Source: Verrucomicrobiota bacterium
Lineage (GTDB): Bacteria; Verrucomicrobiota; Verrucomicrobiia; Opitutales; UBA953
Assembly (NCBI GenBank): GCA_026397955.1
Contig: JAPLTV010000028.1
Location: forward strand, 1-62,107
DNA length: 62,107 nucleotides
Direction: 5' to 3'
Positions within the stretch are counted from its first letter, which is position 1. Each line of letters begins with the position of its first letter. A program made the position numbers and the translations under genes. Of the stretch, positions 1 through 62,107 are shown piece after piece. Below the pieces are notes generated by a model. The model saw only the letters and a list, made by a program, of their open reading frames with translations. It made no database searches and was not told the DNA's origin.

Positions 1-519
1 GCCGTTGTGCGGGATCGGGGTGGTGTCGAGGATCGAGGTGACGTTCAGGCCGAGCACCTGGAGGGCGCGGATGGCGCTGTCGCGACCCATGCCCGGACCC
101 TTGACGCGGACGGAGACGTCCTTGAGGCCGTGAGCCATGGCGAGCTTGGCGGCTTCGGAGCAGACGACCTGCGCGGCGTAAGCGGTGGACTTACGGGAGC
201 CACGGAACTGGTGACGGCCGGCGCTGCCCCAGGAGATCACGTTGCCGTTGGCGTCGGTGATCGTGACCTTCGTGTTGTTGAAGGTCGCGAGGATGTGGCA
301 GATGCCGGTGGTGATGTTCTTCGAGCCTTTGGCGCGACGGACCTTCACTTCGCCGAGTTCTTCGCCGAGGAGTTCCTTGGCGGTGATCTCCTTGCGTTCC
401 GGGGCGGCGGCTTCGGCCGGAGCGGCCGCGGCAGCGACGACTTCGGGGGCGGCGGCGCCTTCGGCGGCGGGGGCCTTCGGCTTCTTGGCCGTGGGCGTCT
501 TGGGGGCTTCTTCGCTCAT
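1..519 (-). CDS. rpsK: 30S ribosomal protein S11 (C-terminus cut by window edge)
   Basis: S11 lines the 30S platform and touches 16S rRNA near the mRNA exit. The reading frame opens at ATG 519-517 and is still open at base 1, ending in the PIPHNG segment, so roughly the last ten residues are outside the window. The family core starts near residue 60 ([19 protein letters not shown]) and continues through [15 protein letters not shown]. The first 45-50 residues are an Ala/Pro/Glu/Lys-rich tail absent from the usual ~129-residue protein. Only a downstream start could remove this tail, and none is seen before the core. The gene is 29 bp after rpsM. Confidence 0.95.
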
Positions 520-548
520 CGTAAAATAGTTTTAGGAGAAAGGTTGGC

Positions 549-929
549 TTACTTGGAGGGAGCCGCGGCGACGCCGACGGTCTTGCGCTTGCCCTTGCGG
601 GTACGGGCGTTGGTGCGCGTGCGCTGGCCACGGACCGGGAGGCCGCGGAAGTGACGGAGACCGCGGTAGCACTTGATCGCCTGGAGGCGCTTCAGGTTCT
701 GGGCGATGTCGCGGCGGAGGTCGCCTTCGCACTTATAGCCCATGCGGACGATGTACTCGACGATCTTGTTCAGCTGCTCTTCAGAAAGATTCTGAGCGCG
801 CATGGCCGGATCAAAGCCGAGAGCATCGCAAATCTCTGAGGCACGGCAGGGGCCGATACCATAGATATAGCGGAGAGAGATCTCTACTTTCTTGTTGTTG
901 GGAATGTCTACGCCGAGGATTCGTGGCAT
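549..929 (-). CDS. rpsM: 30S ribosomal protein S13
   Basis: S13 sits in the 30S head, contacts the P-site tRNA and bridges to the 50S subunit. The protein is 126 residues and starts [17 protein letters not shown]. The open frame extends 23 codons further upstream, but that stretch lies in the map-rpsM spacer and has no S13 similarity, so ATG 929-927 is chosen. The C-terminal [17 protein letters not shown] segment is typical. The 79-bp gap behind map is the second widest in the cluster and holds no rpmJ or infA gene. Confidence 0.97.
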
Positions 930-1008
930 GGTGTCCGTGCTGTTTGGAAGGTGGGAAAGAGGTCGGAACTTGGAGGTTCTGGTGGGATTTGAAAGCAAAA
1001 AATGCGGT

Positions 1009-1770
1009 TTAAACGAGGGTCAGGATTTCTGCCCCGTTTTCGGTCACTAAAACGGTGTGTTCGAAGTGCGCTGAGACCTTACCGTCGGCCGTCCGGGCGG
1101 TCCAGCCGTCCGAAGCCATGACGATCTTATGGGAACCGAGATTTACCATGGGCTCAATTGCTAAGGCCATGCCAGGCAATAACTTAGGACCAGTTCCAGC
1201 CTTGCCGTAGTTAGGAATCTGGGGCTCTTCGTGCATCTTGCGGCCGACACCGTGGCCGACGAAGTCACGGACAATGCCATACCCCCCGGGGGCAAGCGCC
1301 TCCTGGATGGCAGCGGAGATGTCCCCTACCCTATTGCCGGGCTTCACGGCGGCGATGCCGGCCATGAGGGACTTTTCGGTATCCAAGCAAAGCTGGCGGG
1401 CGCGAGGGTCGACGGCCCCGACCATGACGGTCCGGGCGTTGTCCCCGATGAAACCATCGCGGCGGACGACCACGTCCAGGGAGACCAGATCGCCATCCCG
1501 GATGATGCGATCGGCGGCGCCGATGCCGTGGACGATCTCATCATTGAGGGAGATGCAGACGTAGCCGGGGTAGCTCAGACGGCCGACGACGTAGCCGTGG
1601 CAGGCACTCTCGCATCCATGGCGGGCCATGAGCCCGCGGGCGGCGGAATCCAAGCCAGCGGTGGAGATACCCGGGACCACGAGCGTCGCTAGGTCATGCA
1701 AGACACGAGCCGCGGCCGCACAGGCGGCGCGCATGCGACTCACGTCTTCGGCCGACTTCAAATCGATCAT
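1009..1770 (-). CDS. map: Type I methionine aminopeptidase
   Basis: This enzyme removes the N-terminal methionine from nascent proteins in the cytosol. The 253-residue protein has the full pita-bread fold without an N-terminal extension. The metal ligands expected from the E. coli enzyme are all present, offset by two positions: Asp99, Asp110, His173 (in VGHGVG), Glu206 (in IEPM) and Glu237 (in FEHT). The substrate histidine is His81 (NDEIVHG). It lies 12 bp behind secY. The adk gene that often separates secY from map is missing. Confidence 0.96.
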
Positions 1771-1782
1771 CCCAGAAAAAGC

Positions 1783-3309
1783 TTAGCGGGCGAACGCACC
1801 CCAGTGATTCAATCCCCAGGCGATGACGCCGAAGATGAACAGGGTCAGGCAGGTCTTCTCGAGGGAGCCGAGGGCGGAAACTTCAGAGTCGGTGCGGAGG
1901 CCGGCGGCGGGCACCGGAATGCCACCGATGCGGCCCTTCTTCAGGAAGCCTTCGTAGTTACGCTGCAACAGGTAGGTCTCCACCTGGCGCATGGTGTCAA
2001 GCATGACGCCGACGGTGATCAGGCCGCCCGTGCCGCCAAGGAACGTCGCGAGACGCATCGGGAAGCTGAGCTGGCTGATGAAGAGATCAGGCATCAGCGC
2101 GATGGTGAGCAGGAAGACCGAGCCCGCCAGCGTGAGCCGGGTCATCACGAAGTCTAGGAACTGGGCGGTGTGCTCGCCAGGGCGGACGCCGAGGATGTAG
2201 CCGTTGTTCTTCTTGAGGTCGTCGGCGATCTGCACCGGGCGGAACATGATCGAGATCCAGAAGTAACTGAAGCCGAAGATCAGAACCGAGTAGACAGTGT
2301 AGTAGAAGGCGTTGCTACGGGAGAAATATCCGGCCCAATCATGCAGGAAGGGGTGCGTCGGGAAATAGGTCGCCAACGGATTGAGCAGCATGGGCGGGAA
2401 GCTCATGATGGCCCCAGCGAAGATGACCGGCATCACGCCCGCGTAGTTGACCTTGAGCGGGAGGTAGTTGGTCTGCGCGCCGTACATCTTACGACCGACC
2501 ATACGCTGCGCGTACTGGATGGGGATCTTACGGACGGCCTGGTTGATCGCGACCATCGCCGCGGTGACGGCGACGAAGAGGAGAATCATGCCGGCGGCCT
2601 TCTCCCAGCCATGGGAGTTGGCGGCAGCGGCGCCGACCTTGCCGCCGAACGTCATATCGACGAAGGAGGTGAGGGCGCCGGGGATGTCAGCAAGAATGCC
2701 GATGGTGATTAGGACGGAGGTGCCGTTACCGATGCCACGCTGGGTAATCTGCTCACCAAGCCAGAGCATGACGATCGCTCCAGAAGTGAGCAGGCAGACC
2801 CCGAGGCAGACAAAGAGCATCTTGCTCTGCATCACAACGATGGTGCCAGTGAAGTTGCCGAGGCCGAGGGCCTGGCCGACCTGCTGCGGATTGCAGAAAG
2901 CGCCGAGGAGCAACGCCGACTGGACGATGGCGATGAGGATGGTGAGGTAGCGCGAGTACTGGGCGACCTTCTGGCGGCCGATCTCACCTTCCTGCTGTAG
3001 GCGCGCAATCGACGGGACGACCGCCGACATCAGTTGCATGATGATGGAGGCACTGATGTACGGCATGATGCCCAACGAGAAAACTGCGCCCTTGAGGAGC
3101 GCGCCGCCCGTGAACATGTTGTACATTGCGACCACTCCGCCCGACGACTTGTCGGCCATGGAGTGGTAGTAATCCATGATGTCCTTCGGATCGATACCCG
3201 GCAGCGGGATGTTCGCGCCGATACGGGCGACGAACACCAGGGCCACGGTAGCAATCAGCCGGGCCCTGAGCTCAGGAATCCTCCAGCAGTTGGCGAAGGC
3301 CGAGAACAT
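1783..3309 (-). CDS. secY: Preprotein translocase subunit SecY
   Basis: SecY is the pore of the Sec translocon in the inner membrane. About ten hydrophobic helices are visible, with the plug region GANIPLPGID near the N-terminus and the conserved PGIRPGE-type cytoplasmic loop seen here as LGVRPGEHTAQFLD. From ATG 3309 the protein has 508 residues, longer than the usual ~440. A GTG at 3336 would add nine residues and overlap the rplO stop as GTGA. The family normally begins near MFSAFANCWRIPELR, so the ATG is preferred. Neither start has a ribosome-binding site. Confidence 0.95.
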   Translation of the reverse strand: MFSAFANCWRIPELRARLIATVALVFVARIGANIPLPGIDPKDIMDYYHSMADKSSGGVVAMYNMFTGGALLKGAVFSLGIMPYISASIIMQLMSAVVPSIARLQQEGEIGRQKVAQYSRYLTILIAIVQSALLLGAFCNPQQVGQALGLGNFTGTIVVMQSKMLFVCLGVCLLTSGAIVMLWLGEQITQRGIGNGTSVLITIGILADIPGALTSFVDMTFGGKVGAAAANSHGWEKAAGMILLFVAVTAAMVAINQAVRKIPIQYAQRMVGRKMYGAQTNYLPLKVNYAGVMPVIFAGAIMSFPPMLLNPLATYFPTHPFLHDWAGYFSRSNAFYYTVYSVLIFGFSYFWISIMFRPVQIADDLKKNNGYILGVRPGEHTAQFLDFVMTRLTLAGSVFLLTIALMPDLFISQLSFPMRLATFLGGTGGLITVGVMLDTMRQVETYLLQRNYEGFLKKGRIGGIPVPAAGLRTDSEVSALGSLEKTCLTLFIFGVIAWGLNHWGAFAR

Positions 3310-3332
3310 CGAGGACAGGGGCGAGCCTAGGC

Positions 3333-3800
3333 TCACTCAGCGGCGGTGGCCGACTTCTTGATTTCGATTAGGACCGCCTTACCGCCGGCCTTCTCGATCT
3401 TCGCTTTCGCGTCCTTGGAGAAACGGTGGGCCTTGACGGTGACGGCGCGCGTGAGCTCGCCGGTGCCAAGAATCTTAAGGAGAGGGGCGGACTTGCGCAG
3501 GACGCCGGCGGCGACGAGTTCTTCGAGGCCGAAGGTCTTGCCTTCGAGTTCTTCGAAGTCGCGCACGTTGAGCACAGCGTACTCGATGCGGTTGACGTTG
3601 TTAAAGCCGCGCTTGGGCAGACGACGGTAGAGAGGCATCTGACCGCCTTCGAAGCCGGGGCGATGGCCACCGCCGGAGCGGGCCTTCATGCCTTTGTGAC
3701 CACGACCGGAAGTCTTGCCGTGACCGGTACCGCGACCGCGGCCGAGGATCTTATGGCGGTGAGTGGAGCCCTTAATTTTGGGCAGAGAGTCGAGTTTCAT
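3333..3800 (-). CDS. rplO: 50S ribosomal protein L15
   Basis: L15 is a 23S rRNA-binding protein of the large-subunit core. The 155-residue product has the Gly/Arg/His-rich N-terminal arm (HKILGRGRGTGHGKTSGRGHKG cut into short Gly-rich blocks at residues 16-40) and the GFEGGQMPLYRRLPKRGF motif. It follows rpsE by 15 bp, leaving no room for rpmD (L30), which normally sits between them. Its stop overlaps the upstream GTG candidate start of secY. Confidence 0.96.
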   Translation of the reverse strand: MKLDSLPKIKGSTHRHKILGRGRGTGHGKTSGRGHKGMKARSGGGHRPGFEGGQMPLYRRLPKRGFNNVNRIEYAVLNVRDFEELEGKTFGLEELVAAGVLRKSAPLLKILGTGELTRAVTVKAHRFSKDAKAKIEKAGGKAVLIEIKKSATAAE

Positions 3801-3815
3801 GTCTGTGTGTTCCGC

Positions 3816-4478
3816 TTAGGCGCGGAGAGCCTTGATTTGTTCGAGGGTACGGAGCTTGGAGAGACCGTCCAGAGTGGCCTTGACGACAGCCTGGGGATTG
3901 TTGGATCCCATGGACTTCGAAAGGACATCCTTGTAACCAGCCACTTCGAGCACAGCACGGACGCCACCGCCAGCGATGAGGCCGGTACCGGGAGCAGCCG
4001 GACGGAGCATCACGACGCCGCCGTCGGCGTGGCCGATGACTTCGTGCGGGATGGTATTGCCGCGGAGATTGACGCGAACGAGGGCGCGGTGGGCGCGGTC
4101 AGTTCCCTTGCGGATCGCATCGGGAACTTCCTTGGCCTTACCGTAACCGACGCCAACGCGGCCCTTGCCATCACCTGCCACGATGAGCGCGGCGAAGTTG
4201 AAGCGACGGCCGCCTTTGACGACCTTCGAGCAGCGATTGATGTGGACGACCTTGTCGTTGAATTCGGAAGCAGGGGCGTCGTTGCGGTTATCGCGACGAG
4301 GACCGCGGCCAGGGCCGCCAGGACCGTTACGACGGCCGCCGGGACCACCAGGGCCACCAGGACCACCAGGACCACGACGATCGCCACCAGGACCGGAACG
4401 GCCAGGGGCGCCGGGGGCGCTGGAAGCAGCGGGGGCGGAGGCGGCGGGAGCCGCGGCGGGGGTGTTTTCTGCGCTCAT
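3816..4478 (-). CDS. rpsE: 30S ribosomal protein S5 with Gly/Pro/Arg-rich N-terminal extension
   Basis: S5 contributes to decoding accuracy and to the mRNA entry helicase site. The family core begins around residue 70 ([18 protein letters not shown]) and runs through [15 protein letters not shown] to the C-terminus. Before it lies a ~70-residue tail, first Ala/Pro-rich and then built from repeated PGG and GRR units ([15 protein letters not shown]), giving 220 residues against about 165 normally. The tail resembles RGG-type RNA-binding segments in composition. rplR ends 4 bp upstream. Confidence 0.95.
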
Positions 4479-4482
4479 GAAA

Positions 4483-4845
4483 TTAGAAGGTCAGGCCGGC
4501 CAGACGGGCGGCTTCGGCGAAGGACTTGACGGTGCCGTGGTAACGGCGGCCGGCACGGTCGAAGACGACGGTCGTGAGACCGGCGGCCTTGGCCTTGGCA
4601 CCGAAAGCAGTACCGAAGGTGGCGGCGCCACCGACGTTGGCTTTCAGCTTCTGTCCGCGGAGATCCTTGGAGGTGGAGGCGAGGGAGACGAGGGTCACGC
4701 CCTTGTCGTCGTCGATGGCCTGGGCGTAGAGATGCATGTGGGTCATCTTGAGGGCCAGACGGGGACGGGCGGCGGTGCCGCGCACCGTCTTGCGGATGCG
4801 CCAGCGGCGCTTCTGCGCTAGGAGATTCTTCTTCTGCAGTTTCAT
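4483..4845 (-). CDS. rplR: 50S ribosomal protein L18
   Basis: L18 binds 5S rRNA with L5 and places it in the central protuberance. The 120-residue length is normal for the family. The basic N-terminus ([17 protein letters not shown]) and the C-terminal [20 protein letters not shown] motif are diagnostic. The gene is 23 bp after rplF and 4 bp before rpsE, consistent with close translational linkage. Confidence 0.96.
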
Positions 4846-4868
4846 GGAATGTGTTCGGTTCGGGCGGA

Positions 4869-5435
4869 TTAGGCCGTCTTCTTGCCTTCCTTGCGGCGGA
4901 CGAATTCACCTTCGACGCGGACGCCCTTACCCTTGTAAGGCTCGACCGGCTTGTAGAGCTTGATCGAGGAAGCGACCTGGCCGACCATGTGGCGGTCGGC
5001 GCCGGTGATCAGCAGCTTGGTGCCATCGGTGACGACGACGTTGACGCCGGTCGGGATGGTGTAGCGGATCGGGTGGGAGTAACCGAGGGCGAGGTCGAGG
5101 ACGTTACCCTTGAGGGCAGCCTTGAAACCGACGCCTTCGATCAGGAGGGTCTTGGAGTAACCAGTGGCCACGCCTTCGCACATATTGCGGATGATGGCGC
5201 GGACGGTGCCGTGGAGAGCGCCGGCGGTGCCGGGCTTCTGGACCTTGCCGGCAGCGTCCTTGACCTCGGTGAGGTCAGTGACGTTGACGATCTTGGCGTC
5301 GACGACGACGCCGATCTCCTTCGGGAAGGGTTTCGAGAGTTCGCCCTTAGGTCCCTTGACGACGACGACGTTGTCCTTAACGGACACGGTCACCTTTTCA
5401 GGGATGTTGATAGGCTGCTTACCAATTCGGCTCAT
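4869..5435 (-). CDS. rplF: 50S ribosomal protein L6
   Basis: L6 lies near the sarcin-ricin loop and the factor-binding site. The 188-residue protein has the two repeated L6 domains, starting MSRIGKQPINIPEKVTV, with the conserved SHPIRYTIPTGVNV and KPVEPYKGKGVR segments in the second half. The C-terminus ends in a short lysine-rich tail. The leader before its ATG is pyrimidine/A-rich with no ribosome-binding site. Confidence 0.97.
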   Translation of the reverse strand: MSRIGKQPINIPEKVTVSVKDNVVVVKGPKGELSKPFPKEIGVVVDAKIVNVTDLTEVKDAAGKVQKPGTAGALHGTVRAIIRNMCEGVATGYSKTLLIEGVGFKAALKGNVLDLALGYSHPIRYTIPTGVNVVVTDGTKLLITGADRHMVGQVASSIKLYKPVEPYKGKGVRVEGEFVRRKEGKKTA

Positions 5436-5464
5436 TGAGTTTCTTGTTTTAAGGGTTGGACGGA

Positions 5465-5863
5465 TTACCAGACCTTCGCGAGGAGCTCGCCACCGACCTT
5501 CTGGCGGCGGGCTTCGGCGTCAGTCATGACGCCACGAGAGGTGGTAAGGATGGAGACGCCCATGCCGCCGATGACTTTCGGGACGGAGCTGTATCCGGCG
5601 TAGACGCGACGTCCAGGGGTCGAGACGCGCTCGATGCTGGTGATGGCGGGGACGCCGGCGACGTACTTAAGGGAGACTTCGAGGACGGGCAGGCCTTCGC
5701 GCTCAGCCTTGCGGGCGGAGGCGACGTAACCGGCGTCGACGAGGATCTTGGCGACGCCTTCGCGAAGACGGGACCACTGGACGGTGATCACGGCCTTGTT
5801 GGCCTGCGAAGCGTTGCGGATGGAGGTCAGGAAATCCCCGACGGTGTCAGTAGAAGCGGACAT
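5465..5863 (-). CDS. rpsH: 30S ribosomal protein S8
   Basis: S8 binds the central domain of 16S rRNA early in assembly; in E. coli it also represses the spc operon. The 132-residue protein starts MSASTDTVGDFLTSIRNA and has the C-terminal STSRGVMTDAEARR-type motif (here LTTSRGVMTDAEARRQKVGG), which forms the RNA-binding loop. It lies 21 bp behind rpsN and 29 bp ahead of rplF. Confidence 0.97.
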   Translation of the reverse strand: MSASTDTVGDFLTSIRNASQANKAVITVQWSRLREGVAKILVDAGYVASARKAEREGLPVLEVSLKYVAGVPAITSIERVSTPGRRVYAGYSSVPKVIGGMGVSILTTSRGVMTDAEARRQKVGGELLAKVW

Positions 5864-5884
5864 GGTTTTGTTTTTGCTGTTGGA

Positions 5885-6190
5885 TTACCAGGAGGCCTTG
5901 GTGACGCCGGGAATCTGGCCGTTGAGCGCGAGCTCGCGGAAGGTGATACGGGAAAGGCCGAACTTGCGGATGAACGCACGCGGACGACCGGAGATGGAGC
6001 AGCGGTTCTTCTGGCGGACCTTCGACGAGCTGCGGGGCAGCTTAGCGAGGGCGCGCTGGGCTTCGTAGAAAGCCTCCTCGGTGACCTTGGGGTCGGCGAG
6101 GGTCTTCTTGAGTTCGGCGCGCTTGACGGCGTACTTCTTGACGAGGCGATCGCGCTTGAGGGCGCGCTGGATGACGGACTTCTTGGCCAT
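5885..6190 (-). CDS. rpsN: 30S ribosomal protein S14, zinc-free form
   Basis: S14 is a late-assembling head protein. At 101 residues it is the long form. It has [20 protein letters not shown] with a single cysteine, so the CXXC pairs of the zinc-binding short form are absent and the protein should not need zinc. The gene keeps its normal spc position between rplE and rpsH, 21 bp from each. Confidence 0.96.
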
Positions 6191-6211
6191 GCTGGTAAGG
6201 AGTGGGAGGGT

Positions 6212-6799
6212 TTAGGCCTTGGCGGCGGTGGCGGCGGCCGCGTCGGCGGCGCTGGAGCGGCGGAACGGCATGCCGAGGAGGCGGAGCAGTTCGCGACCTT
6301 CGTCGTCGTTGTTGGCGGAAGTCACGATGATGACGTCCATGCCGATGTTGGCACGCTGCGAACCGTCAGCCTGGGTCTCAGGGAAGATGGTGTGGTCGGA
6401 GATGCCGAGCGAGTAGTTGCCGCGTCCGTCGAGGCGGTTCGAGGTACCGCGGAAGTCGCGGATCATCGGGAGGGCCACCGCGGTGAGGCGGAGGTAGAAT
6501 TCCCACATGCGGGCGCCACGGAGGGTGACCATGCAGCCGAGGGTCATGCCTTCGCGGACCTTGAAGGCGGCGACGGACTTGGAGGCCTTGGTGATGACGG
6601 GCTTCTGGCCGGAGAGCTTGGTGAGCTCCTTGACGACTTCGGCGATGTGGCCTTTGTCGGCTTCGGCTTTGAAGGCGGAATTGAGGACGATCTTCTTCAG
6701 GTTCGGGACCTGATGGATGTTCTTGTAACCACGGCTCTTGATGAGCTCGGGGACGACCTTCTCGAGGTAGTACTTCTTCAGGTAAGGGACGGTTGCCAT
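6212..6799 (-). CDS. rplE: 50S ribosomal protein L5
   Basis: L5 binds 5S rRNA and touches P-site tRNA. The 195-residue protein is a little longer than the usual ~180 because of an Ala-rich C-terminal tail (last ~13 residues). Family features include VPNLKKIVLN, the loop ITKASKSVAAFKVREG, and the C-terminal LGISDHTIFPE and DVIIVTSANNDDEGRELL segments. Confidence 0.97.
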   Translation of the reverse strand: MATVPYLKKYYLEKVVPELIKSRGYKNIHQVPNLKKIVLNSAFKAEADKGHIAEVVKELTKLSGQKPVITKASKSVAAFKVREGMTLGCMVTLRGARMWEFYLRLTAVALPMIRDFRGTSNRLDGRGNYSLGISDHTIFPETQADGSQRANIGMDVIIVTSANNDDEGRELLRLLGMPFRRSSAADAAAATAAKA

Positions 6800-6832
6800 T
6801 TTCGTGTTAAGTCTCGGGGGGTTTCGTCGGGT

Positions 6833-7105
6833 TTACTTCTTGGCGGCCTTGGCCGGCTTCTTGGCGCGACGGGCGTCCCAGAGGGAGCCGAGCATCACGT
6901 TAGAGCGATGGATGGGGGCTTCACGCTCGGTGATGCCGCCCTGTCCGTCCTGGGTGCGCTTCAGGTGGCGCTTGACGAGGTTCAGGCCCTCGATGGTGAC
7001 GCGTTCGTCGGCACGGTTGTAGCTGACGATCTTGCCACGCTTGCCTTTTTCGGCGCCGGAGATGACGACGACTTCGTCACCCTTCTTGATGTCGGTCTTG
7101 GACAT
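6833..7105 (-). CDS. rplX: 50S ribosomal protein L24
   Basis: L24 starts 50S assembly and lies near the peptide exit tunnel. The 90-residue protein has the KOW motif at its N-terminus ([20 protein letters not shown]) and ends in a short Lys/Ala tail. It follows rplN by only 6 bp, the closest non-overlapping spacing apart from rplR-rpsE. Confidence 0.96.
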
Positions 7106-7111
7106 GGTTGT

Positions 7112-7477
7112 TCAGAGTACCTCGGGAGCGAGGGAGATGATCTTCATGAAGTTCTTGCTGCGGAGTTCGCGAGCAACGGGCCCGAAGATGCGGGTGCCCT
7201 TGGGGTTGCCATTTTCGTCGAGGATGACGACGGCGTTGGTGTCGAAGCGCAGGTAGCTACCATCCGCACGGCGGATGGGGGCGACGGTGCGAACGATCAC
7301 GGCACGGCAGACGGAACCCTTCTTCACCTGGGCGTCAGGGGTGGAATCCTTGACGGAGCAGATGATGATGTCACCCACGCCGGCGGTGTCGGTGAGCTGG
7401 CCGAGACGGCGGATCATGCGGACCCTGCGGGCTCCGGTGTTGTCGGCTACTTCGAGCCGGGAAAGCATCTGAATCAT
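7112..7477 (-). CDS. rplN: 50S ribosomal protein L14
   Basis: L14 forms an inter-subunit bridge and is the docking site of the silencing factor RsfS. The 121-residue length is normal. It begins [19 protein letters not shown] and includes the conserved [19 protein letters not shown] and [13 protein letters not shown] segments. ATG at 7477 fits the family start exactly. Confidence 0.98.
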
Positions 7478-7509
7478 TGTAAGAAAGGTCTGGAGTTAAG
7501 TGGGGCCGA

Positions 7510-7794
7510 TTAGTCGTCGATGGACTCGGCGGCGACCTTAGCGGCTTCGACGACGCGGACGACGCGCCAGCGCTTAAGCTTCGAGAGGGGGCGGGTCTCC
7601 ATGATCTCAACCTTGTCGCCAGGCTTGCACTCGTTCTTTTCGTCGTGGGCGTGCAGGACGGTGCGGCGCTTGACTTCCTTCCCGTAGACGGGGTGAGGAA
7701 CGGTGTACTGGAAGTTCACCTTGATGGATTTGTCGCCCGAGCGGGAGGCGACGAGACCCAGGAGGGTCTTACGGTTGGAGCGGTCTTCGGACAT
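7510..7794 (-). CDS. rpsQ: 30S ribosomal protein S17
   Basis: S17 is a primary 16S rRNA-binding protein with an OB fold. The 94-residue product is about ten residues longer than E. coli S17, with the extra residues at the C-terminus (VEAAKVAAESIDD). It has RKTLLGLVASRSGDKSIKV, HDEKNECKPGDKVEI and the closing ETRPLSKLKRWRVVRV motif. It is 24 bp behind rpmC. Confidence 0.96.
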   Translation of the reverse strand: MSEDRSNRKTLLGLVASRSGDKSIKVNFQYTVPHPVYGKEVKRRTVLHAHDEKNECKPGDKVEIMETRPLSKLKRWRVVRVVEAAKVAAESIDD

Positions 7795-7818
7795 CGGGAA
7801 ATGGAGTTAGAGGATGGA

Positions 7819-8049
7819 TTACTTCTTCTTCGCCGGGGTGGACTTACCGGAGAGGATGGTCATGCAACGGGCGACGTCGCGGCGCAGGGCGCGGAAACGG
7901 GAGGAGTTCTCGACAGCGCCGGTAGCCTTCTTGAGGCGGAGGCTGAGGAGTTCTTCGCGGGACTCGCGGATACGCTTCTGCAATTCGGCAGGAGCCAGGG
8001 GGCGCAGGGCCGTAGCGGCGGTGGGCTTATCTTTCCGGGGGGAGGACAT
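7819..8049 (-). CDS. rpmC: 50S ribosomal protein L29
   Basis: L29 stands at the exit tunnel and helps form the docking site for chaperones and SRP. The 76-residue protein has a short non-conserved N-terminal extension, then the two-helix core with ELQKRIRESREELLSLRLKK and RFRALRRDVARCMTIL. It has its normal place between rplP and rpsQ. Confidence 0.94.
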   Translation of the reverse strand: MSSPRKDKPTAATALRPLAPAELQKRIRESREELLSLRLKKATGAVENSSRFRALRRDVARCMTILSGKSTPAKKK

Positions 8050-8090
8050 CGGTGAAAAGGGTCAGTTATGGGTGGTCGGGGCCTGATGCA

Positions 8091-8519
8091 TCAATACTTT
8101 TCGAGCTCTTCGCGGGCCACGAAGCGGCAGCGGAGCTGGAGCTTGGTGTCGGCGAGGCGCATGGCTTCACGGGCGACGGTGATCGGCACGCCGCCGACCT
8201 CGAAGAGCATGGTGCCCGGCTTGATGCAGGCCACGTAGTACTCGACGCTACCCTTACCAGAGCCCATTCGGACTTCGGCAGGCTTCCGGGTGACCGGAGT
8301 GTGAGGGAAGATACGCATCCACATCTTGCCCTTACGCTTAAGCGAGCGGGAGATGGCGATACGGGCAGCCTCGATTTGGTTGGCCGGGACGCGGCCACGA
8401 GAGAGGGACTGGATACCGAAGTCGCCGAAGGAAAGCGTATTGCAGGCCGTGGCGTTGCCACGGATCTTGCCCTTGCGGTGCTTGCGCCACTTGGTGCGAG
8501 CGGGTTGGAGATTGGCCAT
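8091..8519 (-). CDS. rplP: 50S ribosomal protein L16
   Basis: L16 contacts the A-site tRNA elbow near the peptidyl transferase centre. The 142-residue protein starts MANLQPARTKWRKHRKGKI and contains GRVPANQIEAARIAISR, IFPHTPVTRKPAEVRMGSGK and the final LADTKLQLRCRFV motif. Spacers to rpsC (34 bp) and rpmC (41 bp) are among the wider ones in the cluster. Confidence 0.97.
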   Translation of the reverse strand: MANLQPARTKWRKHRKGKIRGNATACNTLSFGDFGIQSLSRGRVPANQIEAARIAISRSLKRKGKMWMRIFPHTPVTRKPAEVRMGSGKGSVEYYVACIKPGTMLFEVGGVPITVAREAMRLADTKLQLRCRFVAREELEKY

Positions 8520-8553
8520 GTTGGTCTAGAAGGTGAAGGGTTGGAGGGATGGC

Positions 8554-9195
8554 TTAGAACTCGGAGTCCTTGGAGCAGATCCAGCACTTGATGCCGACCT
8601 TGCCGGCTAGGGTGCGGGCTTCGGTGAAACCGTAGTCGATATTCTCGCGTAGGGTGTGGAGCGGCACGCGACCGACGCGGGCGGACTCGACGCGGGCGAT
8701 TTCAGCGCCACCGAGACGACCGCCGAGGCGGATACGGATACCATCGGCACCGTTGGTCATAGTGGTCTGAACGGCCTTCTTCATGGCGCGGCGGAAGGAG
8801 ATGCGGCGTTCGAGCTGCAGGGCGATGTTCTCGGCGACGAGCTGGGCCACGAGGTCGGGGCGCTTCACTTCGTTCACTTCGAGGATGATATCGTCGATGC
8901 GGGCCTTGCCGGCGACCTTCTGGATCTCGGCGCGGAGGTTCTTGAGCTCATCGCCCTTGCGGCCGATGACGACGCCCGGACGGGCGGTCCAGATGCGGAC
9001 GCGGACCTTCTGTCCGGCGCGTTCGATGAAGATGCGGGGCACGGCGGCCTGGCGGAGCTTCTCCTTGAGGAACACGCGGATGCGATAGTCCTCGAGGATG
9101 TTAGCCGGGAAGTCGCGCTTGGTGGCGTACCAGCGGGATTCCCAGTTGCGGCGGACGGCTAGACGGAAGCCGATCGGATTTACTTTCTGGCCCAT
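8554..9195 (-). CDS. rpsC: 30S ribosomal protein S3
   Basis: S3 forms part of the mRNA entry channel and has helicase activity with S4 and S5. The 213-residue protein starts MGQKVNPIGFRLAVRRNW. It has the KH type-2 domain with the GRKG-type loop (VVIGRKGDELKNLR) and the C-terminal GADGIRIRLGGRLGGAEIAR motif. The terminal ICSKDSEF sequence replaces the basic tail found in many bacteria. Confidence 0.97.
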   Translation of the reverse strand: MGQKVNPIGFRLAVRRNWESRWYATKRDFPANILEDYRIRVFLKEKLRQAAVPRIFIERAGQKVRVRIWTARPGVVIGRKGDELKNLRAEIQKVAGKARIDDIILEVNEVKRPDLVAQLVAENIALQLERRISFRRAMKKAVQTTMTNGADGIRIRLGGRLGGAEIARVESARVGRVPLHTLRENIDYGFTEARTLAGKVGIKCWICSKDSEF

Positions 9196-9205
9196 GTTTC
9201 GAAAA

Positions 9206-9544
9206 TTACTTGGTGGCGGAACCCAGAGACACGCGGATGTGGCTCATGGATTTGTGGATAGGGTGAGCGGAACCGCGGGCGGCCGGCATCGAACGCTTGA
9301 TGACCGGACCCTGGTTGACCGTGGCGGAGACGATCACGAGATCGCTGCTGGAGAGGTTGTGATTGTTCTCGGCGTTGGCCATCGCGCTGGCGAGGGTCTT
9401 GGCCAGGAGGCGGGCGGACTTGCGCGGAATGAAGCGGAGGAGCTGGATGGCTTCCTCGGCGGGGAGGCCCTGAATCTGGCGCGCGACTTCGCGGACCTTC
9501 TGGGGCGACATACGGGCAAAACGGGTGGTGGCGTGGACTTCCAT
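9206..9544 (-). CDS. rplV: 50S ribosomal protein L22
   Basis: L22 has a long beta-hairpin that lines the peptide exit tunnel. The 112-residue form starting MEVHATTRFARMSPQKVREV matches the family. The open frame reaches 53 codons further upstream, but that part overlaps the preceding gene out of frame and is not L22-like. The hairpin region is seen as NQGPVIKRSMPAARGSAHPI. rpsC follows after 10 bp. Confidence 0.96.
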   Translation of the reverse strand: MEVHATTRFARMSPQKVREVARQIQGLPAEEAIQLLRFIPRKSARLLAKTLASAMANAENNHNLSSSDLVIVSATVNQGPVIKRSMPAARGSAHPIHKSMSHIRVSLGSATK

Positions 9545-9563
9545 GACTTTGGTAAAGGTTGGG

Positions 9564-9902
9564 TTAGATGCGGGGATTGGCGCGGGGAGTGACGAGGTCG
9601 CCGGCATTGATGCCAGCGGAGTTGTCGAGGGAGAGGATGAGGGCGACCGAGCGGTGCAGACCGGCTTCGGCGATGACGAGGGCGCCGAAGGCGCGACCAT
9701 CACGGCTCACGTTACAGACCGTACCGGGGCGGAAGCCGCGGTCGTGTCCGCCATCCAAGACAACCAGATCCGTCGCGCGGGCGGAGACGACCGCGACGAC
9801 CGGAGCCTTGCCATCCGCTTCGGCCGCACCAAGCGCACGGACTTCCGCGCCGACCGCGGTGGCGGTGACGAGAAGAGCGGACATGGTGAGGACGTTGCGC
9901 AC
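9564..9902 (-). CDS. Small exported protein of unknown function inside the S10 operon
   Basis: I do not recognise an assigned function. The 112-residue protein starts with a signal peptide-like segment (MRNVLTMSALLVTATAVGAE). The rest has a pattern of alternating hydrophobic residues and glycines: GHDRGFRPGTVCNVSRDGRA, then an alanine/valine strand, then INAGDLVTPR. This spacing resembles the small beta-barrel domain at the C-terminus of FlgT-like proteins, but that is a pattern guess only. It sits between rpsS (8 bp upstream) and rplV (19 bp downstream), so it must be co-transcribed with ribosomal genes. Codon use looks like its neighbours. Confidence 0.82.
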   Translation of the reverse strand: MRNVLTMSALLVTATAVGAEVRALGAAEADGKAPVVAVVSARATDLVVLDGGHDRGFRPGTVCNVSRDGRAFGALVIAEAGLHRSVALILSLDNSAGINAGDLVTPRANPRI

Positions 9903-9910
9903 GGTTTGGA

Positions 9911-10189
9911 TTACTGAGCTTCCTTGCGGGAGGGCTGGGTGTGCTGGCGGAAGGTACGCGTAGGGGCGAACTCTCCGAGCTTATGGCCGACCATGTTTTC
10001 CGTCACATAGACGGGAACGAAGGCCTTACCATTGTGGACCTCAAGATTGAGACCGATGAAGTCCGGGGTGACAGTCGAGCGGCGAGACCAGGTCTTGATC
10101 GGCTTACGGCTGTTGGCCTTCTGGGCGACGGAGACTTTGTCGACGAGGTGGGCGTCGACATAGAAACCCTTTTTGCGGGAGCGTGCCAT
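9911..10189 (-). CDS. rpsS: 30S ribosomal protein S19
   Basis: S19 pairs with S13 in the 30S head. The 92-residue length is normal. It begins [19 protein letters not shown] and has [16 protein letters not shown] and [18 protein letters not shown]. In the standard operon order rplV comes next; here the small exported protein gene intervenes. Confidence 0.98.
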
Positions 10190-10211
10190 GTTATGAGAGG
10201 ATCAGGAAGGG

Positions 10212-11072
10212 TTAGACCTGCTTCACCTTGCGGCCGTTGCGGCGCAGGATGATTTGGTTGTTGGAGGCCTTCGCCTTGGTGCGGGTCGGGAAGCCCTTGG
10301 CGAGCTGGCCCCACGGGGACTTGAGGTGCTGACGACCGCCGCCACCCTTTTTCTTACCGCCGCCACCACCGTTCGGGTGATCGACAGGGTTCATGGACAT
10401 ACCGCGCTGACGAGGACGGATGCCCTTCCAGCGGCTGCGTCCGGCCTTACCGAGGCTGGCGTTGTGGTGGTCGACGTTGCCGACGATGCCCACGGTGGCA
10501 CGGCAATCGGCGTTAAGGTAGCGCTGCTCACCGGAAGGCATGCGCAGGATGGCGCGTCCTTCTTCGAGACCGAGGAGCTGGGCGAAGCCGCCGGCGGAGC
10601 GGGCGAGCTGACCACCCTTGCCGGGTTCGATTTCGATGCAATGGATGAAGGTAGCCGGAGGGATCAGGCTCAGCGGCAGGGAAAGGCCGGGGGTGAGCTG
10701 CTCCTGGGCAGTGTTGGTGCTGACGACCGTGTCGCCGACCTTGAGGCCATCCGGTGCGAGGATGTAGTTCAGGGTCTTGTCGGCGTACTCGATGAGGGCC
10801 AGGTGGGAGGTGCGGTTCGGATCGTATTCGATACGGAGCACGGTCGCAGGGGAATCCAGGCGGTCACGACGGAAGTCGATGGCGCGATAGAGCTTCTTAT
10901 GACCTCCGCCACGACGGCGGGAGGTGATGCGGCCGTAACAGTTACGGCCCATCGCGCGGTGCTTGAACTCGGTAAGGGAGCGCTCGGGGCGACCGGCGTG
11001 CAGGCCCTCGGTCTTAACGCGCACAAGGAAGCGCGTACCGGGGGTGATAGGACGATGAGTGATGATGGGCAT
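10212..11072 (-). CDS. rplB: 50S ribosomal protein L2
   Basis: L2 is needed for subunit joining and peptidyl transferase activity. The 286-residue product is slightly longer than E. coli L2 (273). The C-terminal hallmark MNPVDHPNGGGGG with the key histidine is present, followed by a very Lys/Gly-rich loop. The N-terminal RNA-binding domain and the GRNCYGRITSRRRGGGHKK motif are intact. It lies 18 bp behind rplW. Confidence 0.97.
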   Translation of the reverse strand: MPIITHRPITPGTRFLVRVKTEGLHAGRPERSLTEFKHRAMGRNCYGRITSRRRGGGHKKLYRAIDFRRDRLDSPATVLRIEYDPNRTSHLALIEYADKTLNYILAPDGLKVGDTVVSTNTAQEQLTPGLSLPLSLIPPATFIHCIEIEPGKGGQLARSAGGFAQLLGLEEGRAILRMPSGEQRYLNADCRATVGIVGNVDHHNASLGKAGRSRWKGIRPRQRGMSMNPVDHPNGGGGGKKKGGGGRQHLKSPWGQLAKGFPTRTKAKASNNQIILRRNGRKVKQV

Positions 11073-11090
11073 GGCTTTGCTGCTCCGAGA

Positions 11091-11378
11091 TTAGGCGAGG
11101 GAAATGACGTCGCCCTTCTTGAGGGTGACGATGGCACGACGAGAATTCGTCTCGGTGTAGATCGAACCTCCGGAGAGACGGCTGCGGCGCAGCTTGCCCT
11201 TACGGATGAGGATATTGATCTTCTCGACGGTTACCTTGAAGGAGGCCTCGACGGCCTTCTTGATCTGAGCGCGATCGGCGCCAGGGTAGACTTCGAAGAC
11301 GTACTTGTTGGCTTCGGCGAGGCCGGAGGCCTTTTCCGTGAGGATCGGGCGGCTGATGATTTCAGAAGCGGGCTTCAT
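11091..11378 (-). CDS. rplW: 50S ribosomal protein L23
   Basis: L23 sits at the tunnel exit and is the main docking site for trigger factor and SRP. The 95-residue protein starts MKPASEIISRPILTEKA and has FEVYPGADRAQIKKAVEASF and VTVEKINILIRKGKLRR. It lies 12 bp after rplD. Confidence 0.96.
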   Translation of the reverse strand: MKPASEIISRPILTEKASGLAEANKYVFEVYPGADRAQIKKAVEASFKVTVEKINILIRKGKLRRSRLSGGSIYTETNSRRAIVTLKKGDVISLA

Positions 11379-11390
11379 GGGATGTCTGAC

Positions 11391-12017
11391 TTAGTTTTTA
11401 GCGCGCTCGAGGACCTTGTTGAGGCCTTCTTCCGAGATCAGGATGCGCGGGGTGCGCACGAGATCGAGAGCGTTGAGATTGGAAGAGTTAGAGAAGATGG
11501 CGCGGCTCAGGTTGCGGCTGGCGCGGACGACGTTGTCGGACCAGGCGGTGTCGACGACGAGGAGGCGCTTGCCGGCAGGGCTCACGTTGGTGAGGACCTT
11601 GGCGAAGAGCTTGGTCTTGGGCTGGGCGACTTCGAACTTCTCGATGACCGAGATGCCGCCGTCAGCAGCGAGCTCGAAGAGCGCGCGGGCGAGGGCAATC
11701 TTCTTGGCCTGAGCGGTGATGGTCTTGGACCAATCGCGGGGGCGAGGACCGAAGACGACGCCACCCTTGAACATCTGAGGGGCGCGCTTGTCGCCGTGAC
11801 GAGAACCGCCGGAACCCTTCTGCGGGAGGACCTTCTTACCAGAACCAGCGACTTCGCCGTAATCCTTGGTCTTAGAGGTGCCCTGGCGCTTGTTGGCCTG
11901 GTAGGAGACGATCACCTGCTTGAGCAGGGCGACGCCTTTGGAGCCTTCGAAGGAAGGAATATCGAATTCCTTTTCGGTAAAGGCGGAGCCGTCGGACTTA
12001 TAAACTTTGAGCTTCAT
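11391..12017 (-). CDS. rplD: 50S ribosomal protein L4
   Basis: L4 lines the exit tunnel and, in E. coli, also represses its own operon. The 208-residue protein has the tunnel loop with KVLPQKGSGGSRHGDKRAP followed by FGPRPRDWS. The order rplC-rplD-rplW is standard. There is no sign in this window that the E. coli-type L4 leader control is kept. Confidence 0.96.
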   Translation of the reverse strand: MKLKVYKSDGSAFTEKEFDIPSFEGSKGVALLKQVIVSYQANKRQGTSKTKDYGEVAGSGKKVLPQKGSGGSRHGDKRAPQMFKGGVVFGPRPRDWSKTITAQAKKIALARALFELAADGGISVIEKFEVAQPKTKLFAKVLTNVSPAGKRLLVVDTAWSDNVVRASRNLSRAIFSNSSNLNALDLVRTPRILISEEGLNKVLERAKN

Positions 12018-12038
12018 ATCGCTGAGATGCTAGGTGGG

Positions 12039-12680
12039 TTACTTGGCGGCGATGGCCTTCTTGGCCGGACGCACGAGGACGACTTCACCGTTGGCGCCGG
12101 GGAAGCTGCCCTTGATGAGGAGGAGGTTCTTTTCCGCGAGGACTTGGACGACGCGGAGATTCTGGACGGTGCGCTGCACCGAGCCCATGTGGCCCGGCAT
12201 TTTCTTGCCCTTGAAGACGTGACCAGGAGTTTGACGCATGCCGATCGAGCCGATTCGGCGGTGCATCATGTGACCGTGGGAGTCAGGCTGGCCATCCATG
12301 TTGTAGCGCTTGACGACGCCCTGGAAGCCGCGGCCCTTGACGGTGCCGATGACGTCAACCATCTCGCCGGCGGTGAACTTCTCGACGGTGATGACGTCGC
12401 CGACCTTGGCCTGCGTGGCGCCGGCCTGGCGGATTTCGTGAAGGTGGGTGTGAGGAGCGACGCCTGCCTTGCGGAGGTGGCCGACTTCGCCGGCCGTCAT
12501 GCGGCTTTCCTTCTGGGGACCGAAAGCGATCTGGACGGCATCATAGCCATCCTTATCGACGGTCTTGACCTGGGTGACGGGACAGGGGCCCGCTTGGACG
12601 ACCGTGACAGGGACGAGGTTATTGTCCGCGTCATAGACCTGGGTCATTCCGATTTTCTTACCGAGTAGCTGGTGTTTCAT
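12039..12680 (-). CDS. rplC: 50S ribosomal protein L3
   Basis: L3 is an early assembly protein that reaches toward the peptidyl transferase centre. From ATG 12680 the protein has 213 residues and begins MKHQLLGKKIGMTQVY as expected. The open frame extends 13 basic codons upstream, but these lie in the spacer. The GSIGMRQTPGHVFKGKKMPG segment corresponds to the loop that carries the methylated glutamine in E. coli. A 143-bp gap separates it from rpsJ. Confidence 0.96.
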   Translation of the reverse strand: MKHQLLGKKIGMTQVYDADNNLVPVTVVQAGPCPVTQVKTVDKDGYDAVQIAFGPQKESRMTAGEVGHLRKAGVAPHTHLHEIRQAGATQAKVGDVITVEKFTAGEMVDVIGTVKGRGFQGVVKRYNMDGQPDSHGHMMHRRIGSIGMRQTPGHVFKGKKMPGHMGSVQRTVQNLRVVQVLAEKNLLLIKGSFPGANGEVVLVRPAKKAIAAK

Positions 12681-12741
12681 TTTTCTAAGAGGCAGGTGGC
12701 GTTTCCGCCGTTTGGTCATTGCTGACCTGCATTAGGCTTAG

Positions 12742-12757
12742 GATTCCTTGCGGAATC
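12742..12757 (-). other. Hairpin with GNRA-type loop in the rpsJ-rplC spacer
   Basis: On the transcribed strand a perfect 6-bp stem (GATTCC / GGAATC) closes a GCAA tetraloop. No T-run follows, so it is not a standard terminator. It lies in the widest spacer (143 bp) of the ribosomal cluster, between rpsJ and rplC. A processing site, attenuator or internal promoter region are possible; none is proven. Confidence 0.5.
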
Positions 12758-12823
12758 TTGGTCCTGATAGAGGGGCTTGGACGTCCTGCGTTGGGTTGGA
12801 GGTTAAGGTGAAGGGTTGAAGAG

Positions 12824-13132
12824 TTAGACTACGATGTTGATGTCAACCCCAGAAGGCAGGTTGAGCTTCTTCAGTTCGTCCACGGTCTGGGCGTTGGGCT
12901 CCATGATCTCGATCAGGCGCTTGTGCGTGCGGATCTCGAACTGGTCCATGGACTTCTTGTCCACGTGGGGGGAACGGTTGACGGTAAGGCGGGAGATATC
13001 GGTCGGCAGCGGCACGGGGCCAGTGACGCGGGCGCCGGTGCGCTTGGCGGTGTCGACGATCTCATTGGCGGACTGGTCGACCATGCGGTAGTCGAAGCCC
13101 TTGAGCTTGATGCGGATTTTGGTGCGGGCCAT
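12824..13132 (-). CDS. rpsJ: 30S ribosomal protein S10
   Basis: S10 is a head protein that also acts as NusE in transcription antitermination. The 102-residue length is normal. It begins [20 protein letters not shown] and has [24 protein letters not shown] cut across residues 38-61, the hallmark of the family. fusA ends 24 bp upstream; the tuf gene often found between them is absent. Confidence 0.98.
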
Positions 13133-13156
13133 CGGGAAGGGAGTTGGGGGGTGAGA

Positions 13157-15322
13157 TTAGGTGCGGGCCGGGGCGCGAGAGGAGGTCTCGACGACCTGCT
13201 TGAGGATCTGCGCAGGAACCTGCTCGTAGTTAGCGGGCTCCATGGAGAAGGAGGCACGTCCCTTGGAGAGGGAACGGACATCGGTGGCGTAGCCGAACAT
13301 CTCGGCAAGCGGGACGCGGGCGTCGATGTTACAAAGGCCCATCTTGGTTTCCATGCCTTGGATCTGGCCGCGGCGGCGGTTAAGGTCGCCCATGATGTCG
13401 CCCTGGTATTCTTCCGGGGTGACGACTTCGACCTTCATGATCGGCTCGAGAAGGATTGGCTTCGCTTCCTTCATGGCTTCCTTGAAGGCGAAGATACCAG
13501 CCATCTTGAAGGCCATTTCGTTCGAGTCCACTTCGTGGAAGGAACCAAAGACGATGCGGGCCTTGAAATTGATGACGGGGTAGCCGGCGACCGTTCCGTT
13601 GTTGGCGGCTTCGCGGATGCCTTCGATGGCGGGCTTAATGAATTCCTTGGGAATGACGCCACCGACGATCTCGCTGATGACTTCCTCGGGCTTTTCGCCA
13701 GGAACGCGCGTGGCGACCGGGTTGGGCTCGAGCTTGATTTCAACGTGACCGTACTGACCACGTCCACCCGACTGGCGGATGAACTTGCCCACGCCTTCGG
13801 AGGCGAGATTGATGGTTTCGCGGTAGGAAATCTGGGGCTTACCGGACTTGGCTTCGACGCGGAATTCGCGCTTGAGGCGGTCGACGATGATTTCGAGGTG
13901 AAGCTCACCCATGCCGGAGATGAGGGTCTGGCCCGTCTCAGGATTCGAGGTAACGCGGAAGGTCGGATCTTCCTGGGCGAGACGCTGCAGGCCGATGGAG
14001 AGACGCTCCTGGTCACCCTTGGAGTTAGGCTCGATGGACATCGAGATAACGGGCTCAGCGAAGGTGGTCTTCTCGAGGATCAGGTCGTCTTCGGCGGTCA
14101 GGGTGTCGCCCGTGATGATTTCCTTAGGGCCGATGATCGCGCAGATGTCACCCGAGTAGGCGACTTCGATTTCTTCGCGGTCCATCGCACGAAGGAGCAC
14201 GATGCGCGAGATACGCTCGTTCTTGCGGGTGCGAGGATTGTAGAGGGCTTCGCCCTTCTTGAGCTGTCCGCGGTAAACGCGGTAGAAGACGAGCTGACCG
14301 ACATGCGGGTCAGACCAGAGTTTGAAGCAGAGGCCAGTGACCTTGGCTTTGTCGTCCGGACCGATGGTGATCTCAGTATCGCCGTCGTCGGTGAACGCCT
14401 TCTGGGGGCGCATGTCGATCGGGGAAGGGAGGAAGTCGACGACGCAGTCGAGGAGCATCTGGACGCCCTTATTCTTGAAAGCGGAACCAGGAATGACGCC
14501 GATGAAGTTAAGCGAGAGAGTGGCTTTACGGATACCCGTGCGCATTTCTTCGACAGTCACTTCATGGCCGTCGAGATACTTGGCGGCGAGGACGTCGTCG
14601 AAGTCGGCGAGGCCTTCGATGAGCTTGGTGCGCCAGGCTTTGGCTTCTTCCTTCTGCTTCTCGGGAATTTCGATCACGTCGAACTTCATTCCCTTCGGGT
14701 CGGTCTCGTCGTAAAGGTAGGCGACGTTCTTGATCAGGTCGATCATGCCCTTGAACTCTTCGCCCTGGCCAATCGGGATGAAGAGGGGGTGGGCGTTGCC
14801 CTTAAGCTTCTCGCGGATGTCGTCGACGGCACCGAAGTAATCGGCACCGGTGCGGTCCATCTTGTTGACGAAGGCAACGCGCGGGACGCCGTACTTGTTC
14901 ATCTGGCGCCAGACGGTCTCGGACTGGGGCTGCACGCCGGCGACGGCGCAGAAGACAGCGACGGCGCCATCAAGGACGCGAAGCGAGCGTTCCACCTCGG
15001 CCGTGAAGTCCACGTGTCCGGGGGTGTCGATAATGTTAATGCGATGGTCGATGTTCGCGAAATGACCTTCCTTGGTCTTCCAACCAGCGGAGATGGCAGC
15101 CGCGGTGATCGTGATGCCACGCTCGCGTTCCTGTTCCATCCAGTCGGTGGTAGCGGTGCCATCATGCACTTCGCCCATCTTGTGCACCACGCCGGTGTAG
15201 AAGAGGATGCGCTCCGTCGTAGTCGTCTTGCCGGCGTCAATGTGCGCGGCGATACCGATGTTACGCGTGTGCTCGAGAGGGAACGCGCGGGACGGAGAAT
15301 TTAATTCGGAAAGTTTGGCCAT
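13157..15322 (-). CDS. fusA: Elongation factor G
   Basis: EF-G drives GTP-dependent translocation and, with RRF, ribosome recycling. The 721-residue protein has the G domain motifs [15 protein letters not shown] (P-loop), the switch [11 protein letters not shown] and the NKMD guanine-specificity motif. These are followed by domains II-V, ending with the [14 protein letters not shown] and [20 protein letters not shown] segments. All catalytic motifs look intact. The strong similarity to canonical EF-G argues against a paralogue. It lies between rpsG (39 bp) and rpsJ (24 bp). Confidence 0.98.
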
Positions 15323-15361
15323 GATCGGAACCGTTGAAGGGCTGCTGAAATTACCTGCTGA

Positions 15362-15835
15362 TTACCACTTGAGGTGAGCGAAGGCACGGTTGGCCTGAGC
15401 CATCTTGTGCGTTTCTTCGCGCTTCTTCACCACGTTGCCGGTGTTGTTGTAGGCGTCGACGAGCTCGGCGGCGAGGGCTTCGGACATCGTGGTGCCCTTG
15501 CGACCGGCGGCGGCGGCGGCGACCCAGCGCAGCGCGATGCTGTTCTGGCGCTCAGGAGAGACTTCAACCGGGACCTGATAGGTGGCACCACCGACGCGAC
15601 GGCTCTTTACTTCGAGCTTCGGACGGCAGTTCTCGAGGCCGCCGAGCAGCAGCTCGACGGGATTTCCCTTCATCAGCTTTTCGCTGACCTTCTCGATGGC
15701 GCCGTAGACGATGCCTTGGGCGATGGACTTCTTGCCCGACTTCATCACGACGTTGATGAGCTGGCTGATGAGGGGGGAGCCGTAACGGGCGTCCGGGAGA
15801 TGGGCGCGCTTGGCTGCTTTGCGACGACGAGACAT
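15362..15835 (-). CDS. rpsG: 30S ribosomal protein S7
   Basis: S7 nucleates assembly of the 30S head and lines the E site. The 157-residue protein starts MSRRRKAAKRAHLPDARYGS and has PKLEVKSRRVGGATYQVPVEV and the closing KREETHKMAQANRAFAHLKW. The gene order rpsL-rpsG-fusA is that of the classical str operon. Confidence 0.98.
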   Translation of the reverse strand: MSRRRKAAKRAHLPDARYGSPLISQLINVVMKSGKKSIAQGIVYGAIEKVSEKLMKGNPVELLLGGLENCRPKLEVKSRRVGGATYQVPVEVSPERQNSIALRWVAAAAAGRKGTTMSEALAAELVDAYNNTGNVVKKREETHKMAQANRAFAHLKW

Positions 15836-15864
15836 ATTCTAAGGGAGTTGGGTGCGGAAACGGA

Positions 15865-16248
15865 TTAGGCCTTCTTTTCCTTCGGGCGCTTGACGCCGTA
15901 CTTGGAACGGGAGCGACGACGCTTCTCGACGCCGGAGCAGTCGAGGGGGCCGCGGACGATGTGGTAGCGCACGCCCGGAAGATCCTTTACGCGACCGCCA
16001 CGGACGAGGACCACGGAGTGCTCCTGGAGCTTGTGGCCTTCGTCAGGGATGTAGGAGATGACCTCCTGGCCGTTGGTCAGGCGCACCTTGGCGACCTTAC
16101 GCTGAGCCGAGTTCGGCTTCTTCGGCGTTCGGATCATTACCTGCACGCAGACGCCGCGGCGGAAGGGCGAGTTGTTCAAGGCAGGCGACTTCGACTTGGC
16201 CTTGGGTTGGACACGCGGTTTACGGACGAGCTGGTTGATGGTAGGCAT
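15865..16248 (-). CDS. rpsL: 30S ribosomal protein S12
   Basis: S12 monitors codon-anticodon pairing at the decoding centre. The 127-residue form starting [14 protein letters not shown] is chosen; an upstream in-frame ATG at 16284 would add twelve residues with no family support. The loops linked to streptomycin sensitivity, PKKPNSA and [13 protein letters not shown], have lysine at both critical positions, the wild-type state. It is the first gene of the minus-strand supercluster, and its promoter must lie in 16249-16390. Confidence 0.97.
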
Positions 16249-16390
16249 GGACCTCGGTAAATTGGGAAAAGAGTGTTTGGGCATAGGGGTCGAGGCCCCT
16301 CATGCAAGAGGAAAGTGCGGGGATTTTAAGGTTTCTTCACTCCCCTCCCCGCCCCGACACCCCTTCGGCTTTTTTGGCGGGACAATTCCG

Positions 16391-18202
16391 ATGCCCACGC
16401 CATTACTCAAAACCCCTCCCATGCTGTCCACCCGCCTGTCCCTCGCACTCCTTCTCGGGATGTCTACCTTTTCGGGCCTGGCGCAGAGTCCGCCCCAGAC
16501 CCCAGCCGCCCAGAAGCCCCCCGCCGCCGCGAGCAAAGAGGCCGAGGAGGATGCTGAAATCATCGTTTTGGCCGGCCTCCCCCACCTCAAGGATAAGGAA
16601 GCCATCCTGAGCTATGCCCGCCAAACCTACATCAAAGCGGACCTGATCAAGGATAAGCCCCTACTCCAAATCATCCGCCTGACCCTCGCAAAACTTGAGG
16701 ATCAGCCCGAAAATGCGGCTAAAATCCGCCAGGAACACCTTAACCAACTAGCGGAATACTTCACCAAACAGGCCATGGCAGCCCAGGACGCCGGCCAGAT
16801 GGCCGATGCCATGCGCCTTGCCCAGGTCGCCATCCGTTGTAATCCAGGCAACGCTAAGTCTAAGTTGTTCTACGCCAACTTTTTACATAATATCGCTGGA
16901 CGCACAGATGACGGCATTCAGACGCTCAAACATGGCTTAAAGTTCCTCCCGGTCGACGACCCTCTCACCAAAGACTACCTGGAGCGCTACTTCCAGCTCC
17001 TCCAGTCCCGTGAGCGAGACCAGGAAGTCATCGAAGAAAGCCTCCAGCTGATCGAGGCCACGAAAAACATGCCGACCTATATGCGAGACTCGCTCTCGAT
17101 GTCGGCCGCGACCTCGCTCTACTGGGTCGGCAAATACCCGGACGCGGTCAATATCATCAACGCCAGCAGCCTGGATACGCAGCCCAACGGCCTCCTCCTC
17201 AAGGCCCGCGCGCTCTTCGAAGGCGGCAAGACCCAGGAATCCATCAACCTGCTCGAGGCGAAGACGTCGGCGTTCAAAGGAGCCGGCCGTGACGCGGTCC
17301 TCTCGCAGCTCGCCCGCTTCCACATCCTGCTCGGCCGCCATAAGATGGCCCTGGCGGTGACGCAGGAACGCATCGCGGCCGACGAGAAGGCGCCCTTCCC
17401 TCACATCCAAAAACTCCAACTACTCGACCGGCTCGGCCTCAAGGATGAATTCGACAAGGAGCTCCGCCTGATCTTCGCGAACTACGCCGGCAGCTCGGCG
17501 CCGATGATCGCGCTCGCCAACTTCGCCGCCGAGAAAGGCTACGCCGAACTCACGGGCGCCCTCGCCAACTCCGCCGCGCAACACGGCCTCGAACGCGCGA
17601 CCTTCGCCGCGCTCCACCTCGAGGCGATCCTCAACGGTCCCGACCCGGGCCAGGTCATCGTGCAATATCAGCAGATCGTCGCCGCCGACAAAGCCTTCTT
17701 CAAGTCCAACGAACCCATCGTGCAGGCGCTCATCGCCATCGCCTACCATGCCCGCCAGAAACCCGACACGGTAATCGCCAAGCGCGACCGCGATATCGGC
17801 GACCGCTATCTCGTCGAATTCCTTAAGGCCAAGGACCTTGGTCCCGAAGCCTACCGCTCCGTCGGCCGCCACCTGCGCTCGATCCGCGCGGGCGATGCCG
17901 CAGTGCGCGTCCTCGAAGCCGGTAGCACCCTTTATCCGCGCTACTCGCAGCTGCGCGCCGACACCCTCTCTGCCCGCATCCTCGCCGGCCAGACGGAGTC
18001 CTACGGCACGCGCAAATCCCTCGCCGACGAACTCGAGATCCTACTGAACATGCGCCGCCCTTCGCCCGCTATCTGGCAGGAGGCAGTCTCATGGCTCCGC
18101 TCCGAATCAAAGCTGCCGCTCGAACGCCAGCGCAAGCTCGAGGCGGCGATGTCCCCTCTGATCCGCAGCAACCTCGACCCCGAGGCACTCTCTGGTCGCT
18201 AA
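16391..18202 (+). CDS. Exported tetratricopeptide-repeat protein
   Basis: The 603-residue protein begins with a short lead and a hydrophobic signal segment (LSTRLSLALLLGMSTFSGLA) followed by a Pro/Ala linker. The rest is alpha-helical, with repeats of the TPR type such as GQMADAMRLAQVAIRCNPGNAKSKLFYANF near residues 130-160 (read as short blocks) and further copies to the C-terminus. It is probably a periplasmic scaffold; no enzyme motif is seen. ATG 16391 is chosen; an internal ATG at 16421 places the signal peptide right at the N-terminus and is equally possible. It diverges from rpsL. Confidence 0.8.
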   Translation: MPTPLLKTPPMLSTRLSLALLLGMSTFSGLAQSPPQTPAAQKPPAAASKEAEEDAEIIVLAGLPHLKDKEAILSYARQTYIKADLIKDKPLLQIIRLTLAKLEDQPENAAKIRQEHLNQLAEYFTKQAMAAQDAGQMADAMRLAQVAIRCNPGNAKSKLFYANFLHNIAGRTDDGIQTLKHGLKFLPVDDPLTKDYLERYFQLLQSRERDQEVIEESLQLIEATKNMPTYMRDSLSMSAATSLYWVGKYPDAVNIINASSLDTQPNGLLLKARALFEGGKTQESINLLEAKTSAFKGAGRDAVLSQLARFHILLGRHKMALAVTQERIAADEKAPFPHIQKLQLLDRLGLKDEFDKELRLIFANYAGSSAPMIALANFAAEKGYAELTGALANSAAQHGLERATFAALHLEAILNGPDPGQVIVQYQQIVAADKAFFKSNEPIVQALIAIAYHARQKPDTVIAKRDRDIGDRYLVEFLKAKDLGPEAYRSVGRHLRSIRAGDAAVRVLEAGSTLYPRYSQLRADTLSARILAGQTESYGTRKSLADELEILLNMRRPSPAIWQEAVSWLRSESKLPLERQRKLEAAMSPLIRSNLDPEALSGR

Positions 18203-18209
18203 TCGTCCG

Positions 18210-18626
18210 ATGACGCTGCTACGACGACGCGACGAGCTCATCGCGGAGCTCGAACCTTTCGCGGACCACCACGAACGCTTCCAATATGTCATCGACCGCG
18301 CCAAGGCCGCCCCGGCCCTACCGGCTGACCTAAAGCTCGACGCCTTCCTGATCGAGGGCTGCACCTCCAACCTCTGGCTGGTGCCTTCCCTCGAGGCCGG
18401 CGTCTGCCGCTTCCGCTGCGACGCTGATTCGCTCATCACCAAAGGCGTCGCGAGTCTAGTTTGCGAGTTCTACGACGGTGCGACGGCGCAGGAAGTCGCC
18501 GACACCGACGCGGACTTCCTCTCCGCGGTCGGCATCACGCAGCACCTTTCGCCCAACCGCCGTAACGGCCTGACGAACCTCGTCGGCAAGATCCGTGCCT
18601 TCGGCCGGGCCGCCGTCCGCTCCTGA
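18210..18626 (+). CDS. sufE: SufE-like cysteine desulfurase acceptor protein
   Basis: SufE takes sulfur from the desulfurase SufS and passes it on for Fe-S cluster assembly in the cytosol. The 138-residue size is right for the family. The sulfur-accepting cysteine is Cys51 in FLIEGCTSNLWL, matching the EGC motif. The C-terminus has GITQHLSPNRRNGLTNLV, where SufE has its conserved SRxNG helix. It starts 7 bp after the TPR gene. No sufS, sufB, sufC or sufD is nearby, so the rest of the system must be elsewhere. Confidence 0.9.
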   Translation: MTLLRRRDELIAELEPFADHHERFQYVIDRAKAAPALPADLKLDAFLIEGCTSNLWLVPSLEAGVCRFRCDADSLITKGVASLVCEFYDGATAQEVADTDADFLSAVGITQHLSPNRRNGLTNLVGKIRAFGRAAVRS

Positions 18627-18708
18627 TAAGCCCCATCGGCGTGGCTTAAGACCGGAGATATGCGTGGTTGGGATTTGCGCCGGGAACGAAGGCGGATGAG
18701 ATGACAGC

Positions 18709-19650
18709 ATGAGAGAGCCGGAAGCCTCCGCACCCGACCGACGTCTGTTCGGACTGTGCCTGCTCACGCTCGTCTGGTCCGTGCTGGTCCTCCAGGCTGG
18801 CGGCTTCACCACGAGCATCCGCGCGGGCATGGCCTTCCTCGACTGGCCTCTCTCCAACGGCTCGGTCAATCCTCCGGGCTGGCTCACCGAGATCGACAAG
18901 TTCGCCGAACACTCTCACCGCCTCGCGGCCACGGTGCTCGGCCTGCTCTCCATCGCGATCGCGGTCGCCCACGGTCTCCGCGAATCTCGCCGCGCCATCC
19001 GGCTCGCAGCCTACGCGCTCGTCGGCCTAGTAGTCTTCCAGGGCTTGCTCGGCGGTCTTCGCGTGCTCCTCGACAAGCTTAACATCGGCGGCGACGGCAA
19101 CTTCAAGGCGGCGGCCTTCGCCGTCGGCCACGCGGTCAACGCGCAGCTCACGCTCGCGCTCCTCGCCTTCATCGCCCTCGCCCACACCATCGCTTGGCAT
19201 CAGGCCCGTCGCTCCGCATCGCGTTCCCTTTTCCAGGCCGGAGCCCTCGCCGCCGGGCTCACGCTCTCGGTCATCGTGATCGGCGCGGTGATGCGCCAAG
19301 GCCATTTCACCGCCTGGGTCTCCACGCCCTCCGACGGCCTGTTCATCCCTTCCATCGGCACGGGCCTGGTCTGGTGGGTCAACCTACTCCACCGCGGCGG
19401 CGCCCTTCTGGCCGGAGCGTCCGTGCTCTTCTTCGCCGTCCAGCTGGCCCGCCAAGGCTTTCCGCTTCTCCGCTGGGCATCCTTGGTCGCCCTAGTCTTC
19501 CTGCAGGTCCTGCTCGGCATCCTGAGCATCCAGCTCCCGCTCAACCCGCACGTCCGCACGGTGCACCTCGTCGTCGGCGCGGCCCTCTTCTCTTCCCTCT
19601 GCGCGGCGGTGATGCTGGCCCGTCGCAGCACCGTGGAAACCTCCGCCTGA
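18709..19650 (+). CDS. ctaA: Heme A synthase (COX15/CtaA family)
   Basis: This membrane enzyme oxidises the C8 methyl of heme O to make heme A for aa3-type oxidases. The 313-residue protein has about eight hydrophobic helices. Candidate heme-ligand histidines lie in FAEHSHRLAATV (with the family glutamate), VGHAVNAQLTL, NLLHRGGALL and VRTVHLVVGA. The last resembles the fourth histidine helix. It is followed 56 bp later by ctaB. No oxidase subunit genes are in the window. Confidence 0.92.
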   Translation: MREPEASAPDRRLFGLCLLTLVWSVLVLQAGGFTTSIRAGMAFLDWPLSNGSVNPPGWLTEIDKFAEHSHRLAATVLGLLSIAIAVAHGLRESRRAIRLAAYALVGLVVFQGLLGGLRVLLDKLNIGGDGNFKAAAFAVGHAVNAQLTLALLAFIALAHTIAWHQARRSASRSLFQAGALAAGLTLSVIVIGAVMRQGHFTAWVSTPSDGLFIPSIGTGLVWWVNLLHRGGALLAGASVLFFAVQLARQGFPLLRWASLVALVFLQVLLGILSIQLPLNPHVRTVHLVVGAALFSSLCAAVMLARRSTVETSA

Positions 19651-19706
19651 GCCGTGGCGACTGATTTACCTTTAACCCGTCGCGCAAAACCGCCACGACA
19701 AGACCG

Positions 19707-20600
19707 ATGAGCGAACGCGCCAGATCCGTGCCTGCCGCCACCTGGGAGCTGACCAAGCCCCGGCTTTCGTTCCTTTCCGTCCTGACGGCCCTCGCCGGTT
19801 ACTTCTGCAGCGCCCCGGAACAACCGACCGACGCCAAGGTGCTCGTCTCACTCGCAATCGGCACGGCCCTCGCCGCCGGCGGCTGCGGCGCGATCAACAT
19901 GTGGTGGGAGAGCGATGCCGACGCGAAGATGGAACGCACCCGCAACCGCCCCATCCCCGCCGGCATCATCCACCCCGGAGCCGCCCTGCTCTTCGGCATG
20001 CTCCTGCTCACGCTCGGCGTGGTGCTGGTCTGGATCGGAACCAATCCGCTCGCCGGCGCGCTCACGGCCGCCACCGCGGTCTCCTACCTCTTTTTCTATA
20101 CGCCGCTGAAGACGATGACGTCCTGGTGCACGCTCGTCGGCTCGCTGCCGGGGGCGATTCCGCCGATCATCGGCACCGCCGCCAAACTGGGGAAAATCGA
20201 TTCGATGGGCTGGCTGCTCTTCGCGTTGCTTTTCTTCTGGCAGATTCCTCACTTCATGGCCCTCGCCTTCCTCTGGCGCGAGGACTACGCCCGCGGCGGC
20301 TTCAAGATCGTGACGGTCGGCGATCCGTCCGGCCGCTCCGCCGCCCGCTGGGCGCTCCTATTCATCACCCCGATGCTCTTCGTAGCCGGGGCAATCGCCA
20401 CGAGTTTCTTCCCAGACTGGTCTAGCCCCTTCGTGTGGGTCTCCTTCCTGGCCGGCGCCTGGTTCTTCAAGCTGACGCTGGACTTCGCGGTGCCAGAACG
20501 CCGCGCCGCCGTCGCGAAACCCCTCTTCCTCGCCTCGATCCTATACCTGCCCGTCGTGCTGTTAACCCTGACGCTGAACCGGATTTTGGTGCGGTCATGA
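19707..20600 (+). CDS. ctaB: Protoheme IX farnesyltransferase (heme O synthase)
   Basis: This polytopic UbiA-family enzyme adds farnesyl to heme B to give heme O, the substrate of the upstream ctaA product. The 297-residue protein has the first polar motif as NMWWESDADAKMERTRNRP, the family NxxxDxxDxxM site, then PIPAG. The helix with FFWQIPHFMALAFLWREDYA is also typical. Its stop overlaps the next start as ATGA, so the two genes are translationally coupled. Organisation as ctaA-ctaB suggests an aa3-type oxidase in this organism. Confidence 0.94.
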   Translation: MSERARSVPAATWELTKPRLSFLSVLTALAGYFCSAPEQPTDAKVLVSLAIGTALAAGGCGAINMWWESDADAKMERTRNRPIPAGIIHPGAALLFGMLLLTLGVVLVWIGTNPLAGALTAATAVSYLFFYTPLKTMTSWCTLVGSLPGAIPPIIGTAAKLGKIDSMGWLLFALLFFWQIPHFMALAFLWREDYARGGFKIVTVGDPSGRSAARWALLFITPMLFVAGAIATSFFPDWSSPFVWVSFLAGAWFFKLTLDFAVPERRAAVAKPLFLASILYLPVVLLTLTLNRILVRS

Positions 20601-21178
20601 GCGTACGTGCCGACAAGGACCGCCTGCGCGCGGAACTCAAGGCACGCCGCATGAATCTCACGCCGCGCGAACTGCAGGTCGCCGGCGACGCGACCGCCCG
20701 CCTGGTCACGCAGCTCCCGGAATGGAAGCAGGCGAAGACGGTCTGCCTCTACGCGTCCTTCGGCGGCGAACTCCCGACCGACGCGCTGATGATGCTCGCG
20801 CTGCTCGAAGGCAAACGGCTGCTCCTCCCGCGCGTGACCAACAAGACGACGCTCGTCCTCCACGAGGTCAGCGACCTCGCCGCGCTCCAGCCCTCCCGTC
20901 TCGGGATCCGCGAGCCAAAGCCGACCGCGCCGGTCGCGACGCTGGCCGAAGCCGGCCTGGTCCTTGTCCCGGGCCTGGGCTTCGATGGCGCGGGCCGACG
21001 GCTTGGGTTCGGCGGCGGCTTCTACGATCGCCTGCTGGCGAAGCCGCCCCGCAAGACCTTCCTGCTCGGCCACGGCCACGCCTTCCAGCTGGTGTCGCGC
21101 CTCCCCGACGAGCCGCATGATATTAAAGTTAAGGCGGTCGCCACCCCGCAGGGCGTGATTCGCTGCCGAGTGCGTTAG
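20597..21178 (+). CDS. 5-formyltetrahydrofolate cyclo-ligase family protein
   Basis: The family converts 5-formyl-THF to 5,10-methenyl-THF with ATP. The 193-residue protein starts at ATG 20597, overlapping the ctaB stop by four bases. A longer frame from 20435 runs inside ctaB and is a shadow. The C-terminal site is clear: VPGLGFDGAGRRLGFGGGFY followed by DRLL. The N-terminal KDRLRAELKARR helix fits the nucleotide-binding region. Nothing suggests a functional tie to heme synthesis beyond co-transcription. Confidence 0.92.
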   Translation: MSVRADKDRLRAELKARRMNLTPRELQVAGDATARLVTQLPEWKQAKTVCLYASFGGELPTDALMMLALLEGKRLLLPRVTNKTTLVLHEVSDLAALQPSRLGIREPKPTAPVATLAEAGLVLVPGLGFDGAGRRLGFGGGFYDRLLAKPPRKTFLLGHGHAFQLVSRLPDEPHDIKVKAVATPQGVIRCRVR

Positions 21179-21209
21179 CAGGTTTGCCAAGCGGGCGGTT
21201 TCGTGTCCG

Positions 21210-24200
21210 ATGGAGGGTCCGATGTCCGCCCCCCGACCAGACGCCATCCGCCTCCGCGGCGTCCGCCAGAACAACCTGAAGGGCTTCGACGTGGACATCC
21301 CGGTCGGCAAGCTGGTCGTGGTCACGGGCCTCAGTGGCGCCGGCAAGTCTTCCCTGGTCTTCGACACGCTCCACGCCGAAGGGCAGCGTCGTTACGTCGA
21401 GACGTTCAGCCCTTACGTCCGCCAGTTCCTCGAGTTGCTCCCCTCCCCGGCCCTCGACTCCGCGGAGAACGTCCGTCCGTCCGTCGCGATCAAGCAAGGC
21501 AACGCGGTCCGCACCTCACGCTCGACGGTCGGCACGATGACGGAGCTCTGCGACTGGTTCAAAGTCTGGTTCGCCCACCGCGCCGACCTCATCGACCCGG
21601 CCAGCGGCAAGGTCATCGTCCCGCGCGGACCCGACGCCGCGTGGCTCGATTCCCTCACCCGCTTTCCCGGACAGTCGCTCTCGCTCGCGTTCGCGGTCTC
21701 GAAACCGGAGACGCTAGGATGGAAGACGATCGCGGAAGAATTCTCGAAGGCCGGCTTCAGCCGCGCGTTCGCCTCCGGCCAGCGCATCCGTCTGACGGAA
21801 GACGAAATCCCGGCCGACGCGACCGAACTGCTTGTCATCCAAGACCGCGTGACGATTGCCGCCGACCAGGCCTCTCGCTTCCATGAAGCGGCCCTCGCGG
21901 CGTTCCGCCTCGGCGGGGCGCGACTCCGCCTGCTCGACGACCAAGGGCACGAACTATCCCGCTACAGCGAAGCGCTGGAGTCGCCGGTCGACGGACGCAG
22001 GTTCCGCCCAGCCTCGCCCGCGCTCTTCTCGTTCAACTCGCCCGTGGGCGCCTGCCCCGAGTGCCGCGGCTTCGGCCGCGTCATCGGCCTGGACTGGAAT
22101 AAGATCATACCCAACCCGGCCCTGACGCTCGCCGAAGGCGCGATCGCGCCGTTCCAAGGCAACGTCTACGGCGAATCGCAGAAGGACCTGGTGCGCGCCT
22201 GTCGCAAGGCATCCGTCCCGCTCGACGTGCCATGGAAGAAACTTTCCGCCGCGCACCGCAAGTTCGTCGAGAACGGCGAGCCGGGCTACGTGCAGGGCGA
22301 ATACGATTCGAAGTGGTACGGCATCCGCGGCTTCTTCCGCTGGCTGGAAGGCACGACCTATAAGATGCACGTCCGCGTCTTCCTTTCCCGCTGGCGCGCC
22401 TACGAGTCCTGCCCGAAGTGCCAGGGCCGCCGCTTCCGTGAGGAATCGCTCTTCTGGCGCTGGCAGGGTAAATCCCTCCCGGAGCTCTACGCCTCACCGG
22501 TCTCGGATCTGCGCACGCTGCTCGCCCCTCTCGCACCGAAGGATTCGCGCCATCCGGCCGACCACGCGCTCGAAGCCATTCTGGCCCGACTCGGCTACCT
22601 CGAGGCGGTCGGACTCGGCTACCTCGCCCTCGACCGACTCTCGCGCACGCTCTCGGGCGGCGAAGTCCAGCGCGTCAACCTGACCTCCTGCCTCGGCGCC
22701 TGCCTCGCGGACACGGTCTTCGTCCTCGACGAGCCGAGCGTCGGCATGCACGCCCGCGATCTTTCGCGCATGGTCGGTATCCTCCGCAGCCTCGTCGACC
22801 AAGGCAACACGGTGGTGGTCGTCGAGCACGACGAATCCGTCATGCGCGCCGCCGACTGGCTCATCGAGATCGGCCCACGCCCCGGCGCCGAAGGCGGTCA
22901 TCTTCTCTACCAAGGCGTCCCGAAGGGCATCCTGAAGATCAAGGATTCTGCCACGGGCAACTGGCTCTCGGGTCGCCGTGTCTCGGCGCCGCGCACCCCT
23001 CGCCCGATCGGCGATACGACGCCGCGCCTGCGCGTGAGCGGCGCGACGGTTAACAATCTCAGCGACTTCGCCTGCTCGATCCCGCTCGGCCGCCTGGTCG
23101 GCCTCTGCGGCGTGTCAGGCTCCGGCAAATCGACGCTGCTCCATCAAGTCATCGGCCGACGCGATCCGGAATCAGGCGACGAAGCCAAGGAATTGAAATG
23201 GGTGAAGTTCGATAAGGAGCCGGCCGAGGTAGCGCTCGTCGACCAATCCCCCGCGACGCGCACGCCGCGCTCCAACCCGGCGCTCTACGTCGGCGCCTGG
23301 GACGCGATCCGCACACTGCTCGGCAATTCGGCCGAGGCGAAAGCCGCCGGTCTCACGCCCTCGCACTTCTCCTTCAACGCTGGCGAAGGGCGCTGCGAAC
23401 GCTGCGGCGGCGCGGGCTGGGAGACGGTGGAGATGCAGTTCGTCTCCGACGTCGCCCTCCCCTGCCCCTCCTGTAACGGTAAGCGCTTCCGCGACGAGGT
23501 ACTGAGCTTCCATTATGACGGTAAGTCCGTCGGCGACCTGCTGGCGATGTCGGTGACCGAAGCGCGCAAGTTCCTCGGCGAACGCACGCCCGCCTCCGCC
23601 CAGCTCGCCTGTCTAGAGGAAGTCGGCCTCGGCTACCTCTCGATGGGTCAGCCGCTCACGACGCTTTCCGGCGGCGAAGCTCAGCGCCTCAAGCTGGTCC
23701 GCTACCTTTCCAAGATCGATACGCGCAAACCCGGCGCGCTCCTGCTCCTCGACGAACCCACGACCGGCCTGCACCGCGAAGACGTCTCGCGCCTCATCGG
23801 CCTGCTACATCGCCTCACGGAAGCCGGCCACTCGCTCATCGTGGTGGAACACCACCTCGACGTACTGAAGTCCTGCGATTGGATCCTGGAAATGGGTCCC
23901 GAGGCCGGTCCCGCCGGCGGTCACCTAGTCGCCGAAGGCACGCCCGCCGAAGTCGCCAAGGCCGGCACGGTCACGGGCCGCTTCCTTGCGCAAGGCGACG
24001 ACGCCTTCGCCTCCGCGTCGACCACGGCAAGCAAGCCACGTCCGACCGCCATCTCGCTGCGCGGCGCCCGCGAACATAACCTGAAGGACGTCTCGCTCGA
24101 GATCCCGCACGGTTCGCTGACGGTGATGACCGGCGTGTCCGGCTCGGGCAAATCTTCCCTGGCGTTCGACATCCTCTTCGCCGAAGGCCAACGCCGCTTC

Positions 24201-26738
24201 CTGGAATGCGTCTCGGCCTACGCGCGCCAGTTCGTCGAACAACTGCCGAAGCCCGACATCGATTCGCTCACGGGCCTGCCGCCCACGGTCGCGATCGAAC
24301 AGCGCGTGACCCGAGGTTCCGCGAAGTCCACCGTGGCGACGGTCACCGAGGTCGCCCAATACCTCCGCGTGCTCTTCGCCCGCGCCGGCGTGCTGCACAG
24401 CCCGACTACCGGCGAGCCGCTCGAGGAAATGACCGAAGACGCAGTCGTCCGCCTCGTCGCCAAGAAGGCGAAGTCACTGAAGAAAGGTTCGCTCCTCGTC
24501 GCGGCCCCGCTCGTCCGCTCCCGCAAGGGCCATCATCGCCCGCTGGCCGAATGGGCCGAGACCAAGGGTCTCCGTCTCCTTCGTTGCGACGGCAAGATGC
24601 TCAAGGTCGAAGGCTTCGAAGGCCTCGACCGCTATTCCGAACACGACGTCGACGCAGTCTTCGGCGAGATCCGCGCCGACGGATTGATCCGCCTGCCCGA
24701 CGAGACTGAGGAGTCCGGCGAAAAAGCCCTCCGTTCGCTCGTCCGCCAGGCGCTGGCTTCCGGCAAGAACGCGTGCGTCCTCCTGGGCGCCGACGGCCAT
24801 CAACTCGCCTACCTCTCGACGTCGCGCAGCGATCCCGCCACGGGCGAATCATTCCCCGAGGTCGACCCGAAGCACCTCTCCTGGAACTCGCCGCGCGGAT
24901 GGTGCCCTGATTGCCGCGGCCACGGGCTGGAAGTGAAGACCTTCTCGGCCGACGAAGAAGAGTCCATCAACGAGAACGCCATCGCGGACCGCGTCGGCGA
25001 AGAAGTCTGCCCGACCTGCCAAGGCGAACGTCTCGGCCCCATAGGGCGCTCGGTGAAGCTCGCCGGCCCGAAAGGCCGCTCGCTCTCCCTGCCCGGCCTG
25101 CTCCGCCTGCAGCCCGACGAATCCCTCGCTTTCCTTTCCGGACTCAAACTCGAGGCCCGCGAGAAAGCCATCGTGGGGGCGCTGCTGCCCGAGATCGGCG
25201 CCCGCCTTCGCTTCTTGGATTCCGTCGGCCTCGGCTACCTCGCGCTCGACCGCGGCGCCGACACGCTCTCCGGCGGTGAAGCGCAACGCATCCGCCTCGC
25301 GGCCCAGCTGGGCTCAACCCTTTCTGGCGCACTCTATGTGCTCGACGAACCGAGCATCGGCCTGCACCCGCGCGATAACGACCGTCTCATCGGCTCGCTC
25401 AAGGACCTCCGCGACCGCGGCAACACGGTCCTCGTCGTCGAACACGACGAAGACACCATGCGCGCCGCCGACCTGGTCATCGACATGGGCCCGGGCGCCG
25501 GTGTCCACGGCGGCACGATCGTCGCGCAAGGCACCGCAGCCGCCCTCGAGAAACGCGCCGACTCCGTCACCGGCCGATTCCTCAAGGAAGCCATCCCTCA
25601 TCCGCTCCGCGGCGCCCGCCGCCCGATCGCCGGCAAGGGTGCGCCCGAGGAATGGGTCCGCCTGAAGAACGCGGCGCTCCGCAACCTCAAGGGTTTCGAC
25701 GTCCAGATCCCCGTTGGTCGACTCACCGTGGTCTGCGGCGTCTCGGGCGCCGGCAAGTCCACGCTCGTCACTGACCTGCTCGCTCCGGCGATCCGCGCAG
25801 CCATCGCCAAAAAGAAGGACGGCCTCACGGGCAAGGAAGCGATGACGGTCGTCTCCCATGAAGGAAAATCGGCCTTTGCCACATTGTCGGGACTCAAAGG
25901 TTTCCGCCAACTGGTCGTCGTCGACCAGGAACCGATCGGCAAGACACCGCGCTCCACACCAGCGACCTACATCGGGGCATGGGATCTCATCCGCGAGCGT
26001 CTCGCTTCGCTCCCCGAAGCAGCCATCCGCGGACATGGCGCCGGCTTCTTCTCATTTAATACTTCCGGCGGTCGTTGCGAAGCCTGCTCGGGCGCCGGTC
26101 GCATCAAACTCGAGATGAGCTTCCTGCCCGATACCTATGTGCCTTGCGAAGAATGCGCCGGCACGCGCTACGGTTCCGCTGCCAAAGCCATCCGTTGGAA
26201 CGGCAAGTCCGCCGCGGATCTCCTCGCGATGACGTTCGAGGAAGCCGCAGCGTTCCTTTCCTTTGACGCCAAGCTGGGCGACCTCTGCGGGTTGATGGTG
26301 AAGACCGGGCTGGGCTACCTCACGCTCGGCCAGAGCAGCCCGACGCTTTCGGGCGGCGAAGCCCAGCGTCTCAAGCTCGTCAGCGAACTCGCCCAAGGTC
26401 TCCCGACGTTCCGCGAACGCTCGCGCGGCGAGATTCGACCGAACCTCTACATCCTGGAAGAGCCGACCATCGGCCTACACCAGTCGGACTGTCGCCGCCT
26501 GATTGAACTAATCCACGCGCTCGTCGACCAAGGCCACACGGTCGTCGTCATCGAACATCACCCCGACGTGATCGCCGAAGCGGACTGGGTCCTCGAAATC
26601 GGTCCCGAAGGCGGCAACGCCGGCGGCGAGCTCGTCCACGCGGGCGACCCCGAATCCCTCGCCAAGCAGAAGAAGTCTCCGACCGCCCCCTCTCTCCGGA
26701 TCACACTGGAACGAGGTAAGATCGTCGCGAAGGCCTGA
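21210..26738 (+). CDS. uvrA: Double-length UvrA with four ABC ATPase domains
   Basis: UvrA recognises bulky DNA lesions and loads UvrB in nucleotide excision repair. Ordinary UvrA is ~940 residues with two ABC domains; this 1842-residue protein is two UvrA units in tandem. Four P-loops are visible (GLSGAGKSS, GVSGSGKST, GVSGSGKSS, GVSGAGKST), four LSGGE signatures, and zinc-finger CxxC pairs in all four halves. Three Walker B motifs read LDEP, but the fourth reads LEEP (YILEEPTIGLH), replacing the Walker B aspartate. Chlamydial UvrA is also about 1,790 residues, so the duplication is probably an old PVC trait. An internal ATG five codons in (MSAPRPDA) is an alternative start. Confidence 0.96.
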   Translation: MEGPMSAPRPDAIRLRGVRQNNLKGFDVDIPVGKLVVVTGLSGAGKSSLVFDTLHAEGQRRYVETFSPYVRQFLELLPSPALDSAENVRPSVAIKQGNAVRTSRSTVGTMTELCDWFKVWFAHRADLIDPASGKVIVPRGPDAAWLDSLTRFPGQSLSLAFAVSKPETLGWKTIAEEFSKAGFSRAFASGQRIRLTEDEIPADATELLVIQDRVTIAADQASRFHEAALAAFRLGGARLRLLDDQGHELSRYSEALESPVDGRRFRPASPALFSFNSPVGACPECRGFGRVIGLDWNKIIPNPALTLAEGAIAPFQGNVYGESQKDLVRACRKASVPLDVPWKKLSAAHRKFVENGEPGYVQGEYDSKWYGIRGFFRWLEGTTYKMHVRVFLSRWRAYESCPKCQGRRFREESLFWRWQGKSLPELYASPVSDLRTLLAPLAPKDSRHPADHALEAILARLGYLEAVGLGYLALDRLSRTLSGGEVQRVNLTSCLGACLADTVFVLDEPSVGMHARDLSRMVGILRSLVDQGNTVVVVEHDESVMRAADWLIEIGPRPGAEGGHLLYQGVPKGILKIKDSATGNWLSGRRVSAPRTPRPIGDTTPRLRVSGATVNNLSDFACSIPLGRLVGLCGVSGSGKSTLLHQVIGRRDPESGDEAKELKWVKFDKEPAEVALVDQSPATRTPRSNPALYVGAWDAIRTLLGNSAEAKAAGLTPSHFSFNAGEGRCERCGGAGWETVEMQFVSDVALPCPSCNGKRFRDEVLSFHYDGKSVGDLLAMSVTEARKFLGERTPASAQLACLEEVGLGYLSMGQPLTTLSGGEAQRLKLVRYLSKIDTRKPGALLLLDEPTTGLHREDVSRLIGLLHRLTEAGHSLIVVEHHLDVLKSCDWILEMGPEAGPAGGHLVAEGTPAEVAKAGTVTGRFLAQGDDAFASASTTASKPRPTAISLRGAREHNLKDVSLEIPHGSLTVMTGVSGSGKSSLAFDILFAEGQRRFLECVSAYARQFVEQLPKPDIDSLTGLPPTVAIEQRVTRGSAKSTVATVTEVAQYLRVLFARAGVLHSPTTGEPLEEMTEDAVVRLVAKKAKSLKKGSLLVAAPLVRSRKGHHRPLAEWAETKGLRLLRCDGKMLKVEGFEGLDRYSEHDVDAVFGEIRADGLIRLPDETEESGEKALRSLVRQALASGKNACVLLGADGHQLAYLSTSRSDPATGESFPEVDPKHLSWNSPRGWCPDCRGHGLEVKTFSADEEESINENAIADRVGEEVCPTCQGERLGPIGRSVKLAGPKGRSLSLPGLLRLQPDESLAFLSGLKLEAREKAIVGALLPEIGARLRFLDSVGLGYLALDRGADTLSGGEAQRIRLAAQLGSTLSGALYVLDEPSIGLHPRDNDRLIGSLKDLRDRGNTVLVVEHDEDTMRAADLVIDMGPGAGVHGGTIVAQGTAAALEKRADSVTGRFLKEAIPHPLRGARRPIAGKGAPEEWVRLKNAALRNLKGFDVQIPVGRLTVVCGVSGAGKSTLVTDLLAPAIRAAIAKKKDGLTGKEAMTVVSHEGKSAFATLSGLKGFRQLVVVDQEPIGKTPRSTPATYIGAWDLIRERLASLPEAAIRGHGAGFFSFNTSGGRCEACSGAGRIKLEMSFLPDTYVPCEECAGTRYGSAAKAIRWNGKSAADLLAMTFEEAAAFLSFDAKLGDLCGLMVKTGLGYLTLGQSSPTLSGGEAQRLKLVSELAQGLPTFRERSRGEIRPNLYILEEPTIGLHQSDCRRLIELIHALVDQGHTVVVIEHHPDVIAEADWVLEIGPEGGNAGGELVHAGDPESLAKQKKSPTAPSLRITLERGKIVAKA

Positions 26739-26816
26739 AGCGACGGGCAATTGGCCGACCAGAGCGATGTTCTTTTGACCATTGGCGTCGGGATGACATC
26801 CTGAGCACCGTTCCCC

Positions 26817-28964
26817 ATGGCCAGCCAACCCCCTTCACCGAAGAAGCCTGCGCCCGTCCTCGCGCGCCGCAGCAGCCAGACCAACTGGCCGACCGTCATC
26901 ATCGGAGGCACGCTCCTTACTGCCGCCGGTTGGTTCGTCTGGCAGGCCAATCAAAAGCAGCCCGAGGTCGTCATCGTCAAAGAAGTGCCGAAGCAGACGG
27001 AAACCCCGAAAGTCGAAGAGCCTGAGAAGAAGCCGACGGCCGTCGTCGAAACGAAACCGGCTGCGCCGGTGGAGACCCCGAAGATGGCGGAGGTTCCGAA
27101 AATCGAACCGGAGAAGAAATCGGAAGCCGTTGTCGAAACCAAAGCCTACGTCTTCACGGGCGCTGGACTGAACGACCCGAAGTTCTTCGTCATCCTGGCC
27201 GACGACGCCCGACTGCGACTCAAGGACGGAAAGTGGGAAGAGCATCTGGCCCGCCTGCAGAAAGGTCTGCTACCTGCGCTTGCGGCCACATCTTCCACCG
27301 ACGGCGTCGAACGCCATAACCGACTTTGGGATAGCCGCGCCTTCGCCCTCGGCATGAATCAGGCGCTATTCATCCGCCGCGTGGGTCCCGAAATCCTGCG
27401 TACCGCCGCCCAAGGCGGCGAGAAGCTGCCAGCCCTCCTCTCAGACCTGCTCGGCCGCGCCGACCTGCTCGAGAAATTCGCACTCACGCTTAAGCCGGAG
27501 GACGACGCCGCGGAAGCCCTCCGCGTATGGGCGCTGTTGGCGGCCGACGATACGCCGGCCCAGCGCGGCAAATACGACAACCTGCAGATCGCCTGCGCTC
27601 TAGTCTTTGATCAGCCGCTCACCTGGGGACGCTTCGACGGCGGCGCGGCTTGTACCGCCGACGCCCTGACGCGTTATCGCTACTTCAAGACCAACACCGA
27701 GGCTGGCCGGCTCGTCGGCGACGTCCGCAAATCCTCGCCCGGCGACCTCGTCTGGGTGGTCGGCGCCACGGCGACTGAAGAGGAGATGACCTGGGCGCTG
27801 GCGAACCCGAAGCTGCGCTCGCTCGCCGAATGGGCCCCGAGCTACGGGATGATCCGCTATCGCATGGATTACGTGACCCAGGAGAAGACGAAGCTGCCCA
27901 AGCCGACGGAAGGCACGCTGAAGGAGATCTTCGAGATCGGCGGCATCTGCATGCATCAGGCGCACTTCGCCGCCAACACCGCGCGCGCCTTCGGCATCCC
28001 CGCCGCCTACGTGACCGGCGACGGCAACCGCGGCGGTCACGCGTGGTTCGCCTACCAGCGCAAGGACAAGGAATGGAACATGAACACCGGACGGTATAAC
28101 GACGGTTATGCCTGCGGTCAGACGACGGACCCGCAGACACGGCGCCGCATCGGGGAGTTCGAGGTCCAGATTCTCGGCGACGCCCAACGCCGCGGCGAAC
28201 GTTTCGTAAAATCGCAGAGGCTCCAGCTCGCCGCGCAAATCTTCGCCGACGGCGGCAACATCGAGGCCCAGCACGACTGCCTCCGTCTCGCGGTGCTCGC
28301 CGCTAACCGTTGCCTCGAAGGCTGGCGCGCCTACGCCGCCTGCCTGGAGGCCCTCGGGCCGAAGGTGAAGACTGAAGAATGGAAGAACTTCGTCTTGGAG
28401 ATGCGCCGCGCCTTCGACGACTGGCCCGATATGCGGGAGTTGGCCGACGACATGGAAGCGAAGCACCTCTTCCCGACGATGACTCAAGACGAGATCTTCC
28501 TGAGCTGCAAACGCGCCTACGACCGCCTGATCGCCGAGAAGAAACGCCGCGGGGAATACGACCGGACCCGCTACGACTTGGTCCAAAAGGCCGTCGAACG
28601 TGAATCGGCCGTCCTGATGACCGACCGGGCCAAGAACGCGGAGAAGCTCGCCAACCTCCACCGGCGGGCCCTTGAAGACAACGCCGACCACCTGCCCACC
28701 TTCCGCGCTCTGCTCGAGGGCTACTACCTCGCCGTGAAGGGTGACACCAAGATGGAGTCTGTCTTCCTTTCCGAGATGGAGCGCGTCTACCGCCGCAAAC
28801 TCGGCGGAATGGCCGGCGCCGACGTCTTCCGACTCAAGGCGCTCGCAGGACTGCTTGACCTTATCCAAGGCTACTTCGACAAATGCGATGACGCCGAACG
28901 CGCCCGCCGGCTGCGACTCGAGTCCGAGAAGATCCAAAAGACCCTCGATAAGATGAAGAAATGA
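26817..28964 (+). CDS. Membrane-anchored transglutaminase-like protein
   Basis: The 715-residue protein has one N-terminal membrane helix (residues ~25-44, WPTVIIGGTLLTAAGWFVW). Next comes a Pro/Glu/Lys/Val-rich linker with near-repeated VVETK units, and then a large domain. A transglutaminase-like core is suggested by Cys378 in GGICMHQAHFAAN and His408 in GGHAWFAYQ, followed by NMNTGRYNDGY. The remaining C-terminal half is helical with TPR-like character. The active side is probably periplasmic; the substrate is unknown. Its stop overlaps pdxJ as ATGA. Confidence 0.72.
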   Translation: MASQPPSPKKPAPVLARRSSQTNWPTVIIGGTLLTAAGWFVWQANQKQPEVVIVKEVPKQTETPKVEEPEKKPTAVVETKPAAPVETPKMAEVPKIEPEKKSEAVVETKAYVFTGAGLNDPKFFVILADDARLRLKDGKWEEHLARLQKGLLPALAATSSTDGVERHNRLWDSRAFALGMNQALFIRRVGPEILRTAAQGGEKLPALLSDLLGRADLLEKFALTLKPEDDAAEALRVWALLAADDTPAQRGKYDNLQIACALVFDQPLTWGRFDGGAACTADALTRYRYFKTNTEAGRLVGDVRKSSPGDLVWVVGATATEEEMTWALANPKLRSLAEWAPSYGMIRYRMDYVTQEKTKLPKPTEGTLKEIFEIGGICMHQAHFAANTARAFGIPAAYVTGDGNRGGHAWFAYQRKDKEWNMNTGRYNDGYACGQTTDPQTRRRIGEFEVQILGDAQRRGERFVKSQRLQLAAQIFADGGNIEAQHDCLRLAVLAANRCLEGWRAYAACLEALGPKVKTEEWKNFVLEMRRAFDDWPDMRELADDMEAKHLFPTMTQDEIFLSCKRAYDRLIAEKKRRGEYDRTRYDLVQKAVERESAVLMTDRAKNAEKLANLHRRALEDNADHLPTFRALLEGYYLAVKGDTKMESVFLSEMERVYRRKLGGMAGADVFRLKALAGLLDLIQGYFDKCDDAERARRLRLESEKIQKTLDKMKK

Positions 28965-29719
28965 CCACCTCCCGTCCCATCCTCCTCGGAGTCAACATCG
29001 ACCACGCTGCGACGCTCCGCCAAGCGCGCTACCGCGGCGCGCACCAATCGCCGCATGCGGAGCCCGATGTCGTGGCCTTCACGCGCGACGCCCTCGCCGG
29101 CGGCGCCGACGGCATCACGCTCCACCTACGCGAAGATCGCCGCCACATCCAGGACGCCGACGTCCATGCGATCGCCGCGATCCCAGGTATCCGCCTCAAC
29201 CTTGAGATGGCTTGCACGTCTGCGATGACCAGTTTCGCCCTGCAACTCCGCCCCGCCGCGGTCTGCCTCGTCCCGGAATCCCGCGAAGAGGTGACGACCG
29301 AAGGTGGACTCGACGTCGCCGGCCAGCTCGCCCGCGTCCGCGAGACCACCCAGGCACTGAAGTCCGCCGGCATCGAGGTCTCGCTCTTCATCGGACCCGA
29401 CGCCCCGCAGATCGAAGCCGCGGTCGCCGTCGGCGCACCGGTCATCGAACTCCACACGGGCGCCTTCGCCAACGCCTGGAAATCCCCGGCCGCCGAAGCC
29501 GAACTCGCCCGGCTCCGCGTCGCCTGCGAGCAGGCCCACCGTCTCGGACTCATCGTGAACGCCGGACACGGCATCAATTACGATAACATCCGGGCAATCC
29601 TGACGCTGCCGCACCTGCACGAACTGAATATCGGCCACTCGATCGTCGCCCGCGCCCTCTTCACGGGAATCCGCGGGGCGGTGTCCGAGATGAAGTCCCA
29701 CCTGACGCAGAAGGCATGA
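28961..29719 (+). CDS. pdxJ: Pyridoxine 5'-phosphate synthase
   Basis: PdxJ condenses 3-amino-1-hydroxyacetone phosphate with deoxyxylulose phosphate in vitamin B6 synthesis. The 252-residue TIM barrel shows LGVNIDHAATLRQAR, ITLHLREDRRHIQDADV, NLEMACT and NAGHGINYDN, covering the known catalytic histidine and glutamate regions. It overlaps the gene before it and acpS after it by ATGA. The pdxJ-acpS pairing is common in bacteria. Confidence 0.97.
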   Translation: MTTSRPILLGVNIDHAATLRQARYRGAHQSPHAEPDVVAFTRDALAGGADGITLHLREDRRHIQDADVHAIAAIPGIRLNLEMACTSAMTSFALQLRPAAVCLVPESREEVTTEGGLDVAGQLARVRETTQALKSAGIEVSLFIGPDAPQIEAAVAVGAPVIELHTGAFANAWKSPAAEAELARLRVACEQAHRLGLIVNAGHGINYDNIRAILTLPHLHELNIGHSIVARALFTGIRGAVSEMKSHLTQKA

Positions 29720-30111
29720 ACCTCGAAGGTGGCAACGTGCTCGGCGTCGGCGTGGACCTCACGGAGGTCGACCGTATCCGCTCCGCGCACATGAAGCACG
29801 GTGAGTCCTTCCTCAACAAGGTCTTCACGCCCGCCGAACAAAAGCTCTGCCTCGCGAAGGCCGATCCTTATCCATCCCTGGCCGCCCGCTTCGCCGCCAA
29901 GGAAGCCGCCAGCAAGGCTTTTGGTACCGGCATCGGCGCGGAACTCGCGCTGACCAGTATCGGCGTGCTCAACGGTCCTGAAGGCGAACCCGTCGTCGAG
30001 CTCGACGACAAAGCCCGTGCCCTGCTCGCCGCCCGCGGCGCCTCCCGCCTGCTGCTCTCGCTCACGCACACCGACACGCTGGCCCAGGCTTTCGTGGTGC
30101 TGGTCCGCTGA
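29716..30111 (+). CDS. acpS: Holo-[acyl-carrier-protein] synthase
   Basis: AcpS transfers 4'-phosphopantetheine from CoA to apo-ACP. The 131-residue protein carries the two magnesium-binding segments, VGVDLTEVDRI and RFAAKEAASKAFGTGIG, and ends with LLSLTHTDTLAQAFVV. The start overlaps the pdxJ stop (ATGA). The next gene starts 4 bp after its stop codon. Confidence 0.96.
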   Translation: MNLEGGNVLGVGVDLTEVDRIRSAHMKHGESFLNKVFTPAEQKLCLAKADPYPSLAARFAAKEAASKAFGTGIGAELALTSIGVLNGPEGEPVVELDDKARALLAARGASRLLLSLTHTDTLAQAFVVLVR

Positions 30112-30115
30112 GACC

Positions 30116-31609
30116 ATGAGCCTCTCCGCCCGCCTGCCGGTCCTCTCCTGTGCCGAAGCCGCGGCCGCCGAAGCCGCGTTCCTCGCCGGCGATACCTCCC
30201 TTTCTTGGAAACTGATGAACGTCGCCGCACGCGGCGTCGCCGACGAAGCGGTCGCGCTGCTCGGCTGTAAACCGGAACGCATCCTGGTCCTCGCCGGCAA
30301 AGGCAACAACGGCGCCGACGCCTTCCGCGCCGCGCTGCATTGCGCCCGTCGCGGTACGGAGATCGTCGCGGTCTTCGCCGAAGGCGGCCCGGCCCGCGCC
30401 CAGGCCCAACGCGCCTGGTCCGCCCGCAAGCCCGGCGTCCGCATCGGCGTGGTCGCCGCCGCGAACCTTCGCCTGCTCGCGGCCCATGAGTTCGACCTGA
30501 TCTTCGACGGCATTCTCGGCCAAGGCTTCCACGCGCCGCTGTCGGCAGAGCTGCGCGCCTTCCTCCGTACATCCGAGTCGCTGAGAGGGCTGCGCGTCGC
30601 GGTCGACCTGCCCAGCGGCCTCGGCGACGATGCCACGGGACCGGCATTCCGCGCCGACCTCACGGTCTCGATCGGCTGCCTGAAACGGCCGTTGCTCGCG
30701 CCGAAATCCGCCCGCTTCATCGGTCGACTCCGCGTCCTCGACATCGGCCTACCGCTCGGGGAAACCGAAGAGGCCTGCGTGACCGCGAGTTCGCTCGCTC
30801 CGCTGAGCCGTCCGCGCCGCGCGCGCAGCGACAAGCGCCATCAGGGACGGTTGCTCATCGTGGGCGGTTCAGAGCGCATGCCCGGCGCGGTGCTGATGAA
30901 CACCGCCGCGGCCCTGCGCTCCGGCGCGGCGCTCGTCACGACCTGCCTGCCTGAATCAGTGCGCGCGAAAGCGGCCGTCGCCTATCCCGAAGCCATGTGG
31001 CGCGGACTTCGGATCCGCCGCGATGGCACCATCGCTCTCGCGAACCTGAAGGAGATCCGCGCTTTGCTCGCGGACAAGGACACTTTGCTCATCGGCTCTG
31101 GTATGGGCGAGAAGGCTGCCAAGCTGATTGGCTCGGTCGTCGACCGCTGCGCCGTCGATCTCGTGCTCGATGCCGACGCGCTCCGCCCTTCCGTCATTAC
31201 CGCGTCGAAACAAGCCAAGGTCCGCGTGCTGTTGCCACACGCCGGCGAATTCAAGCGCCTCAGCGGCCGCGACGCCTCCGTGAAGGCGGCCCGCGCCTAT
31301 GCACGCAAGACGAAGACGATCGTCGTGCTTAAAGGCCCGCTGACCTGCGTCACCGACGGCCTCCGCGTCATCCATATTCCTTTCGGCGGCCCAGTGCTCG
31401 CGCGCGGCGGTTCGGGCGACCTGCTCGCGGGTATCGTGGCCTCGGTGCTGTCCCGTCGCCAAGAACTGGGGCTAACGCCGTTCGACGCCGTGGTGCTCGC
31501 GGCGACTTGGCACGCCCGCGCCGCCGACTGGCTGAGGGAAACCCATGGGGAAGAAGCGGTGAGAACCACCGACCTCCTCGCTGGGCTGTCCCCTGTGTTG
31601 CGCGGCTGA
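30116..31609 (+). CDS. nnr: Bifunctional NAD(P)H-hydrate epimerase / dehydratase
   Basis: This enzyme repairs hydrated NADH and NADPH. Residues 1-~215 are the YjeF-N epimerase domain, with VLAGKGNNGADAFRAA as the nucleotide-binding loop and VDLPSGLGDDATG near its end. Residues ~220-497 are the ribokinase-like dehydratase, with LLIVGGSERMPGAVLM, LPHAGEFKRLSGRD and the anion hole GGSGDLLAG where most relatives have GTGD. The start is ATG 30116; the frame upstream runs inside acpS and is a shadow. Confidence 0.94.
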   Translation: MSLSARLPVLSCAEAAAAEAAFLAGDTSLSWKLMNVAARGVADEAVALLGCKPERILVLAGKGNNGADAFRAALHCARRGTEIVAVFAEGGPARAQAQRAWSARKPGVRIGVVAAANLRLLAAHEFDLIFDGILGQGFHAPLSAELRAFLRTSESLRGLRVAVDLPSGLGDDATGPAFRADLTVSIGCLKRPLLAPKSARFIGRLRVLDIGLPLGETEEACVTASSLAPLSRPRRARSDKRHQGRLLIVGGSERMPGAVLMNTAAALRSGAALVTTCLPESVRAKAAVAYPEAMWRGLRIRRDGTIALANLKEIRALLADKDTLLIGSGMGEKAAKLIGSVVDRCAVDLVLDADALRPSVITASKQAKVRVLLPHAGEFKRLSGRDASVKAARAYARKTKTIVVLKGPLTCVTDGLRVIHIPFGGPVLARGGSGDLLAGIVASVLSRRQELGLTPFDAVVLAATWHARAADWLRETHGEEAVRTTDLLAGLSPVLRG

Positions 31610-31631
31610 AGCAGACCGGCTGGCTGGCGGG

Positions 31632-32717
31632 ATGCTTCCGATCCCGACCGACCCGCTCGCCCAACGCGTCCTCCTCAACGGACTCAAAGGCGTCGGCCCG
31701 GTCACGGTGCGACGGCTGCGCGATGCGTTCGGTGGCGACCTCTCGGTCGCGCTCGGCGCCCCGGCCGATCAGTTGGCCAAGGTGGAAGGCGTCACCCGGC
31801 CCGTCGCCGCCGCAATCGCCGCGCGCGGCTTCGATTGGGCCGCGGAGATGGGGCGCGTACGCGAACTGGGCTTCCGCCTGCTGAGCGAGGACGACGAAGC
31901 CTGGCCTTCGTCGCTCGCCAAGCTCTGGGATCCGCCGCTGGTGCTCTATGCCGAAGGCTCGCATTTCCCGGGTGACCGCTCTGTTGGTATCATTGGATCA
32001 CGCCATTGCACGACGTATGGCGCCTCGCTCGCCCGCAGCTTCGCGCGCGACCTGGCGAAGGAAGGCTGGTGGATTGTCAGCGGACTGGCCCGCGGCATCG
32101 ACACCGCCGCACATGAAGGGGCGCTCGACGCCGACGGGCGTACGGCGGCCGTGGTCGGTCACGGACTCGACCTCACCTTCCCGCCTGAAGCCGTCCGACT
32201 GCGCACACGCATGAAAACTGAGGGCTGCATACTTTCGGAGTTCCCGCTCGGGCGGCCCGCCGACCGGCAGACCTTTCCGCAACGCAACCGCATCGTCGCC
32301 GGGCTGGTGCGCGTGATGGTGGTCGTCGAGACCGACGTCGATGGCGGCAGCATGATCACCGCGCGCTTCGCGGGAGACCTCGGCAAGACGCTTTGCGCCG
32401 TGCCCGGGCGCGCCGACAGCCCGTCAAGCCGCGGTTGCCATGCGCTCATCCGCGATGGCGCCACGCTGGTCTCTTCGGTGGACGAGATCCTCACCGAATT
32501 GGGCGAGGCACGCGGGAGCCCCGCACTCGCACTCATCGAAGATCCGCCCGAGTTCGCGCGCTGGTTGCCACACTTCGCCGGCGGCACGGCGCATGATGCC
32601 GAAAGCCTGTCCGTGCTCGCGGATTGCGCGGTCGCCGAAGCCGCGGTGAGCCTGACCATGATGGAGATCCGCGGCGTGCTCACGCGCCGGCCCGACGGGC
32701 GCCACGAGCGGACCTGA
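31632..32717 (+). CDS. dprA: DNA-processing protein DprA
   Basis: DprA protects incoming single-stranded DNA and loads RecA during transformation. The 361-residue protein starts with a helix-hairpin-helix segment (GLKGVGPVTVRRLRDAFGG). The Rossmann-like DprA domain follows (SVGIIGSRHCTTYGASLARS, VSGLARGIDTAAHEGAL, FPQRNRIVAGL), and then a weakly conserved C-terminal region. dprA also occurs in species not known to be competent, so competence is not implied. It is the last gene of the plus-strand run from 26817. Confidence 0.94.
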   Translation: MLPIPTDPLAQRVLLNGLKGVGPVTVRRLRDAFGGDLSVALGAPADQLAKVEGVTRPVAAAIAARGFDWAAEMGRVRELGFRLLSEDDEAWPSSLAKLWDPPLVLYAEGSHFPGDRSVGIIGSRHCTTYGASLARSFARDLAKEGWWIVSGLARGIDTAAHEGALDADGRTAAVVGHGLDLTFPPEAVRLRTRMKTEGCILSEFPLGRPADRQTFPQRNRIVAGLVRVMVVVETDVDGGSMITARFAGDLGKTLCAVPGRADSPSSRGCHALIRDGATLVSSVDEILTELGEARGSPALALIEDPPEFARWLPHFAGGTAHDAESLSVLADCAVAEAAVSLTMMEIRGVLTRRPDGRHERT

Positions 32718-32718
32718 C

Positions 32719-33351
32719 TCAGCGGTGGGGCACGTTGCCTTCGTTCGCCGGCACCGGCACCGTGAGCGGATTCCCGAGGCAACGGTCGATGACCGCCTTG
32801 GGCTTGGCGAAACAGTCCCGTAATGAACCCATGACCGGACGCCACCCGTCGCCGAACGCCGCTGGGTAAGCCGTCGCGCTCAAAGCCTCATGATTCGCGA
32901 GCCAAAGTGCGCGCACGCAATGCCAGCCCTGCGAGACGAAGACGACGTGCTCGTCGGGGTAGTAGGCCTTCGCTCGGAGGACCGAATCCAACGTCCGCCA
33001 GCCGTAAGGATCTTCCACGATCGGACAGGTCACGCCGGCCGCGCGCAGCTGCGTCGCCATCACGCGGGCATGGACGTCGGTGCCGGAAGTCACGATGAGC
33101 TTCACGCGCCCCGAACGCGCCAATTCCACGGCGGCGTCGATGCGCGGGCGATAGGTACCGCTGCGCTCACCGGTCGCGCCCACGAATTCATCGGTCCCGA
33201 GGACGACCATCACGGCGCCGACCGGGACTTCCGATGGCTTACTTGCTAGACGACCCCAGCCGGCCGACCAGACCCAGAGGTTCGATCCGATGAAGAAAAA
33301 GACCAGCAAAGCTAAAATCGCACCTACCCCGCGTTTGAGCCATCGAGACAT
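32719..33351 (-). CDS. SanA/YdcF-like DUF218 membrane protein
   Basis: The 210-residue protein has an N-terminal membrane anchor (residues ~9-29, GAILALLVFFFIGSNLWVW) and a DUF218-type domain facing the periplasm. Seen motifs are VVLGTDEFVGATGERSGTYRPRIDAA read as short blocks at ~48-73, KLIVTSGTD and VFVSQGWHCVRAL. Relatives such as E. coli SanA affect envelope barrier function; the enzyme reaction is unknown. It is convergent with dprA, with one base between the two stop codons. Confidence 0.82.
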   Translation of the reverse strand: MSRWLKRGVGAILALLVFFFIGSNLWVWSAGWGRLASKPSEVPVGAVMVVLGTDEFVGATGERSGTYRPRIDAAVELARSGRVKLIVTSGTDVHARVMATQLRAAGVTCPIVEDPYGWRTLDSVLRAKAYYPDEHVVFVSQGWHCVRALWLANHEALSATAYPAAFGDGWRPVMGSLRDCFAKPKAVIDRCLGNPLTVPVPANEGNVPHR

Positions 33352-33476
33352 GGAAACGACAATTACGCCTAAAATTCCGTTGGCAAGGGGGTCAATTCAG
33401 ATGGGTATGCTTAAATTTAGACACCTATGGGTTGCTGAAAGTGTGTATTAGCTCATTTTGAGGGTCAGGACACCGA

Positions 33477-33492
33477 TGGCACGGATTCTGCC
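33477..33492 (+). promoter_or_regulatory. Candidate sigma-54 (-24/-12) promoter
   Basis: TGGCACG followed by GATT and CTGCC matches the sigma-54 consensus TGGCACG-N4-TTGCA except at the first base of the -12 block. The invariant GG (33478-33479) and GC (33490-33491) are exactly ten bases apart. Transcription would start near 33503, only a few bases before ATG 33507, giving an almost leaderless mRNA. It stands directly before a gene for a sigma-54 activator. Chance occurrence cannot be excluded. Confidence 0.55.
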
Positions 33493-33506
33493 TACTTTTA
33501 CTCAAC

Positions 33507-35000
<1,494 letters not shown>

Positions 35001-35043
35001 CCTTTGCCTCGGGCTGGGAATGGGTTTGGTTAGGCGCTTCCCC

Positions 35044-35691
35044 ATGAGCTCCTCACCCCTCCGCACCACCCTGCTGGCCACGGCCGCGCTCTTCCTGAGC
35101 TCGTACGCCGCCTTCGCCGGCGAAACGATCCAGATGTTCGACGGCAAGTCCCTCGCCGGCTGGAAGGCCTCGAAGAATTCCCCCGAAGGCACCTACAAGG
35201 TCGAGGACGGCGTCCTGCAGATCCGCGGCGGCCAGGGCCACCTCTTCTTCGTCGGTGCCGACGGCAAGGCCAACTTCACGAACTTCGACTTCAAGGCGAA
35301 GGTGAAGACCTACCCGGGCGCCAACTCGGGCCTCTACTTCCACACGGCCTACGAAGACAAGGGCTGGCCCTCCCAGGGCTACGAGTGCCAGGTCAACGGC
35401 AGCCATAAGGACATCAAGCGTACCGGCGGCCTCTACGCCGTCCGCGACGTCCTCAACACTCCGGCCGCTCCCGACAACGTCTGGTTCGAATACCACATCC
35501 GCGTCGAAGGTAAGCGCATCCAGATCTGGATCGATGGCAAGCAGACCGTCGACTTCACCCAGCCGGAAGACTGGACCCCTCCGAAGGGCATGGCCGGCCG
35601 CAAGCTCGGCAACGGCACCTTCGCGATCCAGGCCCACGACCCGGGCTGCAAGGTCGACTACAAGGATCTCGTCGTCGAACGCCTGCCCTGA
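35044..35691 (+). CDS. Exported DUF1080 protein (3-keto-disaccharide hydrolase family)
   Basis: The 215-residue protein has a signal peptide (residues 1-~26, with LLATAALFLSSYAAFAG), then one DUF1080 jelly-roll domain. The family start IQMFDGKSLAGWKAS is clear, and ANSGLYFHTAYEDKGWPSQG and KIQAHDPGCKVDYKDL-type motifs follow (here FAIQAHDPGCKVDYKDL). Some members hydrolyse 3-keto glycosides; others are uncharacterised. ATG 35044 is chosen over an in-frame ATG at 35020 because it places the signal peptide correctly. A strong terminator follows. Confidence 0.88.
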   Translation: MSSSPLRTTLLATAALFLSSYAAFAGETIQMFDGKSLAGWKASKNSPEGTYKVEDGVLQIRGGQGHLFFVGADGKANFTNFDFKAKVKTYPGANSGLYFHTAYEDKGWPSQGYECQVNGSHKDIKRTGGLYAVRDVLNTPAAPDNVWFEYHIRVEGKRIQIWIDGKQTVDFTQPEDWTPPKGMAGRKLGNGTFAIQAHDPGCKVDYKDLVVERLP

Positions 35692-35710
35692 GCAGCCCGA
35701 CGGTGAAACC

Positions 35711-35740
35711 AAAAGGCGGACCGCACGGTCCGCCTTTTTT
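35711..35740. terminator. Bidirectional Rho-independent terminator
   Basis: A near-perfect stem (AAGGCGGACCG / CGGTCCGCCTT) with a two-base loop is flanked by A4 on the left and T6 on the right. It can therefore end the DUF1080 gene on the plus strand and the glycosylase-like gene on the minus strand, whose stop is at 35752. Confidence 0.93.
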
Positions 35741-35751
35741 GTGCCCGCGAT

Positions 35752-36624
35752 TTAGGCGAGCGAGCGTTCGAGCTCGGCGATGAGCCGAGCACGGACAGGT
35801 TCAGCCAAAGCCGACAGTCGGCGCTGCTCGGTTTCGTATTCACTGCGGCCTTCCGGGGTCTCAATCGCGATGGGCTTCAGGCCGATGGCGGAGAAATCAT
35901 AGGGGCTAGCGCGCATGTCGACGGTCCGCGCGACGTGCGCGAGTTCAAAGGCGTCCGCGGCAAGCTCCGCGGAGACCCAGGGCTGCGCCTTCATCGCCCA
36001 CTTGAAGAGATCCATGGTGACATGCACGCACCCGGGTTGTTCGTTCTCGACGCGTGCCTCGAGCGTAGGCGCGAGCTTGTTCAACGGACGCGCACCCGGC
36101 GTAAAGAAGCGGAAGGCATCGTAATGCGTGCAGCGTACGGGCATCGAACGCACGACGGCGTCGGTGCCCTCCGCGCCGAGCCGTAACGGCCACGCGCCAT
36201 GGCGGCGCTGTTCAGCCTGACCGTAGACCATCGCCCATTCGTGCAGACCGAAACAGCCGTGGAACGCCGCGCGCGTCGCGACCGCCCGACATAGCTTCAG
36301 ACTGAAGGCAAGGCGGCCGGCCTGCGCTGCGTCCGGTAGTCCGACGCGGACGAGTCCGTCCGCACCGCGCAGGAAGCGGCGGTCATCGACGAGTTCGGCG
36401 GCGTCGGCCAGCGCGACACCGGCTCCCGGCGTCCACCGCCGGACGGCCGCGAAGCGGAACGGATAATAAGTGAAGAGGAAATCTTCGACGGGATCGCGCT
36501 CGCCCTTCTGGGCGCGCTCGCGCCTCGCCTCGACGAGCCTATCCGCGCGGGCCTCATGAGCCGCGCGGCGGGCCCGCCATTCCGCGGAGCCGAGCACGAC
36601 CTGACTGGCGGGCTCGACGCTCAA
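35752..36624 (-). CDS. Uncharacterised protein of the actinobacterial '3-methyladenine DNA glycosylase' type
   Basis: The ~290-residue protein matches a family I recall from actinobacteria, where it is labelled 3-methyladenine DNA glycosylase without clear proof. Diagnostic blocks are [67 protein letters not shown] and [14 protein letters not shown]. No known glycosylase helix-hairpin-helix is obvious. The start is uncertain: TTG 36624 overlaps the previous stop as TTGA; GTG 36597 would give 281 residues and begin closer to the family core. The open frame further upstream overlaps the gamma-carbonic-anhydrase gene and is not real. Confidence 0.7.
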
Positions 36625-37196
36625 TCGAAGCGGCGATGATGGGCGGCGACCTTCACATACTTCTCCGCCCAGCCTGGCAGCTTCGCCTGCTCGTCGGCCG
36701 TCAACGGACGCACGACCTTGGCCGGGGAACCCATGACGAGCGAACCGGGCGGCACCTGCGTGCCCTTGGTGACGAGCGAGTTGGCTCCGACAATCGAACG
36801 CGCGCCGATGACGGCGCCGTCCAGGATGGTGGCATGCATACCGATGAGGCACTCGTCACCGATCACGCAGGCGTGGATCATCGCGAGGTGGCCGACCGTG
36901 ACGCGGGCGCCGATCTTGGCCGGCAAGCCGTCGGCGACATGCACGACCGCTCCGTCCTGGATGTTACTCCCTTCGCCAACCTCGATCGGGGCAATGTCTC
37001 CGCGCAGCACGGCGCAGGGCCAGACGCTGGCCTTGGGGCCGACGGTGACGTTGCCGACGACGACCGCCTTGGAATGGACGAAGGCCGTGGCGTGAACGCT
37101 AGGCCCCTTGGAGAGATTGCGGGTCAGCTCCTTGGAGAGCGCCTCATCGGCATCGAGCGGGTCCTCGAACTGGCCGCCTTGGTGGAAAGGGTTCAT
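36621..37196 (-). CDS. Gamma-carbonic-anhydrase-like hexapeptide-repeat protein
   Basis: The 191-residue protein is a left-handed beta-helix built from hexapeptide repeats ([49 protein letters not shown]). The three metal-ligand histidines of gamma-carbonic anhydrases are plausible: [16 protein letters not shown] and its final His. Many relatives lack carbonic anhydrase activity, so the reaction is uncertain. ATG 37196 is chosen; a GTG at 37214 is in frame. The stop overlaps the start of the glycosylase-like gene, suggesting a two-gene operon. Confidence 0.87.
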
Positions 37197-37288
37197 CCCC
37201 CAAGAATTAGGCACCTCCCCCCGACAGGGAAGACCGAACCCGCTCCCCCTTCATACTTTTGGCCTATTTTACGCCTAAAACTGCCTAT

Positions 37289-37338
37289 CCCTACCCCCAC
37301 CCCCAACCCAACCCCTTCTTTCGCCCTACCCCTGCCCC
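37289..37338 (-). other. Strong G-quadruplex-forming sequence upstream of rplU
   Basis: The plus strand has eight C-runs of three to five bases in 50 bp. On the minus strand the first five read as G4, G3, G5, G5 and G3, with loops of one or two bases (GGGGTTGGGTTGGGGG then TGGGGGTAGGG). This is a textbook quadruplex pattern. It lies in the 207-bp divergent spacer between the gamma-carbonic-anhydrase-like gene and rplU. It could form in the template strand of rplU or in the leader RNA of the minus-strand gene. Confidence 0.75.
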
Positions 37339-37403
37339 TAATCTACCGACAATTCCCCTTGCCAACGCCCCCTCACTCCATTTGCTCCGACCTTCCGACA
37401 GCC

Positions 37404-37718
37404 ATGAAGGCCACATTTATCACCTCCGGTCGCCAATTCACCGTCACTCAAGGCGACATCCTCATCGTTAACCAGTACCCTGGTAAGAACGAAGGGGACA
37501 TCCTCACCTTTGACCAGGTCCTCCTCGTAGGTTCTGGCGCTGATGCCAAGATCGGCACCCCGACCGTGGCCGGCGCGAAGGTCACCGCCAAGATCCTTGA
37601 GAACAAGCGCGGCGACAAGATCGACATCTTCAAGCACCGCCGCCGTAAGGGCTACTACCGCCGTCGCGGCCACCGCCAGGAACTGTCGGTGATCAAGGTC
37701 GAGTCCATCTCTGCTTAA
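37404..37718 (+). CDS. rplU: 50S ribosomal protein L21
   Basis: L21 binds 23S rRNA and is normally encoded with L27. The 104-residue protein starts [18 protein letters not shown] and has [21 protein letters not shown] cut as [15 protein letters not shown] near the C-terminus. A long frame running in from 36636 is antisense to the gamma-carbonic-anhydrase-like gene, so ATG 37404 is used. rpmA follows after 19 bp. Confidence 0.97.
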
Positions 37719-37737
37719 CCCTTAACGTCCTACCACC

Positions 37738-38007
37738 ATGGCAACAAAGAAAGGCGGCGGCACTTCCTCGAACGGCCGCGATTCCACCTCCAAGCGCCTC
37801 GGCGTGAAGCTTTACGGCGGCGAATTCGCCACCGCAGGTTCGATCATCATCCGCCAGCGCGGTACCCGCATGAATGCTGGACGCAACGTCGGTATGGGCC
37901 GCGACCACACCCTCTTCGCCAAGGCCGACGGCCTCGTCAAGTGGGACGCCGAGCACCGCAAGGTTGAGATCGTTCCGACGACCTCCTCCGCCTGCTCGAT
38001 CAAGTAA
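37738..38007 (+). CDS. rpmA: 50S ribosomal protein L27
   Basis: The N-terminal tail of L27 reaches the peptidyl transferase centre. The 89-residue protein begins [20 protein letters not shown] and has GVKLYGGEF and [20 protein letters not shown]. No cleavable Firmicutes-type N-terminal prepeptide is present. The obg gene, common downstream, is absent here; a terminator follows at once. Confidence 0.97.
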
Positions 38008-38026
38008 GCTGCTCGCCAGCCTCCCG

Positions 38027-38059
38027 AGAAGCCGACCGTCTGGTCGGCTTCTTTGTTTT
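38027..38059 (+). terminator. Rho-independent terminator of rplU-rpmA
   Basis: An 11-bp stem (AGAAGCCGACC / GGTCGGCTTCT) closes a four-base loop and is followed by TTGTTTT. It lies 20 bp after the rpmA stop codon. Confidence 0.9.
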
Positions 38060-38130
38060 ACGGACCATACGACGACGCTCCCCTCCCCCCAGGAGTGGCC
38101 CAGGTCTTGCTTCGTCCTTCGAGCTGGCGC

Positions 38131-38394
38131 CTAGCCGGCTCGGTGGCGGATGATTTCCAGCGTAGACTGGAAAAGCGATCGGGTGGAATCGTCGTACACG
38201 CGGTCGTGTACGACGTAATCGCAGACGCGCTCAATCGCCTGAGGGTCAGCTCCGCAGCCACGCAGTTCGACTGCGAGCAGCTGAAGCTTCTCAAACGACA
38301 TGAGTATGACGTCGGCTTCGGTTTCCTCGCGGAAACCATATTCCGGATCTTCATCCATCTCCCGGCGAGGGGTGATGTTCTGAGTGAGGTGCAT
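38131..38394 (-). CDS. Small protein of unknown function
   Basis: I do not recognise the 87-residue product. It is acidic at the N-terminus (REMDEDPEYGFREETEAD), followed by a likely helical region (MSFEKLQLLAVELRGCGADP) and DYVVHDRVYDDSTRSLF. Support for its reality is a clear AAGGAG ribosome-binding site about eight bases before ATG 38394, the best one I saw in the window. It lies downstream of the MATE gene on the same strand, 94 bp away, and ends about 70 bp beyond the rplU-rpmA terminator. No signal peptide or membrane helix is visible. Confidence 0.65.
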   Translation of the reverse strand: MHLTQNITPRREMDEDPEYGFREETEADVILMSFEKLQLLAVELRGCGADPQAIERVCDYVVHDRVYDDSTRSLFQSTLEIIRHRAG

Positions 38395-38488
38395 TGGGGT
38401 GCTCCTTCAGACTAAGTGCCGCCTCGGCTAAGCAAAGCACCGCGATGTAAAGATTGGCCGACCCGCCCGTGCCAACGAGGTGACGGCC

Positions 38489-39853
38489 TCAGGCGTCAAC
38501 CCCAGCCTGTGCGGCCTGACGGAACTTCCAAGCCATGGCCAGAGATACGACGACGAGCCCGGTCGCCAGCGCGATCCAGATGCCCACAGCCCCGAGGCCG
38601 AAAAGCCCAACCGGGATGCCGAAGAGCTGGAAGCCTACGGGGAACGCCAAGGCGAGCGCGAACGGCAGGCAGAACAGCCAGTAAACGATGAAGACACTCC
38701 ACGAGGCCCATGCGGCCCGATTGACCGACCGGAGGAGGTAGGCCGCCACAACCTGCACGCCGTCGAAGGGCGCCCATACGGCGGCGAAGATGAGCAAGGT
38801 CGAAGCGAGCGCGGCGGTCTCGGTCCCGGCAACACCATAGGTCGCCATGAGTAGTGGGCGCAGGAGGATCATGCCGAGCCCATAGACTGCCATGATGAGG
38901 CCGCCCATGATCAAGGCGCCGAGGCCGATGGCCTGCACCTTGCGCGGGTCTTTGGCGCCATAAGCTTCACCCACACGGATACCGGCAGCGATACCGAGTC
39001 CGAGCGGCAACATGAACGCGGCCGAAGCGGTGCTGATGGCGACCTGGTGCGCCGCCTGCGCGGTGGCGTTGATCCAGCCGGCCATGACGGGGACGATCGC
39101 GAAGATGCCGACTTCACTGAGGCTGTGCAGCCCAGCCGGCCAGCCGGTCTTCATAAGACGTTGGAATACGGCTAGCTGTAGGCCGTCGGTCCAGCGCACC
39201 TCGCCGCGGCCCGGCGTATACCATAGGCCGATGAGCATGACGAGGCGGGCGACGAGCGTGGCCCAGCCGGCGCCGGCGAGTCCCATCGCAGGGAAGCCCC
39301 AATGACCGAACATCCAGAGCCAATTGAAGAAGATGTTAGCGAGGATGCCGAGACTGAGCCAGACGAGCGAAATCCAAGGCTGATGCTGCGAGTCGCGATG
39401 CCCACGCAGGGCGTGAAAGGCCAGCCCGGGCACCATCGCCCACGACATGAGGATGAAGAACTCCTGGGCCTCAACAGAGACGGCTGGAGACGAACCGAGC
39501 AGCGGGATGAACTGAGCCGCCCAATGTGAGGCGATCGCAGCGACGACGCTGATGGCGACAGCCAACACCATGCCGTGCCGCAGGATCGCGGGCGACGATT
39601 CCTCCACGCCCGCGCCGTTATCTTGCGACTGATACACGGCGATGGCCCCGACGACCCCGATGCCGAAGACATACGGGATATAATTGAGGTTCGAAGCCAA
39701 GGCCGACGCGGCCAACGCGGTCTCGCCGAGATGGCCCGCCATCGCAACATCGACGACGAACATGAGTCCGTAGCCGAGCATCCCCAACATGATGGGGATC
39801 GCCAGCTTGAGCGTGGGGCCGATTTCGGCGCGGATGGTCGGCGGGTTGTCCAA
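38489..39853 (-). CDS. MATE-family multidrug/sodium antiporter
   Basis: MATE exporters move cationic drugs or metabolites out using a Na+ or H+ gradient. The 454-residue length and roughly twelve hydrophobic helices fit the NorM branch. The N-terminal half shows IPIMLGMLGYGLMFVVDVAM and the repeated half starts near LMKTGWPAGLHSLSEVGIF, the expected internal twofold repeat. Substrate cannot be told from sequence. The gene lies 36 bp from the dehydrogenase gene stop at 39890, on the same strand, and might be read through from that operon. Confidence 0.93.
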   Translation of the reverse strand: MDNPPTIRAEIGPTLKLAIPIMLGMLGYGLMFVVDVAMAGHLGETALAASALASNLNYIPYVFGIGVVGAIAVYQSQDNGAGVEESSPAILRHGMVLAVAISVVAAIASHWAAQFIPLLGSSPAVSVEAQEFFILMSWAMVPGLAFHALRGHRDSQHQPWISLVWLSLGILANIFFNWLWMFGHWGFPAMGLAGAGWATLVARLVMLIGLWYTPGRGEVRWTDGLQLAVFQRLMKTGWPAGLHSLSEVGIFAIVPVMAGWINATAQAAHQVAISTASAAFMLPLGLGIAAGIRVGEAYGAKDPRKVQAIGLGALIMGGLIMAVYGLGMILLRPLLMATYGVAGTETAALASTLLIFAAVWAPFDGVQVVAAYLLRSVNRAAWASWSVFIVYWLFCLPFALALAFPVGFQLFGIPVGLFGLGAVGIWIALATGLVVVSLAMAWKFRQAAQAGVDA

Positions 39854-39889
39854 GCCCCCAAGAGGAAAGGATTACCTTCCCGTTGCGAG

Positions 39890-41371
39890 TCAGTTCTTCG
39901 GAATGCGGTTCAGCGTATAATACGCGTCTGCATGGTCGAGCGCCTCACCACCCGCCGTGCGGATGCCGTCGGCATGCAGCTCATGGATGTAAAGTTCACG
40001 GAGACCATCGACCTTGAGGCGCACACTGAGCCCGTCCGAGGCGACCTTAGCCGAGACGATGCCGTTCGGAGCCGACTGGATCTCGTCGCTGCCGTACGCG
40101 CCCGAATAGAAGAGCGTGTAGTTGGTCATGCGGTAAGAGGCGAGATCTCCGGCGCGGGCTACGTCCACGGGCTTGGTGAAGGTGAGCTCAAAGCCGTCGG
40201 GCTTGGCCTTCATCTCCTTGATGGCGAAGGGCACGGTGCCGTTGTAGCGGAGGCGCTGCAGGCCGTAAGCCTTGGTGCCGAGAGAAGACCAGCCACGACT
40301 GGTCATGCCGACCATGAGCGAGCCGTCGGGAGCAAAGCTGAGACGCACGATGCCAGAGGCGAATCCGCCGACGAACGGGAAGCACGCGCCCTGATACTCG
40401 CCGTCGACCTTCTCCATGAAGACGCGGCTGATCTTGGCGTCAGTAAACTCCGCGACGAACATCTGCCCGTCGAACGGACCAAACTTGCCGCCGGCATCGC
40501 ACGTGGCGAGGTCGGTGCCGCTGCGGCCGACTTTGTTATAAGGCATCCACACCGCCGGAGGGCGCATCTCGGGCAAGGCCTTCAAGGCTTCCGGATACGG
40601 ACGCTTCTCGGGGATCTTGGCCGAGAGCTTGAGCGGCGACTCCGGCAGCTTCTCGGAGGCGATGCCTTCGGGGTTCAGGAAGAACGCGCCTTTACGCAGA
40701 TGGTAGATCGGCGTGGTCGGGATCCAGGTGCCCTGCTGGTCGACGCAGAACATGTCGCCAGCGAGGTTCGTGCCGAGGCCGCACGGGGAGCGCATCCCGG
40801 CCGCCATGGGGATGAATTTTCCGTCCTTGCCGAGGATGCCGCCCCAACCACGCCAAGGCGCCTTGTTGTCCGCGTGGTCGCCCATGTCGACATTGAGCGT
40901 GACCCAGAGCTGGCCGAGTCCGTCGCGCTTAGGGCCGTACGCATAACCATGGTAAGCGCCAGAGACATTCCAACCCGCGCCAGCGGTGAGGTACTCGTCA
41001 GCGACGCCGTCGCCATTGGTATCACGCAGGCGCGTGGTCTCAGTGCGCTGGGTGACGAGCAGGTCCTTGCCATCCCGCAGCAGGCCGAGCGGCTCATGCA
41101 GACCGGAGGCAAAGAGCTTGTAGCTGACTTTGGTCGGCTTGGAATCGAGGACGCCGTCGAGCACCCAGACCTCGCCCTTGCGGATCGAGAGCGCGAGTTT
41201 ACCGTCGGCAGTCCAATCCATACCGCTCACCTCGAGCGCGAGGCCGTCACCGGGCTTCCAGTCCTTAGCGCGCGTATCGGCAGCGGTGCTCGCCGTGAGG
41301 ATGTCGGCGATGTCGTAGGACGCCGCGGAAAGCGAGGCGGCGGCAAGGAGGGCTACAATCGTGGCTTTCAT
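39890..41371 (-). CDS. Exported beta-propeller dehydrogenase-like protein
   Basis: The 493-residue protein has a signal peptide (MKATIVALLAAASLSAAS) and a six-bladed propeller pattern like the PVC sugar dehydrogenase-type domain. Blade-like repeats include SGMDWTADGKLALSIRKGEV, GLHEPLGLLRDGKDLLVTQR and VRLSFAPDGSLMVGMTSRGW. No CXXCH heme site is present, so electrons would have to pass to a separate carrier, probably the cytochrome encoded just upstream. The start overlaps that gene's stop as ATGA. Substrate and cofactor (PQQ or other) are unknown. Confidence 0.8.
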   Translation of the reverse strand: MKATIVALLAAASLSAASYDIADILTASTAADTRAKDWKPGDGLALEVSGMDWTADGKLALSIRKGEVWVLDGVLDSKPTKVSYKLFASGLHEPLGLLRDGKDLLVTQRTETTRLRDTNGDGVADEYLTAGAGWNVSGAYHGYAYGPKRDGLGQLWVTLNVDMGDHADNKAPWRGWGGILGKDGKFIPMAAGMRSPCGLGTNLAGDMFCVDQQGTWIPTTPIYHLRKGAFFLNPEGIASEKLPESPLKLSAKIPEKRPYPEALKALPEMRPPAVWMPYNKVGRSGTDLATCDAGGKFGPFDGQMFVAEFTDAKISRVFMEKVDGEYQGACFPFVGGFASGIVRLSFAPDGSLMVGMTSRGWSSLGTKAYGLQRLRYNGTVPFAIKEMKAKPDGFELTFTKPVDVARAGDLASYRMTNYTLFYSGAYGSDEIQSAPNGIVSAKVASDGLSVRLKVDGLRELYIHELHADGIRTAGGEALDHADAYYTLNRIPKN

Positions 41372-43479
41372 TTCCAGAGATAGGTGAAGACGCGACGGCC
41401 TTGGGTGGCGGATTCTTTCACGTCGACGATCATGCCTACGGGATGGGTAATCGTCGGGGTGAAGTCGGGCGTGGGCACCCAGGTAACTGTTCGGCGAAGG
41501 CCGTTCTTGATGCCCTCATAGGTCTCCTCAACCTTCACCCCGTACTGCTCGTTCAGGAACGTGGGGTTGCCCTTAGCATCGAGACGATAGCCAAGGAAGC
41601 GGCCAGTGGGCTTAGGCCAGGCGACGACTTGTTCGCCGATCGGCTTCTCGAAGGTCGGGAAACGAGAATACCAGGTTAGGTAAGCGTCGAAGAAGCGACC
41701 CTTCCAAGCAAGCCCGGGGCCGCCCTTGTCGCCGTCGTAGGCGAGGTGCACGCCGGTCGGGAACCCGACGAGGATGGCGCGGACGCCGACGCCGTCGGTG
41801 AAGGCGCGCTGCACGACGGGCCGGTCCTTGGGCACGATCTCGAATTCGCCGTTACGATTCTGCGGGAAGCCTTCGGGTTCGCCGTTGGCGCTTTCGACGA
41901 ACTTGTAGATCGCAGCGATCTGCTTGTCGGTGTCACCACCGAGGATTTCCTGATTAAAGGATTTTCCGCCCGGCCAGAAGGAGGGCATCAGCGTGCCAGG
42001 TCGATAACCTGCGGGGTTGATGAGATACTCACGCAACCAGCTTTCCTGCAGGCGGGCAGCGATATTACTCAAGTCAGGCCCTTGGACGCCGAGAGACGGG
42101 CGATCGCCCCAACGGTGGCAGGTGATGCAACCCGCACCTCCCTGCGTGCCCAGCAGTTTACGTCCAGCGGTGTCATCGCCGCCTTCGAACTTGAGCGCAA
42201 CGCGTGCATCGGCGACGCCGAGCAGCTTGCCGAGTTCCGCAGTGGCCGTGCCATACTGAGGCATCTTGGTCTTCAGATAGGGACGCACGCGGGTCTCATC
42301 TCCTTTGTCATGACTCGTGAACAGATCGGAAAGCTTAGCATCAACGCGCGGTGTAAGCACCTTGGCCAGCCACTCGGGTCGGAGCTTGCCGCCAACGCCA
42401 GTCAGGGGCGGCGGATAGCGACCGGTGTCGCCGAGATTATGGTCTCCCTGGAAGTAAGGCTTACGCGCGGCATCGGGGCCGCCCTTCCCGTCACGTTCAT
42501 GACATGCGACGCAATTAAGGGCGTGCAAAGTGAGGTCGGCAGCGAGCTTGGGCGAAGCGGCCTCGTGCTTCTTCGCGAGAAAGAGCTTCAGCGAAGCACG
42601 CTGTGCGTCGGAAAGCGCGTAGCGCGGGCCATTGCCATGGTCGGCCTCGAGGCAGCCGCCTTCGTTCTTATTCAGGGCGACGGGCTTTGCCGCGGCATCC
42701 TTAGGGAGGTCGTGACAGGCGGCACACTGGCCGGCGATGACCGCCTTGCGGCCAGCAATCGCGAGGTTCTTGTCCGCGACGAGGGAGACGACGGGTTGAT
42801 CAATCCGACCATCGCTGCCCTGGAATTCGAGGAGGTAGCCGGCGATGTCGATGGCGTCCTGACGATCCATCACTATCTTCGGCATGCGTCCGTCGGTGCG
42901 CACCTTGAGCGGTTCGAGGATGAACGCGCCGAGGCTATCGAGGCTATACTTCGCCTTGAGATCGCCGAAGCCGACACTGCGATGCGTGAACTCGGAAGCC
43001 TTGGGCACGCCTTCAGCCGGGATGAAATCCTTGCCGGGAGCATGGCAGGCGACGCAGCCCAGCGTATTGAACAGCTCGCCGCCGCGGGCGCCGTTCACGT
43101 GCATGATCTTCGCGGCGGCCTTGGTCGCGGCCTTGGGCTTCAGGGAAGCGAGATAGTGTTCGATCGCGGCGAGAGTCTTGTCATCGGCCTTGGCCAGCAC
43201 CTGCGGCATGACTGCGCCAGGGTGGACCGACGCGGGATCGGCGATGAACTTGCGTAGCCACTCGGAACGGACGCGCTGGGTGACCATCGCGAGCGCCGGG
43301 CCGCGCATGGCAGGCAGTCCGGTGTCGCCGCCGTGGCAGTTGACGCAACCGAGCTCGTTGTAGAGTAGACGTCCGCCTTCGGCCGTCGGTGTCGCGGCGT
43401 GGAAGCGCTCGAAGCCGGCGACGAGAGGTTCGGCGCCTAGCGCGGCCGCGCCCAGCAGGATCACGAGGCGCAACATCAT
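41368..43479 (-). CDS. Exported pentaheme cytochrome c
   Basis: The 703-residue protein has a signal peptide (MMLRLVILLGAAALGA) and five CXXCH heme sites: CVNCH (~45), CVACH (~142), CAACH (~252), CVACH (~323) and CITCH (~451). Methionine-proline ligand candidates follow several of them (AVMPQ, RMPKI, TKMPQY, LMPSFWP). The last ~180 residues have no heme and no domain I recognise. ATG 43479 overlaps the isomerase stop as ATGA; a GTG at 43497 is less likely. It should carry electrons from the dehydrogenase encoded next. Confidence 0.88.
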   Translation of the reverse strand: MMLRLVILLGAAALGAEPLVAGFERFHAATPTAEGGRLLYNELGCVNCHGGDTGLPAMRGPALAMVTQRVRSEWLRKFIADPASVHPGAVMPQVLAKADDKTLAAIEHYLASLKPKAATKAAAKIMHVNGARGGELFNTLGCVACHAPGKDFIPAEGVPKASEFTHRSVGFGDLKAKYSLDSLGAFILEPLKVRTDGRMPKIVMDRQDAIDIAGYLLEFQGSDGRIDQPVVSLVADKNLAIAGRKAVIAGQCAACHDLPKDAAAKPVALNKNEGGCLEADHGNGPRYALSDAQRASLKLFLAKKHEAASPKLAADLTLHALNCVACHERDGKGGPDAARKPYFQGDHNLGDTGRYPPPLTGVGGKLRPEWLAKVLTPRVDAKLSDLFTSHDKGDETRVRPYLKTKMPQYGTATAELGKLLGVADARVALKFEGGDDTAGRKLLGTQGGAGCITCHRWGDRPSLGVQGPDLSNIAARLQESWLREYLINPAGYRPGTLMPSFWPGGKSFNQEILGGDTDKQIAAIYKFVESANGEPEGFPQNRNGEFEIVPKDRPVVQRAFTDGVGVRAILVGFPTGVHLAYDGDKGGPGLAWKGRFFDAYLTWYSRFPTFEKPIGEQVVAWPKPTGRFLGYRLDAKGNPTFLNEQYGVKVEETYEGIKNGLRRTVTWVPTPDFTPTITHPVGMIVDVKESATQGRRVFTYLWK

Positions 43480-44399
43480 GCCGTCTCGAGGATACACTTA
43501 TCCAGGTAGGCGCGCGACTTGTTCACGGCCGCGGTGACCTCGCTGGCGGTGGGCAGGATCGGAATACCGCGCGGGGTCGGGTGCATGAAGATCTCGGCGA
43601 CGCCCTTGAAGCGGACGTCGCGGAGCGCCTTGACGACGAGACGGTAATCGAGGCCGCCGCCGAAACCGGGCAGCTGCTGCAATTCGACCTCCTTGCTGGC
43701 CTTCTTGAAGATGCCCTCGGAGTGTTCTTGGAAATAGATGAACGGGAGGTTCTTCGCGCCGGCGTAGCGGATGAGCGCCGGGATCTGGTCCTGCCACACG
43801 TGCAGGTGATGCGGAGCGAAGGCGATCCCGAGGTTAGGCGAGGTGTTCAGGTCGGCGAAGGCCTTGATGGAATCCGGGTGATGCAGCGCCTGGTTTACGT
43901 GGTTCTCGACCGCGATGGTCACGCCGAGTTCGGCGGCCTTGGCGACGTGCGGCTTCATGTCCTCGAGGAACTTGGCGACGGCGGCCTTGGCGGCGGCACC
44001 TTCGGGATTCTTCGGTCCAACGCATCCACAAATGACGAGATTGCCGCCGTGCTTTTTTACCCAGGCCATCTCTTCCTGGAGCTTGAAGGGTCCGAGCGGG
44101 TAGCGGGTGCTGGAACCGACGCGCACACCGTGCTTCTTGAGTAGTGCCGCAAAGGCTTCTTCACCGAGAGCCGTGGCCTGCTCGCGCTGGTCACCGTGCA
44201 CCTTGCACCAGATATCGAGCGACTCCGCGCCGACCTTGGCGACCTCGGGCAGGATGACGTCGAGCGGCATCGTGCCGTAGAGCGCTGAAGACAGCGTGTA
44301 ACGGATCTTGAAGTCATCCTTGGACTGGGCGCGGGCCGAGAGGGCCGCAAAGACGGCGGCAGCCGGGACGGCACGGAGGAAATCGCGACGGGAAAGCAT
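43476..44399 (-). CDS. Tat-exported xylose-isomerase-like TIM barrel protein
   Basis: The 307-residue protein starts with a twin-arginine signal (MLSRRDFLRAVPAAAVFAAL, motif SRRDFL). Next comes an AP-endonuclease-2/sugar isomerase TIM barrel, with TIAVENHVNQALHH, GIAFAPHHLHVW, IYFQEHSEGIF and GVAEIFMHP as likely metal-binding strands. Relatives isomerise or epimerise sugars, and some act on 3-keto sugars. The in-frame ATG at 44444 would spoil the Tat signal, so 44399 is used. It follows the DJ-1-like gene by 5 bp. Confidence 0.84.
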   Translation of the reverse strand: MLSRRDFLRAVPAAAVFAALSARAQSKDDFKIRYTLSSALYGTMPLDVILPEVAKVGAESLDIWCKVHGDQREQATALGEEAFAALLKKHGVRVGSSTRYPLGPFKLQEEMAWVKKHGGNLVICGCVGPKNPEGAAAKAAVAKFLEDMKPHVAKAAELGVTIAVENHVNQALHHPDSIKAFADLNTSPNLGIAFAPHHLHVWQDQIPALIRYAGAKNLPFIYFQEHSEGIFKKASKEVELQQLPGFGGGLDYRLVVKALRDVRFKGVAEIFMHPTPRGIPILPTASEVTAAVNKSRAYLDKCILETA

Positions 44400-44404
44400 G
44401 GGGA

Positions 44405-45094
44405 TTACTTCTGGTCGCGCTGGGCTTCGAGCATCTTGATCCACGGGCCGACGAACGAACCGTTGTCATGGAAGGTACGTCCGCTGACCATGTGGCGGTC
44501 AATCACGACCGGGGCGTTGACGAAGATACCGCCGCAAACCTCGAGGTCGAACTTGCACTTCGGCACGGTGGCCATGCGCAGACCCTTCACGATGCCTGCG
44601 CGGGCGGGGATTTCGACGCCGTGGCAGACGCTCATCATCGGCTTCTTGTGCTCCCAGAACCAGCGCGTGGCGGCCAGGAGGGCCTCGTCTTCGCGGATAT
44701 ACTCCGGGGCGCGACCACCGCTGAAAAAGATGCCGGCGTATTCCTCAGGCTTGATGTCCTTGAAGGCGATGTCGGCGTTGATCGTGTAGCCTTCCCACTC
44801 CTTGGTGATGGTCCAACCCGGCTTCACCTCGTGCAGCACGGTCTGGTAGACACGCTTCTCCGGCGTCGCGAAGACCGGCTGGAAGCCGGCTTCCTGCAGG
44901 CGGTAGACCGGGTACATCGTGTCGAGCAGCTCAGTGGCGTCCCCGATGACGATGAGCACCTTCGGCTTGTTCGCATTCTCGGGCTTATCGGCGCCAGACG
45001 AGATCGAGGCCTGATTCTTATTGTCGATGATGCCGGCGGCGGAGACCAAGGCGCAAAGGCCGAGGAGGCCGGCGGTGAGGAGGCGGAGTTTCAT
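44405..45094 (-). CDS. Exported DJ-1/PfpI family protein
   Basis: The 229-residue protein has a signal peptide (MKLRLLTAGLLGLCALVSAA), then the DJ-1/PfpI Rossmann-like domain. The reactive cysteine is Cys157 in SVCHGV at the nucleophile elbow, and Glu55 (GDATELLD) is the likely partner acid. Family members are proteases, glyoxalases, deglycases or hydratases, so the activity is open. Export is unusual for this mostly cytosolic family. It is the first gene of a four-gene operon, and its start ATG 45094 faces the regulator gene across 84 bp. Confidence 0.86.
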   Translation of the reverse strand: MKLRLLTAGLLGLCALVSAAGIIDNKNQASISSGADKPENANKPKVLIVIGDATELLDTMYPVYRLQEAGFQPVFATPEKRVYQTVLHEVKPGWTITKEWEGYTINADIAFKDIKPEEYAGIFFSGGRAPEYIREDEALLAATRWFWEHKKPMMSVCHGVEIPARAGIVKGLRMATVPKCKFDLEVCGGIFVNAPVVIDRHMVSGRTFHDNGSFVGPWIKMLEAQRDQK

Positions 45095-45178
45095 AGGGGT
45101 GTGAGGACTATATCCTTTCTTGCCCGGAATGTCATTACAGGTATGATGCACTAAAAGTAAGGTTTTTGGTCAAACCCC
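45095..45178. promoter_or_regulatory. Divergent control region of the oxidation operon and its regulator
   Basis: This 84-bp spacer must hold the promoters of both the four-gene minus operon and the plus-strand regulator. It contains an imperfect inverted repeat, TCAT-TACAGGT-ATGA (within 45130-45150), that might be an operator half-site pair. AT-rich stretches flank it. No strong -35/-10 pair could be chosen by eye. Confidence 0.4.
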
Positions 45179-46342
45179 ATGCCCTCCCCCGCTCATCGCC
45201 ACGCCCCGCGAGTCGCCCTGCTCATCGAGACCACGCGTAGTTACACGCGTGAGTTGCTCGCCGGGGTCCGCAGCTACGTGGCGGCCCACGGCCCCTGGTC
45301 GACCTACCTCGAACTCCGCGCCCTCGACTCGTCCCCGCCGACCTGGCTGAAGGACTGGGATGGCGACGGCATCCTGACCCGCACGTTCAGCGCGGAGACC
45401 TCCAAGCTGGTCGCGGCGACGGGGCTCCCGGCCGTCGAACTCCGCTCGACCCACTTCGCCGGCGGCCGGCCGTTCGTGGGCTGTAATAATGAAGACATCG
45501 GCCGCATGGTGGCCGAGCACCTCTACGAACGCGGCTTCCGGCACTTCGCCGCCTACAGCCAGCGTAACGAGGAGTTCTTCATCGAGCGCGTGGACAACTT
45601 CAAGAAGGTCGTCCGCACCTATGGCCACCGCTGCCTCGAACTCCCCGAGGACCATCCGGAACGCGTCCCGGACTGGGAGCAGAGCCAATCCCGCCTGATC
45701 CAATGGATCGCGCAACTGCCCAAGCCCATCGGCATCTTCGCGACCACGGACCAGCTCGGCGTCCGCCTGCTCGAGGCCTGCCAGACGGCGGGCGTCGCCG
45801 TGCCGGAAGAGGTCGCGGTCGTCGGCGCCGAGAACGAGGAGACGCTCTGCAGTTTCACCACCCCGCCCCTCTCGAGCGTCCGGTTCGACGGCCAGGCGGT
45901 CGGCTTCGCCGCGGCGGAACTGCTCGACCGCCTGATGCGCGGCAAGGCCGCCCGGACGAAGCTGATCCTGGTCGCGCCCAAAGGCATCGTGGTACGCGGC
46001 TCTTCCGGCGAGCTGGTGATCGGCGACCGGCTCGTGGCGCGCGCGGTCGCGCTCATCCGCGAAGGCGCCGCCCGCGGGCTCGACGTCAACGAACTATCCG
46101 CGAAGCTGGGCGCATCGCGCAGCACGCTCGACCGACGGATGAAGACGGTGCTCAAGCGCTCACCGAAGGACGAGATTCTCCGCGTGCGCTTCCGCGAGGT
46201 GGAGCGCCTCCTCCGCGAGACCAACCTCACCATCGACCTGATTGCCGAGCAGACGGGCTTCACGCATAGCCACTACCTGCAAGCGACCTTCAAGGCCCGC
46301 TATAAACAGACGCCGGGGAAATTCCGTCGCTCGAAAGCCTAA
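45179..46342 (+). CDS. XylR-like AraC-family transcriptional regulator
   Basis: The 387-residue protein pairs a periplasmic-binding-protein-like ligand domain (residues ~10-275, RVALLIETTRSYTRELLAGV to the SVRFDGQAVGFAAAELL segment) with a C-terminal AraC double helix-turn-helix (~285-385, VNELSAKLGASRSTLDRRM, and DLIAEQTGFTHSHYLQATFK). This architecture is that of the sugar-sensing regulator XylR. It is divergent from the operon that starts at 45094, so that operon is its likely target and a sugar the likely ligand. It abuts the ABC ATPase gene tail to tail with no gap. Confidence 0.92.
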   Translation: MPSPAHRHAPRVALLIETTRSYTRELLAGVRSYVAAHGPWSTYLELRALDSSPPTWLKDWDGDGILTRTFSAETSKLVAATGLPAVELRSTHFAGGRPFVGCNNEDIGRMVAEHLYERGFRHFAAYSQRNEEFFIERVDNFKKVVRTYGHRCLELPEDHPERVPDWEQSQSRLIQWIAQLPKPIGIFATTDQLGVRLLEACQTAGVAVPEEVAVVGAENEETLCSFTTPPLSSVRFDGQAVGFAAAELLDRLMRGKAARTKLILVAPKGIVVRGSSGELVIGDRLVARAVALIREGAARGLDVNELSAKLGASRSTLDRRMKTVLKRSPKDEILRVRFREVERLLRETNLTIDLIAEQTGFTHSHYLQATFKARYKQTPGKFRRSKA

Positions 46343-47413
46343 TCAGCGGTTCAGCCCGACGACATCCTCGGGCTCAGCCCAAGCGTATACGGTGGCCTTC
46401 GAGCCGATCCGCTGGCGCGGATTGGCCTCGGAAACCTTAAGGACCACGCCCTCCTTCGTCTTGAAATCATGCAGGGAGACATCGCCCTGGAAGAGCGAGG
46501 CCACGATGGAGCCGGCGAAGGCGTTCTCTTCGGGCGCCATGAAGTCGAGCTTCAGGCACTCGGGTCGAACACAGACGACAATCTTCGCTCCGGGGGATGG
46601 AGGGCTTTCGGGCGTCGCGAGGGCTCCGCGCACTTCGCCCACCGCGGTCTCGGCGACGAACTCACCCGCGCCGACCTGGGTCACCTTGCCGGGTATGAGG
46701 TTCGCGGAACCAAGGAAGGTGGCGATCCAGCTGTCCGCCGGGCGGCGATAGAGGTCAATGGGCACGCCGGCCTGGACGATGCGGCCCTCGTGCATGATCG
46801 CGAGACGGTCAGCCATCGCGAAGGCGTCCTTCTGGTCGTGCAACACGCAGAGCACCGTCACGCCGGTCGCACGTACGAGTTTGCGGATGACGTCACGGAC
46901 CTCGAGGCGTGAAGCGGCGTCGAGGTTGCTCAGGGGTTCGTCGAGTAACAGGAGTTTCGGACGCAGCGCGAGCACGCGGGCGAGCGCGACGCGTTGCTGC
47001 TGCCCGCCGGAAAGTTCCTGCGGACGGCGCGAAGCCCAGCCATCGGCGCCGACGAGCTTCAACGCCTCGAGGGCGCGCGCCTTGATCTCGGCGGCGGAGA
47101 GCTTTTCGGCGTCGAGCGAAAACGCGGCGTTCTCGAGAACCGAAAGGTGCGGGAAGAGCGCGTAGTTCTGGTGGACGAACCCGAAGCCGCGCTCGGCGGA
47201 CTCAGCGAAGGTGATGTCGCGATTATCCAGCAGCACCGTGCCGCCCTGGGATTCGATCTGCCCGGCGAGCACCTTGAGCAAGGTCGTCTTGCCGCTACCG
47301 GACGGACCCAGCAGGCAGCAGAGCGTGCCCGTCTCCACGACGAGGTCGACCCCCGTGAGGACGGGCGTCGTGCCGAGCTGGCGGCGCAGGCCGGTGAGGC
47401 GGAGGGTGGGCAC
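46343..47413 (-). CDS. Orphan ABC transporter ATPase with TOBE domain
   Basis: The 356-residue protein has the PotA/FbpC/MalK layout. It has Walker A GPSGSGKTT (~36-44), signature LSGGQQQR, Walker B LLLLDEPLSNLD and a switch histidine in CVLHDQKDAFAMADR. C-terminal TOBE modules begin near ~245. It should power an importer of polyamine, iron, phosphate-like anions or sugar. No permease or binding-protein gene is adjacent, so the substrate is unknown and the partners must be elsewhere. Confidence 0.92.
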   Translation of the reverse strand: MPTLRLTGLRRQLGTTPVLTGVDLVVETGTLCCLLGPSGSGKTTLLKVLAGQIESQGGTVLLDNRDITFAESAERGFGFVHQNYALFPHLSVLENAAFSLDAEKLSAAEIKARALEALKLVGADGWASRRPQELSGGQQQRVALARVLALRPKLLLLDEPLSNLDAASRLEVRDVIRKLVRATGVTVLCVLHDQKDAFAMADRLAIMHEGRIVQAGVPIDLYRRPADSWIATFLGSANLIPGKVTQVGAGEFVAETAVGEVRGALATPESPPSPGAKIVVCVRPECLKLDFMAPEENAFAGSIVASLFQGDVSLHDFKTKEGVVLKVSEANPRQRIGSKATVYAWAEPEDVVGLNR

Positions 47414-47538
47414 GGCCGGAACCTAGGCATAAGCCCCTCTGGGGAGCAAGGTCGCCCGCCGACTGTGAATGATTTCCCCGACCGCTTCACCTTCCCACGC
47501 TTGCCACGGGCCCGGTTTCGGGCAATTTGACGACTCCC

Positions 47539-48147
47539 ATGCGTAACGAAGACGAAGACGAGGAAGAGAAGACCCCGGCCGCCCCCAAGGACGGCGGCCC
47601 GAGCGCCATGCTCATCCAGAAGAAGTTCCTCGAACAGCGGAAGATCTTCCTCTGGGGCGCCGTCGAAGACGCGTCCGCCCGAGACATCGTCGAGAAGCTC
47701 CTGTACTTGGACGGCATCGACCCCGGTAAGGAGATCACCTTCTACATCAACACCCCAGGCGGCTCCATCACCTCCGGCATGGCCGTCTATGACACCATCC
47801 GCATGATCAGCTCCCCGGTGAAGGTCGTCGTCACCGGTATGGCCGCCTCGATGGGCTCCATCCTGCTCCAGGCCCCTAAGGAAAAGGGCAACCGCCTCCT
47901 CTTCCCCCACTCCCGCGTGATGATCCACCAGCCACTCATCATGGGCCGCATCCAGGCCACCGCCGTGGACATCCACATCCAGGCCCAGGAAATGGAACGC
48001 CTCCGCTCCGAGCTCAACGAGATCCTCGCCAAAGCCTCGAAGCAGAAGATCGAGAAAGTCACCAAGGATACCGACCGCGACTTCTACATGACCGCCGAGG
48101 AGGCCATCGAGTATGGCCTCGCTGACGCGATCGTGAAGAAGCTCTAA
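47539..48147 (+). CDS. clpP: ATP-dependent Clp protease proteolytic subunit
   Basis: ClpP forms the double-heptamer chamber fed by ClpX or ClpA. From ATG 47539 the protein has 202 residues. The catalytic triad is present: Ser104 (GMAASMGS), His130 (RVMIHQP) and Asp177 (TKDTDRDF). An in-frame TTG at 47527 is an alternative. The N-terminus is very acidic (MRNEDEDEEEKTP), unlike the usual short propeptide. No clpX follows, so this may be one of several ClpP copies. Confidence 0.93.
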   Translation: MRNEDEDEEEKTPAAPKDGGPSAMLIQKKFLEQRKIFLWGAVEDASARDIVEKLLYLDGIDPGKEITFYINTPGGSITSGMAVYDTIRMISSPVKVVVTGMAASMGSILLQAPKEKGNRLLFPHSRVMIHQPLIMGRIQATAVDIHIQAQEMERLRSELNEILAKASKQKIEKVTKDTDRDFYMTAEEAIEYGLADAIVKKL

Positions 48148-48162
48148 GGCCGCCCCACGCGC

Positions 48163-49056
48163 ATGGGCATCGGCGACCGGGCCTACATGCGAGATCGCTC
48201 CGCCCCGCGCGTGCCGATCTCCATGACGACTTGGGTCGTCGGCGTGCTGGTCGGCTTCTTCATCCTTAACCTCATCCAGGAATCCGCGCACGCGGACTTC
48301 CTCGGCTGGATGGTGCTCGACGAAAGCCAGCCCAGCGTCTGGCAGTGGCTCACCTACGCTCTCCTGCACAAGGAATTCTGGCACCTCCTCGGCAACTGCC
48401 TCATCCTCTGGTGGACCGGCGCGACGGTCGAACAGGAACACGGACCGGCCACGTTCCTGAAGGTCCTCGTCGGCGGCGCGCTCATCGGCGCGCTCACCTG
48501 GTATCTCACCGGATGGGGCGGCGGCCATAACGGCGTACTCGTCGGTATCTCCGCTGGTGTCTACGCGCTGATGCTCGTCGCACTCCTCGATAAGCTCGAC
48601 CACCAGATCACGCTGCTGCTGTTCTTCTTCCTCCCCGTCACGCTCAAGGTCCGCTGGCTGCTTATAGCGACTGCGCTCTTCACCGTTCTCGGCTGGGGCT
48701 TCTCCGAATTCCCCGCCCGCCATGCTTGGCTCGCATGGAAGCCTGCCTGGAGCGACGGCATCGCCCACTCGGCCCACCTGGGCGGCCTGATCTTCGGCTG
48801 GCTCGCCTGGCGTTACCTTAACCGGACAAATTGGGCTCCTAGTTACGCTCAGGTACAGGAACCCATGCCAACCGACGCTCCAAGCCCCGCTTTCGAGACC
48901 CCGACCGAGGTAAATCCCTCATCCCGCCCGCTCACCTCCGCACAAGCTCGTGCGGAAATGGACCAGCTTCTGGACAAGATTTCGGCTGGGGGATTCGGCT
49001 CGCTCACTGCTGGCGAGAAACGTAGGCTCGAAGAACTTAGCGCCCGCCTACGCTAA
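48163..49056 (+). CDS. Rhomboid-family intramembrane serine protease
   Basis: The 297-residue protein has six or seven membrane helices. The catalytic serine is Ser130 in GISAG (GxSxG) and the partner His205 lies in AHSAHLGG. The HLLGN motif in helix 2 (~74-78) supplies the oxyanion-site histidine and asparagine. After residue ~225 there is a soluble tail with a Pro-rich linker and a helical end (AEMDQLLDKISAGGFGSLTA), a tail I recall from other rhomboids. It starts 15 bp after clpP. Substrates are unknown. Confidence 0.92.
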   Translation: MGIGDRAYMRDRSAPRVPISMTTWVVGVLVGFFILNLIQESAHADFLGWMVLDESQPSVWQWLTYALLHKEFWHLLGNCLILWWTGATVEQEHGPATFLKVLVGGALIGALTWYLTGWGGGHNGVLVGISAGVYALMLVALLDKLDHQITLLLFFFLPVTLKVRWLLIATALFTVLGWGFSEFPARHAWLAWKPAWSDGIAHSAHLGGLIFGWLAWRYLNRTNWAPSYAQVQEPMPTDAPSPAFETPTEVNPSSRPLTSAQARAEMDQLLDKISAGGFGSLTAGEKRRLEELSARLR

Positions 49057-49076
49057 GTTTCCCCACCCCACCCTTT

Positions 49077-51272
49077 ATGCGCCTCAGACTTTTCCTGCTG
49101 CCGATCCTTCTGGCAGCGCTGGCCTCCGCCCAGACCGCCGGCTTCACCACCACGCAGTCGATGCAGAACGAGACGCGCGCCACCGCGGCGCTCCTCGAGA
49201 AGCTCCACATCAGCAAGAAGGACATGGGCTCGGTCGACATGAACTCCGTCGTGAAGACCTACTGCGAAAACCTCGACGGCGCGAAGATGTACTTCACGGC
49301 CGAAGAGGTAGATGAGTTCGTCAACCGCTACGGCAAGACCCTCGATCTCTACCTACAGCGCGGCAACCTGACCCCGGCCTTCGAGATCTACTCCCTCTTC
49401 AAGAAGAAGGTCAACGAGCGCACGGTCTCCAACCTCGCCGCCCTCGACCAGCCGATTGACCTCACCCAGCCGGGCACCTTCCCGGTCGACCGCAAGAAGG
49501 CCGAGTGGCCCGCCAACCAAGAAGCCGCCGACGCCCTCTGGGCCCGCCGCCTCCGCCTCGACATGCTCTCGGAACTCCTCGGCGAAGACCGCACGGGCAG
49601 CACCAAGGCCCCCAAGGACCACACTCTGCCGGAGATCACCCCGGAGAAGACCAAGGAATCCGCGGCCCGCCTGAAGAAGCGTTACGACAAATCCCGCACC
49701 TATCTCAACTTCGACCAGAACGAGGTGGAAGAGATCTTCCTCAACTCCTACTCGAGCCAGTACGACCCGCACTCGACCTTCTTCTCCCAGCAGTCACTGG
49801 AGGAATTCGAGATTGCGATGCGCAACTCGCTCGTCGGCATCGGCGCCACCCTTTCCGACGAAGACGGCTACTGCGTGATCAAGGACATCCTCCCCGGCGG
49901 ACCGCTCGACCTCTCCCATCAGGCCAAGTCCGGAGACAAGATCATCTCCGTCGGCCAAGGTACTGCCGGCGAGATGGAAGACATCGTCGGCATGCGCCTC
50001 TCGAAGGCCATCAGCCGCATCCGCGGCAAGCAGGGCTCCTCGGTCCGCCTGCTCGTCGACATGGCCGGCGGCGGCCGCAAGACAATCACGCTCAAGCGCG
50101 ACCAGATCAAGCTCGTCGGCCAGATGGCCTCAGCCAAGGCCTTCGAAGTGCCCAGCGGCAACGGCACCGTGCTGCTCGGCGTCATCGACCTCCCTTCGTT
50201 CTACGGCAAGAATTCCGACGGCTCCGGCTCCAGCCCCTCGGCTGATATCGAGCAACTCATCAACAAGCTCAAGGCGATGGGCATGAAGGCCCTCATCATG
50301 GATCTCCGCAAGAACGGCGGCGGCCTCCTGACCGAGGCGGTCGACATCTCCGGCCTCTTCATCCCGAAAGGCTCCGTCCTCCAGGTCCGCGACAGCCAAG
50401 GCCGCTCTGAAGATTACCGCGACGAAGACGAGAAGGTGGCCTGGGCCGGCCCGCTGATCGTGCTTACGTCTAAGCTCTCCGCCTCCGCCTCCGAGATCTT
50501 CGCCGGCGCGATGCATGACCACCGCCGCGCCATCGTGGTCGGCGATACGACCACGCACGGCAAAGGCTCGGTCCAGAACATTATCGAGCTGAGCCGCTTT
50601 GATAAGAACCTTAAGTCCGCGGTGAAGGTCACCATCCAGAAGTGGTACGCCCCCTCCGGCTCCTCAATCCAGCTCAAGGGCGTCCCGGCCGACATCGTGG
50701 TGCCGTCCGTCTACTCGGTGCTGCCGGTCGCCGAGTCCGATCTCGACCGCCCCCTGCCCTGGGATTCCGTCACCCCCACGCTCACCAAGGCCGACGAAGG
50801 CGAGTGGCTCAAGGCCAAGATCTCCGACGGCCTGATCGCGCAACTCTCCGCCGGCTCCGCCCGCCGCCAGTCCGAACTCCCCGAATTCCTCACGCTCTCC
50901 CGCACGATCGATTGGACGAAGAGCCGCCAGGTCCGCAAGGACGTGTCGCTCTCGCTCGACCAGCGCAGCAGCGAGCGCAAGGACGACCTGGAATTCCGTG
51001 AGCAGATCCGCCGCGAACTTGCCGATTACGCGAAGAAGGCCTTCAAGGTCAGCGACGTGAAACTGGACGCTGCCATCGAACAGGAGAAGAAGGAAGGCCC
51101 TGGCTCCGCCGCGAAGAGCAAGAAGGCCAGCCGCATGCGCGACCCCCTCGAAGACGATGATTGGCCGGAGTACGACATCCAGCTCCAGGAAGCGGTGCGC
51201 ATCGCGACCGACTGGACCGGCCTACTCCCAGGTGCATCGGTTGCCGCCGTCGCCGAGACGAAGAAGAAGTAA
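49077..51272 (+). CDS. Exported S41-family (Prc-like) tail-specific protease
   Basis: The 731-residue protein has a signal peptide (MRLRLFLLPILLAALASAQ), a helical N-terminal region, a PDZ domain (VGIGATLSDEDGYCVIKDIL, ~257-276) and the S41 core. The nucleophile segment SASASEIFAG is near residue 470 and the general-base lysine is near 496 (HGKGSVQ). The C-terminal helical domain matches the Prc branch. It should trim or degrade periplasmic proteins by their C-termini. It lies 20 bp after the rhomboid gene, and a repeat and terminator follow. Confidence 0.93.
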   Translation: MRLRLFLLPILLAALASAQTAGFTTTQSMQNETRATAALLEKLHISKKDMGSVDMNSVVKTYCENLDGAKMYFTAEEVDEFVNRYGKTLDLYLQRGNLTPAFEIYSLFKKKVNERTVSNLAALDQPIDLTQPGTFPVDRKKAEWPANQEAADALWARRLRLDMLSELLGEDRTGSTKAPKDHTLPEITPEKTKESAARLKKRYDKSRTYLNFDQNEVEEIFLNSYSSQYDPHSTFFSQQSLEEFEIAMRNSLVGIGATLSDEDGYCVIKDILPGGPLDLSHQAKSGDKIISVGQGTAGEMEDIVGMRLSKAISRIRGKQGSSVRLLVDMAGGGRKTITLKRDQIKLVGQMASAKAFEVPSGNGTVLLGVIDLPSFYGKNSDGSGSSPSADIEQLINKLKAMGMKALIMDLRKNGGGLLTEAVDISGLFIPKGSVLQVRDSQGRSEDYRDEDEKVAWAGPLIVLTSKLSASASEIFAGAMHDHRRAIVVGDTTTHGKGSVQNIIELSRFDKNLKSAVKVTIQKWYAPSGSSIQLKGVPADIVVPSVYSVLPVAESDLDRPLPWDSVTPTLTKADEGEWLKAKISDGLIAQLSAGSARRQSELPEFLTLSRTIDWTKSRQVRKDVSLSLDQRSSERKDDLEFREQIRRELADYAKKAFKVSDVKLDAAIEQEKKEGPGSAAKSKKASRMRDPLEDDDWPEYDIQLQEAVRIATDWTGLLPGASVAAVAETKKK

Positions 51273-51281
51273 GCCTGCGGC

Positions 51282-51316
51282 GGGGATCCGCTGGCATGGT
51301 GAACTGCTGCGAAGCA
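51282..51316 (+). repeat. 35-bp 3'-end repeat, copy 1
   Basis: It starts 10 bp after the S41 protease stop codon and is directly followed by the terminator at 51322. It reads GGGGATCCGCTGGC then ATGGTGAACTGCTGCGAAG. Near-identical copies lie after two minus-strand genes (52940-52974 and 55363-55397), always in the sense of the gene before it. Confidence 0.88.
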
Positions 51317-51321
51317 AATAG

Positions 51322-51348
51322 AGGCCGCCCACCCAGGCGGCCTTTTTG
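51322..51348 (+). terminator. Rho-independent terminator of the clpP-rhomboid-S41 genes
   Basis: Stem AGGCCGCC / GGCGGCCT with a six-base loop is followed by TTTTTG. It comes 50 bp after the protease stop and right after the 35-bp repeat. Confidence 0.88.
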
Positions 51349-51378
51349 TTGCCCTCGTTCGCCGTATGGTGAACGCAA

Positions 51379-51443
51379 GGTAGGGGCGAGGCTACGCCGC
51401 GCCCGTTCGCATCAATAGGGCATGACGTAGTCCTGCCCCTACC
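51379..51443 (+). repeat. GGTAGGG/CCCTACC-bounded element, short form
   Basis: The 65-bp element has perfect 9-bp inverted ends GGTAGGGGC / GCCCCTACC. Just inside the left end is a 9-bp stem with one mismatch (GGGCGAGGC / GCCGCGCCC). The internal CGTTCGC is shared with the long copies. It looks like an internally deleted version of the 124-bp element at 52787. Confidence 0.8.
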
Positions 51444-51471
51444 ATCGGCCACCATGCGGCGGCCGCCATGA

Positions 51472-51494
51472 GGTAGGGGCACGATTCATCGTGC
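51472..51494 (+). repeat. GGTAGGG half-element with perfect hairpin
   Basis: GGTAGGG is followed by a perfect 7-bp hairpin, GCACGAT / ATCGTGC, with a two-base loop. The right-hand CCCTACC end is missing. With the end of the previous element it forms an outward-facing inverted repeat. Confidence 0.7.
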
Positions 51495-51511
51495 ACTCCC
51501 ATCCGGCGGCC

Positions 51512-51547
51512 TGCTTCGCAGCAGTTCCCCCATGCAAGCAGACCCCC
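51512..51547 (-). repeat. Orphan copy of the 35-bp 3'-end repeat
   Basis: It matches the other copies over TGCTTCGCAGCAGTTC and GCAGACCCCC (plus-strand reading), with small changes in the middle. No minus-strand gene ends just before it, unlike the other copies. It may mark a lost gene or a copy inserted on its own. Confidence 0.75.
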
Positions 51548-51599
51548 ATGGCATGCTGTTTGATTTGCCGACCTCCTGCCCTGCCGACAACCTGACGCC

Positions 51600-52748
51600 A
51601 TGCTCTCCCCCGAAGCACTGACCTATGGCACCCTCCTGGTGACGGGCTTCCTGACCCTCCGCCGCTCGCGTCGCGCCGGCCTTACCCTGCGTCGCCAACA
51701 CGGCCTCATCGACGGCCAGCCGGTCCAGCTCCACACGCTCACGAACGCCCGCGGGATGGAAATCTCGGTCAGCGAGTTCGGCGCCACGCTCACGTCCATC
51801 CGCATCCCTGATGCCCACGGCCACCTCGGCGAAATCACCCTCGGCCTCCGCTCGCTCGAGGACTATGTCGCCGGGAATCCCTTCCTCGGCAGCACCGTCG
51901 GCCGTTACGCCAACCGCCTCGCGAACGGTCAGCTGACCGTCGACGGCCGCACCATTGCCCTCGCGCAGAACAACAACGGCAACCACCTCCACGGCGGCCT
52001 CCGCGGCTTCGATAAGCGCGTCTGGAAATCCGAAGCGATCCGCACCGCCGACGCATCCGCGGTCCGCCTGACCTACGTCAGCCCCGATGGCGAAGAAGGC
52101 TACCCGGGCGCGCTCAGCGTGACGGTCACGTACACCCTGCCCGACGCCTCCGACGAGCTGAGCATCGACTTCGCGGCGACGACCGACGCCCCCACGGCCT
52201 GCAATCTGACGAACCACGTCTTCTTCAATCTCGCGGGCCAAGGCAGCATCCTCGACCACCGCGTGACGCTGCGTTCCGACCGGATTGTACCGGTGACGGC
52301 CGCACTTATCCCGACCGGCGAGTTCATGGACGTCACGAACACGCCGTTCGACTTCCGCCGCCCGCACGCGATCGGCGAACGCATCGGCGCCCCGCACGAC
52401 CAGCTCCGTCGCGGCCGCGGCTACGACCACTGCTACGACCTCGGCACGGACAAGTCCCTTAAGTCCGCCGCGTACGTCACCGAAGAATCCTCGGGCCGCA
52501 CGCTCGAAGTCCTCACCGACGCCCCCGGCCTCCAGCTCTACACCGGCAACTTCCTCACCGGCACCGTGCAAGGCCGCTGGCCAAAGCCCTTCGCCTTCCG
52601 CCAAGGCTTCTGCCTCGAGCCTGGGCTCTTCCCTGACTCTCCGAACCAGCCCGCGTTCCATCGCCTCGGCTACCCCAGCGGCATCCTGCGCCCCGGCGAA
52701 CAGTATTCCCAAAAGCTCGTCTTCCGGTTCGGGGTTGTCCGCGGATAA
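51600..52748 (+). CDS. galM: Aldose 1-epimerase
   Basis: This enzyme interconverts alpha and beta anomers of hexoses. The 382-residue protein has the family arginine in STVGRYANRLANGQ, His in NNGNHLHGGLRGFDKRVW, the catalytic His in NLTNHVFFNLAG and the catalytic Glu in GFCLEPGLFPDSPNQPAF. The first ~25 residues are a hydrophobic/basic segment (TYGTLLVTGFLTLRRSRRAG) that could be a weak membrane anchor; a shorter start is possible. It is convergent with the symporter gene, which supports a role in sugar uptake and use. A shrunken 35-bp repeat follows its stop. Confidence 0.93.
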   Translation: MLSPEALTYGTLLVTGFLTLRRSRRAGLTLRRQHGLIDGQPVQLHTLTNARGMEISVSEFGATLTSIRIPDAHGHLGEITLGLRSLEDYVAGNPFLGSTVGRYANRLANGQLTVDGRTIALAQNNNGNHLHGGLRGFDKRVWKSEAIRTADASAVRLTYVSPDGEEGYPGALSVTVTYTLPDASDELSIDFAATTDAPTACNLTNHVFFNLAGQGSILDHRVTLRSDRIVPVTAALIPTGEFMDVTNTPFDFRRPHAIGERIGAPHDQLRRGRGYDHCYDLGTDKSLKSAAYVTEESSGRTLEVLTDAPGLQLYTGNFLTGTVQGRWPKPFAFRQGFCLEPGLFPDSPNQPAFHRLGYPSGILRPGEQYSQKLVFRFGVVRG

Positions 52749-52759
52749 CCGCGGACAAC

Positions 52760-52776
52760 GGGATCCGCTGCGAAGG
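52760..52776 (+). repeat. Deleted remnant of the 35-bp 3'-end repeat
   Basis: GGGATCCGCTGCGAAGG equals the two ends of copy 1 joined, with the middle 15 or 16 bases lost between short CTG repeats. It lies 12 bp after the galM stop, in the same gene-relative direction as the full copies. Confidence 0.6.
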
Positions 52777-52786
52777 AATGTCTTGA

Positions 52787-52910
52787 GGTAGGGGCGCGAC
52801 TGCGTCGCGTCCGTTCGCGGACGAACATTGAATCCGATTGAACTGGGCTAAGCCCCGACGACTCCCGTCCTCCGGCTTCGAACGGCGGTGATGGCAATCA
52901 CCGCCCTACC
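52787..52910 (+). repeat. GGTAGGG/CCCTACC-bounded element, long form A
   Basis: The 124-bp element is bounded by GGTAGGG and CCCTACC. Hairpin A (GGCGCGAC / GTCGCGTC) lies at the left end and hairpin B (GGCGGTGA / TCACCGCC) at the right. The middle has CGTCCGTTCGCGGACG, a 6-bp stem with a TTCG loop that competes with hairpin A. It sits between the convergent galM and symporter genes. Confidence 0.88.
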
Positions 52911-52920
52911 CGATGCATCA

Positions 52921-52940
52921 AGGCCGCCGCAGGGCGACCT
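52921..52940 (-). terminator. Terminator-like hairpin after the symporter gene
   Basis: On the minus strand the 8-bp stem AGGTCGCC / GGCGGCCT has a four-base loop but is followed by TTGATG instead of a T-run. The same place after two other genes holds good terminators, so this may be a decayed one. Confidence 0.5.
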
Positions 52941-52974
52941 GTTTCGCAGCAGTTCACCATGCCAGCAGACCCCC
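52940..52974 (-). repeat. 35-bp 3'-end repeat, copy 2
   Basis: It is about 23 bp after the symporter stop codon and reads, in the gene's sense, GGGGGTCTGCTGGC then ATGGTGAACTGCTGCGAAA. It differs from copy 1 at only a few positions. Confidence 0.88.
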
Positions 52975-52997
52975 ACGCGCCGGCGTAACGCCGGCGC

Positions 52998-54950
52998 TTA
53001 TGCCCGCTTCTCTGCCGCCGTACTGTCCGCCCAGAGCTGCTGAGTCGTCTTGAGGAGGACGTAGCCGCTCACGAGCGTGACGGCGGTGAGCACCCAGGCC
53101 ATGGTGAGGCGCTTAGGGTCGCCGGAAGCGTAGAGGAAGTTGCCGATGGCGAAGAGCGAACCCCAGATGAGCGCGCAGCCGGAGATCCAGCCAACGAAGG
53201 CCGAGCCGATGCGATTCTCTTGGGAGATCTCGGCGTCGCTGATGCCGGCTTCGGCGCGGATGTCGGTCCAGCCCGGGCCCGCGGGCTTCACCTTCTGACA
53301 GAAGGCGATGAGCGTCGCACGATCCGTCTGCGGGCCGACATACGCGGTGATGAGCCAGGATAGCGTGGTCAAGGCGACTTGAATGATCGTCGTGGTCGCG
53401 AAGTCTGCATGAGGCATGAAGTACGGCACGGCCACCGCGGTCACGAGCGACATCACCATGGCGACAACTTCACACCAGGCCGAGATACGCCACCAGAACC
53501 AGCGGGCGAGATAGAGCAGGCCGGTGCCGGCACCGATGGAGAGCAGGACCTGGAAGGCCTGCTGCGCGGATTTCATATATAAGCTGAGCACAGCCGCGAC
53601 GACGTAGAGCAACACGGTCGAGAGACGGCCGACGTTCACATAGTGGGTCTCGCTGGCGTCCTTCTTGATGAAGCGACGATAGAAGTCGTGCACGAGATAC
53701 GAAGAGCCCCAGTTGAGGTGCGTCAGGATGGTCGAAGAATTGGCGGCGATGAGGCCGCCGATCATCAGGCCCACGAAGCCGACAGGGAGGAACATGAGCA
53801 TCGCCGGGAAAGCGGAGTCATGGCCGATGAGCGTCGAATCCGCGTTCGGGAAGGCCGACTTGATCGCCGCGAGGTCAGGATAGACGATGATGGAACACAG
53901 CGCGGTGATAATCCAAGGCCACGGACGCAGCACGTAGTGGGCGATGTTGAAGAAAAGTGTGCCACCGAGGGAATCCTTCTCGGACTTCGAGGCCAGCATG
54001 CGCTGGGCGATATAGGAACCACCGCCAGGCTCGGCGCCAGGATACCAGTTGGCCCACCAGCTGATGGCAATCGGCAGGATGAAGATCATCAGCGCCAGGT
54101 CCGACATCGTGAAGTTCGGCAGCATATCCAAAATCGGCTGACCGGTGCCATTAATCACCGACATCACTGGCTGGCCGTCTTCCATGACTGGAATTCCGTC
54201 TTTAACCTGGGCGACCCCATCGACCATCTTCTGAACTTTAGGTAGAATGACCTGCTGGGTCGAAAGTTTGGCGACCAAGGCCTTCAGTCCCGCCCAACCA
54301 CCCGCACCCTTGCCGACAAGACGCTCGCCGACCTCGACGAGCGAGAACCAGGCCGCGGCGAAGACGGCGGTCATCTTGATGAAGAACTGCACCATATCGA
54401 TGACGAGGACACCCCAGAGGCCGGAGTGCGCAGCGAAGACGACGTTCAGGATCCCGCAGACGACGATGGTCTGCCAGGCGGGCATCCCGAAGAGGATGTT
54501 GGCGATCTTACAAGCGGCCAACGTGACCATACCCATGATGAAGCAGTTGAAGAACAGCCCAAGGTAGAGGGCACGGAAGCCGCGGACGACCGAGGCGGCG
54601 GTGCCAGAGTAGCGATGCTCATAGAACTCGAGGTCGGTCATGACGCCCGAGCGGCGCCAGAGACGGGCGAAGAAGAAGACCGTGGCCACGCCGGTGAGCA
54701 CGAAGGCCCACCACTGCCAGTTGCCGGCGACGCCGTACTTACGGACCTGCTCGGTCACCCAGTTCGGGGTGTCGGACGAGAACGTCGTCGCGACCATCGA
54801 GAGGCCGGCGAGCCACCACGGCACCGAGCGACCGGAGGCGAAGAACTCGGCGGTGCTGCCGCTGGAGCGCTTGGCGAGGAAGAGCGCGGGTACAAAGCAG
54901 ATCAGGATCGAAGCTGCGACGATGACCCAATCAATCCAGGTAATATGCAT
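52998..54950 (-). CDS. Sodium:solute symporter family transporter
   Basis: SSS transporters take up sugars, amino acids or other solutes with Na+. The 650-residue protein has about 13-14 hydrophobic helices, with ASGRSVPWWLAGLSMVATTF, the family signature near the N-terminus, and ISWWANWYPGAEPGGGSYIAQ further on. A hydrophilic insert of ~60 residues (KLSTQQVILPKVQKMVDG onward, ~230-290) separates helices in the middle. Sugar is the likely substrate because galM and a dehydrogenase flank it; this is inference. A long hairpin lies directly before its start codon. Confidence 0.9.
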   Translation of the reverse strand: MHITWIDWVIVAASILICFVPALFLAKRSSGSTAEFFASGRSVPWWLAGLSMVATTFSSDTPNWVTEQVRKYGVAGNWQWWAFVLTGVATVFFFARLWRRSGVMTDLEFYEHRYSGTAASVVRGFRALYLGLFFNCFIMGMVTLAACKIANILFGMPAWQTIVVCGILNVVFAAHSGLWGVLVIDMVQFFIKMTAVFAAAWFSLVEVGERLVGKGAGGWAGLKALVAKLSTQQVILPKVQKMVDGVAQVKDGIPVMEDGQPVMSVINGTGQPILDMLPNFTMSDLALMIFILPIAISWWANWYPGAEPGGGSYIAQRMLASKSEKDSLGGTLFFNIAHYVLRPWPWIITALCSIIVYPDLAAIKSAFPNADSTLIGHDSAFPAMLMFLPVGFVGLMIGGLIAANSSTILTHLNWGSSYLVHDFYRRFIKKDASETHYVNVGRLSTVLLYVVAAVLSLYMKSAQQAFQVLLSIGAGTGLLYLARWFWWRISAWCEVVAMVMSLVTAVAVPYFMPHADFATTTIIQVALTTLSWLITAYVGPQTDRATLIAFCQKVKPAGPGWTDIRAEAGISDAEISQENRIGSAFVGWISGCALIWGSLFAIGNFLYASGDPKRLTMAWVLTAVTLVSGYVLLKTTQQLWADSTAAEKRA

Positions 54951-54951
54951 G

Positions 54952-54993
54952 GCAGGGTAAGGGGTTACCTATTTCTGTTTCCCCCTACCCTGC
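54952..54993 (-). promoter_or_regulatory. Start-codon-proximal leader hairpin of the symporter gene
   Basis: On the mRNA strand GCAGGGTAGGGGG pairs with CCCCTTACCCTGC over 13 bp with one G-U pair and a 16-base loop. The 3' arm ends one base before ATG 54950, so the stem would cover the ribosome landing site. It could act as a translational control element. The arm carries the GGTAGGG motif of the nearby repeats. Confidence 0.7.
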
Positions 54994-55047
54994 GTGGCAA
55001 CCGCGTTCCCTTTACTGATATGACCACTTCGGAGCATTAGTGCGCGA

Positions 55048-55172
55048 GGTAGGGACGTGATTGCCATCACGTCCGTTCGCGGACGGACATTGGACCACGT
55101 CGACCTAGGCTAAGACCCGACGACTCCCCGCCTCCGGCTGCGAACGGCGGCGATGGCAATCACCGCCCTACC
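55048..55172 (+). repeat. GGTAGGG/CCCTACC-bounded element, long form B
   Basis: This 125-bp element aligns with long form A end to end. Hairpin A is GACGTGAT / ATCACGTC with a perfect stem, hairpin B GGCGGCGA / TCACCGCC with one wobble or mismatch. The central CGTCCGTTCGCGGACG and CGACTCCC are kept. Arms of hairpin A differ from form A on both sides, keeping complementarity. Confidence 0.88.
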
Positions 55173-55218
55173 CAAGCCCCAGCCAATCATCCGGTCTCTG
55201 GTTTCCCTTTGAGCTTAA

Positions 55219-55299
55219 CCCGCTGTCTCGAGGTAGGGCCGAGCATCCCTGCTCGGCCGCGGCCGGCCAAGGATGGTTGGCCCTACCCAAGACAGCGGG
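55219..55299 (+). repeat. Compact element inside a perfect 10-bp inverted repeat
   Basis: Outer arms CCCGCTGTCT (55219-55228) and AGACAGCGGG (55290-55299) are perfectly complementary. They flank a 56-bp GGTAGGG...CCCTACC element (55232-55287). Inside are hairpins GCCGAGCA / TGCTCGGC and GGCCAA / TTGGCC. Together the arms could form a cruciform with a stem near 20 bp. Confidence 0.82.
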
Positions 55300-55322
55300 C
55301 GCGACGCCGTCACGTCCCTACC
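55299..55322 (-). repeat. Partial GGTAGGG element in reverse orientation
   Basis: On the minus strand GGTAGGG is followed by the arms ACGTGAC / GTCGCGC, a stem with one wobble and one mismatch. It directly follows the dehydrogenase terminator in transcription order. Confidence 0.55.
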
Positions 55323-55323
55323 C

Positions 55324-55352
55324 AAACAAAAAGGGCGCCTTGCGGCGCCCTT
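55324..55352 (-). terminator. Rho-independent terminator of the cytochrome-fused dehydrogenase gene
   Basis: On the minus strand the stem AAGGGCGCC / GGCGCCCTT closes a GCAA loop and is followed by TTTGTTT. It lies about 65 bp after the gene's stop codon, just after the 35-bp repeat. Confidence 0.88.
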
Positions 55353-55362
55353 CTCTTCCTTC

Positions 55363-55397
55363 TGCTTCGCAGCAGTTCACCATGCCAGCAGATCCCC
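55363..55397 (-). repeat. 35-bp 3'-end repeat, copy 3
   Basis: In the sense of the dehydrogenase gene it reads GGGGATCTGCTGGC then ATGGTGAACTGCTGCGAAG, one or two changes from copy 1. It starts 19 bp after the stop codon at 55417. Confidence 0.88.
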
Positions 55398-55416
55398 GCG
55401 CGACCACGGGTCGCGC

Positions 55417-57960
55417 TTACTTCTTTTGTAGCTCCGACTCGGTCCAGGCGTCGGTCCGGCCCTTGGTCTCGGCGCGGATCTTCTGGACGAGGTCGAGGGG
55501 CACGGGCGCGGCCTCGTGGTCCCACTCGCGGCGGATATAGGTCAGGACGCCGGCGATCTGCTCGTCGGTCAAGAACCCGGCGGCAGGCATGTCGTAACTG
55601 TAAGCCACGCCCTTCACTTTGATAGGGCCACGCAGGCCGTGCATGACGACCTTGATGATGCGTTCGGGGTCGCCGTTGACCCATTCGGAATCAGCGAGCG
55701 GCGGCGCCAGGCCGTCGAGGCCCTTACCGGTTGGCTGGTGGCACGCGGCGCACAAGCCCGCGAAGGTCTGCTTACCGGAATCGAAGAGGATCTGCTGCTC
55801 GTTGGTCAGCGCCTTGACGACAGGCACGACGACGCCGGGCTTGCCGGGCCAGACGACGGTGCTCTTGAACCAAGCGAGGGCCTTCACCATCGCGGTGTCC
55901 TTGCTCTTGGCCATCTTGGCCAGCGAAGCCGGCTCGGCGGTGAGCTTTACGGGGCGCTTAGCGGTGACGGTCGGGTGCGTGGCAAGCGAGCCGAGCAAGG
56001 TGACCTGCTGCGACTTGAGTGGTAACGCAGCGATGATTGCGAGGGCCTTCTCGACCTGGGCGGGCTTACGCGTCGAGAACACGCAGCGAAGCAAGGCGGC
56101 GGGCAAGGTCTTGGCATAATCCGCCGGCTTCTTCATCACGACCTCGAAGAGGCCGACCTCGCGGCCTTCGAGTCCGCTGATGAACGCATCCTGGATGAAG
56201 GCAACTTCACCCGCGCGAGTGATGAGCGCGGCGCCGGCAAGGTCGGCCGCGAGGGACTTGGCTTCACCGATCGAGAGCGCGAGCTGCTGCTGGACTTCGG
56301 TGACGGCTTCGGTGGCGGCGAGTTCGGTCCAGCGGGCGACGATCGCATCGCGGTCCGGCGAAGCCATCAGGGCCTCGGAGACACGGATGGCGGCGGCACG
56401 CACGCGCGGGTCATCATGGGCCATGCCGGCGAGGACGGCCTCGGCCTTCACGGCACCGCGGCCTTCGAGCGTCCAGAGGGCATGCACGCGTCCCATCGGC
56501 GAGGCGGAATCCTTGGCGAGGGCGACGAGAGCGGTGTCGATCGTCGCGTCCGGGGCGGCCTCCACGAGCAGGCGCTGGGCGGTCTCGCGGCGCCAGGAAT
56601 TACCGCTGGCGAGTTCGGCGACGAGTTCGGCCGGGGTCATCGCGGAAAGCTTCTTAGCCGGCGCGACAGCGGCGCCTTCGGGGGCGATACGCCAGACGCG
56701 TCCGAGCGCGAGGGGCTTGTCGAGGCCACGCTTCACGATCTGCTCGCGCAGGTAGGTGGTCAGCGAGATGCGGTGCTGGATGATGCCGCGGTAGAGATCG
56801 ATGACGTAGAGCGCGCCGTCGGGGCCCGTGAGCAGGTTGACCGGACGGAAGCGCTCGTCGGTCGAAGCCAGGAACTCCGTCTGGTCGTAGTAAGGCGTGC
56901 CCACGAGGGCGCCGCCTTCGGACTTCACCACGTTGCGCTTAATGAGATTACCGGCGGGCTCGCACACGAACGCGTTGCCGTAGGCATCAGCTGGGAAGAG
57001 GTCGGCGCGGTAAATCCACGGCGCGCAGGCGGCCGTGAACTCCTTGAGCTTGAACTCGCGGAGCATCTCGGGGCGATAGCCGCGGTTGATACCGGGGTTG
57101 ACGCGGATCGGCCAGACCAGCTGTTCCTTCGCGACCTTCCAGTTGAGACCCGTGGTACGACCGAGGTTCGGGTTGCGGTTGAGATAGGACGACGGGATGA
57201 CGTCGGCGCGCATCTGGTCGCTGTTGCTGTTATGGTAGAGGTGGCCGAAGTCGTCCTGCGAGAGGCCCCACTGCCCGCGGAAGTTACTCAGCCCGCGGAG
57301 CCAGCGGCCGTCCTTGAACTTGAAGCGGGCCGTGTAGGCGCCGACGTAGAGCCAGTTGTCATGCCCCCAGAGCATCGCGTTCGGGGCACGCTCCGGATTG
57401 GCGAGCTGCGGGCGGGAAGGATCGACGCGTACGCCGAAGTCCGTCGCCACCTCGATCTTCTCGTCGGCCTTGCCGTCGCCGTTCGTGTCGCGGCAGAACC
57501 AGAGATGGGGCGGAGCGCCGACCAGTACGCCATCGCGATGGAGGGCGAGAGCGCGCGGCATCACGACCTTATCAAGGAAGACCGTCGACGTCTCGTAGAC
57601 GCCGTCGCCGTCCTTATCCTCGAGGACGACCACGCGGCCGTGCGGCTGGTCTTCCGTCGTGCCATCGAGGTCGGGCATATAGCCCTGCATCTCCACGACC
57701 CAGAGCCGGCCATCCGGGCCGAACTGCGCCGCCACCGGATCGCCGATCTGCGGATCGCTGGCCACGAGCGAGATCTGGTAGCCCTTCGCGACCTGGAACG
57801 TCTTCAGCTGCTCCTGCGGCGTGTGCGCCGGCGAAGGCGGGATCAGGTTGTCGGGCACCAGCGGCACCATCGGCTCGCCGGCCTTGTCGCCGATCTGGCC
57901 GAACGCGGCGGCCGCCAGGCAAAGGGCGGACAGGGTCAGGGTGCGGCGGGGCATGCGCAT
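55417..57960 (-). CDS. PVC-type beta-propeller dehydrogenase with C-terminal cytochrome c domain
   Basis: The 847-residue exported protein has a signal peptide (RTLTLSALCLAAAAFGQ). A propeller domain runs to ~430, with ISLVASDPQIGDPVAAQFGP, RLWVVEMQGYMPD and LLTGPDGALYVIDLYRG. A HEAT-like helical region covers ~440-700 and a cytochrome c domain ends the protein (CAACH at 737-741, ligand methionine near YDMPA ~791). This layout is common in Planctomycetes and Verrucomicrobia. Substrates are probably sugars or sugar alcohols, by family. It differs from the 39890-41371 protein in having its own heme. It is transcribed in the same direction as the symporter. Confidence 0.9.
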   Translation of the reverse strand: MRMPRRTLTLSALCLAAAAFGQIGDKAGEPMVPLVPDNLIPPSPAHTPQEQLKTFQVAKGYQISLVASDPQIGDPVAAQFGPDGRLWVVEMQGYMPDLDGTTEDQPHGRVVVLEDKDGDGVYETSTVFLDKVVMPRALALHRDGVLVGAPPHLWFCRDTNGDGKADEKIEVATDFGVRVDPSRPQLANPERAPNAMLWGHDNWLYVGAYTARFKFKDGRWLRGLSNFRGQWGLSQDDFGHLYHNSNSDQMRADVIPSSYLNRNPNLGRTTGLNWKVAKEQLVWPIRVNPGINRGYRPEMLREFKLKEFTAACAPWIYRADLFPADAYGNAFVCEPAGNLIKRNVVKSEGGALVGTPYYDQTEFLASTDERFRPVNLLTGPDGALYVIDLYRGIIQHRISLTTYLREQIVKRGLDKPLALGRVWRIAPEGAAVAPAKKLSAMTPAELVAELASGNSWRRETAQRLLVEAAPDATIDTALVALAKDSASPMGRVHALWTLEGRGAVKAEAVLAGMAHDDPRVRAAAIRVSEALMASPDRDAIVARWTELAATEAVTEVQQQLALSIGEAKSLAADLAGAALITRAGEVAFIQDAFISGLEGREVGLFEVVMKKPADYAKTLPAALLRCVFSTRKPAQVEKALAIIAALPLKSQQVTLLGSLATHPTVTAKRPVKLTAEPASLAKMAKSKDTAMVKALAWFKSTVVWPGKPGVVVPVVKALTNEQQILFDSGKQTFAGLCAACHQPTGKGLDGLAPPLADSEWVNGDPERIIKVVMHGLRGPIKVKGVAYSYDMPAAGFLTDEQIAGVLTYIRREWDHEAAPVPLDLVQKIRAETKGRTDAWTESELQKK

Positions 57961-58152
57961 ACAGACACCAGATAACCCCGATGGTTACCGGGTCAACCGA
58001 CCCTATCACTTTACCCGGACTTTAAACGACAGGTCGCGGACATATAGCCAGCCAGGACTCACCCTGGAAACGGCCCCAGCTCTTTGCTCATCATAAAATC
58101 CCCATGCTGCACGTATTGTTTTTCCGTCCGGCTCATTAATCTAAATCGGGCC
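57961..58152. promoter_or_regulatory. Divergent spacer between dehydrogenase and hydrolase genes
   Basis: This 192-bp region must hold both promoters. It includes a short inverted repeat TAACC-CCGAT-GGTTA (near 57974-57988), close to the dehydrogenase start, which could be an operator. No firm promoter boxes were chosen. Confidence 0.35.
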
Positions 58153-60774
58153 ATGCTTATCCGACTCGGCCTTTTCTGGATTCTATCTACCTGCCTCTGC
58201 CCTGGAGCCTTCCGCGCCTCGTCAAACGTCTTTGCCTCAATCGAAGCAGACGCGGACGAAGATGGCCTAGACGACGAAATGGAGGAAATGCTCGGCACTA
58301 ATCCCAACGACGCCGACACCGATGGTGACGGCTGGGATGACCTGACCGAAATCATCCAGGGAACCGACCCCTGCGATCCGCATGACTTCCCGGAAACATT
58401 TATCACCTCGGACGCCGACCCACTGCCATCTAATCCGGCTCTACGGCTGAAAGTGCAGGAGCTACTGGCAACGAGACGCCAAGGGGCCACCGTTAGTGCA
58501 CCCGGCACACATAGGGAGATAGCCGCCTTCTCTTTACGCTATTTCTATCAAGGCGGAAACCTGCCGAATCTCGCCGTCGAAGTCATCCGGTCTGACCTCA
58601 AGGCTGGCACGCACCTTCTCATCTGGCGCCACCATGTGCGCTGGAATCCTTTGGAGATCGAACAACGTTATACCGTCTCGGTCCGAAGCGAGGATGGCAG
58701 GATGCTTGCCGAATGGAAGACACCGATCCCGGTTGATACTGATTGGCGCTACGTGGGCCTACCCTTCTCACTACAACCCTCAGATGCGGGAAAGCTGCTC
58801 ACGTTAAGCCTCATCCCCGAAGACGACGGTCAACTGGAATATTCCCTGGCCGATTTCGTGGCTGAGCCTGCGGGACTTGAAGGGGATATCGATAATGACG
58901 GAGCCATCGGCGAAAACGAGCGGCCGTCTGGCAGCAGGCCGTTCCGGCATTGGATCAATGACGACGATGACCAGGGCGAATACCTCAAGCATTCTGACAT
59001 GCCAGGCCGCCCGGCGGGCCAAGCTGACTACGGGCAACCAGGCATCGATGGAATGAGCGACCTCGTCGATTTCCTGCCTATAAACCTCAACCTGTCACAC
59101 GTCAGCGGGCTGCTCCGTCCGGCCGACGGATTCCGCTACTACGTGACCCACCCCGAGCGAGCCGTCCAAATCGTGCTCACCAGCCTTTCTCCTTCAAAGG
59201 CGGGAGCCGTTCACCGCGAGATAAACCTAAAGGTCTTCGGGCCAAGGCTGAATGGCGACGTGGCATCGGCTGAAATCCTTACGCCTGACGCCGATGGCCG
59301 TATCGAGATTCCGTCCTTGTTCATCGACCGCATCACCGCCTTCGGACACGGCGTCATCCTCATAGAGGGAGCAAGAGCCAGCCGACAACCGCTACAACTT
59401 GAGATACGTCGAGCCGGCAAGGCCGTCGCGACCATCGAACAACCCCTTTCAATCGTGCCCGTCGAGACGATGTACCGGCACGTGAACCTCACGCGCGTGC
59501 CTTGCGATTATTCCGGGCTTCCCGCCGTGGTCAAAAAAGTCCCGCGACCTCAACAGATCGACGAGCCCAAAGGCCTACCCGACAGTGAGACCAATGGCCG
59601 ATGGGTTGTATTGATCCATGGGTACAACGTGCCAGCCGACGGGGCGCGCGGATGGCATGCCGAAACCTTCAAACGCCTCCACGTGCTCGGCAGCAAGGCT
59701 CGGTTCGTCGGCGTAACTTGGAATGGCGATACCGGGCTGGATTATCACAAGGCGGTCTATCACGCCTTTCAGACCGGGGACGAAGTGCCCAAGGCGCTGG
59801 GGTTCCTCGATGCCTCTCGCACGCTCCTCATCGGCCATAGCCTGGGCAACGTCGTCGCCAGCCAGGCGGTGCAAGCCGGCTTCACCCCGGCACGCTACTT
59901 CCTGCTCAACGCCGCGCTTCCGATCGAAGCACTCGCCGGGAGAGACAATGCACAGCAGCAAGCCGCAGAGATGACCGAGGAATATTGGCGGCCCTATGGG
60001 GCAAGGCTCTACGCCGCCGACTGGGCGAAGCTCTTCGCGCCTGGCGACTTTCGGCGGACCATCACCTGGGAGCATTGCTTCTCGCGCGTACGCATGCTCG
60101 GTATCGCGACGAGTTTCTATTCTCCGGGAGAAGACGTGACTAACTCGCCGAAGAGCATGGTCTCAGCCTCGGTCCTCGCGACCCTCTGGTCCGGCCGTGC
60201 CATCGACTATGGCGCCTGGAAAACCCAAGAGCTGCTCAAAGGCGTGGGGTGGGGTCGCTCCGTCGCAGCGGTCGCCATGGAAAGAACTCAGGGTGGGTGG
60301 GGATTTAATCCGGCGTGGCGGGGTCGCTACGTGCCCAGCGGGCCGACCAAGAGTACGGGCGGATATTATGAGCGAATGGATCCTGCCTCCGCCGGACGCA
60401 TCTCTTCCGCCCAATTGAGCCAGGATCCCTTCTTCCGACCGCTCTACGAGGGTTGCCTGCGTGGGCCTCGCCTTCTCGCCCCCTCTCCGATCCTAGATTG
60501 TGCCAACATGCGCTATGACCTGCTCGCCCGGGCGATTCCCGCGATGACGTTTGCCGCCGGCGCCTCGCCAGTAACCTCGACGGGCTCCGGCGCTCAGATC
60601 ACGAATTTTGACCTGGAGACCCTCGGTCGTACCGACCCTAAGCAGTGGCCGACCGAGGGCCACGCAGCCACCCGGCTGGCCGGCCGGTGGCTGCACAGCG
60701 ATTACAAGAACGTCGCCCTGCCCTTCGTCGCTCCGCTCTTCACGCACATGATCAACACCGCCTCGCTCCGATGA
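58153..60774 (+). CDS. Secreted alpha/beta hydrolase with thrombospondin-type-3-like calcium repeats
   Basis: The 873-residue protein begins MLIRLGLFWILSTCLCPGAF (signal peptide). Two Asp-rich units follow (DADEDGLDDEMEEMLGTNP and DADTDGDGWDDLTEIIQGTD, ~32-72) of the calcium-binding TSP3 type. The middle ~400 residues look like beta-rich adhesion or linker domains. The C-terminal part has a lipase-like fold: His489-Gly490 in VVLIHGYNVP and nucleophile Ser563 in IGHSLGN. Esterase or lipase activity is likely; the substrate is unknown. The upstream in-frame ATG (58084) is rejected because it precedes the signal peptide. Its codon use looks less GC-biased than its neighbours. Confidence 0.82.
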   Translation: MLIRLGLFWILSTCLCPGAFRASSNVFASIEADADEDGLDDEMEEMLGTNPNDADTDGDGWDDLTEIIQGTDPCDPHDFPETFITSDADPLPSNPALRLKVQELLATRRQGATVSAPGTHREIAAFSLRYFYQGGNLPNLAVEVIRSDLKAGTHLLIWRHHVRWNPLEIEQRYTVSVRSEDGRMLAEWKTPIPVDTDWRYVGLPFSLQPSDAGKLLTLSLIPEDDGQLEYSLADFVAEPAGLEGDIDNDGAIGENERPSGSRPFRHWINDDDDQGEYLKHSDMPGRPAGQADYGQPGIDGMSDLVDFLPINLNLSHVSGLLRPADGFRYYVTHPERAVQIVLTSLSPSKAGAVHREINLKVFGPRLNGDVASAEILTPDADGRIEIPSLFIDRITAFGHGVILIEGARASRQPLQLEIRRAGKAVATIEQPLSIVPVETMYRHVNLTRVPCDYSGLPAVVKKVPRPQQIDEPKGLPDSETNGRWVVLIHGYNVPADGARGWHAETFKRLHVLGSKARFVGVTWNGDTGLDYHKAVYHAFQTGDEVPKALGFLDASRTLLIGHSLGNVVASQAVQAGFTPARYFLLNAALPIEALAGRDNAQQQAAEMTEEYWRPYGARLYAADWAKLFAPGDFRRTITWEHCFSRVRMLGIATSFYSPGEDVTNSPKSMVSASVLATLWSGRAIDYGAWKTQELLKGVGWGRSVAAVAMERTQGGWGFNPAWRGRYVPSGPTKSTGGYYERMDPASAGRISSAQLSQDPFFRPLYEGCLRGPRLLAPSPILDCANMRYDLLARAIPAMTFAAGASPVTSTGSGAQITNFDLETLGRTDPKQWPTEGHAATRLAGRWLHSDYKNVALPFVAPLFTHMINTASLR

Positions 60775-61787
60775 AAATCCGTCTATGCCTCCTACCCTTT
60801 CTGGCGCTCCCGCTGCTGGCCCGGGATTATACGCTGACTGTCCTAGACGAATCAACCCGCCCGATGCATGACGTTGCCGTCTCCGCGCTATTCGGCCGGA
60901 TGAACGATCCGCGGCTCTCCAGCATGCGGACGTTTGAAGGAAAGACAGATGACCAGGGGGTGTTCCGATTTAAGGCTAGCGATGAGATGTGCCTAGAACG
61001 CCTGCGGGCGTCCAAGCCCGGCTACTTCGAGGCGGATGTCACCGAAATCCACGGCATGGGGAAGGTGCCTTCGGATCTTTCGCACCTCATCACCCTGCCG
61101 AATGAAACCAAAGAAATCCCTCTTCATTACAAAGAGGTACAACTCCGCACACTGAAAGGTACTTTGCCGAGGAAGACCTGGGTCGGCTTTGATTTCGCCA
61201 TCGGGGATATCGTCGCACCCTGGGGCCGGGGCCAGACATCAGATATCCGCTTCTGGAACGACGGGGAGCAGATTGGGTGGATACACCCCGAGGAGACCGT
61301 CGAGAGATTCCGAAAGGACAGAGACCATGCCCGACTCTCCGAAGCCGAGTTCAACGGGATGTATGGCTCCTTTCGCGGCATCACCAAGGTCAGCTGCGCA
61401 CAACCTGGCGACGGGATCATGCGCTCTCCTGCCTTCTGGCCTTATTGCCAGCTGAAGATGCCCGCCCTAGCGCCCGCCGAGGGATACGCCGACGCGCTTG
61501 AAATCCCCTACGCGACCCTGCCCTATCCGAGCTATCAGGATGACTATGTCGGTTACTATCTCCGCGTGCGCACCAAGCTCGGGCCGGATGGACGAGTGAT
61601 CTCCGCGCACTATGCCAAGATCCAAGCGGCGATCTGGTCCGGCTACGGGGCGATCAACTTCCGCTATTATTACAATCCAGTGGCGGATGACCGGCGGCTG
61701 GTCCTCGACCGCAAGCGCAACCTGCTGCAGCCGCCCCCGGGCACGGAGGGAGTGGAGCTGACCCGTTACGACGCTTACGAGCGCTGA
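60771..61787 (+). CDS. Exported protein of unknown function, coupled to the hydrolase
   Basis: The 338-residue protein starts with a signal peptide (MKIRLCLLPFLALPLLARDY) and then a domain like the carboxypeptidase regulatory fold (LTVLDESTRPMHDVAVSALF, then KTDDQGVFRFKA). The rest (DFAIGDIVAPWGRGQTSDIR, EIPYATLPYPSYQDDYVGYY, HYAKIQAAIWSGYGAINFRY) is not recognised. ATG 60771 overlaps the hydrolase stop as ATGA, so the two are probably made together and may work together outside the cell. The frame upstream of 60771 is a shadow of the hydrolase gene. Confidence 0.75.
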   Translation: MKIRLCLLPFLALPLLARDYTLTVLDESTRPMHDVAVSALFGRMNDPRLSSMRTFEGKTDDQGVFRFKASDEMCLERLRASKPGYFEADVTEIHGMGKVPSDLSHLITLPNETKEIPLHYKEVQLRTLKGTLPRKTWVGFDFAIGDIVAPWGRGQTSDIRFWNDGEQIGWIHPEETVERFRKDRDHARLSEAEFNGMYGSFRGITKVSCAQPGDGIMRSPAFWPYCQLKMPALAPAEGYADALEIPYATLPYPSYQDDYVGYYLRVRTKLGPDGRVISAHYAKIQAAIWSGYGAINFRYYYNPVADDRRLVLDRKRNLLQPPPGTEGVELTRYDAYER

Positions 61788-61863
61788 TGACGAGGGCTTA
61801 CGGCTTGCCCGTCTCCCCGAACGGCAAAGAATATCACTAGTCCCACACCTCCCCTGCCTTTTC

Positions 61864-61891
61864 CAACCGCCAACCGCCAACCGCTAACCGC
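61864..61891 (+). repeat. Four tandem 7-bp repeats
   Basis: CAACCGC occurs three times in a row, followed by TAACCGC. The block ends 13 bases before ATG 61905 of the next gene and could bind a protein or simply be slippage. Confidence 0.7.
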
Positions 61892-61904
61892 TTCCACCTT
61901 TTTT

Positions 61905-62107
61905 ATGCGCACCCTCTCTCAGCTCACCCTGCTCGCCGCTGCCACCGCCTCCCTCCACGGTGCCGGCCTCACCGACGCCCATACGGGCGCTAGCGCGGCA
62001 CCCTCCCGCACCTACACCCAGGGCGTCTCGTCCGACGGCACAACTTCGGTAGGCTCCTCCTACCTTGGCTCGGCGTATAAGATCGTGGGCACGACCTACA
62101 CGGCCCT
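61905..62107 (+). CDS. Exported protein, cut by the right window edge
   Basis: The frame starts MRTLSQLTLLAAATASLHGA, a signal peptide, followed by a Ser/Thr/Gly/Ala-rich stretch, and is open to the last base (67 codons). The segment GSAYKIVGTTYTA resembles the start of RlpA-like (septal transglycosylase) domains, where a similar Tyr-Thr-Tyr pattern is seen. This is a weak guess from 13 residues. No ribosome-binding site is visible; the leader ends in a T-rich run. Confidence 0.5.
   Translation, partial: MRTLSQLTLLAAATASLHGAGLTDAHTGASAAPSRTYTQGVSSDGTTSVGSSYLGSAYKIVGTTYTA

Follow-up and report, generated by a model that had tools for sequence, protein, structure and literature searches.

Gene-matched hairpins with a shared G-rich foot at gene 3' ends in a genus of Verrucomicrobiota, and their possible origin by template switching

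The 35-bp sequence repeated behind several genes of a Verrucomicrobiota contig (JAPLTV010000028.1; the window, i.e. the whole stretch of DNA analysed, comprises 62,107 nt) belongs, as its tail, to a larger unit found where genes end, so that a first-pass annotation which had noticed the repeat is partly confirmed, its observation being real but incomplete. The stem of a hairpin between the stop codon and the tail is private to each gene, while the GGGG foot is common to the copies. The reading proposed here, to which about an even chance is given, is that of a two-part unit whose 3' arm has been copied from the gene end by template switching of DNA polymerase. Part (a) would be a hairpin with almost perfect pairing, placed at the stop codon and often having the last codons and the stop as its 5' arm, and part (b) the GGGG with a degenerate G-rich octamer repeat directly past the hairpin.

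In the window the three near-identical 35-bp copies lie in the places and in the sense previously described (pattern matches at 51283-51316 on the plus strand and at 52940-52973 and 55363-55396 on the minus strand, with 0, 2 and 0 mismatches; 100 shuffles gave 0 matches), and the shortened copy claimed after galM was read from the sequence; the galM of relatives carries a longer tail at the same place (Table 1). The stretch of "10-23 bp" that separates the repeat from the stop codon is no spacer, being a complete hairpin in the case of the symporter and the dehydrogenase. At galM the 5' arm is coding and the stop codon TAA stands inside the loop, as read from the sequence. The terminator-like hairpin that had been described after the repeat is found, with its T-run, past the S41 protease and the dehydrogenase; the symporter hairpin has no T-run. 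No Rfam family exceeded its gathering score at positions 51000-55600 of the window, where two sub-threshold microRNA look-alikes fell on a REP.

Table 1. Genes, hairpins, tails and GTAG-REP pairs at positions 51273-55416 of the window and in the flanks
Feature	Position	Strand	Basis and remarks
S41 tail-specific protease gene	49077..51272	+	PF03572 + PF17804, gene call; stop codon 51270-51272
35-bp tail copy 1 (GGGG + octamer-repeat core)	51282..51316	+	Pattern match; hairpin before tail weak, score 2.8
Separate intrinsic-terminator-like hairpin GGCCGCC/GGCGGCC then TTTTTGTT	51323..51350	+	Read from sequence; terminator scan reports here just an overlapping opposite-strand hairpin
GTAG-REP pair GGTAGGG ... 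CCCTACC, independent insertion	51379..51443	.	Repeat and motif searches
galM (aldose 1-epimerase)	51600..52748	+	PF01263, NF008277
galM stop-codon hairpin GTTGTCCGCGG-ATAA-CCGCGGACAAC	52734..52759	+	11-bp; score 10.6, labelled L015
Shortened tail remnant GGGATCCGCTGCGAAGGAA after galM	52760..52778	+	Read from sequence
GTAG-REP pair after galM	52787..52910	.	Repeat and motif searches
35-bp tail copy 2	52940..52974	-	Pattern match
Hairpin GCGCCGGCG-TTA-CGCCGGCGC, directly past symporter stop (52998-53000)	52977..52997	-	Score 8.7
Sodium:solute symporter gene	52998..54950	-	PF00474
GTAG-REP pair, copy of post-galM pair	55048..55172	.	Repeat family D1, 86% identical
GTAG-REP pair	55232..55287	.	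Repeat and motif searches
Separate intrinsic-terminator-like hairpin past dehydrogenase tail	55328..55352	-	Minus-strand T-run read from sequence; terminator scan puts it on the plus strand
35-bp tail copy 3	55363..55397	-	Pattern match
Hairpin GCGCGACC-CGT-GGTCGCGC, directly past dehydrogenase stop (55417-55419)	55398..55416	-	Score 7.7; listed by terminator scan too
Dehydrogenase = PVC-type heme-binding protein, C-terminal cytochrome c domain	55417..57960	-	TIGR02604, PF23500, PF00034

The tails, in which GGGG is joined to degenerate octamers rich in G, fall into several families, among them the 35-bp type, the CACGTGGGCAAGG type and the GAGTAT type; the 35-bp sequence represents a single frozen form of the octamer repeat. 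Allowing 3 mismatches at most, 36 copies of the 26-nt tail core are spread over the genome (none in the control). Of the 55 genomes searched in the genus 26 possess the core, and it was found in none of the 24 searched in four other genera. Among 167 tabulated copies, which are not independent of each other any more than the orthologues are, a sense gene end lies at most 45 nt upstream in 94 (random noncoding positions 8.4%) and an antisense gene end at most 45 nt downstream in 6 (random noncoding positions 9.3%); in the genome of the window itself 23 of 31 copies have the sense placement. The first-pass annotation had staked its reading on a non-random place and direction of the genome copies, and over the 167 copies the sense gene-end placement held; a simple mobile repeat with random placement is ruled out by this bias. 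The remaining 73 copies are located elsewhere, and in a separate tabulation 52 of 77 copies off sense gene ends had no hairpin of score 7.

The usual order at a gene end is stop codon, near-perfect hairpin, GGGG and tail, with the hairpin beginning at the stop or taking the last codons as its 5' arm. Stems of score at least 5 accompany 78 of 97 gene-end tails; 41 overlap the stop codon or the CDS and 37 follow the stop, 33 of the latter beginning within 1 nt of it. A score of at least 7 is reached in 52.6% of the 97 tail ends versus 9.6% of 218 ends with neither tail nor REP. Across 607 gene ends, many of which come from tail-bearing loci, 154 score at least 6.5 compared with 6 when the downstream DNA is shuffled, and in 95 of the 154 GGGG stands 0-3 nt past the hairpin (background 5.5%). 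Hairpin and tail can be separate, because the other 59, which include REPs, terminators and other low-complexity tails, have no GGGG.

The gene specificity of the arms was visible in a swap test on 16 orthologue groups, the genes being picked from tail-bearing ends of genome G000. A score of at least 6 was obtained with the gene's own downstream DNA in 54 of 99 GGGG ends, with that of an orthologue in 31% of 584 and with that of another gene in 3.9% of 1188 combinations; own pairing exceeded the orthologue mean in 68 of 97 ends (P about 7e-7). When G000 was left out, the same score was reached by 45 of 84 ends with GGGG versus 9 of 109 without it. In four of the 16 groups (L028a, L028b, S41, DH) a CDS-overlapping stem of score 6 was found in 0 of 21 GGGG ends, and the hairpin, if any, is located after the stop.

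At one gene end different species possess unrelated hairpins. For 34 ends in 9 groups, compared in register with the nearest hairpin-free orthologue, identity was 268/360 in the coding 5' arm and 98/359 in the 3' arm, with 602/736 in the upstream CDS; hairpin-free orthologues share the coding arm and bear no trace of the 3' arm. If shifts were allowed, the 3' arm matched the orthologue's downstream DNA at 0.612 and another gene's at 0.617, none reaching 0.9. The absence of the 3' arm could reflect loss; and as conservation of the 5' arm falls short of that in the preceding CDS, copying into the CDS may have occurred as well. In genome G045, where the CDS of the same gene has diverged, the 3' arm of one hairpin (L008) fits codons found in other species. 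No event with a before and an after state was seen between close strains.

Three-base loops are of the GNA type in 21 of 52 cases, every one closed by C-G, compared with 9 of 214 in coding DNA, and GNA loops were also found in 4 of 15 gene-end hairpins without GGGG. The missing 3' arm in hairpin-free orthologues and the GNA triloops fit an origin at the DNA level. Folding back or switching template, DNA polymerase would write the gene end in reverse complement to give the 3' arm; very stable GNA mini-hairpins of the GCGAAGC type may nucleate the event. The 3' arm may sometimes be re-copied later and would therefore be able to follow synonymous changes. Events templated on the gene end would survive selection best, which would explain the placement and direction of the unit; if the mRNA is affected at all, for instance through blocking of 3' exonucleases, this would be a secondary matter.

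In yeast genes, template switching is reported to homogenise the arms of inverted repeats and to invert their spacers (PMC8604942). As far as that account of quasipalindrome mutation describes them, those repeats have perfect arms derived from the sequence of one arm and three-base, invertible spacers such as gaa/ttc, as the present hairpins may have; unlike them, the present hairpins are concentrated at stop codons, are joined to a GGGG tail and exhibit spacer inversion in two gene-matched cases only. Altogether inversion was noticed in 8 of 119 same-arm pairs, six of them with REP-type stems, few enough that chance may explain it. A private stem on a shared foot connects template switching as a mutational process with REP-like repeats and with the 3' ends of mRNA, and orthologues with, without and with decayed hairpins form a natural series for the origin of gene-end hairpins. 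In the open-licence PMC literature, so far as it was accessible, no account turned up of stop-codon hairpins that match their gene and carry such tails.

The main rival, which is doubtful, regards the hairpin as a working 3'-UTR structure (for mRNA stability or as a 3'-end boundary) with pairing under selection, and the tail as a binding site for protein or RNA. It can be said that the 3'-UTR module suggested in the first-pass annotation is partly supported, as a 3'-UTR structure fits, without the terminator and GGTAGGG element as fixed parts. The sense orientation at gene ends, the near-perfect stems (30 mismatches across 87 unique hairpins) and the synonymous codon changes matched by the 3' arm, two in the L007 gene and one in the L019 gene, all agree with selected pairing; G-T mismatches outnumber A-C by 11 to 6, the direction expected of sense-RNA pairing, at a non-significant P of 0.33. 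However, the loop bias follows a stability rule which the literature, in its accessible part, gives for DNA, orthologues without GGGG are mostly hairpin-free, and the hairpins at one gene differ between species. Moreover, with fixed geometry carried between orthologues, 101 changed pairs are broken versus 29 kept (48 versus 8 distinct columns), an excess that arises in part because the hairpins compared at one gene are not the same, and that weighs on the copying reading as well. Selection on RNA is not the only possible source of covariation in a 3' UTR.

Only tentatively can a dedicated process of the genus be put forward, one that would write the reverse complement of the last codons past the stop and add a short-period G-rich tail, so giving a private hairpin and a shared foot, with the tail family replaceable and the principle kept.

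Group IIC introns and elements of the IS200/IS605 type are known for hairpin-directed insertion. It is improbable that here, too, a pre-existing gene-end hairpin served as the landing site of a mobile tail. Gene-matched hairpins with other tails or no GGGG (the L017 gene in G015, the L007 gene in G027) and hairpin-free tail copies elsewhere are in its favour; nevertheless, stop-codon hairpins of score at least 7 are rare in the stretches taken from tail-core-free genomes (2/53 in G011, 0/27 in G005, 1/9 in G044), and the nearest hairpin-free orthologues lack any trace of the 3' arm.

In bacterial extragenic palindromes the stem sequence is usually common to the family. The GGTAGGG elements, whose GGTAGGG motif is enriched in the window (15 occurrences versus a shuffle mean of 3.62), carry a GTAG tag beside a palindrome and are ordinary GTAG REPs with a RAYT, whose gene (L164:1414-1941, minus) has GGTAGGG pairs on both sides and is one of three Y1_Tnp matches in G000 (Y1_Tnp over cut-off; NF047646 at 77.5 bits, just below the cut-off of 80). 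They are independent insertions rather than the fixed part of a cassette they were taken for, because they also occur at gene ends without a tail (galM, seven relatives). GTAG-tagged REPs with RAYT are reported to be abundant in Opitutus terrae (PMC3733652), and the likeness to the REPs of that account, within what it covers, extends to GTAG with a palindrome, inverted pairs, a REP-flanked RAYT and TAG as stop codon; the 35-bp tail, unlike those REPs, lacks the GTAG tag, and its stems vary in sequence.

That a RAYT/HUH transposase, reading the hairpin and GGGG foot, moves the gene-end unit in the manner of a REP is highly improbable. Its layout of hairpin and conserved foot is that of a REP, the genome possesses RAYT genes and GTAG REPs, and 105 unique palindromes precede GGGG away from gene ends; against this, the tail has neither GTAG nor CGTC tag and the stem sequence is not common to copies. 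No association that would make a RAYT the driver of the tail was seen: Y1_Tnp was found in 13 of the 26 genomes of the genus with the tail and in 15 of the 29 without it, by hand count in incomplete drafts where misses are likely. Fold-back copying and low-complexity tails bear a general likeness to reverse-transcriptase products, yet an origin from mRNA 3' ends by a DGR, a group II intron or RT-based repair is hardly credible and was rejected at PF00078 sensitivity, as among the 55 genomes of the genus a single one, without the tail core, carries this domain and G000 does not; the idea would require an RT that PF00078 fails to detect.

G-rich heptamer repeats near stop codons have been described in Xanthomonas and Nostoc (PMC4692102). 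In the terms of that source the tail resembles them in that short units rich in G are repeated in tandem, in sense and within 50 bp of stop codons; it differs in being a degenerate octamer, and may differ in being joined to gene-matched hairpins.

Intrinsic terminators share the GC-rich hairpin close to the stop codon; here GGGG takes the place of the T-run, and some genes carry terminator-like hairpins further downstream. The terminator scan of the region adds no support, because its 3 sites compare with a shuffle mean of 2.8. Under a strict definition (perfect stem of at least 6, then TTTT), which weaker terminators would escape, terminators lie within 100 nt after 13 of the 97 gene-end tails. 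Of the four-part cassette once proposed, the 35-bp repeat near stop codons stands, and the terminator, this infrequent in the strict scan, and the GGTAGGG element, present at tail-free ends, drop out as fixed parts. Among the 154 hairpins of score at least 6.5 none has TTT within 7 nt past the arm; at least two of them (L192, L085) are terminators with the T-run inside the counted arm.

The 35-bp repeat, a tail of GGGG and a degenerate octamer core at the 3' ends of genes, tends to keep a fixed place and direction relative to stop codons, as the first-pass annotation had proposed: a sense gene end was found at most 45 nt upstream in 94/167 copies, against 8.4% of random noncoding positions taken on a random strand in the same loci. 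An antisense gene end lay within 45 nt downstream in 6 copies, a gene start was nearby in two further sets of 8 and 2, and 2 were inside called genes. Gene ends came from a purpose-written codon-usage gene caller inspected on the window. The tail matches in the window and in the fetched loci L001-L125 numbered 199 at ≤4 mismatches; 12 near an end were dropped, removal of identical sequences left 174 of the others, and the final table holds the 167 copies at ≤3 mismatches, with orthologous insertions in different species each counted separately. The sequence check returned the three copies and the galM remnant of the window at their annotated positions. In the source genome G000 (a draft of 2.45 Mb in 126 contigs) the 26-nt core occurs in 36 copies (≤3 mismatches) and its reversed control in 0; 23 of 31 tabulated copies lie at most 45 nt behind a sense gene end, and the other five of the 36 were outside the tabulated loci, near an end, or merged as duplicates. 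The core was present in 26/79 genomes of the family, all within one genus (26/55), and absent from the 24 genomes searched in four other genera. The genome collection gave 95 tail-bearing stretches, and among the 80 matches listed nearly all were Opitutae, Opitutus or Verrucomicrobia by title. The tail was also seen in a record titled Akkermansia muciniphila (L061), possibly a mislabelled MAG.

The short gap described earlier between stop codon and repeat is usually filled by a hairpin, which that description had missed. Among 97 gene-end tails the hairpin follows the stop codon in 37 (33 within 1 nt of it), overlaps the stop codon or the CDS in 41 and is weak in 19; examples are GTTGTCCGCGG-ATAA-CCGCGGACAAC at galM, ACGCGTCGGC-caagtaa-GCCGACGCGT in L060 and ACGAATGAGCGAGCGC-gca-GCGCTCGCTCATTCGT in L094. 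In 65/97 gene-end copies and 25/77 other copies a hairpin scoring ≥7 abuts the tail, as against <1% with shuffled DNA. By a second measure it stands at the stop in 52.6% of the 97 tail ends and in 9.6% of 218 ends that have neither tail nor REP; variant tails occur at several of the latter. Stretches from core-less genomes gave such hairpins at 2/53 (G011), 0/27 (G005) and 1/9 (G044) stops; some GGGG-type units are nevertheless present in G011, therefore the process is wider than its 35-bp version. In G052, also without the core, TACGTCGCGC-agtaag-GCGCGACGTA stands at a stop codon and is followed by GGGTTGTGGGTTGCGGGG-like repeats, which suggests the same principle with another tail. The genomes are drafts; an assembly artefact is argued against because several assemblies show hairpins at one gene.

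Different species carry different hairpins at one and the same gene end. Orthologues were taken from relatives for 15 gene ends of G000 and galM, all picked from its tail-bearing ends. At L008 the hairpin is CGCTGACCG/CGGTCAGCG in G000, AAATAACGC/GCGTTATTT in G027 and CTCATCGCCGC/GCGGCGATGAG in G028 and G034, and by eye there is none in G016, G012 and G030. G045 itself has the codons CTGATTGCCGC, but its 3' arm still matches CTCATCGCCGC as found in the codons of G028 and G034, and is likely a fossil copy. At L007 the codons have changed synonymously from cct to ccg and from cag to caa, and the 3' arm matches both changes. When downstream DNA was swapped between ends with GGGG, score 6 was reached by 54/99 ends with their own, by 31% of 584 swaps with an orthologue's and by 3.9% of 1188 with another gene's; minus G000 the values were 45/84, 32% of 450 and 3.3% of 1008, the own score exceeding the orthologue mean in 59/83. 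Ends lacking GGGG reached it from their own DNA in 9/109, and no such stem was found in the 21 ends checked of groups L028a, L028b, S41 and dehydrogenase. One hairpin geometry carried over to orthologues broke 101 pairs and kept 29. Aligned in register with their nearest hairpin-free orthologue, 34 ends from 9 groups were identical at 268/360 positions of the coding arm, 602/736 of the CDS before it and 98/359 of the 3' arm; with shifts allowed, the 3' arm fitted the orthologue's downstream DNA no better than another gene's (0.612 vs 0.617). Since the coding arm is mostly shared and the 3' arm is not, the 3' arm was either added to a gene end that already existed or has vanished tracelessly from the orthologues; gain is the simpler of the two.

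The loops bear on the level at which the hairpins arise. Three-base loops occur in 52/89 unique gene-end hairpins with GGGG, C-G closing 47/52, and GNA makes up 21 of the 52; its share is 31/73 where palindromes precede GGGG outside gene ends, 4/15 in gene-end hairpins without GGGG and 9/214 in coding DNA. PMC4686876 describes GNA loops on G-C stems as DNA mini-hairpins of extraordinary stability (GCGAAGC type). Hairpin pairs that share similar arms but differ in the loop numbered 119. The loop is inverted in 8 of these, of which six have REP-type stems and two are gene-matched, with GAA/TTC on C76/C101 of G000 and GCA/TGC in L095 and L098. Arm homogenisation with spacer inversion through template switching has been reported in yeast genes (PMC8604942). 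Stem mismatches (11 G-T, 6 A-C) gave no significant sign of sense-RNA selection. Template switching at the DNA level is therefore preferred, and the hairpins may possibly have a role in RNA as well. Contigs C76 and C101 of this one MAG, possibly from different strains, have near-identical gene ends (L025, L027) whose hairpins differ in a base change matched in both arms as well as in the inverted loop.

Downstream of GGGG the tail has a period of 8. At lags 8/16/24 the 35-bp type (60 copies, not independent) had autocorrelations of 0.36, 0.38 and 0.30, and 35 other tails had 0.43, 0.38 and 0.35; shuffled controls gave 0.28-0.29 and hairpin-free regions 0.30, 0.29 and 0.27. One way to read the 35-bp repeat is as a run of four octamers, GGGGAACT GCTGGCAT GGTGAACT GCTGCGAA, followed by GCA. 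The other tail families belong to a CACGTGGGCAAGGTGACA type or, where GGGG is lacking, to a heptamer type, GAGTATC. Heptamer-like GAGTATCGAGTATGGAGTAT tails adjoin a gene-matched hairpin, with no GGGG, at two gene ends (L094, L227). The terminator-like hairpin placed after the tail by the first-pass annotation is present behind the S41 protease and dehydrogenase genes of the window, but a strict scan found one at 13/97 gene-end tails.

Coordinates and loci of the features discussed
Feature	Genome	Locus or contig	Position	Strand
RAYT-like transposase gene	G000	L164 (C72)	1414-1941	minus
Sub-threshold Rfam matches on a REP pair	G000	window	55219-55299
galM 3' ends with GTAG REP	relatives	L130, L132, L134, L136, L139, L141, L142
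Gene end with GAGTATCGAGTATGGAGTAT tail		L094	2563
Gene end with GAGTATCGAGTATGGAGTAT tail		L227	450
Gene end with TACGTCGCGC/GCGCGACGTA hairpin	G052	L162	2787
Reverse transcriptase (PF00078)	G014	L296 (C112)

The GGTAGGG elements are GTAG REPs. G000 has a RAYT-like transposase gene (175 aa) with inverted GGTAGGG REP pairs on both sides; a reverse transcriptase was found in 1/55 genomes of the genus. At the galM 3' end the REP occupies the spot of hairpin and tail in other species, and the galM stop codon is the TAG of the element in G012, G004, G011, G030, G045, G002 and G050. In this the galM elements are like the GTAG REPs of PMC3733652, where TAG serving as stop codon is reported and O. 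terrae is named as rich in them. One REP pair of the window has sub-threshold Rfam microRNA matches, which are probably due to chance, arising from the palindrome.
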